Part shown: piece after piece, positions 1 to 41,739 of the stretch
Layout of the letters: each line of letters begins with the position of its first letter
Position numbering within the stretch: position 1 is the stretch's first letter
Origin: Fragilaria crotonensis
Taxonomy: Eukaryota; Bacillariophyta; Fragilariophyceae; Fragilariales; Fragilariaceae
Assembly: GCA_022925895.1 (NCBI GenBank)
Contig: JAKSYS010000563.1
Span: 1-41,739 of the forward strand
Length of the DNA stretch: 41,739 bases
Direction of reading: 5' to 3'
Position numbers and translations under genes: made by a program
Notes under the pieces: model-generated
Seen by the model: only the letters and a program-made list of their open reading frames with translations
The model's database searches: none
Told to the model about the DNA's origin: nothing

Positions 1-128
1 GTTTGGTGATAAAAGATTCCTTGTTTTTGCCGGCATCAACCACATCGAGCATCGAAGACTGTGCCATATGGATTTCACAGCAGCTTGGATCTGGTGTGAA
101 TGATGACTGGCATTAAGTCAAGTTTAGC

Positions 129-1106
129 ATGGGGGATTTTGGTACAAGAACCGTGTACTGGACGAAGAAAAACACTGTTGGGTTTGTTGGGTCCGAGCAA
201 ACTGTTTCTCACTTCCTTTGTCACGAACGCCCCATCTTAGTGAAGCACCGTAGCGGGAATTTCCGTGATGCAATGGTAGTCTTTGTGAAAACATTGACGG
301 GAAAGTGTGTCAAGGTCAACCTACCACTTCATGCGACCCCTGACGACTTAAAGATCCAGTTTCAGGAGCGAGAAGGCGTTCCACCTGACCAACAACGACT
401 GATTTTCGACGGAACGCAGCTTGAGGATCATGTGCCTCTCAGTTTTTATGGTATTAAGAATGACTGTACCATTCATCTGATACTTCGTCTTCGAGGAGGC
501 GCCAGTCCTTGCTTTGTCGATGTTACAAAAGCTGAGGCATTGAGGACTCTAGAGTGGAACAAAGCGGCACCAGACTGGCGTATGGCGGACAAGGGTCTCA
601 GTCTTGAAGGCCTTTGCCAAAACCAAAACTGCCGTGCTCACCAGAAGATGGTTATCATGAACTTGGGTTTCAGGAACTTTGACCTCCTTTCTCTTAGTGA
701 TAAGTATACCTGTAAGTGTCCAACGTGTCGCATGCCAGTGACTCCGATCAAGCCTGGCTTCAACAACTGCCTCTGGAAAATCTCTTGTGTCAAAAAGTCT
801 GATCCATTGAGCGTCATTCACCGTCCTTGGACCAAGGCCGAGGACAAGTACACTACCTTTGATGAAGTCGTCGCTGGTACAACAGAGTTTACTCGTCTTC
901 AGATCTTTGTGCGACAATTGGACTAATACCGAGGAGAAGACTGCGCCATTTGCCTCGAAGGTTTATCGGTGGGTAGTTTGGACAAGGTCGAACATGAGAG
1001 CCACTGTGGCCATTACTTTCATCCCTGGTGTGCTAAAATGTGGACCGATGCACAGAAATGCGGCGGTACAACCTCTTCGTGCCCCCTTTGCCGTTCCCAT
1101 TACTGA
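129..1106 (+). pseudogene. Ubiquitin-head RING-finger protein, split by in-frame TAA
   Basis: A ubiquitin-like domain begins at an internal Met (position 273), runs FVKTLTGK to LILRLRGG, and is followed by a cysteine-rich middle domain (CQNQNC near 620, CKCPTC near 713, GFNNCLWK) and a RING finger in the same frame at 942-1100 (CAIC, HCGHYFH, CPLC). The only break is TAA at 924-926, between FVRQLD and YRGEDC; a Gln codon is expected there, so a CAA to TAA change is the simplest reading. Ubiquitin-middle domain-RING proteins occur in fungi and protists and are probably E3 ligases or self-processed ubiquitin fusions. The ubiquitin copy keeps the Lys6, Lys11 and Lys27 equivalents but has Thr at Lys48 and Asn at Lys63. 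The 48 residues before the Met are unlike ubiquitin, so the true start may be 273. Without readthrough or an unseen intron, the product would lack the RING. Confidence 0.75.
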
Positions 1107-1497
1107 CGATGTCTGGCAGAGAAGCCGCCCTGTGAAACACTCCAACACATTTTGATTTTTTGGAATGGACGACGTGGTGCAGTGTGAGGTGGAGTATTGT
1201 CTTGGTTTCAGTCATGGATTAGGTGAGTTACGATTCCACCGTCCAACGTACTATGTACTCCAGTGCTTGTATTAACCACAAAGTACTGGTATGTGCGCCA
1301 GTATTGCGGTGCTGGACTCACTGTACGTACGAGGTCTGCTATTGAATTAGTAACAAACAATTTTTAGCTCGATCATGAAAAACCACTTAAATTTTGGGAA
1401 AGTGGTTATTGGGGTGTGTTTTATAAACCCAAAAACTACTTCGAGCAAAAACCACACCTTGCCAACCCTGGCTCCGATTAGCTGTCATGTGTCATGT
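1107..1497. other. Intergenic stretch, no gene seen
   Basis: No convincing ORF or RNA gene. The right end has three TCATGTG-like heptamers (about 1484-1505), the last of which forms the target duplication of the adjoining hAT-type element. Confidence 0.5.
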
Positions 1498-1505
1498 GTC
1501 ATGTG

Positions 1506-2105
1506 CAGGGGTGGCACGTTAGGTTTTTCGATTAGGTTTTTGCTTAGGTTTTTGGCAAAAACCTAATGGTTCTAAAACTCAAGGTTTTTGGTTTTTGGGG
1601 TTTTGCTCTGGTTTTAAGGGAGAATTCCGGATTCCATGGCATAGATGAACGACGTATTCTGGATTTTGGAGTGTTTTGCGTCTGGTATCTTGTATACGCC
1701 TAGTAGCAATACGCACTAATCATTAAGATGAAACAGCCTGCGCGATGCAAAGATAGAGAAGCTGGTTTACATCAAGACCAACTATATCTTCTTTCGCGAT
1801 TGCAACTGGATAGCTGATGATGCTGATCTTGTTGCCAATGCTGACGATGCTTCTCGATACTAGGACCAGGCTGGTCGCCATCGCGGCAACTGCAAACGTA
1901 AGACATCGGCTTTATCCGAGTTTCGACTAGTAGTAGTAGCTTCTACTGTACACTATACGTCTCAGACGTCAGCTGTACGCTGTACTAGGTACTAGCCACC
2001 ACGTACTCTAAGTTCAAAAACCTAAATTTAGGTTTTCTAGGTTTTTGCCCAAAAACCCAAAAACCTAATCTTGATTTTGAAAACTTTAGGTTTTTGCCAG
2101 CCCTG
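1506..2105. mobile_element. hAT-type non-autonomous element (MITE), 600 bp
   Basis: The left end reads CAGGGGTGGCA and the reverse complement of the right end reads CAGGGCTGGCA (10 of 11 match). The ends are flanked by a perfect 8-bp direct repeat GTCATGTG at 1498-1505 and 2106-2113. Terminal CAGGG with an 8-bp duplication is the hAT signature. Both subterminal zones are packed with AGGTTTTTG and its complement CAAAAACCT (1519-1620 and 2012-2098). There is no transposase ORF inside, so it would depend on a source elsewhere. Its GGTGGCA terminus is shared with the element at 22798-24810. Confidence 0.8.
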
Positions 2106-2819
2106 GTCATGTGTCATGTGCAGGTGCTAAATTTAGGCGCGCGCCTACCGTTACGAGCATATGCAGAGTCGCCTGAATTAGACTTCGGCAAAGCGCCTAA
2201 ATTAAACGAAGATACAGGTATATATGCTGAATATATTTATATATACAAAAGACACTAATACTGTAGCCAGTAGCCGGTACCACCTAATAATGGCTTAGAG
2301 CCACTAAAAATACACCATGTTGGACTAAAAATATCTCATTGATTATCAATTGAACTACCTTTAACCACACATGCATTATTGTTGGATAATGCTTTCAGGT
2401 ACAACAAGGTTTAATCAATTACATACTGGATGAAGAATTGATGAATCAATTACACACTGGATGAAGAATTGATGAAGATGTTGATGATTCGGTAAGCTTC
2501 ACTTTCATTTTTTATGGCTCCAGGCCATTCATTTATTTATATATATTGACCCATAGTTTTCAATATTCATCCGTTGGGTTTATTTACATCATTTGACAAA
2601 AATTTCATGACCTAAAACACCAAATCTTTTCCTACTGTTACACTGATTGTACGTTGCAAATACATATTGCTTTTTCCATGAGATGACAGGATCTACCTTG
2701 TGTAAAATAAATTTAGTTATCAATTGCTTTGTCTATGGTGAAGTCAAAAGGTTTTCTCGGAGTTTGGACGACAAGGGTACAGATATCCACCAGGTGTGCT
2801 TTTACTACAATTCTGACAC
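2106..2819. other. AT-rich intergenic stretch with short repeats
   Basis: No gene recognised. It holds a short inverted motif TTTAGGCGC / GCGCCTAAA (about 2132-2204), an AT-rich tract near 2217-2250 and a 31-bp direct repeat at 2413-2474. Confidence 0.5.
2413..2474. repeat. Two tandem 31-bp direct repeats
   Basis: Copies at 2413-2443 and 2444-2474 begin AATCAATTACA and end GAATTGATG, with a single T/C difference. Probably a recent slippage or unequal-exchange duplication; no coding role seen. Confidence 0.85.
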
Positions 2820-3433
2820 TTACGTCGCTCTCATTTGCTCCATTCGATCTTGTTGAGCGAAATAAGGTATGGGCTCTTTCGGCTCATCACGATAACAAAT
2901 CTCTCGCAATCTAGCAAGTAAGGTGCGCTCAACCTGGGGGGACGTATTGGTGTGAATGTGGAGGTCTCGCAATGCACTGAGAAACTCAATACGCCATCGT
3001 TCACGGGAAGGATGCTCGCAGCGAATGATGTGAGCGAAGTCTTCATGGTTTGAACGGCACAGCGGACACGTTCGGGTACCGCCGTCGAACTTGTTTGCCA
3101 ACGCATGAGTGGGTAGCATGCGGTGTAGCAGTTTGACCAGATGAGTACGCGGGATCATGGTCTGCTTTATAGCCAATGCGTGTGCACCCCAATTGATGGA
3201 ATGGAGGGTGGAAGCATCCCATCCGTGTCTGCGGCGAATGTAATCTAGTAAAGGTGTTGTCGTGGTCTCATGAAGCAACACTTCGGAGTAACGACTGGTG
3301 ACGGTTCCGTCTGGAAGAAATAGATGGGCTCTTATCATGGGAGACATGATAACGTGACCTCGATATGCACCGAATTAGTGATTGAATAATCCGGCTTGCG
3401 TGTCTGCGTCCACATTAAGTTGTCCCAGGAGAT
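2820..3433 (-). pseudogene. Retrotransposon E: RNase H end and C-terminal zinc-knuckle region (downstream half)
   Basis: Reading the minus strand, LGQLNVDADTQAG (last RNase H acidic motif, NVDAD) is followed by an in-frame stop, then MSPMIRAHLFLPDGTVTS, an INWGAHA motif and a zinc-knuckle-like CPLC..H....C block. The region is colinear with retrotransposon B at about 9840-10300 (LITPKGTVTTKY, INWKAHA, CPVC...HILRC). Near 2840 a frame change and truncation remove the rest. The upstream half of the same element continues at 13279-13452 on the same strand, the two halves being separated by element A. This is a dead non-LTR-like reverse transcriptase/RNase H relic. Confidence 0.75.
3414..3433. 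repeat. Target-site duplication of element A, left copy
   Basis: ATTAAGTTGTCCCAGGAGAT here is repeated exactly at 13279-13298. On the minus strand it encodes part of the RNase H motif LLGQLN, so the target was element E. The first bases of the right copy merge with A's TTA-repeat tail, so the true length is about 16-20 bp. Confidence 0.9.
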
Positions 3434-3838
3434 GGCAAGCTCAAGTTCAAGTACATGATCCAGAGTTTATCCTTCCCCATTTAGGGGAAGTCCTACCAAT
3501 AGAACGCATCCGGGAACGATTCAACCAAGCTACTCGGTTCTTTCGTAAGTGTCAACGATCCTCGACGGATCTTCGTTTGAAAACATACCAGGATTTGCTG
3601 GATTCATACAAGGAAGACACCAATCCAAATACACAAAGTGAATCAAAAGGAAGGCAAAGATAGTTCAGAAAACTATTTCCTGCGAGATATGCAAAACCAC
3701 CTTTCGGAACATTGGTCAAGTTGTTAAACCGGCAACATACGCCAGTATTTCAAAATTACTCATTCCTCGTCGACGAACTGATGCAAACACGCCATTGCAA
3801 TCAACGGAAATCTACTCCTTTCTACAGACAACGGATCA
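3434..3838 (+). pseudogene. Retrotransposon A, pre-RT region
   Basis: Encodes the segment upstream of the reverse transcriptase: an opening DPEFILPHLG, an arginine-rich FFRKCQRSS helix and YQDLLDSYKEDTNP, then after a frame change near 3650 a stretch with VVKPATYASISKLLIPRRR. It ends FLQTTDQ at the F insertion point and resumes SDLLWETILE at 4693. No endonuclease domain is visible; the 5' end of the element is missing. The TAG at 3661 is in the outdated frame after the shift. Confidence 0.65.
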
Positions 3839-4673
3839 AAAAAAAACCGAATATCTATTTTACGTGCTGCCGCTGTTCCGGATGACGACGGAACTCGACT
3901 CACACGGATGACCGCTACCCTGGGGTACAGTAGAGGCCACCATAATTGTTTTGTGTTACTGCAATACTGTTGTACTGCAATTGTGCCAAATAATGCTGCA
4001 TGGAGTCGTTGTATCATAGGGAGGGTGACTGTAGTGCGGGAAAAACCTTGGATCATTGAACTTAGTTGCCGTAGGTTTAGTAGTTGCAGTGTACGTCGGT
4101 AGCATGTAGAGCACCACCATATCGTGCGTAGCGGTATACTCGGAGGATCGGGTCACTCCAACTTTCGTTCGGAATTTGGTAGCGGTGTGTTCGGTCATTT
4201 GGAACGCCAAAGGGCGCAAAGCGGAAAGGGGTTGGGTCATGGAACTGGGTGGAGTCACCCCAATAGTCATATCGGATTTCGTCACAGTACTTCGGTCAGC
4301 AGTAAAATAGGTCACGGTGCTGGTATGGATACCAACAATCGGTCGGAGGTCCTTCGTCTCTGATGGTGTTGAATCAAGCAAAACTTGGGGGATAGACAGC
4401 GTAGAACAATACCGGTTTCTACATGAGGAAAAAATTGATCACGTCGCACATCTGATGGTACCTCAAACGCTGCAACCGCTCCATACGCGTTGATGCCAAT
4501 TGCACCACAATCATTCTCAAGCATATTGGTGTTGATACTTGTAGACGAGAGGTCGGGGGAAGGCTGTAGTGCCATCCGTTGACTTGACTTTGTTGTGCTC
4601 TAAGTTGCGTAGAAAACGTACCAGAACTCACGTAGAAACAACCACTTACTTGGCAAAAACTCCTCCGAAAAAA
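3839..4673. mobile_element. Insertion F, 835 bp, unclassified
   Basis: Flanked by TTCTACAGACAACGGATCA (3820-3838) and TTCTACTGACAACGGATCA (4674-4692), a 19-bp duplication with one mismatch. Removing the insertion plus one copy restores the retrotransposon A reading frame (FLQTTDQ then SDLLWE). It starts with A7 and ends with A6, fitting a poly(A)-tailed retroposon in plus orientation, though the left A-run is unexplained. A threonine-rich minus-strand ORF (3956-4381) is open, but I recognise no domain in either strand. Confidence 0.75.
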
Positions 4674-4692
4674 TTCTACTGACAACGGATCA

Positions 4693-6122
4693 GTCCGACT
4701 TACTATGGGAAACAATCTTGGAAAGATTGGAAATCGAAAAACATCTTCTCGATTATAACAGGGAATCTTTTCGCGCGGCAGCGGAATCACCATGCGGACA
4801 CGGAGTCGTACATGATGCCATATCTTTTTCGAGTCTATCGCCCGAAGCCTTTGAGCTTCTATCGGGAACAGTACCACCCGAATGGCATGGAGACGATGAT
4901 ATTCTTTGCGAGTTCCTTGCATCTTTCACGATCCCACCAACGGTAACAGACCACGGTGATATATTGACTGAAGTCTCAGAAGCTGACATCTGCCGAGGTT
5001 TCAAAACATGGTCGGAAACAACTTCAACGTCTCCTTCCGGCCGTCATTTAGGGACATTATAAAGCCCTCGTTCAAGAACCTACCTTGCTTCGATGTTTCA
5101 GTAGATTCATTAATATTGCGATCTCAAGAGGGATTGCAATACCAAGATGGTGCAACGCAACAATGTCCTAATCGAGAAGGATCCCGGCTACCCTTGGATT
5201 AACCGACTTCGAATCATTCACCTTTTTGAAGCAGATTTCAATTTCTTCCTAAAACTTCAATGGGGTCACAGGTTGGTTCGACAAGCATGCGATTTAGATC
5301 TTCTCCATTCTGGGCAACATGGATCTGTCCCCCGCCGAACATCGTTGGATCCCATAATGCTCACACAGCTAACAACGGACTTGTGTCGCATTCTCAAACA
5401 TGACTTCGCTCGATTTGACAACGATGCTTCATCATGCTACGACAGAATTATCGTGGCACTGGGGATGCTTGCAGCAAGACGCTGCGGAATGCCTACGAAG
5501 GCTATTCGTCTTCATGCAGATGCTCTACGACTTATGAAGTATACAGTAAAGACCATACACGGCATATCAGAGGATAAATGCCATGGCACAGCATATGCTC
5601 CGATATTTGGAACAGGACAAGGAAGTGGAGCATCGCCTTCCGTATGGTTGACTTTGGTGGTCTTAATGCTCAATACATTGGATCGCATAGTACCGGATCG
5701 TATAAACTTTGTTCCAGTCCAAGGACAACGAAATCATTCAAGGCACGTTGACGCTTTTGTAGACGACACATCACTGGGCCTTACATCAGCGGGATATGAC
5801 AGTGACAATCACCGACCCCTACACCGTACCTCTCCAGAGTGGTCTCGATCAGTACATCATGCAACGTGAACACCTTCAACGATATACGCTGAGGCAGCAA
5901 CGCGACTTAAATCTGGTAAGATTGTATTTACAAGTCACAACATTATCGGAGATGTCAGATCCGGAACGTCAGCAAGCTATCCATCTTGATTACCTCGACG
6001 CAAAACGGCCCGTCAATTGGATAAGTGATCCTCGATGGCCTCGACAACCAAACATATCGGCGTCACAACGTCGCTTATGGAAAAGATATATCACGTCTGT
6101 TTTTCTTCGCTACATTCCCTAC
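4693..6122 (+). pseudogene. Retrotransposon A reverse transcriptase, internally deleted
   Basis: The RT begins with a conserved STSPSGRHLG block, frameshifts near 5050 (then HYKALVQ), and continues with INRLRIIHLFEADFNFFLK. Motif A is FDNDASSCYDR (about 5420), motif B GTGQGSGASP (about 5610) and motif C FVDDTS (about 5757), so both metal-binding palm sites are present. At about 5800-5830 the reading changes frame and jumps to the post-RT region (LNLVRLYLQVTTLSEM to LRYIPYWK). Compared with retrotransposon B, roughly 270 codons (thumb and connection) are missing. The protein is cut at 6122-6139 by insertion B and resumes at 11048. It would have copied element RNA into DNA at the target site; this copy cannot. 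Confidence 0.8.
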
Positions 6123-6139
6123 TGGAAGGTTTAACCTAC
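6123..6139. repeat. Target-site duplication of element B, left copy
   Basis: TGGAAGGTTTAACCTAC here matches TGGAAGGTCTCACCTAC at 11031-11047 in 15 of 17 positions. Across the gap the A protein joins as IPYWK then VSPT, in line with its expected sequence. Confidence 0.7.
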
Positions 6140-7704
6140 CCGATAATCGGCATGCTTTTGCAGAACGACTGGACCAAGATGTCCTGACGGCAAGCTTGGC
6201 AGCAGCAGCAAAAGTGAAAAAGTTTGGGGAACCATCACGGTCGGTGGAACTTGCTGAAGCTCGCAAACAAGTTGTCGTACTGAAGAAGCATCTTTCCGCC
6301 CTTCGCACACACTATGACCATTCCAGTGTTTTGACGCGCGAGATGGCCCAATTAGCAACACCAGTGCCGTTGCCCCCCACGCCGCGAGAGTGCTCTGTGG
6401 CAATTCGTAAGGTTGAATCCACCATCAAGGAAATTATAGCTGAGAGTTACGAACGTCGCGATCACGAACGCCAGCGAAAACTTGAAGCGCTCGAAACGTC
6501 TGGGAAGAAAGCGGACAAAGAATCAGCAACTCGGTTGCGACATATGAAGAAGGCCGAAGATATTAAGCAGTTATTTCGCAAGATTAGTGGCGTGCGGAAG
6601 AATAAACTAAGACAAGGAGTAACAAGAATTGAAATTCCCTTGCATCCAGAACACGACCCCAAGACGTGTACCGAATGGAGACAGATCGATGTACCAACGG
6701 AGATTGTTCGGTTACTACAGGAACAAAATCGCAACCACTTTGGACAAGCCAAGGGAACGCCCTTCACCGTTGCACCACTTCTTGACGACTTAGGCTTTTG
6801 TGGGGATCAACCCTTGAGCACAAGAATTTTGGACGGCACATATCAGCACCAATCGAACGATGACGACGATGTGAGTAAAAATGTGAGACTGTTGTTGCAG
6901 TACATGACTCAGGTTCATGAAATGGCAGTGGCTCCTTCGTTCCCTACTATATCAATGGACGACTTCATGAGTAAATTGCGCGTCTGGTCAGAATCCACCA
7001 CTACGTCTCCGTCAGGATTGCACCTCGGACACTACAAGGCCTTGATTGCACACATTCATACTCATCAGATCTCCCAGCCGATGAATTGACCCCGGAGTTC
7101 CGAAGAAACCGAGACGAGCTTGACATGATGCAACACGACCTGCGGACTTTGCACTTGACTCTGTTGAATTATGCACTCGAGCGCGGTTATTCGTACAAAC
7201 GTTGGCAAACAATTGCCAATACAATTCTCTTCAAAGATCAGGATAACGTGCGGTTACATCGTACTCGAGTGATTCACATTTATGAAGCGGACTTTAATCT
7301 TGCCTTGGGAATTAAGTGGAGGATTCAAATGTATCAAGCAGAGGCCCTGGCAGCATTAAATGATGGGCAGTAAGGGTCCAGACCACGACAAAATGCAACG
7401 GATCCAGTGTTCATTGAGGAACTTCAGTGTGAGATCTCGCGGGCCACTCAGCGGTCGGTGGTCTTGATCAATTATGATGCTCTTGCATGTTTTGACCGAA
7501 TGATTCAAAATGCAGCAATGATTGTTAGTCGGAAGTTCGGCGTCCCGCTTCCGGTGACTCAGGCCAATGCAGTAACCTTGGAGAGAGCGGAGTTCAGGGT
7601 CCGTACAGATTAGGACTCGCTCCAAAAGGTTACGTACATTCGGATAGCAAGCCAATCTATGGCACGGGACAAGGCAGTGCCAATTCCCCAGCGATCTGGT
7701 GTTT
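6140..7704 (+). pseudogene. Retrotransposon B pre-RT region and N-terminal RT
   Basis: A long lysine/arginine/glutamate-rich helical region (AEARKQVVVLKKHLSAL and onward) precedes an RNHFGQAKGTPFTVAPL block and the RT start TTTSPSGLHLGHYKALI. A frameshift near 7060 leads into RTRVIHIYEADFNLAL. TAA at 7371-7373 interrupts DGQ-GSRPRQNATDP, where Tyr is expected. Motif A reads LINYDALACFDRM (about 7465). Another frame change follows near 7613, and motif B GTGQGSANSPAIW is in the new frame at 7661-7699. A one-base loss near 7704 shifts into the next ORF. Four lesions within 650 bp make the RT non-functional. Confidence 0.75.
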
Positions 7705-9969
7705 CTGTCGAGTTGTCTCATGGATGCATACGACACGACTGCAACACCTGCGGTATATTATTCCCCGGATGAATCCACGTCAGCGTCCTTGGGATTAGTA
7801 GCTTTTGTGGACGATTGCAATGGGCAGGCAAACAATTTTTTAGCACCAGGATCTGATGAGACGCTTCGGGATATCTTGTTACACACGCAGAAGAATGCAC
7901 AATTGTGGAATGACTTACTCCACTCGAGTGGTGGTGCACTGGAATTATCCAAGTGCTCGTGCCAAGTACTTCATTGGTGGTTTACACAGCAAGGAGCACC
8001 ATTTTTGGCCCCGAAACAATCTGCTCACCAAGAGGTGTTGCGTGTCATAGACCGATCCACCGGCACAACACACCAACTACCTCTGCTGTCACCGTATGAG
8101 GCACATAAGACATTTGGGCATTATAAAGCACCAGCTGGGAACCAAACCGAACAATTTCGAAAACTCAAATCAAAGAGCGACGAGATTACGACCTTCCTGT
8201 GGACATGCCCACTTAGGCGACTCGAAACATGGACTTTTTATTATGCTTGCTACCTTCCAAGTGTTGGTTATCCGTTAGCTTGCTCATCCCTTACACGACA
8301 ACGACTGGATCAGGTACAGCGGAAAGCGACGTCGATCATTGTCCCACGATGTGGTTTTAATCGGCATACCAAGTGCGAGATCCTCTATGGTCCTCTGGAG
8401 TTGGGTGGTGCGAATTTCCGTCATCTATATGTCGAACAAGGAATCGGACAAGTGTCTTTATTTATGAGGAACTGGAGATCAAAATCGACAGCGGGGAAAC
8501 TCCTCCGCATTGCGGTCGGATGGTTCCAATATCAAGTCGGTACCTCATACTCACTTCTGGAACGAGTCGACACGGTCCTCCCTCATCTCGAATCCAAGTG
8601 GTTGGCCTCGTGTAGGGACTTCTTAGCTTCCATACAATCATGCTTTCAACTCGACAGTCCGGGTATTCCTAAGTTTCAACGCTATCATGACACACATATT
8701 ATGGATGCTATATTGACGTCTGCGTGGTTTTCAGCATCGGAGATTCGACGACTCAACTACTGCCGCCTTTACCTCCAAGCACAAACAATTTCTGATCTCA
8801 CAGAGGTTTCGGGGCGTTACTTGGATCGAGCGAAGTATGAAGGTCGCTTCTCGCATAAGAGTAGCTGCACTCATGGAATGTGGATCCATCAGCAACGTCC
8901 GTCGCCGGTGGAGTGGAAATTGTGGCAACGCGCGAATTTGTTGTGGAGTGATGAATCTGGAAAGTTACATCAGGCACTGGGCCCATGGCTAGACACTATT
9001 GACAATCATCGTCAAACTCATTTAGCCTATCAATTGAACATGCGTTTGTGGCTGCGAGAACACCAGGACTACAGACTGTGTAAATCGTCGAAGAGGACCG
9101 AGGAAGGGCAGTACAGCTATTGGAGGACTGGAACACAGGTCGAATGGCACCAGATTCCTCTCGAAGCGGTTCCTGTGGAGGTTAGTCAAGTCGCCGCTGA
9201 TGAGTGGATTGTAGTCGAGAGAAGTGTCGTTCGTGTTCTTCATCATCCTGTACAGGTTGCAACGTTTGAACAATATGTTGAGGATCTTGAGCCATGGGAG
9301 TATGACTTATTATCCTGCACGAACCTACCGACGGATCCCTTTTCGGTCGGACTTGCTTTATCTCAGGGAGTACGAGGCGTCAGCGACGGGTCGGTATGGC
9401 TTAAGCAAATGGGTGCGTACGGATGGACGTTGAGCACGGATTTAGGAGAGAGGTCAGCTGAAGGAATGGGCCCAGCCCCAGGAGCAAACCCTAATTCGTA
9501 TCGGTCCGAAGCGTATGGAATGTTGGCTATGTTGTGTTTCTTGAAGCGCCTCGCAGAGTTTACGTACCAACATGAACCGTGGCACGGTACACTAGCGACA
9601 GATAGTTTGAGTCTGGTGGAGACGGTACTTGGCATTAAACGAAAACCATCCGTGATGGAAGCTGCAGTCTCGGAACCGGAACCCGTGCAGCTTCCATTGG
9701 ATCCACTGAGTCCAGAATGGGACTTGATTGTTAATATCCGGCGGTTGCTTCGCGAAATGCCGGGGCTCAGTCTGGAACATGTCCGCGGTCATCAAGATCG
9801 TCGCGGCACTTATCAGCAATTGAGTCTCATGGCACAACTAAACGTGGATGCTGATGCCCTGGCTAACACTTTCCAGCAAGTACGGCGCGCTTCGACCTCA
9901 TGCCTTGTTGACAGAGGAGGCCGGCGTTCATTTGATTACACCAAAGGGAACGGTCACAACGAAATATAA
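7699..9969 (+). pseudogene. Retrotransposon B RT motif C, connection and RNase H
   Basis: The longest open stretch of B. It opens with the end of the RT palm (AFVDDC, the catalytic Asp pair, about 7801), passes through a ~450-residue connection (KCSCQVLHWW, CPLRRLETWTFYYACYLPS, LRRLNYCRLYLQ-like block) and ends with an RNase H domain: VSDGS (first Asp), SYRSEAYG (Glu), LATDSLSLV (second Asp), HVRGHQD and NVDADAL (last acidic site). RNase H removes the RNA strand after first-strand synthesis. The frame runs out of homology near 9880, where a frameshift moves into the next ORF. The GTG at 7699 is only the frame edge, not a real start. Confidence 0.8.
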
Positions 9970-10903
9970 AACAGCAATCCGACATCAAGCGACTTACGGT
10001 CCATTATTAGCACATCTTCAAGCTCGGAATGGATGGAACGCCAGTACGACGGAACGGATCAATTGGAAAGCCCACGCTGCATGCCTACACAAGCGCATCA
10101 AGCGACGCGACCACTTCATTAAGTTAGTTCACGAGATGCTACCGACTAATCATCGTCAGCATAGACGTGATCCCAGTCGACGAGGGTGTCCGGTGTGTCC
10201 GTGTGGTGATGAGGATTGGGACCATATACTGCGATGCGCGCATTCGAGTCGAGCGGCGTGGCGAGCGAACTTACTCGAGGTCCTTGGAAAGACTTGTGCC
10301 AAATGGAAAACTCGTCCCGGTCTACGAACTATACTTTTGGACGGTATCAAGGGCTGGTTCGCGTGCGCTGACCCAGAGTCATACCAATTAGCCACGGCGA
10401 TCTATGACGACGAGTACGAACGCCTCATTACACAACAAAACAAGATTGGTTGGAGACACATATTTCTTGGCAGATTCAGTTGCGAATGGGTCGAATTGCA
10501 GGACGCTCATTATGCCACAAGACCAAATTATAACTCGAAGAAAAGCAAAAATGGTTCCAAGTGGCAGGTTGCTATGATTGGGCGTTTGTGGGACAATTGG
10601 TATCTGTTATGGGAAAGCCGAAACAATGATTTGCACGGAGCAGACGCCAGGCTGAGCGCGATTGCGGACAGGAGGAATGCATTACAAACGTTGAGGGAAT
10701 TGTATGCGTTACGAAACATGTACGAACCGACTGTTCAGGAGTTATTGATGGAGGATGTGCGCGACCATGAAGCCAAGTCAACGTGGCATATAAAAACCTG
10801 GTTGCAGATGATCGAACCGATTCTGAGATTAAGCATGAAGAGGGCGACTAAATTAGCGACTTCGGGGATGCGATCGTTGAAGTCATACTGGGCAAAACGA
10901 TAG
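9880..10903 (+). pseudogene. Retrotransposon B C-terminal zinc-knuckle domain
   Basis: The continuation of B after a frameshift: KYGALRPHALLTEEAGVHL, then INWKAHAACLHKRI, FIKLVHEMLPTN and a putative zinc knuckle GCPVCPCGDEDWDHILRC. A tryptophan-rich helical segment follows (IGWRHIFLGRFSCEW, LWDNWYLLWESRNND), and the protein ends with GMRSLKSYWAKR at 10903. A Cys/His motif plus basic tail is common at the C-terminus of non-LTR ORF2 proteins and may bind the RNA template. The same domain is seen in E and A. Confidence 0.75.
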
Positions 10904-11047
10904 GACATGAGGAAAAACCAAGTTTGTGGGGTCTAGCCTAATCCCAGGCTGCGGTCTCACCGTGTGGGTCGAGCGTCTATATACCCAGGGCACAGCGGCA
11001 GCACGTTAAATTAGATTTGGAGTTTTTTTTTGGAAGGTCTCACCTAC

Positions 11048-12387
11048 AAATCATCACGACAAAAGTATCGGACCATCGGCAACTCAAGATTCTATACCTA
11101 CGTCTTTCAAATTCCTGCAGCCGATAGACACTATTGCATACGACTACTAGCCGCGATTCTCAAGAAAAATCCTTCGTCGCGGAGACGGTGGCTACGATAT
11201 ATGAGGATGGCGAGATCACGCATGGAAAAAGACGGCAGACGCCAATTGCTGTTGACACAATTTTTTCGACCCGTCAGTAATTGAGATGTGACCAGGGGCA
11301 ATCAAGTATTTGACATGCATGTTCAATAGGGGGAGGGATATATTATTGTCGCCGACCTGTAATATGGTCAGGCCACAAGGGGTACTCACTTTGGTCTTGG
11401 TGAAAGATTGAAGACGGAGACTAACCCAATAATTAGGTTTTATTTTATTTTATTTTATACCTACGTCTTTCGCGTCGCTCCAAGAGTACCTACGTACGTT
11501 ACCAAGGACTCAACGTCGATTAATTTCGGACTGGACGCAACATGCATCAGACCTGCAAGTATGGAGAGCCATGCGATCTCGAGAAAAAATACACTTGGCA
11601 ACCGATGGAGGACTACTTGGATCATCAAGTACTCACGGTTGGGTTCTAGCAACAAGCAAACTCGTTCTTTTTACCGGAGCAGGCCCAGTTGATGGTCCTT
11701 TTGATTTAGCATCATCAACTCGGAGCGAACTCGGAGGGCTAGCAGCATCTCTCGTGTTCATTATGGCCATCTCTTGACATTGGGGACTGCGCCATAATGC
11801 ATCATTCAAATGGTACGCTGACAGCAAGGCAGCAATTTCGAGGGTTAACAAATTTGCATGTTCACAAAAACACGCTACAAGAATGCCATACGATGCAGAC
11901 CTTCTATCTCTTATAAGAAGCCTGCTCAAAGAACTTCGACGTCCATTCAAACCGCTATGGGTGAAAGGTCATCAGGATAAAACACGGTCATACGACACCC
12001 TACCTCGTTCAGTACGAATGAATATTGACGCCGACGTTCTGGCCACGAAATATCGCACTCACGGGCGTTTTCAATCATCACAGTCTGTGGATCATCAGCA
12101 GTGCCAACAAGTCTCCTTCACCATTAACGGTCGACGTATAAACGGTCACTTTGACGAAAGCATAAGGTACCATATTAATGGATACCACTTGAGACGATAC
12201 TTACAGCATAAGAACTCTTGGAGTGACAAAACCTGGAATGAAATTGACCTCGCTACGTTTGGAAAATCTTTTTGTCGATTAAGCCCAACAAAGCAGGTCC
12301 GACAAACGAAATTTGTACATGGCCACCTCCCGATCGGAACGAGAAGGTACAAGCAGGCTCGGATAAAGGATGAGAAATTAAAAGTGT
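11048..12387 (+). pseudogene. Retrotransposon A connection and RNase H (interrupted by C)
   Basis: Resumes after insertion B (VSPTNHHDKSIG) to PTSF at 11108, skips insertion C, and continues ASLQEYLRTLPRTQ from 11472. RNase H motifs are LATDGG (Asp), SSTRSELGG (Glu), WYADSKAAI (Asp), WVKGHQD and NIDADVLA. TGA at 11775-11777 interrupts between FIMAIS and HWGLRH. After RNase H come FTINGRRI, RYHINGYHLRRYL and WNEIDLATFG blocks and KFVHGHLPIGTRRYKQARIKDEKLK, broken by insertion D. Apart from the TGA, the frame is open from 11472 to 12387. Confidence 0.8.
11109..11455 (+). mobile_element. Insertion C: 5'-truncated retrotransposon 3' end, 347 bp
   Basis: Flanked by a perfect 16-bp duplication TATACCTACGTCTTTC (11093-11108 and 11456-11471). 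It encodes only the last residues of an ORF like A's C-terminus: DRHYC, SSRRRWLRYMRMARSR and a terminal TQFFRPVSN (A has DRHYC, SSNRRRWLQRVK, TSYFSPK). An untranslated region follows, ending AATTAGG and (TTTTA)n. The short 5'-truncated insert with a simple-repeat tail is typical of aborted target-primed reverse transcription. Confidence 0.85.
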
Positions 12388-12460
12388 ACTGGGTACACAG
12401 TAGCGGCCTACCGGCCGGTATATGGTGCAAACCCATAAATAATTAGTTCATATTTTATTT
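12388..12460 (+). mobile_element. Insertion D: 73-bp retrotransposon 3' tail
   Basis: Flanked by a perfect 18-bp duplication ATGAGAAATTAAAAGTGT (12370-12387 and 12461-12478). The 73 bp (GGGTACACAG, GGCC..CCGGCCGG, ATGGTG.AAACCC, then AATTAG and a T/A tail) match the 3' untranslated end of element A at about 13212-13278. Removing 91 bp rejoins the A protein as KDEKLKVCPCC in frame. It holds essentially only the 3' terminal signal of the family. Confidence 0.9.
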
Positions 12461-12478
12461 ATGAGAAATTAAAAGTGT

Positions 12479-13164
12479 GTCCGTGTTGCAAACTTCACGA
12501 GGAAACGGAAACGCATCTTCTCAGGTGTTCAAAAAATCCAGCTCAAGCATCGAGCCTACGTGAATTAGCTCGCTGTATTCACGGAGGAGATACTCACGCG
12601 GTGAAGTACTTGATCACTGGGGCAATCCGACACTGGTCGACACATGATGATCCGTATAACCCAGACATATCCGAATATCCGTCACATCTGCATTCATTAA
12701 TAACTTCCGCACTTGATTCACAACCAAAGATTGGTTGGGAACAGATGATGAAGGGTTTTCTAAGCAAGATGTGGCGAACGCTCGCATCAAAGGATATGTT
12801 TGCTGAAAAGCCAACACATGACGATCGACAAGGAGAATCTACGATTCAGACAACAATGAAAGGACTAGCAGAGCATTTTTCAAGGCTTTGGGAGGCACGC
12901 AACAAAGTCCTACACGATACAAAGGATGAGGAGATGCGCGATGTTAGATCGATGGAAATCGCAGAAATCAAGTACTATTTCAGTCGACCTCACTTGCTTC
13001 GTTTCGACGATCGACACTATTGTGAAGGTTCTTTGGAAAAACTGTTGAATGGACGATCATCTAATAGACGCAGGTGGTTACAACGCGTGAAGACATCAAT
13101 TGAGATTCAGAAGATACAAGGATCGCGACAAACACGAATCACTTCATATTTCAGTCCCAAATGA
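12479..13164 (+). pseudogene. Retrotransposon A C-terminal zinc-knuckle domain
   Basis: Directly follows insertion D. It begins VCPCCKLHEETETHLLRC, the Cys/His knuckle, and continues with a helical tryptophan-containing region (KIGWEQMMKGFLSKMWRTL, LAEHFSRLWEARNKVLHD) and ends RQTRITSYFSPK. The open frame of about 230 codons has no internal stop. The same order of blocks is seen in B and the last part in C. Likely role: nucleic-acid binding by the element protein. Confidence 0.75.
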
Positions 13165-13278
13165 GTACTAGATAAAAACACACAAGTCCTCGCGAGGAAA
13201 CTCACCAGGATGGGGTACACAGGTCTGGCCTCACGGCCGGAGCATGGTGAAAACCCTATAATTAGTTACGTTATTATT
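13165..13278 (+). other. 3' untranslated end of retrotransposon A
   Basis: After the stop, the sequence contains GGGTACACAGG, CACGGCCGG, ATGGTGAAAACCC and AATTAG, then TTATTATTATTA. The same block makes up insertion D and a related AATTAG plus T-rich tail ends B and C, so it is probably the recognition site for the element's reverse transcriptase. Confidence 0.7.
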
Positions 13279-13452
13279 ATTAAGTTGTCCCAGGAGATCG
13301 AGGGAGTGATATGGAGTCGTATTGTCCTGGTGGCCTTTGACATACTGAAGGGAGACGCGGGGCATTTGTTTTAGTGCCGATTGTATTTGATGAGGCTGTC
13401 CCAATCTGGTCGAAGACAGTCTAAAATAACTTCACCACAATCCAAATCGACT
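13279..13452 (-). pseudogene. Retrotransposon E: RNase H fragment (upstream half)
   Basis: The minus strand reads CLRPDWDSLI, then after a one-base frame change QSALKQMPRVSLQYVKGHQD and SLDLLGQLN. It matches B at WDLIVNIRRLL and LEHVRGHQD and continues across element A into 3433 (LGQLNVDAD). The right-hand target duplication of A occupies 13279-13298. Confidence 0.7.
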
Positions 13453-14224
13453 GGGACCTCTTGTTTTGGCTGCTTGATCCATTGTAATTGGCAGCAAGTG
13501 CAAACCATGCCTTCCTGTCATTGGCAGTTCTGTCACAGTCCTGGATCCATGTCCAACAGGCATTGGACTGCCTTCAACATTGTGTAGCTATGCAAGTTTG
13601 TTATCATGCCAAAAGTTCTCACCTGCTAGTGGCATCTGGTATCATCTCTCCGTGCATCAATATCAGGAGGGCGCACAACATAATCAATAGGGACCTTTGC
13701 CGCTCCCAGAGTCATGCTCAGTTAATTGAAAACGCAATCTGCTGGATGTCCCAACCGGCATGGTCTGACATTTCCCAGGGTCAATGGTATCAAGCAACAA
13801 TAAATCTTACCATAGTTAAGCTCAGATTTGTTGCTCTCAGCCACCGTCCACATCCCTTGCTGATCAATATCCAATCCGAGCTTATCGTGACCCTTCACCC
13901 AATAGACAAGAAGGGCTTGGAGCCTTTTGATTTGTATTGTTTCGAGGACTCTCTTCCAGTGGCAGTGTACGACCTTGCTGCCATTCGTTTCTTTGCCATT
14001 TCAGAAACATCAGAGTCGCCAATCATGGCCCCAAATTGAGTCAAGTCCCTCAGTGCTGATGAAGATAATGCGACTTGTAGCATTTGCAATAACGCAGATT
14101 TGAAGCACATTGTGGACAGAGTACAGAAGTTTGGGAGCAGGGAGAATGGGGCAGAAACAGCCGGGACATTATCAGCAACTGGTTCAGCATCCGCAATCTG
14201 TGTGAAAATGATGCGTTGCTTCAT
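13453..14224 (-). pseudogene. Degraded retrotransposon Gag-like fragment
   Basis: The minus strand, read across several frames, gives GAMIGDSDVSEMAKK, then WVKGHDKLGLDID, AAKVPIDYVVRP, WTWIQDCDRTANDRKAW and FALAANYNGSSSQNKR. The order and spacing resemble Gag-like regions of diatom Copia-type elements as I remember them (IGDSD..EMAKRMAAR, then DYVVRP, then WTWIQ, then YDG..NKR); this recollection needs a search to confirm. At least three frame changes are needed, so it is a relic. It abuts the E fragment near 13452. The plus-strand ORF at 13488-14039 is its antisense shadow. Confidence 0.5.
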
Positions 14225-15106
14225 GTTAGTACTACGCTACCATTTTTGTCCAGTCCATACCACTACGGGTAGGTTGTAAGGCATGTAACTTTCCATTCAG
14301 TATAGGGTGATCAGTCCTGACTTTATCACGCTATTAAATGCCTCACCGGAGCCATCGGCTCGTGATAGAGAACGGCGTGGGCTGATGATATCGATCGGTT
14401 CTGGCTGCCCGCTATTTGGCCAACAAATGTATTGCGAACAGTGAAAACCAAATATCATATGCTCATTTTGCTTGAGGTTTTCCTGGAGTTTTATATGAAT
14501 TCTGCTCTAGTTGCATATAGTATATACTAGTTCTTGGCAAGTCACAAATGTCATGAATGACGCAACTTACAAATCTTCTCTGGCCGTGAGAATTTCGCTC
14601 GCCGTTGCAGCTCTCTTCGTTGGTTTTCGATGCTTCTTTCACCCTGTATTGAGTCTGATAAATGAGGATGCTAACAGTACATTGGGATAAGCTGGCTAAT
14701 GCAGTAGGAAAGGAATAATAAGAAATAAGAAAAACTTTGTGAACGCCTTGCGTACTCGTACTCACCGTTCCTACTGTACGCCGTATCGTTCGTACTTAAA
14801 AGGTGTTATTCGCGAGTCGCGAGTCCCCAAATCCTCGGGGCCCGCGGCAGCACAGTAAAAATAGAAGATCTTTTTTTGTGTTCACAAGAAATGTACTAGT
14901 ACCGGGTACCGGTACTTTTACTAGTAGCATAGTGATAATCATACACGCGGGATCTGTGGGGCAACACGAATCAAGGCAGCACCCCCGCGGAACTCGGAAC
15001 CAATTTCAATCATGGTTTCCATATTCGCACGGAGAAAGGCGTTTATTCATTCTTGATGGCTTTCATGCATTGCATCTATTGACCTTGTGTCTTTGAACTT
15101 CAAGCT
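14225..15106. other. Non-coding stretch upstream of kinase gene
   Basis: No gene supported. A GC-rich patch near 14836-14850 and an ACTAGTACCGGGTACC-type palindromic patch near 14894-14925 lie in what would be the 5' flank of the kinase gene; no recognisable core promoter motif was identified. Confidence 0.4.
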
Positions 15107-17781
15107 ATGCCGTTGAGTGAGCATGATCAATGTTTGATTTACTTTGCCTATTATGGTAATCTCCAGGAGGTTCGTGACCTGTTACAAGCGGGAGCCAACG
15201 TGAACGCTCAAGATGATAATGATGGTGTAACTGCCCTTTTCATTGCGAGTCAATTTGGCCATGTGGAAGTTGTCCGCGAGTTGCTTGGGGAATACAATTT
15301 GGATGTAAATCTCCAATGTCCTGATGGTGCCACAGCCCTGTACATTGCGAGTCAAGAAGGCCATGCGGACGTCGTCCGCGAGTTGCTCCAACACAACCAG
15401 GTGGATGTGAATCTCCAATTTACAAATGGATTTACAGCTCTGGATATTGCTCTCCAGCAAAAGCACGATGATGTTGTACTTCTCTTAATTGAGCACACGA
15501 GTCGTCTCGAGAAGGAAGATCAGAGCGATGGAAGGCCCGCAGGAAGCGGAGATGAACATCAAGTGACAATCGACCCCCCTCGTCCAAACGAGAACAGCCC
15601 TTTCAGCGATGACACCATGATTGAACAAGACCGAAGCAAGCTTCTTCACGTGATGAATACAAGCTCCGCTGATCCTGTGGAACTCTCCTTGGAGTACATC
15701 ATGCAATGCCTCACCGAGCACTTACTTGGAACAGGGACGTTTGGCGACGTTTTCTTGGCAGAAGATAGTCATCTGCCGAAGAAATTTGCAGTGAAAATGA
15801 TTAGTCCTACTCACTGCAACGAGGCCGCTATTAAGGAAATTCGGAAAACTTTTCAGAACGAACTGTTGGTAAGTGCTTTATGGAGTGAATCCGTTATTCA
15901 CAGGGAGCGATGATCCCTTTTCACTACTCGGACATCTACTTACGGCGCATTTCATGCACCATTACCAGACGCTCAAAAATTTCCGGCATCCCAACATCAT
16001 CGTCTTGTTTGGCTACAGTCTAAATGCCAACAGCACACAGCAGTGCTTGGTGTATGAATATGCCACTAATGGCTCCCTCGCTGGCTTCTTTACTGATGAT
16101 GGCAACAGAGCCCGCCTGTCTGCAGATACTCGATTGTCTATCATGTTCAAATTGGTGAGAGCAGTGCATTTCTTACACACAGGCGGGTGCAAGGTTGCAG
16201 GCAAGGGTTGGAATGTTTTTCATTGCGATATCAAGAGTGCCAACATTTGTCTGGCGGATGATTTCACCCCCCGACTGATTGATTGTGGCCTGGCCAAGTT
16301 TGTACCAGACGACAACTCCAGGGCGACATCGGGGTCGTACACAGTCACTTTGCAGAGCACAACTGGCGGGCTTGCGTTTGGAACGCCTGGATACATGTGC
16401 CCGGTGTATGTCAAGATGAAGGGTAAAGGGCATCCATGCCCTTACATCGCCGCCTTTGATGTATATTCCATTGGCGTTGTCTTATCTGAACTTATTTTGG
16501 GACGCTTAAATCTAGGGCAATCGACGATAAAGGACTCTCATTTCCATGACGTGTTTGACCTGTACGTCCAAGACGAGCACACATATCAACGGATTGTCGA
16601 TGGATGTGAAAAGCTCAAGAACGATGCCGATCCCACCATCATCTGGAATCCGGACTCCCTTGAACTTGCATGTAAGGCTGCTATTCAGTGCATGGCTCCC
16701 ATCCCTGAAGAAAGGTTGAGCACGAAGGAACTCCTCGGTCAGCTTCGAGATTCAATCCTGTTGAATACCAATGTAGGCCTTCAGCATCCCGTGGCGGCGA
16801 GTGCAGTCGACAGCGGCCCCTACTGTCTTATTTGCAACGAATATCGTACGGATTTGAGGTGCAGCGAAGGTCATGCGCTGTGCACAGCTTGTATCGTGGA
16901 CAAGCTTGGTGATGACAACGGATGCCAACTTTTATGCCTGATCAAGGAGTGCTCAAGCAAACTCCGAGACGAAGATCTATGTCGACGCATTCCTGTTGAG
17001 ACGTACAATCGGTACGTTCAAAAACGAGCCGACATGGCGATGTTCCAGACGAAGTTGGACGAATGTCTCCGGCAACTGCACCTCGTGAGATCTGATTTAT
17101 ACGTGGTCCACATTGGCGTTGAACACACTAATGAGCTGCTACAGAAACAGCAGCAGATGCTACAGAGGTTGACCAAGGGATTGAACCGGTCAATGGCAGC
17201 ATTGGCGCTACTGTCATCGAATCAGTTCAAGGAGTGCCCGAACTTGGTTTGGTTGAATCCCATCTCGGTTGAGAAGAAGGATCGGTTCACCCCAAAGAAG
17301 TGGATCAGGGACAAAGTGCTGCAAAATACAGCGTCGTCTTCATCTGTGCACACTCAGGTTTGCCAGGGCACGAACCTTTTCAGATCGAGGTGCCTCGAAG
17401 ATGGATTGTGAAGGTTGCCCCTTGGCTGAAGCTATGCCTCCAGGCAATCAAAGCCGTTGCCACCTCTCAAGGTCTTCCGTTCCCAATCCCAAACCTCCCT
17501 TTCTTGAGCAATACGAAATTATGAAGACTTTTCTCGATTCTGCGGTTGAAGAGGCATCGAATGCAGTCTTGGCACACTGTGAGGCTCTCATAGAGAGTGG
17601 CACCATGTCAACTATCGAAGCTTCAGGTCAAATGCAAGCACTAGCAGGAGATGCATTCAAATTCATCGCAGAAAAGGCCAGAGCGAATGTAAACTGGAAA
17701 GCACACATGGTTCCTGTTTGTCGTCACAACGGAACGCCCATTTGGGTGAAGAGTGGTTATGAGGCTCATTATGAAGTGTGA
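15107..17781 (+). CDS. Ankyrin-repeat / protein kinase / RING-like protein, frameshifted C-terminus
   Basis: Exon 1 (15107-15868, 254 codons) holds about four ankyrin repeats (residues 8-135, e.g. GATALYIASQEGHADVVREL) and the kinase glycine loop GTGTFG (208-213) with Lys230 in FAVKMIS. A 100-bp intron follows. Exon 2 (from 15969) gives TLKNFRHPNIIVLFGYS, the catalytic loop HCDIKSANI, LIDCGLAKF (DCG in place of DFG) and GTPGYMCP. The catalytic loop lacks the usual Arg, so this is a non-RD kinase, though Asp and Asn are kept. A RING-like block follows (CLICNEY, CSEGHALCTAC), then helices. Frame shifts near 17325 and 17510 separate KKWIRDKV, YSVVFICAHSGLPG and FLEQYEIMKTFLDS, which ends at 17781; without them the protein stops at 17411. 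It may be an active kinase with a damaged tail, or the shifts are assembly errors. Substrate unknown. Confidence 0.75.
15869..15968 (+). other. Spliceosomal intron, 100 bp, phase 0
   Basis: Starts GTAAGT and ends CCAG. Splicing joins exon 1 (…QNELL) to TLKNFRHPN, the normal kinase alpha-C to beta-4 transition; unspliced reading hits a TGA at 15911-15913. It is the clearest intron in the window and confirms a eukaryotic source. Confidence 0.9.
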
Positions 17782-18059
17782 ACACGTGGTGTGTTTGTGA
17801 AATAAGAAGGATGCAAGTACCATCAGAAACACTTGAACTCCGAGTACCTTGCATCTTGCTCCCATCAGAGCCCTAACCCCTAACTCTCTGGGCTATTATT
17901 GTCACGTTACTAGGTGCTGTAGTTGGAGCGTGGATCACTGTTTATGTGCGTTGTTCATTATAAACTTCAATATATATTTATGTACTAAACGACACCTGCT
18001 GGAGGTAAGTTCCAACATTTAGGAAATGAAACGTTTATGCAAGACACTCGGGGCAGCTG

Positions 18060-18561
18060 AGGCAACGAGACGACACGTCGCCCACCTTCTGAAGCTGAGC
18101 AAACTCCCGCTCCAAAGTCGACCAAAAAGCCTTCCTCGCCACCGAAGGACTACCATGTGTTTCTCAGGGATCCTGCTCTTACGCCCATAGTCACGCAATT
18201 AGCCGACAGGGTCCCCGAAGAAATCTGAGTCATTTTGATGCAAGTATGGTTCGGCGCGACGACAGTCAGGCGGTGGCCGAAGAAGTTCGTCGTGTCGTTT
18301 CAAACGCATTGGTACATCGGGTCACTAGGCATGGCTATTTGTGCCTCAATTGTCGGCGAGGGTCTCATCAAGCGAAAACAAGCACGATATGCGATGTTGC
18401 GTGTTGAAGAGGCTGCAGTAAGCTATCTCAATTTGCTGGGGGAGAATCGCGTCGATGTCGTTAGCGAGATCCTCGCTGAATGCGTCAACTTTCCGCAAGA
18501 CGAATGGCGCGTCTACTATAATGCCCAGAACATGGCCAAGATTATAAACGCTCGATGCTAG
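18060..18561 (+). other. Unrecognised, possibly degenerate ORF
   Basis: A 108-codon ORF starts at 18235. In the same frame upstream, after a TGA near 18227, reads PPSEAEQTPAPKSTKKPSSP and then KDYHVFLRDPALTPIVTQL, which looks protein-like (a proline/lysine linker followed by a folded segment). The C-terminal part has an amphipathic helix (LRVEEAAVSYLNLLGENR). No family recognised. It could be a decayed gene or chance. Confidence 0.3.
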
Positions 18562-20134
18562 AGAATCGCAACCATTCACTTGATCACCATTAGCGCTCCA
18601 ATCTTCAGTCGCATTCTCCGCTTCTTTGTTATCCTGGTATTTTGTTACTTTCGTAGGTGTCGACTGTCGACACAACTCCTCTTACAACCTACACACTTCT
18701 TTCTCGGTTAGTGTGTAGTGAACAAGTTGGATCCAGGTTGTGTGTTCGCAGAATTGCTTACGTTTCTCAACTGTCTGAAGTCAGAATGGCTGCAACCGCC
18801 AAGCTTGTCTTCCCATTTCCTGGGTTGTCAGCGTGGTGAGATGTGATGGATGGAATTGTAGTGTTGCTAGTCACCTCGTCATACATGCCGCGAGGTCAAG
18901 CATCGTTTTGGTGCATAAGCCAATTCAGGAGTTGTTTCATCAAACGATGACGATGGATGTACTTGGTTGGAAGCTTCGGTACTGACGAAGTCATATTGGT
19001 TTGAGATCTTGTATGTCACTGGATAACGTCGAGTTCGAGGAAGAACAAATTGGAAGTTTAGGAAAAGATAGATTCTGCCGGTGTTGCTTATTTCTGTACG
19101 CCTAGCTCTCCCAAAGAACAGGATGGCGAAGCCTGTGCCGAGATCCTGACATTATGTTGGGCATCAATGACATGGCGCCTGTATTTTTCGTTTCGTCCTT
19201 GGACAATTGTAACTCGTTGGCTACTTGCTTATTTTCATCGAGGAGCGCTTTCATTTTGCTTTGCAGTTCGGAAATTTGTCGATGATACTCCCACTAGGCG
19301 TCCGTAGTTGGTACAAGAGCCGGTCGTGCCATAGTCGCTCGGCATGCATCTTCGATTGAAAAGAATACCGTCGATCATGTCGCTGTTCAGAAAGTCAAGT
19401 CTTGAATCAGATAACAATCATGGCCCAGAACAAGGCGACACGCCGCACGTACTGGAGCAAAAACCGAAGACCCAGAACGTTGCCAAAATTGAGAGACACC
19501 AACATGAGACCGCTGTGATGACGACGAGTTCAGTCTTCGATTCATGACTTGAAGAGTTCTCATGCATTTTATGGTTTTGGAAAAGCTCATGAGCGCGAGC
19601 CAGACTTTTCGGCATGAACCAATATGACTCAGCATCCCATGATTAGTGATCGATTTAATCTAAAAATAACGGTAAAATACGAGTATCCTTAACTCCAGAG
19701 AAGGATTTCCGAATCTCCAGGGTATGAGTATCATGTATGTTCGCTATGAACAATGAATACACATTATGTGCAAACATCCCACGGCATATGACATACGTAC
19801 TGTATATGTTTGCGACTTGAGCTTGGGAGCAAGAGGAGAAACGAGGAGTCACGGGATAAACGTGACACGGATATACGATGGCGTGAACGATGACCGCAGA
19901 TATCCGGCGAATGGAAAGAAGTCAGTGTATCGTTACACTCATTTTCTTTCAATAAACTGGTTCATTTACGTAAACCGCTCTGTTCTTACTCTTGGGCCAT
20001 TGCCGTTGCCTCATTGGCACGGAAGGCGCATTAGGGAGACTGTCACCTCAGCCCGCTTTCCTCAAAAGGCTTGACATCTGATAAGCTCTGTCTCATGCAA
20101 GCGCATCTCCCGCAGTGATCGACCGCAGGGTCGA

Positions 20135-20148
20135 ACGACGACGACGAC

Positions 20149-20180
<32 letters not shown>

Positions 20181-20184
20181 CGAC
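20135..20184. repeat. (ACG)n microsatellite
   Basis: About sixteen ACG units with one ACA interruption. The arginine-rich ORF across it (20115-20351) is an artefact of the repeat. Confidence 0.9.
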
Positions 20185-20531
20185 TGTCAACAGAGAGATT
20201 ACATGCAGTGGTTACTGTGGTGAGACAAGATTTCTTTTATGGAACGAGACAGACAAGGTTTTGGCATTCACGACACTTTCCATTCAATATAATGAATAGA
20301 AGATCAAAGAATAATAGGTTCGTGATCGCTAAAGATTGTGTATGTAAATGAGGTTCAGCCATTGATGCTCTTCTTCTTACAGCACAGCGGCGTCGTTCTT
20401 TCCACTCATATATAGAAAAATGCAAGCCATTGTCAAGCAGAATGTCATGTCAAGACAACACTCTGATGAATCGGCTTATTTTTGTGAAAGTGTGCAGACG
20501 AAGATTGGTTTTGGACTTGTCGGTTATAATC

Positions 20532-22306
20532 TCAGAAAAAATCTTCGACGATCTTAAGGTTGTCAGGCTTGATGCGGAGGATACGGTTCTGATCGTCCAA
20601 AAGTTTCACTTGAAGGCGGTAATCGGAGCCAGCACCAGCCTCCACCACGACAGCCAATAAGCCATTCATTTCCGCTTTGGCAAGATCCTTGAGCTCGACC
20701 AAACTTCCCACTGCGAAAGGCGTGTAGGAAAGCTGCAGATTTTCGGGCCGGACAGTAATCTTCTTGTTGGAGAGACTAGGAACTTCAACGATGACGCGGT
20801 CTCCAACAACATTGAGAACCACGGCGCTGGTGCCATTCATGTCTGGGTTTGAAGACATGTTCATCAGAGTAACCAACTGTCCTTTCTCGAAGGAACTGAC
20901 TTCGACGCGGACAGCTTTCGCAATCGGAACGTCATCCCTTGGCGGCGAAAAACTTGGCTTCGCTTCGGGAGGGCTAGGTTTCGCCTTGGAAACTTCCGAC
21001 CAGAGCGAGGAACCATGGAAATGGGTCGTGATCCAACGCGAGCAATCCGCTGGAAGGAATGCGTAAGGACGTGCTCATCAGCATCGTAGCACTTTTGGCA
21101 GAGATGAATATCCCAGCACTCGTCACACTTGTAGCAAGGTCCTCGAATGCCGATCTGCTGGCAAGAACGGCACGTGGCATCATGTACCACAATGCACTTG
21201 GTCTCGGCATTGGCAGTGCATCCTTGTGCACATGCACTTTCCTTCTGCTCCACTGCAATGCGAGCAGTGTTTGTGCGTGACGGGTTCCTCGCGCGGGAGT
21301 AGAAAGCACGCAGTGGACCCGACTCTGGCGTACCTTTCGAACGCATGGGTCTTGTTGTGCGCGCCGCTGTTGTAGCACTTCTCGCAGAGGTCGTAGTTTG
21401 GGCACGTGTTGCACTTGTATCGCGCGCCTTGGATGGGGAGAGAATTGCAGGAATCACAGATGATACCAGAATGCACGACCTTGCACAAGCTCTCGGCCTT
21501 GGCTGGGCAGCCTTCGTTGCAGCTGCATACGCCATCCAGGCCCTTGCAATGTGAACAGTGATTTCTGGATGCACTGCACTTGGTGGAAGACTTGACGGCG
21601 CAGCCGCTTTTGCAGGCGCATTGACCAGAACCTCCTTTGCAGTGATCGCAGTGATCACTACTTTTGTCATCGTCATCTTTCAGCATTGCGCCGACGAGGA
21701 GCGCGCCGAGGAGCACGCCAAGGGTCCCAATTTCAGACGTGGCTGTCCCACCTGACAGAATACGACTCAAACGGCCAGAGTTATTCTGTAAGGGCTTGAC
21801 GTAGTACCTCTCGAGCCACTCTTTGTCGCAAACCATGATCTTGCGAATCTGCTTGTGCTGGCCACCAAGGATGGCATCTTCCTGAATGGCTAGAATGTTC
21901 GACACTGTTGAGACTTCGTAGAACTCATTCCTTGTGCCTTTGGGGAGTAGTTGGTTCTCATCATCTAGAAAGATGGTGACATTGGCTAGCTTCTCCAGGT
22001 CAAAGTCGTCGTATGCAAGCCTGAAGATCGCATCTTGACGTGCTTCTGGAAGTTTATGAGCATTCTTGAAATCGACAAGCTCGTCAACGATGATATCGAG
22101 ACCGCAGCTGACCGTTCCGCACTTTAAGTAGTAAGAGGGCGACACACATCGTAGTCGGGAACTGTAACGGACACGTCGCCTTGAAGCCCGTTTCGGAGGC
22201 AATAACGAATGCTGGCATGTTCTGCTGACCTCTTGGTGCACAATTTAAAGCGGAGGAGCTTTTCTCGGAGACGATCTTTGGTTTCTCTGATGAGAACAGA
22301 CTGCAT
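20532..22306 (-). pseudogene. ZZ-type zinc-finger protein with three Cys-rich motifs and a membrane segment, frameshifted
   Basis: On the minus strand the likely start is Met at 22306 (MQSVLIRETKDRLREKLLRF). A frame change near 22130 leads to [19 protein letters not shown] and [21 protein letters not shown] hydrophobic segment ([17 protein letters not shown]) then precedes an acidic DDDD run. Three copies of HCxHCxGxxGxCxCxxGC follow ([36 protein letters not shown], and [16 protein letters not shown] broken by a frameshift near 21237). Two ZZ zinc fingers come after the second and third copies ([38 protein letters not shown]). A third frameshift near 21010 leads to a beta-rich tail with two similar ~50-residue segments (NGTSAVVLNVVGDRVIVEV; NGLLAVVVEAG). 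ZZ fingers commonly mediate protein binding. Function unknown; three lesions suggest a pseudogene or indel errors. Confidence 0.6.
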
Positions 22307-22789
22307 TTACATAATGAGCCGTCACCCAGAATCCTGCTGCCGCATTACCGCGTCCTTTCTAGTCGCTTCATCGAATAACACCATGTGAGCAAGTCGGCCT
22401 CGAATCTTTCCTCTCGAGTTTGTTTATTGTGAATACGCAGAAACGACGGGTACACAAGACTGGCTTCATGGAGTTACGACTCATTTCGTAAGCTCTATGT
22501 GTTATGGTAATAAAACATGATACCCCGAGAGATTTTTTTCCCAAGACTTCAGCCAAAACCAGTTTTCAGATAACATGTAAACGCTGCCATCGTGAACTAA
22601 CGATATTAAGGAAATGACTATAACAAAACACAAGGATATACTAGTAGATATGAAAAAGGGTAATCGCTCGGAGACGGCAAAGGCTGCGTTATCGATGGGC
22701 GAAAGAACCGACGATAGAACTGTACTGTCGAATCGATCGCAGTATACCGGTAGTTGACATGATAAAACATAGGGGAAATTACGAAGTTA
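22307..22789. other. Upstream flank of ZZ gene, no gene seen
   Basis: Likely 5' flank of the minus-strand ZZ gene, ending at the target duplication of the next hAT-type element. No recognised regulatory site. Confidence 0.4.
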
Positions 22790-22960
22790 GTAGTCCTCGA
22801 GGGTGGCATGCTAAACCTAATTTCTTCTCTGTCTCAAATAAGGTTTAAGTATTTAAACCATAATTAAACATTTTATTAATAAACCTAATAAGAGTCATTT
22901 GTAGTACTCCACTACAAGCTAGTACTCAGTATCTTGTGCACTGGACACAAGCTTGGGGAC

Positions 22961-23281
22961 CAGAGACCGGAATTTCAAACCCAGCCCACCCAAACCCACG
23001 GCCCACCCAAACCCATTGGGTTAAGGGTGGGTTTTGGGTGAGCTCAGGATTTCATGGGTGGGTCTGGGTGGGCCGGCAAATCATAGCATAAAATGACAGT
23101 AGATGTTTGCTACCGGTAGTAGTAGAACCATCTACTCCAGTACTAACTACTGGGTTTGGGTGGGTTTGGGTAGGTCTTGGTAGATCGTATGGGTTCTGGG
23201 TGGGTTTGGGCTGGTACTTCCGTGAGCGTAGCTTTACGTGGGTACCCATGGGTTTGATATTTTCAGAAATTCCCGTCTCTG
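22961..23281. mobile_element. hAT-type MITE, 321 bp, G-quadruplex-rich
   Basis: Terminal inverted repeats CAGAGACCGGAATTTC (left) and, as reverse complement, CAGAGACGGGAATTTC (right) match in 15 of 16 positions. A perfect 8-bp duplication TTGGGGAC flanks it (22953-22960 and 23282-23289). The interior is built of GGGTTTGGGT / ACCCAAACCC units in inverted arrangement. Non-coding. Confidence 0.85.
22981..23214. other. Cluster of canonical G-quadruplex motifs
   Basis: On the plus strand: GGGTTAAGGGTGGGTTTTGG(G) near 23018, GGGTGGGTCTGGGTGGG near 23056, GGGTTTGGGTGGGTTTGGG near 23152 and GGGTTCTGGGTGGGTTTGGG near 23190. The complementary pattern (CCCACCCAAACCC runs, 22983-23014) gives a minus-strand motif. 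All have four G3 tracts with loops of 1-4 nt. Confidence 0.85.
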
Positions 23282-23387
23282 TTGGGGACTTTAGCTGGCA
23301 CTTCAATACCTGGTAGCACTATGTGAATCCACACAGGGATGCACCATAGGGACGGCATCACAATCCACAATGGCTAGTAGCCATTGT

Positions 23388-24627
23388 CTAGTGTCTAGCC
23401 TCCCGGAGCCTTGGGGTTAATTAACCCCCTCAATTGCCTTAATTAACCCCGTCATTTTCGTACGTGTGCAAGACGCTTTTCTGTACATTTAATACTACGG
23501 ACCACATAAAAAAGTGCTCCAATTGCAGTCATCTATGTTACAAGATGACGATACTTAAGTGCATCCATTTGATCCATTTTCCTTTTCTTTATTTTCAGTG
23601 GAAGTCACTGATGTGAAAGAAAAGCGCGATATGATTTTTTCATCCGCAATCAGTCTCTGACTAAGGTGTGCAAAAGTGCGTAGAGTGTGGTAGATGTTCT
23701 ACGTACCTTCAAAACAGTTTTTTGAAGTCCAAATTCATTCAACTCTGCACAGACAAATTGAGACGTTGACAAAACATTACTGAGTGACCGATGACCGACA
23801 ACGTTTCGAAGTATCTGGCATCATCACTCCTTGCCGAGCGCTGCGAAATCATATTCTGACACTTAATTCAAAATCTGTCATAGTAGAGAATTTTTTCCAA
23901 CGCTTGGTATAAATTCTACACGATTTCTGTGTGGAAATTGTCCGTTGGGGTTCCTTTTTCCGATCAACCTATACTTGTGAATTCTTCAAACTGGTGAAAT
24001 ATCCTCGTACTTCATCACCATTGAAGGTATACTGAAGATGATGATCACATCAGTTTTCTATCATGAGATGAGAATGGTCTAAAACCGAGGGATCCGAAAC
24101 CACCTCATCCTCCGTAGACTTTGGTATACATTCTACACGATTCTTCTACTTTTTTTCTGGTTTGATGTCTTTCTCTAATTGATTGCTGTCGCTGAAATAT
24201 TGAGCGCCAGACAAGTTTCATGTTTAGAAACAATACTTCAACGTATTTGACACACAATAGTCACCTTACTTTTGGTTGAATTTGAGATGAGCGTAACCAA
24301 ACGGCAGGCCAAAGGAGTGTCCGAAAAGTGAGTTTTACGTAGCATCGGGTATTATTTCTACTGCTTTTCTAAATCAGAAATGACAGGAAAAAATCAGAGG
24401 GTCAAGAAAATTGATGCAGAAAAACTATTGTTTCTCGATGAAAAACAATATGCAGATACTGGGCTTTGACGGCATGCACATTCATGGGGTCCTTGAGCCA
24501 CGCTGCCCAAGTTTCTAGTCCAACGGAAGATTTGCAACTAGTAGCGAACAATTTTTGTGATGTGCAAATACGGGGTTAATTAACCCCATTTGGGGTTAAT
24601 TAACCCCGTCGGGAAGCTAGACACTAG
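23388..24627. mobile_element. Terminal-inverted-repeat element, 1,240 bp, non-coding
   Basis: Left end CTAGTGTCTAGCCTCCCG, then GGGGTTAATTAACCCC (23413-23428) and TTAATTAACCCCGT (23439-23452). The right end read on the other strand gives CTAGTGTCTAGCTTCCCG, then the same palindrome twice (24592-24607 and 24572-24587). The imperfect inverted repeat is about 60 bp. A target duplication is not certain: CTAG at each end could be a 4-bp duplication or part of the repeat. The interior has no ORF, but a 21-bp direct repeat near 23904 and 24120 (GGTATA[A/C]ATTCTACACGATT). Confidence 0.7.
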
Positions 24628-25182
24628 CTTTGCTCAACGAACAGCAGAATGCACTAGAAATAGGAGTCACCATTGAGTACTGACGTACTGACTACTGTAC
24701 AATGTCTTCTGTTTTTAAACCTTAAAACCGTGCGTCTAATAACAAAATCAAGGTTTAGTATTTAAACCTTAATAAACCTTTCGTATTTAAACCTTATGAT
24801 GCCACCCTTGGTAGTCCTACATTGGATTTGTTCTGAAACCGATCGATGACGCACTCACTTGCACCACCAGTTGGCAGTACACGTAACACATGCCTATAAT
24901 ATTCACCTTGATGCTTTTGCCTTCGTTTTTGCTGTAAATTGCTCCATGACTAGAAAAACTTATTACAATAACAGCCAATTACTATCACAACTGGAATAGT
25001 GATTTTTACAATATCGAGTAAGTACATGGGATGATTATTTCATGGTCAAAAGACTTACTGCTCGATCAATGATCACAAAAAGGTTGCTTGATAATAGAGT
25101 GTGCGTTCAGACCAGTTGTGTGACCACCGCATTGCTAACTTAGCAACATACAACATAACAAAGGGGATAAGGCTGGGTATTG

Positions 25183-25295
25183 TACCTGTTAAACTATGCA
25201 AACACCTGTTATCTTTGTAAAAACACCTGTTGTCTACATAGAAAACAGGTGTCACAAGAAAGAAAATTTAAAGTTGTTGTGAAAAAAACAGGTGG
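25183..25295. repeat. Five CACCTG-type motifs, one pair forming a hairpin
   Basis: ACACCTGTT or a close variant occurs near 25184, 25202 and 25223 on the plus strand and inverted near 25244 and 25288. ACACCTGTT (25223-25231) and AACAGGTGT (25244-25252) make a perfect 9-bp stem with a 12-nt loop. The motif resembles an E-box, but a regulatory role is only a guess. Confidence 0.6.
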
Positions 25296-25364
25296 AATAG
25301 CAATTTCCCCTTTAATAGATCACTGGTAATTGTTGACATATACATGAATAGGACACCACGGGAA

Positions 25365-25560
25365 AAAGCAATCACACAGTATTCATATATTTACTGTCGA
25401 AACTTATGGTAGGATTTGCTCGGCCCCCTCGAAGTACAGTATGGTAAACATTGCCATCAATCACACAGCTTTCATATATATCTACTCCACACGTACGGTA
25501 GGATTTGCTCGGACCCTCGAAGTAACACTGCCATCAATAACACAGTATTCATACATCTAA
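25365..25560. repeat. Imperfect tandem repeat, about 2.3 copies of 80-90 bp
   Basis: Units start AATCACACAG.ATTCATAT and share GGTAGGATTTGCTCGG and CCTCGAAGTA before GCCATCAA. Copies at about 25369 and 25459, with a partial copy from 25536. Confidence 0.75.
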
Positions 25561-26570
25561 GGGTGCCAAAACTAAGTACCATAGTTGATACAAGAATTTT
25601 TTATCATAGTTACTGGAAAAAATTCAGGATTCCCATATTTAGCTCAGGATTCCTGAAGTATTGTTCAGGTTTATTTATTTAGTTCAGGATTCCGAAGTTT
25701 GCTGTTTCCTCATTTTTATGAAGAATTTTTTTTGCTCCTGAACTACTGCAGTATTATTCCTGAGCTTTTTTTCTTCATAATTTCGACACACATAAAACAC
25801 CGAGTACTGTACGTGTTTTGTACGACATACTGGAGTATGTCGTATCGTGGGTGGGCTAGTGTTTGTGCCGTACAGTGTACAGTATACAGCGTTTTTTACA
25901 CCGTCTGCTGGGATACCGTACTAGCGCATGGTTTGTACGCTGTACATTCATTGTACGTTGTACAAGTATCATAGCTATGGTGTTTGGTGTCTGGAGTCTG
26001 TTCATCTGGTGTCTGGTGCATGGTGCATGGTGTTCGGTGCGTGGTACAGTACGTTTATGGTGCGGCTGGTGGTGTACAGTGTCTGATTATGCTTGTGAGG
26101 TTAATGACGTAGTACGCTATCGAGTACGAAAGTACCGTTACTCAGTTCAGTTAGAATGCTGGTACAAAAGCCAGTATGCTATTGCGTGCTTATGTATGGT
26201 ATGTGTTGTAGGTACCGTCGTGAAACATACAGAGTATCTTACACGACGGTGTATTGTGTATTGTACGGTGGTGTAGTATTGTATTGTGTGTGCTGCAGTG
26301 TCATGTACGCAGAGTACTACCAGGTAGCTAGCTACCGGTAGTCGTATGAGCACAATGCCGTCATACGTGTGTCCTTTTGTGCGTTGCGAGATCAATTTGT
26401 ACATTTGTACGGGATAAACATACTGACCTATTTTTGGCACCTGCAGTACCAGTGTTTTCCGTACATTTCTACAAGGAATGCTATCTTATAAAGCCATCGT
26501 ATTGTTTTATGTAGAAACTTACCTGCGAATTTTGCGGGAGCATGTCACCTCAATTCTTCATTTGGTGCGA

Positions 26571-27370
26571 ACTGCACTTCGTGTCAGACCAACACCGCAG
26601 TGAATGTTCCATTCTCTGCCACCTTCGCCTCCCACTCTTCGTTTTCGAACGAACCACACTCCTCTCCTGTCTTTGTTGGTGAGTTGTGAATGTTGTGTGC
26701 TGTTTGAGTGTTGATTGATTCGTTTGATCAATCAACAGGATTGATGATGAGTTTTTTCATGCGATTTTCAAGGTGCTGCGGTCGTGCGTGTACTGTCTCC
26801 TACGTACAGTAGCGCGGTACTGTCTCCTACGTACAGTAGTTGGGGTGCTGTCAAATACAGTACCGCGGAACTGTCAAGTACGGTACCACGGTACTGTACT
26901 TGACAGCACCCCAAGTACTGTGCGTAGGAGACAGTACCTCGCTATATAGGCAACGGTAGACCAGTACTACTACTGATCTACCATCCACTCCACTTTGACA
27001 CTGGAGCCATCGTACTATTGTTTTACATACAACGCTATTCATTTGCCAACTGCACTTCGTGTCAGACCCAACACCCAACACTGCAGTGAATGTTCCATTC
27101 TCTGCCACGTTTGCCCCTCTTCATTTTCAAACGAACCACACTCTTCTGCCTTTGTTGGTGAGTTCTTGTGAATGGCGTTTGTTTGAGTGTTGATTGATTG
27201 ATCAATCAACACGATGATGACTTTCCTCATGGGATTTTCAAGGTGCTGCGGTCGTGCGTGTACTGTCGCCTATGTATGGTAGCCGTGGTGCTGTCAAGTA
27301 CCGCGGTACTGTGGAGGCAATGGTCGACCAGTACTACTACTACTGATCTACCATCCACTCCACTATGACA
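26571..27370. repeat. Tandem duplication, period about 478 bp
   Basis: ACTGCACTTCGTGTCAGACC starts at 26571 and again at 27049. The copies share GTGAATGTTCCATTCTCTGCC, CGAACCACACTC-like, TTGATTGATCAATCAACA-like and GGTGCTGCGGTCGTGCGTGT blocks, and both end with ATCTACCATCCACTCCACT. The second copy is shorter because it lacks most of the hairpin insert. Non-coding. Confidence 0.85.
26817..26937. repeat. Long inverted repeat: 52-bp arms, 17-nt loop
   Basis: The left arm 26817-26868 and the reverse complement of the right arm 26886-26937 agree in 48 of 52 positions; three of the four differences would be G-U tolerable in RNA. A 23-bp unit GTACTGTCTCC..ACAGTAG is also repeated just before it (26790-26812). 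It lies inside the first copy of the 478-bp duplication; only a reduced version is in the second. Confidence 0.85.
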
Positions 27371-27827
27371 CTGGTGCAGCAGCCCTTGTACAGTACTACT
27401 GTGTCAATTTCATCGTTCACCAGCACTTGTGTGACTTTCGAGTTGAAGACTAAGATACCACTTCGTACATGTGCTGGCTCGTTCTTCATGCTTGTTGTAC
27501 TAATCTCCTTCCACTCTCCTTCCTTTTATGCTATTCCTTTTGAAAACTACTAGGAGCGTGGTGACGACAAGTGTTGTGCTTCTCATTTTGTTGTTAATTG
27601 AGGGAATAAGTACTTCGTCTTGTGTGCGTGCTTCGATTGAGTTTGTAAGGCAATCTGTCATCTAGAATCCAATATTCGGTCATCTGCGAGAGATTCTCAT
27701 TGATTTGAGTGAATCAAACCAGATTGATCTACCGGTATTGGTTCTTTTTGTCAGTTGTCTGTTCGCATGCTCAAGAGTTGTATACACGCACACCAGTTGG
27801 AGGATTATTCATATTTCAACCAACAAA
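27371..27827. other. Non-coding stretch before unit P1
   Basis: No recognised gene or repeat; presumed 5' flank of the GNAT-bearing gene. Confidence 0.4.
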
Positions 27828-28793
27828 ATGGCAGAGGTTCCATCACTGTCCCCTGTCTCGTCAGCAAGGAGGAGTCCCTATGGATAAGGCGTACCTGTTC
27901 CGTGATGGTATGGATGAATTCACACCACCTCCAGGAACAAAGGTCAATAGACAATTCAGATCGCAAGTTCGAGTCTTTTATCATCACCCGCTCGTGCTGT
28001 TTCAGAGTTTCCACTACACATGTTCAGCTCTTGGTTTCAAGACCTCCCGTTGTCCAAGATTATGACTCAGAACGAAAGAGAGGACTCCAATGAAATTTGG
28101 CAATTCAAGGTAGTTACGTTGTACCCCACGTGTCCAAACAAACAAAGCTGAGGCGACAAGGTTTAAGTGGGCGACAGAAGCTGCAAGGCAATTCTACAGC
28201 ACATCATTCAATTCTACAGAAGCTGATTTGAGCTCTATCGATCGTGCTGTGAATTCTGATCCATCAATAATGATTGTGGGACGTCCTCTTGGAAAAGAAG
28301 ATGACCCTTCAAGAAATCTGTCATAGGGTGCCAAGACTCTGTTGTTATTGCATGCATTACATTTCGAAGTGGAATTGGAGATGAAGTTGGTGCGTCGTTG
28401 GTGCTTTGGCTGTTGATTGCAGAATCTGAATCACGGAAGCCATCCGGTCTTACATCCTGGAGACGGCAAGGGTTTGGACGTCTGATGTTAGTAATGCTCA
28501 TCAAGCATTCAACTTTTTTATTATTGTCTCACCGTGAGCTGTCACAATGTCAGGAGAGCCTACATGGTGTGGACATCTACTTGCAGTGTCCCCATGACGA
28601 GCCAAAGGAATTCTACCAAGCCTGTGGGTTCCGTCAAATCAATCTCCAAGACACAACTGGCATTGAGTTTCTTCCCAAGACAATTGCCGACACCTTAATG
28701 GACGAGACCACAGGTGGATTTGCATGGATTGTACCAGAGTCTGAGGAGCACTGCATTATCCCTCTGATGAAACTTTCTTCCGGTTCCTTTTGA
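27828..28793 (+). pseudogene. P1 gene, part 1: N-terminus and GNAT acetyltransferase-like domain
   Basis: A start at 27828 (AAAATGG context, MAEVPSLSPVSSARRS) is quickly broken by a frameshift before 27887, and the next ~450 bp hold only fragments (SPPPGTKVNRQFRSQ; ATRFKWATEAARQFYS). From about 28335 a GNAT-like fold can be read: SVVIACITFRSGIGDEVGAS (strand beta-4), WRRQGFGRLMLVMLIKH (acetyl-CoA pyrophosphate loop R-R-Q-G-F-G, about 28458), VDIYLQCPHDEPKEFYQACG (beta-6 and alpha-4 with FYxACGF). The GNAT fold transfers acetyl groups to amines, but substrate and activity are unknown. The gene continues into Ulp1-like and papain-like parts, and may be transposon cargo of unit P1. Confidence 0.55.
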
Positions 28794-28799
28794 ACAGTG

Positions 28800-30254
28800 C
28801 TGCTAACAGTGCTGCTGTCGAGGTTGTTGAAAGCAACAGTGATGTGATCAGTGCAACAAATGATGGTTCCCGCGTGCTGTTGTTGAGTCAGAGGAAGAAA
28901 GCAAGATCAATATAGTCGCAAAATCGAGTGGTGGTTCCCCTTCCTCGTGAGCAGTGATGTTTTGGAGATTGTGCAGAGCAACAATGAGACAGTCAGTGCA
29001 CGGAATGATGGTAGCAACACCAGAAAAACATTTGTATGGTGCCAATACCCTTCATCAACAATCGATCTCCAAGATGATGTTGCAAGTGGAGCATTGCTGA
29101 CAAATGCAGATCTGGAAGAGGCATTTACCGGTCTGGACTATTTGAACAACCTTCTTCCACCACCATTTGGTGACCTGGTTCTGCCTGACCAGTTGCGTGG
29201 TTTTGGAGAAATGGGATCACAGGAAAGGCTTGATCATAGCAAAAGTGGTGGGAAAACTTGGATGGCCACCCGTGAGCTGCAAATGATGACTTCACTCCTC
29301 ATGAGGGATGGCAGGTATCACACATCAGTTGCAATCCTGTCTTTTGACGACATGCAGGTAATTCAAGGTTGCTTTGGACGCCTTCAACGTCATCTATCTG
29401 CAAAGAAGTACGAAACGACTTGATGGTAGCCAATGGAGCCGATCATGCAGAATGTCTTGCCCTTGTGAAAAAAAGGTATGGAAGTTCTAAGGAAGAACTT
29501 TACCAGAAGTATGATGACCAAATGAATCGTGTTGTGAAGGAAGTCCTGTTGTTCTATCCAGGGCTTCTGCAGAAAAGGTTGATTGTGTTTCCTACGAATC
29601 TCAGCGACGATCATTGGGGGGCAACATTTGTTTTCAATGCTGGAGACGTTGTGGCTGCCACGGATGATGTATCATGCCTCCGGACATGTTTTTTTCGCTA
29701 TTGCAGTCTTCATCCCTCCGGCACGAGAAAAATTCCAAACAATGTCGGTGTTGTCTGGTTCCTGAACCTTGCCTTCAGTTACCAGGAGCAAAGGAAAACA
29801 GTGCAAATGATAGCAGCACTCCAAACAAGATGAAGTGGCTCAGTCCGTTCGGACGAACCTTTTGGGCAAATGAAGGGCACCAATACATTCCCTGCATTGA
29901 GGGTGTTGGATAATGATGTTCTTCCCTGCAAGAAGATGGCCATAGCTGTGGGATTGGGATTATAGCTGCAATTGCAATAATTCTCCGAGATATCATTGGG
30001 ACTCAAGATGGAGTTGCAGCCTACAACGAAATGTTTAGACGCGATCGCATGGAAATCCAGATGTCAACTGATGTGAAATCGAAGGAGCACATTTGCTGTT
30101 TTCCACAGGGAATATTCACAAAACTGTTTAAAAGGGATGATTCGGCTTCCATTTCCTACTTGCATGCGATGAAAGCACAGTGGTTTTGCTGTTTGATCGC
30201 ATTGCAGAATTTCAACACGTCACAGTCCCAAAACGTCAGAATTCAAATCATTTG
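28800..30254 (+). pseudogene. P1 gene, part 2: Ulp1-like (C48) cysteine protease
   Basis: An open stretch (28947-29423) gives LPPPFGDLVLPDQL and WMATRELQMMTSLLMRDGRY, typical of the region before Ulp1 catalytic cores. After a frame change (29369-29833) comes KRLIVFPTNLSDDHWGATF, with the candidate catalytic His at 29612. After two further frame changes, LQEDGHSCGIGIIAAIAI gives the Q-x-D-G-x-x-C-G motif with catalytic Cys at 29947. Ulp1-like proteases cleave SUMO or ubiquitin-like conjugates and are frequent passengers in CACTA, Plavaka and KDZ transposons. At least three frame changes mean this copy is not translatable as one protein. Confidence 0.65.
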
Positions 30255-32149
30255 ATGGATCCCTGTTACGGAAGTCTGAAGTTGGAACTTCAGACTTTCA
30301 CGTGGCCCTGGATCCCAGTACCATCCAATGCCACAGAGGAAGACTGTGTGACCTCACAGGACGACAGTGTTACGTTGGAGGATGTTTCTTCCAGGGAGGA
30401 TGTTTTGCCAAATGCCAATGAACGGAGTTTGCCATCAGAGGAGGATGTTGCCGATTTCAAACCATCTGGATCTGCTGATGGACCTGAACAACAGGAAGAA
30501 GATATTGATCTCAACGAAGCCTGGTGGAATGATCCTGCTAAGCTTCCCCGAGCAAGCAGGGTATGGAAAGGTGGGCCTCCTCGTACGTATGGTTATGGAG
30601 ACATTCATGTACCTGATGAATGCCCGAAATTACCTTTCGGAGAAAGTAGGTACAAAACATTGGTATCAGACAATGAAGTTGAGAAATTTAGAAAAAAGTG
30701 GCGAAAGAAAGGAGATGACGGTGAAGATCGACCAGTGCTTCTTAGGGATGAAGCAGCAATGAACAAATTTGTGGAGGACAGATTTTTGTACTGGGGTTGG
30801 AGCTCTACCAAAGATCACCTGAAGAATGTGGAAAGAAGCGGGCCGAGATGCAAAGAAAAATTGATGGATGTAAGAAGAAAAAGACAAAGGATGATTACAG
30901 AGAGCAGTACACGAAAGAAATAAAGTTTATGAAGAAGGAAAGGAAGAAATTCAAAGGGCATTTGAATTGGAATGGACATTTGGCACTGAGGCCATGGTGC
31001 ATGGCCTCAAGTACAACACGTGAAGATACCTTTGTTGCACTTTTGGTTTACAATGTTAAGACAAAAGAAGGAAAGTTGGAAAAGAAGGAAGAAAAAATTG
31101 CTGTTTCCAAAGACTGGATCAAGGATGCCGATTATGCAAAAGGGGTAATCCAACATGTCATTAACGTTGGAAACACGGATGGATTTGTACCTGTTCCTGA
31201 AGGGGAAACCATCCTCATTCATACTAAAAAGGTACATAAGCTGCGATACGTTCCCCCACAGACACAATGGGTGTTTGATCCTCAGTCGAAAAGGTCCTTA
31301 AGGAGCAACAGTGACTCACCAGGGGGTAAACATATGAAGCAGATACAGGCCCCTGGTTACTGGGAGGTCATCTTTCATGGAGAAACACAGCCCATTCGAA
31401 CTGATGAAGACTTTGTGAAACAATTTAAGACAGGATTCTTGGAGGGTCAAGCGTATGAGGTGTGGATTTGTTGACATACCAGTGGGCGATTTCAAAGAAT
31501 CACATTTGCATGAATATCCCAAGCTGCAGGTTCCTGAAGCACCCCAGGTGCACTTTGTACAATCCGAAGGTGAAGATCTTTGTGTTTCAAAGTCATTGGC
31601 CAGTGCTTTATATGCAATTGGCTTTGATAATGCTGCCAAATCCATTAACCATTTTGGTGAAAGTCACCTAAGAGGAGGTACTGTTGATGCCATTCGAAAG
31701 GTGGGACAGTTTGCTGAAACTCAGCTGCCTACATGGATCACCCGACAAGTTCTGAAGAGACCACACATGTTTGATTGGCAACTCCTTCAAGAACAAATGA
31801 AGGACACAATGGTATTGGCTGTGCTCAATGAATCCGATGGAAATGGTTCACATGCAGTTACCATTCACAGTGGGTATGTGTATGATGCAAATGAAGTGGT
31901 TGCAATTCCTCTCTGCAAGGAGGCCTTGGATTGCTGCTCAACCTCAACTGTGAAGAATGAGTTTGTGAGCTTTCGGAAGGCAACTCTCTTTTTTATGATG
32001 GCCCAGACATCAACAGGAAGGCAAGTTTTACTCTTTGGGTAGATTCAAACAAGCGGCGAGCCGATGGTGATGGTCCAAAGATTGTGAGGGCTCGGACAGA
32101 CGATGGCAACATGTTTCCTTTAGGTACTTTGATGCAACAAGCTAGCTAA
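30255..32149 (+). pseudogene. P1 gene, part 3: charged region and papain-like protease domain
   Basis: An acidic region (DSVTLEDVSSREDVL; EEDIDLNEAWWNDPAKL) is followed by DRFLYWGWSSTKDHLKNV, a lysine-rich helix, and WNGHLALRPWCMASSTTRED. After frame changes near 30850 and 31455 comes a papain-fold-like block: DLCVSKSLASALYAIG (candidate nucleophile Cys at 31581), GSHAVTIHSGYVYDANE (candidate His at 31851 and Asp/Asn) and IPLCKEALDCCSTS. A T-run frameshift near 31990 leads to WVDSNKRRADGDGPKI and a TAA at 32147-32149. The stop overlaps that of the convergent transposase relic. The catalytic assignment is inference from C/H/D-N order and spacing; bacterial C39 and OTU proteases share this order. 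Confidence 0.5.
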
Positions 32150-34620
32150 GCGAATTTGGATGCCCACTCTGTATATGGTTTTGTCTCAAGAACTGTGGAA
32201 CTGTTGTGTGAGATGGATATAACAAAACAGGGGGCCACGACAGTGTTTCCAGAGACAAGGTGGTATGTTGGAGACCACTTCCACTCCCTCAACAGTGTTG
32301 ACTCGTGTTCTTTAATTTCTTCTGTTGTGGATTGAACAACCAGTTGGTATCTCTCGTCCGGATCCTCGGGTGAGTCAACAACAACTACAAGAGCCAAACG
32401 ACAGGGAAACTTCCCATGTTCCCCAAAGTCAATTATCATCCAGTCATGTATGGGACCATCGGACTGATAGCAGGGATGACATCGAAAGGTGTGGACATCT
32501 CGTTTGTATTCAGTACAAAAGGTTATTGAGTCGGATTCCTTAAAGGAATCAAAAAGAAACTCAATCAACTCCAGGGGAAGAGCAAGTAAATCACGGTGAG
32601 TTCTGGTGTCCCATTCAATTTTGTACTGAATTTGTTTTCGATTTGAATCGATAAACACAGCCAAATGTTGCTTGTCCGGTGCTCTGAAAGATTCCATTCC
32701 TTGTTGTTTCATCATCATGGTGGCTGTCGGGTACATCAGCATCACCATCTGGTTGCTCCCATATGCGTGTGCGTATGGTGTCGATCATGAAGGAGTACAT
32801 TAAACGTTGGGCTGCCTGAAGTTCATATGCAGAACCCTCAATTCGCTTCTGTGCCCGTCTCCCAGGGTGCTTTGCAGCAGGAATTAGAAGTGATTCTGGA
32901 CGCTGTGCACAAAAGTTCACTGGAGAGCCAAACCGAGACATATCATCCACAATGTGTAACAACTCATGGAATTTCGGAAACTTCCATGCATCCTCGGCAT
33001 TGCTTTTCTGTCCTTCCTTCCTTATGATGGTTCCCTTTTTCTTACCCTTTTTCTTGTCATCCTCCTTTCCCTCAACTTTCAAGGGAATGGACTGTTTACA
33101 TATCCATGAAATTGCGAATGGAATCCTGATGTTTCTTCATTTCATTTGCAACATGTGCTGGATTTGTAGTCTCCCAGTAATGACTCTGGTTTAGCCAAGC
33201 ATCGAAACAAAGGAGAGATTCAAGTACTTCAAGGACCTCAGGAACCTTCTTAGTTGTTCTTTTCTCAAGACATGTTTGGATCATTTGCCATCCTGCTTCA
33301 TATTGGAAGAGGATGACAAACAAAAAACGAGGCCAACGCGCGTTCTGATGCAGTTATCTTTGTCAAATTTGTTACCCCATTGCTGAAATCTGTTGATGGA
33401 TACTCCTTTCGGTAGGTTTGGCGATGAGACTTGTGAAATGCTATTGCAAGGTCATCAAGGCAGCCTTCTTGGATGCTGGAAGACTGTCCAATATAAGTTT
33501 TGTTACTTTCTCGATGACACCTTTCCGAAATGCATGCATTGTCTCCACAGGAGTGGCCCCAAAGATTCCACGCTCAGGGTCAGCAAAGGCAATGTGTTCA
33601 AATGCATTTTCAAGTTTATGTTGAGACCATCGTTTCCTGAGATCATCATCATTACTCCTGGCAATGAAACCCATATCCGAGGCTACCAGGTATTTGCAAT
33701 GGACATCACAGTTCTTCAGATCATCATAATTGACATCACAGCACCGATGAGGGCGTTGGATTCCACTGGTGTGAACACCATACCGACCACACAGCATATC
33801 TCCTTCTTGCATATCTTGAATGATGAACAACACACATGTGACAATGTCGACACAGATTCTACCCTTTGGACCAATTGGCAAATGAACACCACACAGTTGT
33901 GGTGAACATTTCGAAAGGTCTCAATACAGCATCCAGCTCCTTATGATAGATACGAATGGCATCGCCCATACGAAGTGTCTGCTTCTGAGCTGATGAGGAC
34001 TTCCTCTTTGGGAGAAAGCCATGATAGCCCCATGCCTTGATACTCCTTCTGAATTTTTCTGTAAAAATGGCTGGAGTGAACATGTAGGGTTTAAGTGGCG
34101 ATCATTCCTGTTACAGAGGTACGATCAATCCATTGGATGATTGGAACAAACAATTGCTTCTGAGGATCTGTGATTAATCGATCATACGCCTTGCGATAGA
34201 CACTCCCGGACAGTGCCTCACCCAAAACATTGCTGCCTTTCAATTTGTGGTAGGGCTTCAGGGGATCATTGATATCGATGGCAAGGTTTTCTGCAGTCAT
34301 AATGCTTGGATTTTGCAGCAAACTTAGCAACTGTGAAGCGAAGTCAAACAAATCACATCTGATGGAGAGCCATGATGTACATCCACTCTTCGTACAAAGG
34401 GAAGCAGTCTTTTCCCATTACGAACTGAGTTGATCAGGGCATCAACATTTTTGGCACGCGAGAGTCCACCCACTGGGTTGTAAGAATAATTATCAGCAGA
34501 TGCAGAGCGTGCCCACTCCAGGACTTGACCAAAAGTGTAGTCGGGTGCATTGGCATGGTCCAGGATTTTGAGGAGAGAAACAGTCCACTTCTGATCGGTA
34601 GTACATCAGGGACCCCAGAT
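32146..34620 (-). pseudogene. Transposase relic, Plavaka/KDZ-like
   Basis: Fragments on the minus strand match the intact P2 transposase block by block: ICFDFASQLLSLLQNPSIMT, VPIIQWIDRTSVTG, AIFTEKFRRSIKAWGYHGFLP, GDMLCGRYGVHTS..PHRCCD, GIFGATPVETMHAFRKGV, ESLLCFDAWLNQSHYWE, KFHELLHIVDDMSRFGSP and KHPGRRAQKR. Catalytic-site decay is visible: the second Asp position (VVDVMH in P2) is Glu-Thr here (PVETMH), and stops or frameshifts occur near 34090, 33890, 33330 and 32700. A different amino acid background from P2 shows it is another subfamily, not a recent duplicate. It ends at TAG 32146-32148. Confidence 0.75.
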
Positions 34621-34939
34621 CTGTAGTATATACACAATTCCGTAGAAATGATTATCGTATTCCTTACTGATTGCAGGGTTTTGATCATTTTTATTTACTT
34701 TATAAATAATGTTTTGTGTTTGATGTCCATTCACAGTGTGTTTTCATGTTTTACATACTATTACTTGCAAAGGTTGCTTTCTACTTCATCGAATGTGCTT
34801 TAAAGATATATTTCAAAACGCAAGTGCAGTGTGAGGATTCATTAGTGATATTGTATCGTTTCCTTTATATTGTATAGACTTTCTAATATGCATCTGCCTC
34901 AAAGCGTCGTTTGTCAAATATGCTTGACCTTAGATTCAG
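34621..34939. other. Spacer between the two divergent transposases, left part
   Basis: AT-rich, no ORF supported. It lies between the 5' ends of the P1 relic and P2 transposase, so any element termini or promoters should be here; no clear terminal repeat was found. Confidence 0.4.
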
Positions 34940-35121
34940 TCGATTTCATGCATTCTTCGTATCTCCAACTATGTCACAATTGCCGCGCCATATTTTCCAT
35001 CGATTTCATGCATTCTTCGTATGTCCAACTATGTCACAATTGCCGCGCCATATTTTCCATCGATTTCATGCATTCTTCGTATCTCCAACTATGTCACAAT
35101 TGCCGCGCCATATTTTCCATC
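34940..35121. repeat. Three perfect-length 60-bp tandem repeats
   Basis: Units begin at about 34940, 35000 and 35060 (TCGATTTCATGCATTCTTCG, then CCAACTATGTCACAATTGCC) with one C/G difference. The period is divisible by three, so the transposase frame stays open through the array, but the composition looks non-coding. They sit about 70-250 bp upstream of the likely start and may be subterminal transposase-binding repeats or promoter repeats. Confidence 0.85.
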
Positions 35122-35189
35122 ATAGTATCGGCACTTCGTCAACTGATAAAAACAACGAGGGTGGCAGTCCATCTGCTTTAGTGATCATC

Positions 35190-38164
35190 ATGTCAGGAAA
35201 CAATGAAGCAGCGTCTCCCCATGCTGGTTGCGTGTGCTTCAATATCAACTGCTATACAACATTCAGAACTGAACGAGGTCTTCGGCAGCATTTATGGCGA
35301 AGTGCTCCATGTCGTGAGTACATGTCGTTACCAAGGCCTCTCGTTGCCGATAGTGTTAACATAACTCGTGAGAGTACATGGTGCCGGCGCCTGGGATATG
35401 GTGTTGAATCGTCACGCTTAAATCCTTTTATGAGTGCAGATCCTCCATCATACGAACCGTACGCAGTTTTTGACTATTCAGCTAATGTTGATGATGTCGC
35501 TGACAATGATTTCATGGACGATGAAAGGGTTGAATGGGATGATAACAGCTGTACTGTGGAACTGCTAGATGATGTGGCGATATCTTGCCCAGTTTTTCAT
35601 GCCATGATGGAACGCATTGGAGCTACGGAGCGCCATGCAATAATGGTTTTGCATCACGATGTTGAGCATCGAAACATTGTGAATCTCCTCAAGCTTTTGG
35701 AGGATGCACAATGTCCTGACTACATGTTGCAGAAGGTACTAGAATGGGCGTACAATGCCAAATTAGAAGGCTTTGATTTCAATCCAAGAGCTACAACAAG
35801 GAAAGCCAACATCCAATGGATGTACAAAGCTTTGAAGCACTCGCACCAAGGACTCCCTAAGGTATTGCAAGTGAATCTGGAAGATCATGAAAAGCCTCAA
35901 GATATTATTTGTTTTGATTTTGTGCCTGCATTGTTGTCGTTACTGCAAGATGAGTCATTGATGGTAACCGAAAATCTTGTCCTCAACAAGGATTATCCGA
36001 TGTCGATGTACATTCCAAGTGATGGCAAAGTTGGAGAGGCAAATAGCGGTTCACGTTACCGAGAGCTATACAATGAACTGGCGCAAGGGAAGAATCAGCT
36101 TCTTGTTCCAATTATAATGTATCTTGATGGCACTGCCATTGACAGCAAGGGGCACATTGAGATTTGTCCAGTGTCGTTCACAACATCTCTTTTCACTGAG
36201 AAAGCACGTCGTGATGTCAAGGCATGGCGTCTGATGGGTTATGTTCCTGACCTGAACCGTGGGCGATCCGGAGCAATGAATAGTTTCGCAAATGCAAGTG
36301 CACAAGAGAAAGGCCGTACAACGCGTAACTTCCATAAGGTCATGGATGTAATGATGGCAGGTTGGGTGAAAGGGCAAGCTGCTTTAGATGATCGTTTGCA
36401 ACGAGTACCTTTGAAACTTGGTGACAGGTGGTTTGTTGTTGAAGTTGTGTGCCCTTTATTTGTCATCAATGATGGCAAGCAAGGTGATCAACTTTGTTGC
36501 CGAGTCAATGGCCATCACAGCAGTACATTGCGTCACCACCGTTCATGTGATTGTTTGTATGAAGATCTTGATTCCCCCGAAGTTCTGTGCACATTCTTAT
36601 CAACTGATACAATCAACCATGTATCTCGATTCGGATCACAAGAGGATCGTCGTCAGCTTTCAATCTATAAATGTGACAATGCGTTCAACCGCATTCAGAT
36701 GGGGCAGAATCCCTATGGCATCTTCATGTGTGCAGTCGTTGATGTTATGCATACCGTTCAGCATGGCATCATCATGTATGTTCTCGATTGCTTCAAGAGA
36801 GGTCTCAATGCACAGTCTCTTGCAATTCTAGACAGAATGGCTCACGTATTCGACAAGACATGCTGTCAGAGTATTCGCTCATCGTTTCCCAGAACTGATT
36901 TCTCCAGAGGAATAACAAACCTGACCATGGTGGAATGTTCAGAGCAGTCAGGTGCTTTGTTCCTCATTTCGTCCTTCATTATGCGCATCAGAATGCAAGG
37001 TTTGGATTTTCTTGAGCACAATTTTCCAGCGTTGGAATTGCGTGCGGTGTTGGGGACGATGGAAAGCCTTTTATGCTTTGAGGCATGGCTGGATCAGTAC
37101 ACCTTTTGGGAGATTGGAGACCCACACAATGAGGCAACTGAAGCCGAAGCTGCGATTTGTTCTCTGATGAAGCTCATCACAACTTATCTTCCAAGAGAAA
37201 AAGGCAATGGATGGAAAGTGTCCAAATTCCATGAAATCAAGCACATCGTACGTTTTATTTGCACGTTTGGTGCACCGCGAGGTTACAATGCTTCCCGGCC
37301 TGAGGAACACCACAAGGCTCATGCCAAACGTCCTGGTCGGCGGGCACAGAAGAACGTCGACACCATAGACCAGCAGTGTGGCAGAAGAATTGCAGATGCA
37401 TTTGTGATTGATACCATGCATTCTCTGTTTGAAAAAACACCTCAATTGAATACATTGTCGCAAGGCAGAGTTGCCAATTTGGCTGACGATGCTGCAGATC
37501 CTCCGACAAGGGAAGTAGGTTCTGGGACATCGTATTACGTCAGGTCATTTCTTGACCCTTCCCATGAGAATCAACTCTGCCGAGACAGTGTTTTTGACAC
37601 TCAGACAAAAGGAACCATCAATCTGGAAGATAATCTTGAGCTCTTCATCTTGCAGACTTACAGTGACTCCGATCTCGATGACAACGGAGTGGGAAGTGTC
37701 AAGTGCTGCACAGAGTATCATAAGTATAATGATGAAACGGACGAGAAGATGGTATCCATTCGCTGCCACCCAAACTACCGGGGAAAGGGATATTCCTGGT
37801 ATGATTGGGCTCTCATTCGTTACGAAGATGATGATGGAAATGAGACGGAATTCCCATCTCGTGTTGTGAGTTGCATACCACGCCACAGCAGCATTGCCGG
37901 TGTTGAGAGCACCACCTTTGACCTCATTATTCAATGCTGCGGTGAACCTTCGGGGCGTAAGTCCTTTTGTTCACAGCGTGGACGTTCAAGAAAGAGTTTT
38001 ATGTTGTTTCTTCTGAATCTGTTGTTGGCTTGTGCTTTGTTCTTCAAGGTCCAGATATGGACTCTGATGTCATCGTTGTTACTGACAAGTCCAAGTGGCC
38101 ATCGATGTTCTATGAGTCAACGAAGGTTGATTACACCGCACAAGTGTCAAGGACAATTTGGTAG
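35190..38164 (+). CDS. Plavaka/KDZ-like DDE transposase, nearly intact
   Basis: I take Met at 35190 (ATCATCATGTCAGG) because the open frame upstream is the 60-bp repeat array. Residues 14-41 form a C2HC zinc finger (C16-x4-C21-x12-H34-x6-C41). Candidate acidic residues are Asp313 in IIMYLDGTAIDSKG, Asp518 in VVDVMHTVQHG and Glu705/706 in SRPEEHHKAHAKRPGRRAQK; KFHEIKHIVRFICTFGAP precedes the last. A Cys/His cluster (GHHSSTLRHHRSCDC, 441-455) sits between the first two. This order matches Plavaka transposases of the CACTA superfamily as I know them. Such enzymes bind element ends and catalyse cut-and-paste. Near 37957 the frame changes, with homology to the P1 relic continuing in the new frame (KEFYVVSSESVVGLCFVLQ) to TAG at 38162-38164. 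The change coincides with a 20-nt GTAAGT...CAG segment. Confidence 0.75.
37957..37976 (+). other. Frame-break: 20-nt GTAAGT...CAG segment
   Basis: The 20 nt start GTAAGT and end CACAG; removing them joins GEPSG to PWTFKKEFYVV and restores the frame conserved with the P1 relic. Twenty nucleotides is far below ordinary intron length, so a 1-2 nt frameshift beside a chance splice-like string is equally possible. Confidence 0.4.
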
Positions 38165-40714
38165 ATAGAAATGTAATTGGAATAACATTAGGCTTTTTGG
38201 TAACTGTGACATCCCATACTGGATGATCCGTGTTTTGGCCGCGAAGAAATTACCATAGATATTTCCGACACGTTCACCCACCATGGATGTTCCATGTCGG
38301 ATCAAGCGGCCATCCCATCCAATAAGGACACCATCAGACAATTTGATTGCAATTCCGGCGTATTCGCGATCCGTTCCAGGAAATTTGCCTTCATGTTCGG
38401 AAGAACAAAGTACCAATCTTCGGTGCTGCCGGGATAGTCTTCGGTCCAGATGGTGAACCCCTGACTTGCATCATTTACGTCAAAATGAGACGAATTTGCC
38501 AAATTGATCGACAAGTCCATGCTCAGGGTAACACGGCATCGGCCCCCCTCCATACCCCGAGCGTGCTGCATCCCAGAATCATTTTCGAAGTCCTGCATCA
38601 CCCTGAGGGCCGCCGGGATGGCAACAGATGCAAGTATAGACGCGGCGTCCACGGCTTTCGAGAGCACCGGGATTGCTTCCTCACTTGAAGATGTTACGTA
38701 CTGCACACTATTCCAAGACTTGTCAATGCGTCTCCCAATTGGATGCATCCCTCAAAGTCACCATTGCCAGCACGAGCACCAGAACTGCCCCTTTCACGTG
38801 ACACCATGCGACAATGCTTATTGATGTCGGTCAGAAGTTCCTCGCAACCCGATCCAACAATGTGCGGGAGGTAGCGAATCTGCACAACCGAAAGGCGCTC
38901 GAAAGGGAGTTGACCATCGGTCGAGGGCGGTATTGTCACATGACACTCAAGTCAAGCTCACTGAATTCTTTCGGATCAATGACCCACGTTGTCGACGGGT
39001 CAATTTTCTGTCCCATGTGTAGAAATCCCGGCGCATAGTGGCGACCTCCCAGTCTGGCTGACATCGAACGCGAGAAGGCTTCTTGGAATAATTTGGCCCC
39101 GGACTTTTCATCGGCATTTGACAAGTTGTCCCCTCGCCCAATGTAGTCAGGTGGGAGTCCAGGTCCTTCCTCGTCCGCCAGTTGCCTTGCGGTGAACCAC
39201 TCTCACAAGTGATCTGGGTCTCAGCCCCGGGATTGCATGAGGGAATGGCAGCAAATTTGTGGCTGAACGGCGAATACTCCATTTCCAAATGGAGCACTTC
39301 TTCGCATTTACAAGTCGTGAAACATAAGACCCATTTCCAAAGCAGTTGTTGGGAGTCACGCCGAAGTCGCAACCAGTTTATATCCATTGGCACATGTGAA
39401 TTCAGTAGCCCCGTCAATAGAGAGCGGCGCTCCTGTGACAATAGAATACCCCAGCTTGGGAAGGATGACAATGCAGGCACGGTAGAACTCGTCGCTGTTG
39501 TTGTTTGCAGAAGGACAATAATTAAAAGCATTTCCATCTCGGACAGCAATTGCTAAGTTCACGGCATCCACATCATCGAGCAGACATGCTTGCACAGGAG
39601 CAACAGGAGCATCCTGGTTGCATCTTTGCCTTTCTTCTTGTTGTACATCTCAATAACAGGACGACCTCTCGAGAGAATGCAATCCATAACAACAACATCC
39701 AGATCAGAATGACTTTCTCAAGACTGTACATTTCATCGGGATGTTGGCAACGTTGAGCATGACGTGGTCATCACCAAAAGCATGTTTGAGGCCTGAGTCA
39801 ACCCATTGAACAGGAGTCTTGCCAATAGTTTCATCGCAAAACGGCAATGATGCCGGTGCCGGTAGGGGGTACTGGCACAGATGCCATTGGGTCCACTGGA
39901 ACAGATGCCGACCTGTTCTTCTTTCGTCTCCTTGGCTTCCTTTGCTTTTGGAGAGGTGGTCGAAAAGAGTTGAACTTCAAAGAAAAGCTTCCACGGACTG
40001 CAAAGGCAAACATTTTGCTATCACATTGGCAACTTGATTGTGGCTTGCCAAAGCAAGCGATGGGTGCTGCCGAAGTAAAGGACCTGACAAAGCTCCCGAT
40101 TCCTTGAGGGTTTTCCTTGCAGCCTTCACCGTCTTCCATGATCTTCTTCCAGCGCGAAGCAAATCAACATCCAAACCTTCCGTTTCCCTGATGATCTGCT
40201 TCGTCGCCTTCACTGCCTTTAATGTTCTTGTCTTCTTCACTTTGGCATCACCCGTAGGCACAGATCGAACTTTCGTGGCAACAATGATGACCCGGGAGAG
40301 CTCACCAGGCAGCGTCCGTTGAAATACACCAGAACGAACCGGACGTTGACGCCAATTGTTGACCTTTTGCTTCCCTTTCTTATTGCATCGCCTACTAGCA
40401 CTTAATCCATCGCTCTTACTAAACCCACAGGCAACATGAGCCGTCAAGGTACCCTTCGATGACGTAAAGTTCTTCAATTCTAACTTCACAACAACCCGAA
40501 TCTCACGCATTTGCTCAATCTTCTTCTCCTTGTCCAGCTCAACCTTCCTCTTCCGCTCCTTCTTCAACGACATACTTGATGTTGATTTCTTCTTCCCCCC
40601 ATTCTTCATTAGCCTGACTCGAATTGGTGCCTCGCCCTCCGAAGATGAATCCTCAAACCATTCCCTCATTGTCATTGATGAACAGGAAGCAGTTGAACCT
40701 GCAGTCTCCGTCAT
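38147..40714 (-). pseudogene. 2-oxoglutarate/Fe(II) dioxygenase-like gene of unit P2, frameshifted
   Basis: Starting near Met 40714 (MTETAGSTASCSS) the minus strand encodes a Lys/Arg-rich N-terminus (KKERKRKVELDKEKKIEQMR) and helices. Fragments follow through frame changes: VVMDCILSRGRPVIEMYNKK, LDDVDAVNLAIAVRDGNAF, KLFQEAFSRSMSARLGGRHY, QLPFERLSVVQIRYLPHIVG. The C-terminal part reads as a double-stranded beta-helix: LANSSHFDVNDASQGFTIW (HxD, His codon 38487-38485), TEDWYFVLPNM, a frameshift near 38395, YAGIAIKLSDGVLIGWDG, RLIRHGTS (distal His at 38296-38294) and AKTRIIQYG (candidate 2OG-binding Arg). HxD...H...R is the signature of Fe(II)/2OG oxygenases, which include TET/JBP base oxidases and AlkB. 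Membership in TET/JBP is not shown. It ends at TGA 38147-38149, overlapping the transposase 3' end by 18 bp. Likely cargo of P2. Confidence 0.6.
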
Positions 40715-40780
40715 GACACCAGCAGCAAGTAAGAATGAAATCCAAAACCTGGATGTTGTTCTAACCACAAGCCAACAAAC

Positions 40781-41520
40781 GTGGGTCGACACAAAAAGCT
40801 TCCAGCGTCGCGAAACTTGTCAAGAAACCAGCGACTGACAAGAAATTCACAACCTGGGTCGTCTTGTTCTAGCCACACGCCGACAACCAAATCTTCTTTG
40901 GCTGAGCTTTATATATGTAAAACACAAAGCCAGAAGGAGATTGGAGGCCAGCAAATGTGGGTTGACACAAAGCTCCCAGCGTTGCGAAACTTGTCGAGAA
41001 ACCAGCGACTGACGAGCAATCCACAACCCTGGTCGTCTTGTTCTAACCACACGCCGACAACAATGTCTTCTTTGGCTGAGCTTTATATGTGTAAAACACA
41101 AAGCCAGAAGGAGATTAGAGGCCAGCGAATGTCGGTCGACACAAAAAGCTTCCAGCGTCGCGAAACTTGTCGAGAAACCAGCGACGGACGAGAAATCCAC
41201 AACCCTGGTCGTCTTGTTCCAACCACACGCCGACAACAAAATCTTCTTCGGCTGAGCTTTATATGTGTAAAACACAAAGCCAGAAGGAGATTGGAGGCCA
41301 GCGAACGTGGGTCGACACAAAAGATTCCAGCGTCGCGAAACTTGTCGAGAAACCAGCGGCGGACGAGAAATCCACAACCCGGGTTGTCTTGTTCCAACCA
41401 CACGCCGACAACAAAATCTTCTTCGGCTGAGCTTTATATGTGTAAAACACAAAGCCAGAAGGAGATTGAGGCCAGCGAACGTGGGTCGACACAAAAGATT
41501 CCAGCGTCGCGAGATCAGCT
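40781..41520. repeat. Tandem array, 4.2 copies of 174-176 bp
   Basis: GTGGGTCGACACAAA-type unit starts fall at 40781, 40957, 41131, 41307 and 41481, i.e. spacings of 176, 174, 176 and 174. Shared blocks include CAGCGTCGCGAAACTTGTC, CCACACGCCGACAAC and GCTGAGCTTTATAT. The period is not a multiple of three, so the long ORFs crossing it on both strands change frame between copies and are not genes. It sits directly upstream of the dioxygenase gene. Confidence 0.85.
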
Positions 41521-41739
41521 GCAAGGTGTTGTCAAAGTTGCTCGGGCTCAAGGGCAGAGAGGGTTTGCGAAAGGCAATGAATGATGACATGAGATGTCTT
41601 TCGCACTGAGGAGCGAATGTGTTTCAGTTGTTGCGAAAATAGACTAAAACGAGTTTTCAGGATCGCCCAAACCATACTCTAGTAGAATACATACTACGTA
41701 CTCACGTATGTCACAAGCAGCAATGGGGAGACTCAACCA
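41521..41739. other. Window end, nothing recognised
   Basis: No ORF or repeat supported after the tandem array. If P2 is a discrete element, its right terminus may lie here or beyond the window. Confidence 0.4.

Follow-up and report, generated by a model that had tools for sequence, protein, structure and literature searches.

A Plavaka-type transposon in the diatom Fragilaria crotonensis with a gene for a predicted TET/JBP-fold dioxygenase

Introduction

A 41,739-nucleotide stretch of the Fragilaria crotonensis genome (the window) contains a transposase gene that runs tail-to-tail into a gene with the iron-binding motifs of a dioxygenase. Do the two form one mobile unit, and what might the second protein do for it? 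TET+ Plavaka (PlavakaB) transposons are known in Agaricales fungi (Kojima 2025, PMC12730594). We consider it likely that a diatom Plavaka transposon carries an accessory enzyme, predicted to have the TET/JBP fold, which would relieve silencing by methylation.

Extent and ends of the element

The main features of the window are as follows.

34604..41739, no strand: left ~7.1 kb of a Plavaka-type transposon, with a sharp left boundary at CATCAGG common to copies
34604..34626, no strand: left terminal inverted repeat, CATCAGGGACCCCAGATCTGTAG, read against the C156 copy
35184..38165, plus strand: Plavaka-like DDE transposase gene, uninterrupted in the window (75-79% identity to the C30 copy, which is open over 993 codons)
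38150..40729, minus strand: gene for a dioxygenase of predicted TET/JBP fold (OXY), frame-broken in the window copy

The interval 35190-40714, which the first-pass annotation had delimited, is too small for the element, which starts at 34604 and continues past the contig end (C518 stops at 41739), so that its right end is missing. The full length is about 10 kb; a near-identical copy on C156 measures 10.03 kb, and the partner repeat at its opposite terminus ends ...CTACAGATCAGGAGTCCCTGATG. Both termini were readable in six copies (C156, C487, C594, C137, C529 and C30), all of which have CATCA...TGATG ends. Five are flanked by matching 2-bp target duplications (C156 CA, C487 AT, C594 TG, C137 TT, C529 CA), and the C30 copy has none. 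PlavakaB elements are defined by CATCA..TGATG termini and a 2-3 bp target duplication (PMC12730594, section 3.2.2). In three divergent Plavaka groups (window type, C137 and C529), the transposase and dioxygenase genes both lie inside the inverted repeats.

The transposase

The transposase had been described as an almost intact DDE enzyme of Plavaka/KDZ-like type. Its reading frame is indeed uninterrupted from 34887 to 38168 (plus strand, stop included), and the following motifs were located.

36120..36134, plus strand: YLDGT, likely first catalytic Asp, from motif order
36459..36554, plus strand: FVINDG (likely second catalytic Asp) to RSCDC (Cys motif), a putative assignment
37230..37244, plus strand: HEIKH, the H(3)H motif of the EnSpm/Transib/Plavaka group, from an 11-row transposase alignment
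37296..37313, plus strand: RPEEHH, likely catalytic Glu

For Plavaka the order D, D, C(2)C, H(3-4)H, E is expected. The choice of catalytic Asp residues is provisional. H682 and H686 of the H(3)H motif and E706 are invariant in 11 of 11 rows. The C(2)C motif is altered in the window type (HRSCxC) and reads CRxC in the relatives L021 and L025. These same two relatives, whose transposases align with the window type, exceed the 26.3-bit cut-off of the Pfam Plavaka profile PF18759 (31.8 and 46.1 bits, respectively). The window-type transposase (P0003) had no Pfam match, those of L023, L016 and L018 had no match to the Plavaka profile, and a PHROGs search with P0001 and P0003 returned nothing. The structure model (pLDDT 46) is too weak for checking the fold. 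The Plavaka assignment draws on PF18759 in two relatives, the H(3)H and E motifs, the CATCA...TGATG termini and the 2-bp duplications. The KDZ part of the earlier name was dropped: Zisupton, the characterised KDZ group, makes 8-bp duplications against the 2 bp found here, and Plavaka is placed with EnSpm/Transib (PMC12730594).

The dioxygenase gene and its copies

With a core profile, homology to OXY in the window falls into seven pieces between 39714 and 38195; with the whole protein as query it reaches 40729. The window copy is probably dead in this gene. On C659 the dioxygenase frame runs uninterrupted for 898 codons, and on C121, where the N-terminal part is lacking, for 742; the C529 element has an open frame for each gene (1085 codons, within the piece read, and 747 codons). 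Of the copies read from the window's two subfamilies, each lacked a full-length open frame for at least one of the genes. The motifs named in the first-pass annotation were all found in the minus-strand gene, and one more position can be added by spacing.

38470..38493, minus strand: SSHFDVND, the HxD iron ligands and an Asp at H+5 (5mC-contact position)
38440..38460, minus strand: GFTIWTE, with the H+13 Trp where CMD1 has Trp358
38285..38302, minus strand: IRHGTS, distal iron His and Thr at H+2
38228..38239, minus strand: AKTR

The 18-bp overlap of the two genes noted previously (22 bp counting stops) is peculiar to the damaged window copy. We rejected it as a design feature, since the better-preserved copies on C30 and C121 do not overlap, their stop codons lying 12 and 19 bp apart, respectively.

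Recurrence of the gene pair

Does the pair recur elsewhere in the genome, as the first-pass annotation had expected of a true unit? At least 41 of at least 102 OXY loci have a Plavaka-like transposase within 4 kb, where about 1.4 neighbours would be expected under uniform placement, and 40 of these 41 pairs are convergent (P 2.6e-23), all among the matches listed. After removal of the window's own two subfamilies, 28 convergent pairs and one other are left (P 3e-16). The count drew on at least 102 OXY and at least 75 transposase loci, being the best 40-60 of about 430-590 rough candidates per list. The DNA was read at 16 loci: 11 had both genes, four (L011, L012, L013 and, most weakly, L020) had OXY with a MULE-like partner instead, and at L025 the transposase had no dioxygenase within 6 kb.

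One could argue that the two genes adjoin merely through nesting of repeats, OXY being a separate repeat or host gene family, given that 62 of the 102 OXY loci (one with a divergent neighbour) lack a convergent Plavaka hit closer than 4 kb and that 35 of the 75 transposase loci are unpaired, again among the matches listed. Since the lists hold the best 40-60 of about 430-590 candidates, unpaired loci are not evidence of absence, and two of them (C650 and C84) do carry the partner gene when the DNA is read. A MULE-like partner stands beside at least 8 of the 62, and the same inverted repeats enclose both genes in three Plavaka groups and in three MULE-type elements, so nesting is already contradicted and would need misassembly across many contigs; we regard it as highly improbable. 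The pairing goes beyond chance, because open copies recur, OXY is under purifying selection (see below) and nearly all close pairs listed are convergent. Relatives beyond this genome were absent from pattern scans of viral contigs (65, 39 and 45 stretches) and of a prokaryotic contig collection (27 stretches).

A second carrier

At least eight OXY loci, all among the 62 lacking a convergent Plavaka partner, are convergent with a MULE/SWIM-like gene. Three of the six ORFs scanned gave 17.8-20.8 bits with the MULE profile and 14.4-16.6 bits with the SWIM profile, below the respective cut-offs of 27.6 and 19.6. MULE elements have long inverted repeats and 8-11 bp duplications. Three elements of this type could be delimited, allowing the ends to shift by up to 8 bases; they have inverted repeats of 75-78 bp and duplications of 9-10 bp, and hold both OXY and the MULE-like gene inside the repeats. 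The gene trees conflict, and therefore OXY has moved between transposons; judged from these sequences, it has spread to a second transposon type. Six short rows of the 40 (including the MULE-paired L045) were dropped from the OXY tree, and its rows without a MULE label include loci with no assigned partner gene.

Selection on both genes

The OXY core is under purifying selection, with dN/dS of 0.14-0.26 in nine comparisons, of which two are near-repeats (both window-type A versus B); synonymous divergence is high in several of the nine (pS 0.62-0.72). For the transposase the ratios were 0.23 and 0.11.

Predicted fold of OXY

The first-pass annotation took the minus-strand gene for a dioxygenase, perhaps of TET/JBP type, and looked to the profile PF12851 (Tet_JBP) and to the fold for confirmation. 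The profile gave none: 0 of 40 OXY members matched it at E<=1, nor did any have a credible match to any other Pfam family at that threshold. A genome-wide search with PF12851 was also without a match, and is uninformative since control genomes were equally silent. No credible match came from a PDB profile search. The Tet_JBP profile is blind to this family, and a census of TET/JBP genes based on it would therefore miss OXY.

The AlphaFold model, on the other hand, is a double-stranded beta-helix close to the TETs, and we predict that OXY belongs nearest to the TET/JBP enzymes. VIA ranks 1-16 are all TET2, CMD1, CcTet or NgTet1 (Z 14.5-17.1), from 4nm6_A (Z 17.1, rmsd 4.3, 282 aligned) down to 7vpn_B at rank 16 (Z 14.5, rmsd 4.2, 258 aligned). 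Foldseek ranks 1-20 are TET2, CMD1 or CcTet, with modest TM-scores in the TET rows listed (<=0.35 by query, <=0.52 by target), and NgTet1 is placed lower than FTO. In a list of viral structures, two proteins named JBP1/TET stand at ranks 2 and 8. The model has a pLDDT of 76, with 64 of 546 residues below 50; these include segment 449-454, which holds D450 and D453, and the active-site geometry is therefore poorly predicted.

AlkB, FTO and prolyl hydroxylases share this fold, and an enzyme of their kind would act on protein or DNA damage, for example on histones or transposition intermediates. Their Z values are about 11 (ABH3 11.6, FTO 11.1, AlkB 11.0, PHD2 10.6), leaving a gap of about 3 below the sixteen TET/JBP rows, which outrank every other family listed and align over 240-284 residues versus 168-201. 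In addition, all 38 OXY rows with a letter there place an Asp at the 5mC-contact position, and we find such a role improbable.

Active site and co-substrate

A TET/JBP-type enzyme acting on DNA accordingly remains our preferred reading, and OXY shares the iron triad of human TET2, CcTet and NgTet1, its top fold matches. In the HxD...H triad, H448 and D450 are conserved in 38/38 rows with a letter and the distal H512 in 38/39. D453 (H+5), likewise in 38/38, takes the position of CMD1 Asp350, which like NgTET1 Asp234 and TET2 Asn1387 holds N4 of 5mC (PMC7854593). Every complete row keeps the triad and this Asp.

The co-substrate is a separate matter. TET2 R1896 and NgTet1 R289 bind the far carboxyl of 2-oxoglutarate (2OG) (PMC7854593), and CcTet has R385 (PMC11040006). 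In the OXY alignment, judged by spacing, His, Asn or another residue occupies the TET2 R1896 place and there is no conserved Arg, so that 2OG chemistry of the classical kind cannot be taken for granted. The Arg of AKTR, put forward previously for this role, is an unlikely candidate and was rejected, as its position holds R in 16 of the 36 rows with a letter and K in 10. Further upstream, R352 (39/39 rows) is by spacing a candidate for TET2 R1261, the other Arg with which TET2 binds 2OG.

OXY may then be a TET/JBP-fold enzyme that uses not 2OG but vitamin C or another co-substrate, as does CMD1, the 5gmC-forming TET homologue of Chlamydomonas, in which case a larger group would mask 5mC. CMD1 is among the top fold matches in both VIA (7cy7_A, Z 15.7, rmsd 4.1, 275 aligned) and Foldseek, at 12% sequence identity over the aligned part, and TET2 stands slightly above it in VIA (17.1 vs 15.7). 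Both proteins have the HxD...H triad, Asp at H+5, Trp at H+13 and Thr at distal His+2. The Trp (W in 35 and F in 3 of 38 OXY rows) would correspond to CMD1 Trp358 (His345+13), which fills the 2OG-Arg site and is essential (PMC7854593). The Thr (39/39 rows) has a counterpart in CMD1 Thr399, and a Ser at H-8 (38/38) in Thr337 (PMC7854593). These correspondences were drawn by spacing rather than superposition, and the Thr is implied for TET2 also (PMC11040006). The Arg244/His249 pair with which CMD1 binds vitamin C and base (PMC7854593) could not be located in OXY: by spacing, R352 (39/39) and H362 (36/39) are 10 residues apart rather than 5. Another basic residue (R508, R511 or K532) could hold 2OG. 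On balance a departure from 2OG is somewhat unlikely, though it is the most serious alternative.

DNA methylation and a proposed role

The guess that the host is a diatom is supported by silicon transporters in the genome, which also gave 13 C5-methyltransferase matches, counted piece by piece. In Phaeodactylum tricornutum, where DNMT5a is lost, methylation is lost as well and young transposons are over-expressed (PMC9998398). In a comparison confined to transposon DNA, across five element copies, CpG transitions exceeded those at the remaining C/G sites 5.2-fold (P 2e-6), and CpG transversions were not raised; an excess of this kind is as expected if the elements are methylated. On the favoured explanation, host DNA methyltransferases would silence transposons by 5-methylcytosine, OXY would flip out 5mC on element copies and oxidise or otherwise convert it, and with silencing relieved the transposase would be made and the cut-and-paste element would move.

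Comparison with known systems

Fungal TET+ PlavakaB transposons resemble the diatom element in having a Plavaka DDE transposase, CATCA..TGATG ends, a TET/JBP gene inside and short target duplications (2-3 bp there, 2 bp here), and in fungi, too, the TET/JBP gene has been exchanged among transposon superfamilies (PMC12730594). They differ in host and in that OXY is so diverged that Pfam misses it. OXY has HxD, whereas the fungal PE type, which is the type that occurs in Plavaka, has HxE, and none of the 11 fungal lineages that the paper names is MULE-like (PMC12730594). The fungal KDZ transposons with TET/JBP genes have the accessory gene in common with the diatom element, likely in an anti-silencing role, and differ in transposase, termini and duplication length, as set out above. 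CMD1, unlike OXY, is not known as the cargo of a transposon. Among the matches listed from the open-licence PubMed Central literature there was no report of TET/JBP genes in diatom transposons.

What is known from fungi is thus joined by a newly found union in a diatom, in a Plavaka element with the same termini and in a MULE-like element. This means that the partnership is very old or that capture has happened repeatedly, and it suggests that transposons in distant kingdoms answer silencing by DNA methylation with the same kind of enzyme. More speculatively, and in our estimation rather unlikely, at least two diatom transposon superfamilies might share a so far unrecognised TET-fold branch with a non-2OG co-substrate, such as the vitamin C of CMD1, writing a bulky base that hides DNA from methylation readers; if true, this would be a transposon-borne hypermodification system placing a new bulky base on the transposons' own DNA. 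Release from silencing by a transposon-borne TET-fold enzyme, and its chemistry, become directly testable in a diatom. P. tricornutum, a laboratory diatom that silences its young transposons with 5mC, can be edited.

Other features of the window

A tRNA scan of the window found none. Two further features adjoin or lie within the element.

32152..34599, minus strand: second Plavaka transposase, degenerate, with profile pieces in several frames
40771..41512, no strand: about four tandem copies of ~175 bp, seen as shifts of about 175 bp in the matches between copies

The element appears to have inserted into the 5' part of the degenerate transposase. The tandem copies lie within the element, past the 5' end of the dioxygenase gene.

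Element structure and termini

The element is a Plavaka-type transposon carrying an accessory enzyme of predicted TET/JBP fold, the function of which we infer. The window is contig C518 of the 62.1 Mb genome and ends at 41739.

Features of the window
32152-34599, minus strand: second Plavaka transposase, degenerate; the element appears to sit in its 5' part, a transposon within a transposon
34604: left end of the element, sharp at CATCAGG and common to copies
34887-38168, plus strand: transposase, frame open
34934-35121: three 60-bp tandem copies inside the element, just 5' of the transposase start
38150-40729, minus strand: dioxygenase gene, split into several pieces

The right end of copies is CCTGATG, and complete elements measure 10.03 kb (contig C156) and 9.66 kb (C487). 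Two elements of divergent families were delimited like the window type.

Divergent elements
C529: 10,124 bp, ends CATCAGAAGGTGCG
C137: 9,669 bp, ends CATCAGGGAGGCC

The 2-bp target duplications match in five of the six delimited copies (CA on C156, AT on C487, TG on C594, TT on C137 and CA on C529), the copy on C30 having none; both genes lie inside the delimited ends. The termini are the same as those described for the PlavakaB branch in PMC12730594, which places all TET-bearing fungal Plavaka families in that branch. Close to its right end, past the limit of the window, the C156 copy has a third open frame, split into two (L001+L050 joined coordinates 9322-10161 and 10468-11091), in a stretch with approximately 67% DNA likeness between the window's two subfamilies. 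An open Plavaka transposase at another locus (L025, C5:56500-62500) scored 46.1 bits to PF18759; no dioxygenase was found beside it within the 6 kb fetched, and some Plavaka elements of this genome may lack this gene.

A DNA search revealed three near-identical copies (97-99%), plus the approximately 78% identical subfamily spanning both genes. C659 carries the minus gene as one uninterrupted 898-codon frame, and on C121 a 742-codon frame comprises everything except the N-terminal part; the C30 transposase is one 993-codon frame. No copy read from the window's two subfamilies combines a full-length open transposase gene with a full-length open dioxygenase gene; both are open in the more distant C529 element. 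The stop codons stand tail to tail, 12 bp apart on C30 and 19 bp apart on C121, so the gene overlap described in the first-pass annotation is ascribed to damage in the window copy.

Recurrence and selection

Protein-level searches used two queries for each gene, and the matches listed merged into 102 dioxygenase and 75 transposase loci. A transposase lay within 4 kb of 41 dioxygenase loci among these matches, and 40 of the 41 pairs were convergent; the two genes recur side by side. Unpaired loci among the matches listed are no evidence of the partner's absence. Uniform placement would give approximately 1.4 neighbours. The orientation has P 2.6e-23, and with the window's two subfamilies removed 28 convergent pairs and one other remained (P 3e-16). 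Nine comparisons of the dioxygenase core gave dN/dS of 0.14-0.26; synonymous divergence was high in several of them, and two use almost one and the same pair. The N-terminal part of the dioxygenase gave 0.33 in a single comparison, the transposase 0.23 and 0.11.

Fold and active site of the dioxygenase

Pfam yielded no credible family, whether single proteins were scanned at E<=5 or 40 members at E<=1, and a PDB sequence-profile search found nothing. A 546-residue core model built from 40 aligned paralogues had pLDDT 76 and pTM 0.83, with residues 449-454 (including D450 and D453) under pLDDT 50. Foldseek ranked CcTet first (E 6e-9) and its top 20 rows hold CcTet, CMD1 and TET2 only, with modest TM-scores and NgTet1 at rank 26, below the first FTO rows. 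In VIA, which re-ranks Foldseek's own candidates and is therefore no independent search, ranks 1-16 were TET2, CMD1, CcTet and NgTet1 (Z 17.1-14.5, 240-284 residues aligned, 3.5-4.8 A), followed by ABH3 (Z 11.6, rmsd 3.6, 186 aligned). These predictions support the proposed TET/JBP affinity. Among viral models, proteins named JBP1/TET stood at ranks 2 and 8.

In the 40-row alignment, every row with a letter (38/38) has HxD and an Asp five residues after its His (H+5). The distal His occurs in 38/39 (the exception, L039, is a fragment ending there), and a Trp at H+13 in 35/38. The iron His of TET2 is presumably 1382, putting Asn1387 at H+5. The N4 of 5mC is held by CMD1 Asp350 (His345+5), TET2 Asn1387 and NgTET1 Asp234, and in CMD1, with vitamin C as co-substrate, Trp358 at H+13 occupies the 2OG-Arg space (PMC7854593). 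No conserved Arg was found in the alignment at the place of TET2 R1896 (His 24, Asn 11, Asp 1, Ser 1, gaps 3). The lack of a conserved Arg at this place and the Trp placed as in CMD1 point to a possible co-substrate other than 2OG, the positions being matched by spacing only. At L015, L016, L018 and L019 the dioxygenase frame is extended at its C-terminus by a long stretch that the window type lacks; this stretch has conserved Cys pairs and may be a zinc-binding reader domain.

A second carrier

At four of 16 loci inspected the dioxygenase occurs without the Plavaka transposase, beside another convergent gene of up to 1104 codons. This gene gave sub-threshold MULE and SWIM matches at three loci and a weak ZSWIM-type match only at L020. 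A search with it placed the partner, among the matches listed, at eight of the 62 remaining dioxygenase loci, convergent in all eight. Three such MULE-like elements were delimited, with 75-78-bp inverted repeats and 9-10-bp duplications, of the kind that Mutator-like elements have. In the dioxygenase tree five MULE-labelled rows give three label changes forced by well-supported branches, the L020 label being on weaker evidence and unlabelled rows including loci of unestablished partner. In that tree a MULE-type group is the sister of the window-type dioxygenase (99/98). The transposase tree unites the window type with L022-L024 (100/99), and the L023 dioxygenase lies across the deepest, fully supported branch of its tree from the window type. 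Since the two trees conflict, the dioxygenase gene has been exchanged between transposons. In fungi such a gene passed between transposons, according to section 3.4 of PMC12730594. The diatom element is of the same kind as the fungal TET-bearing transposons; new here are the host, the sequence divergence, the MULE-like second carrier and the putatively altered co-substrate site.

Host and silencing

The presumed diatom origin is backed by the silicon-transporter family, with 19 genome matches, 18 over the cut-off (best 4e-193); among 14 control genomes only a Bacteroides gave a match, below the cut-off. A single open frame at C97:29749-33762 holds three silicon-transporter domains. Counted piece by piece, 13 C5-methyltransferase matches exceeded the cut-off. 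In P. tricornutum, DNMT5a loss was accompanied by methylation loss and raised young transposons (PMC9998398). A comparison of five copies from the 78% subfamily counted 18 transitions in 2,100 CpG site-copies versus 19 in 11,415 at other C/G (odds 5.2, P 2e-6), and two versus eight transversions (P 0.66); this CpG excess, measured within transposon copies only, fits methylation of the elements.
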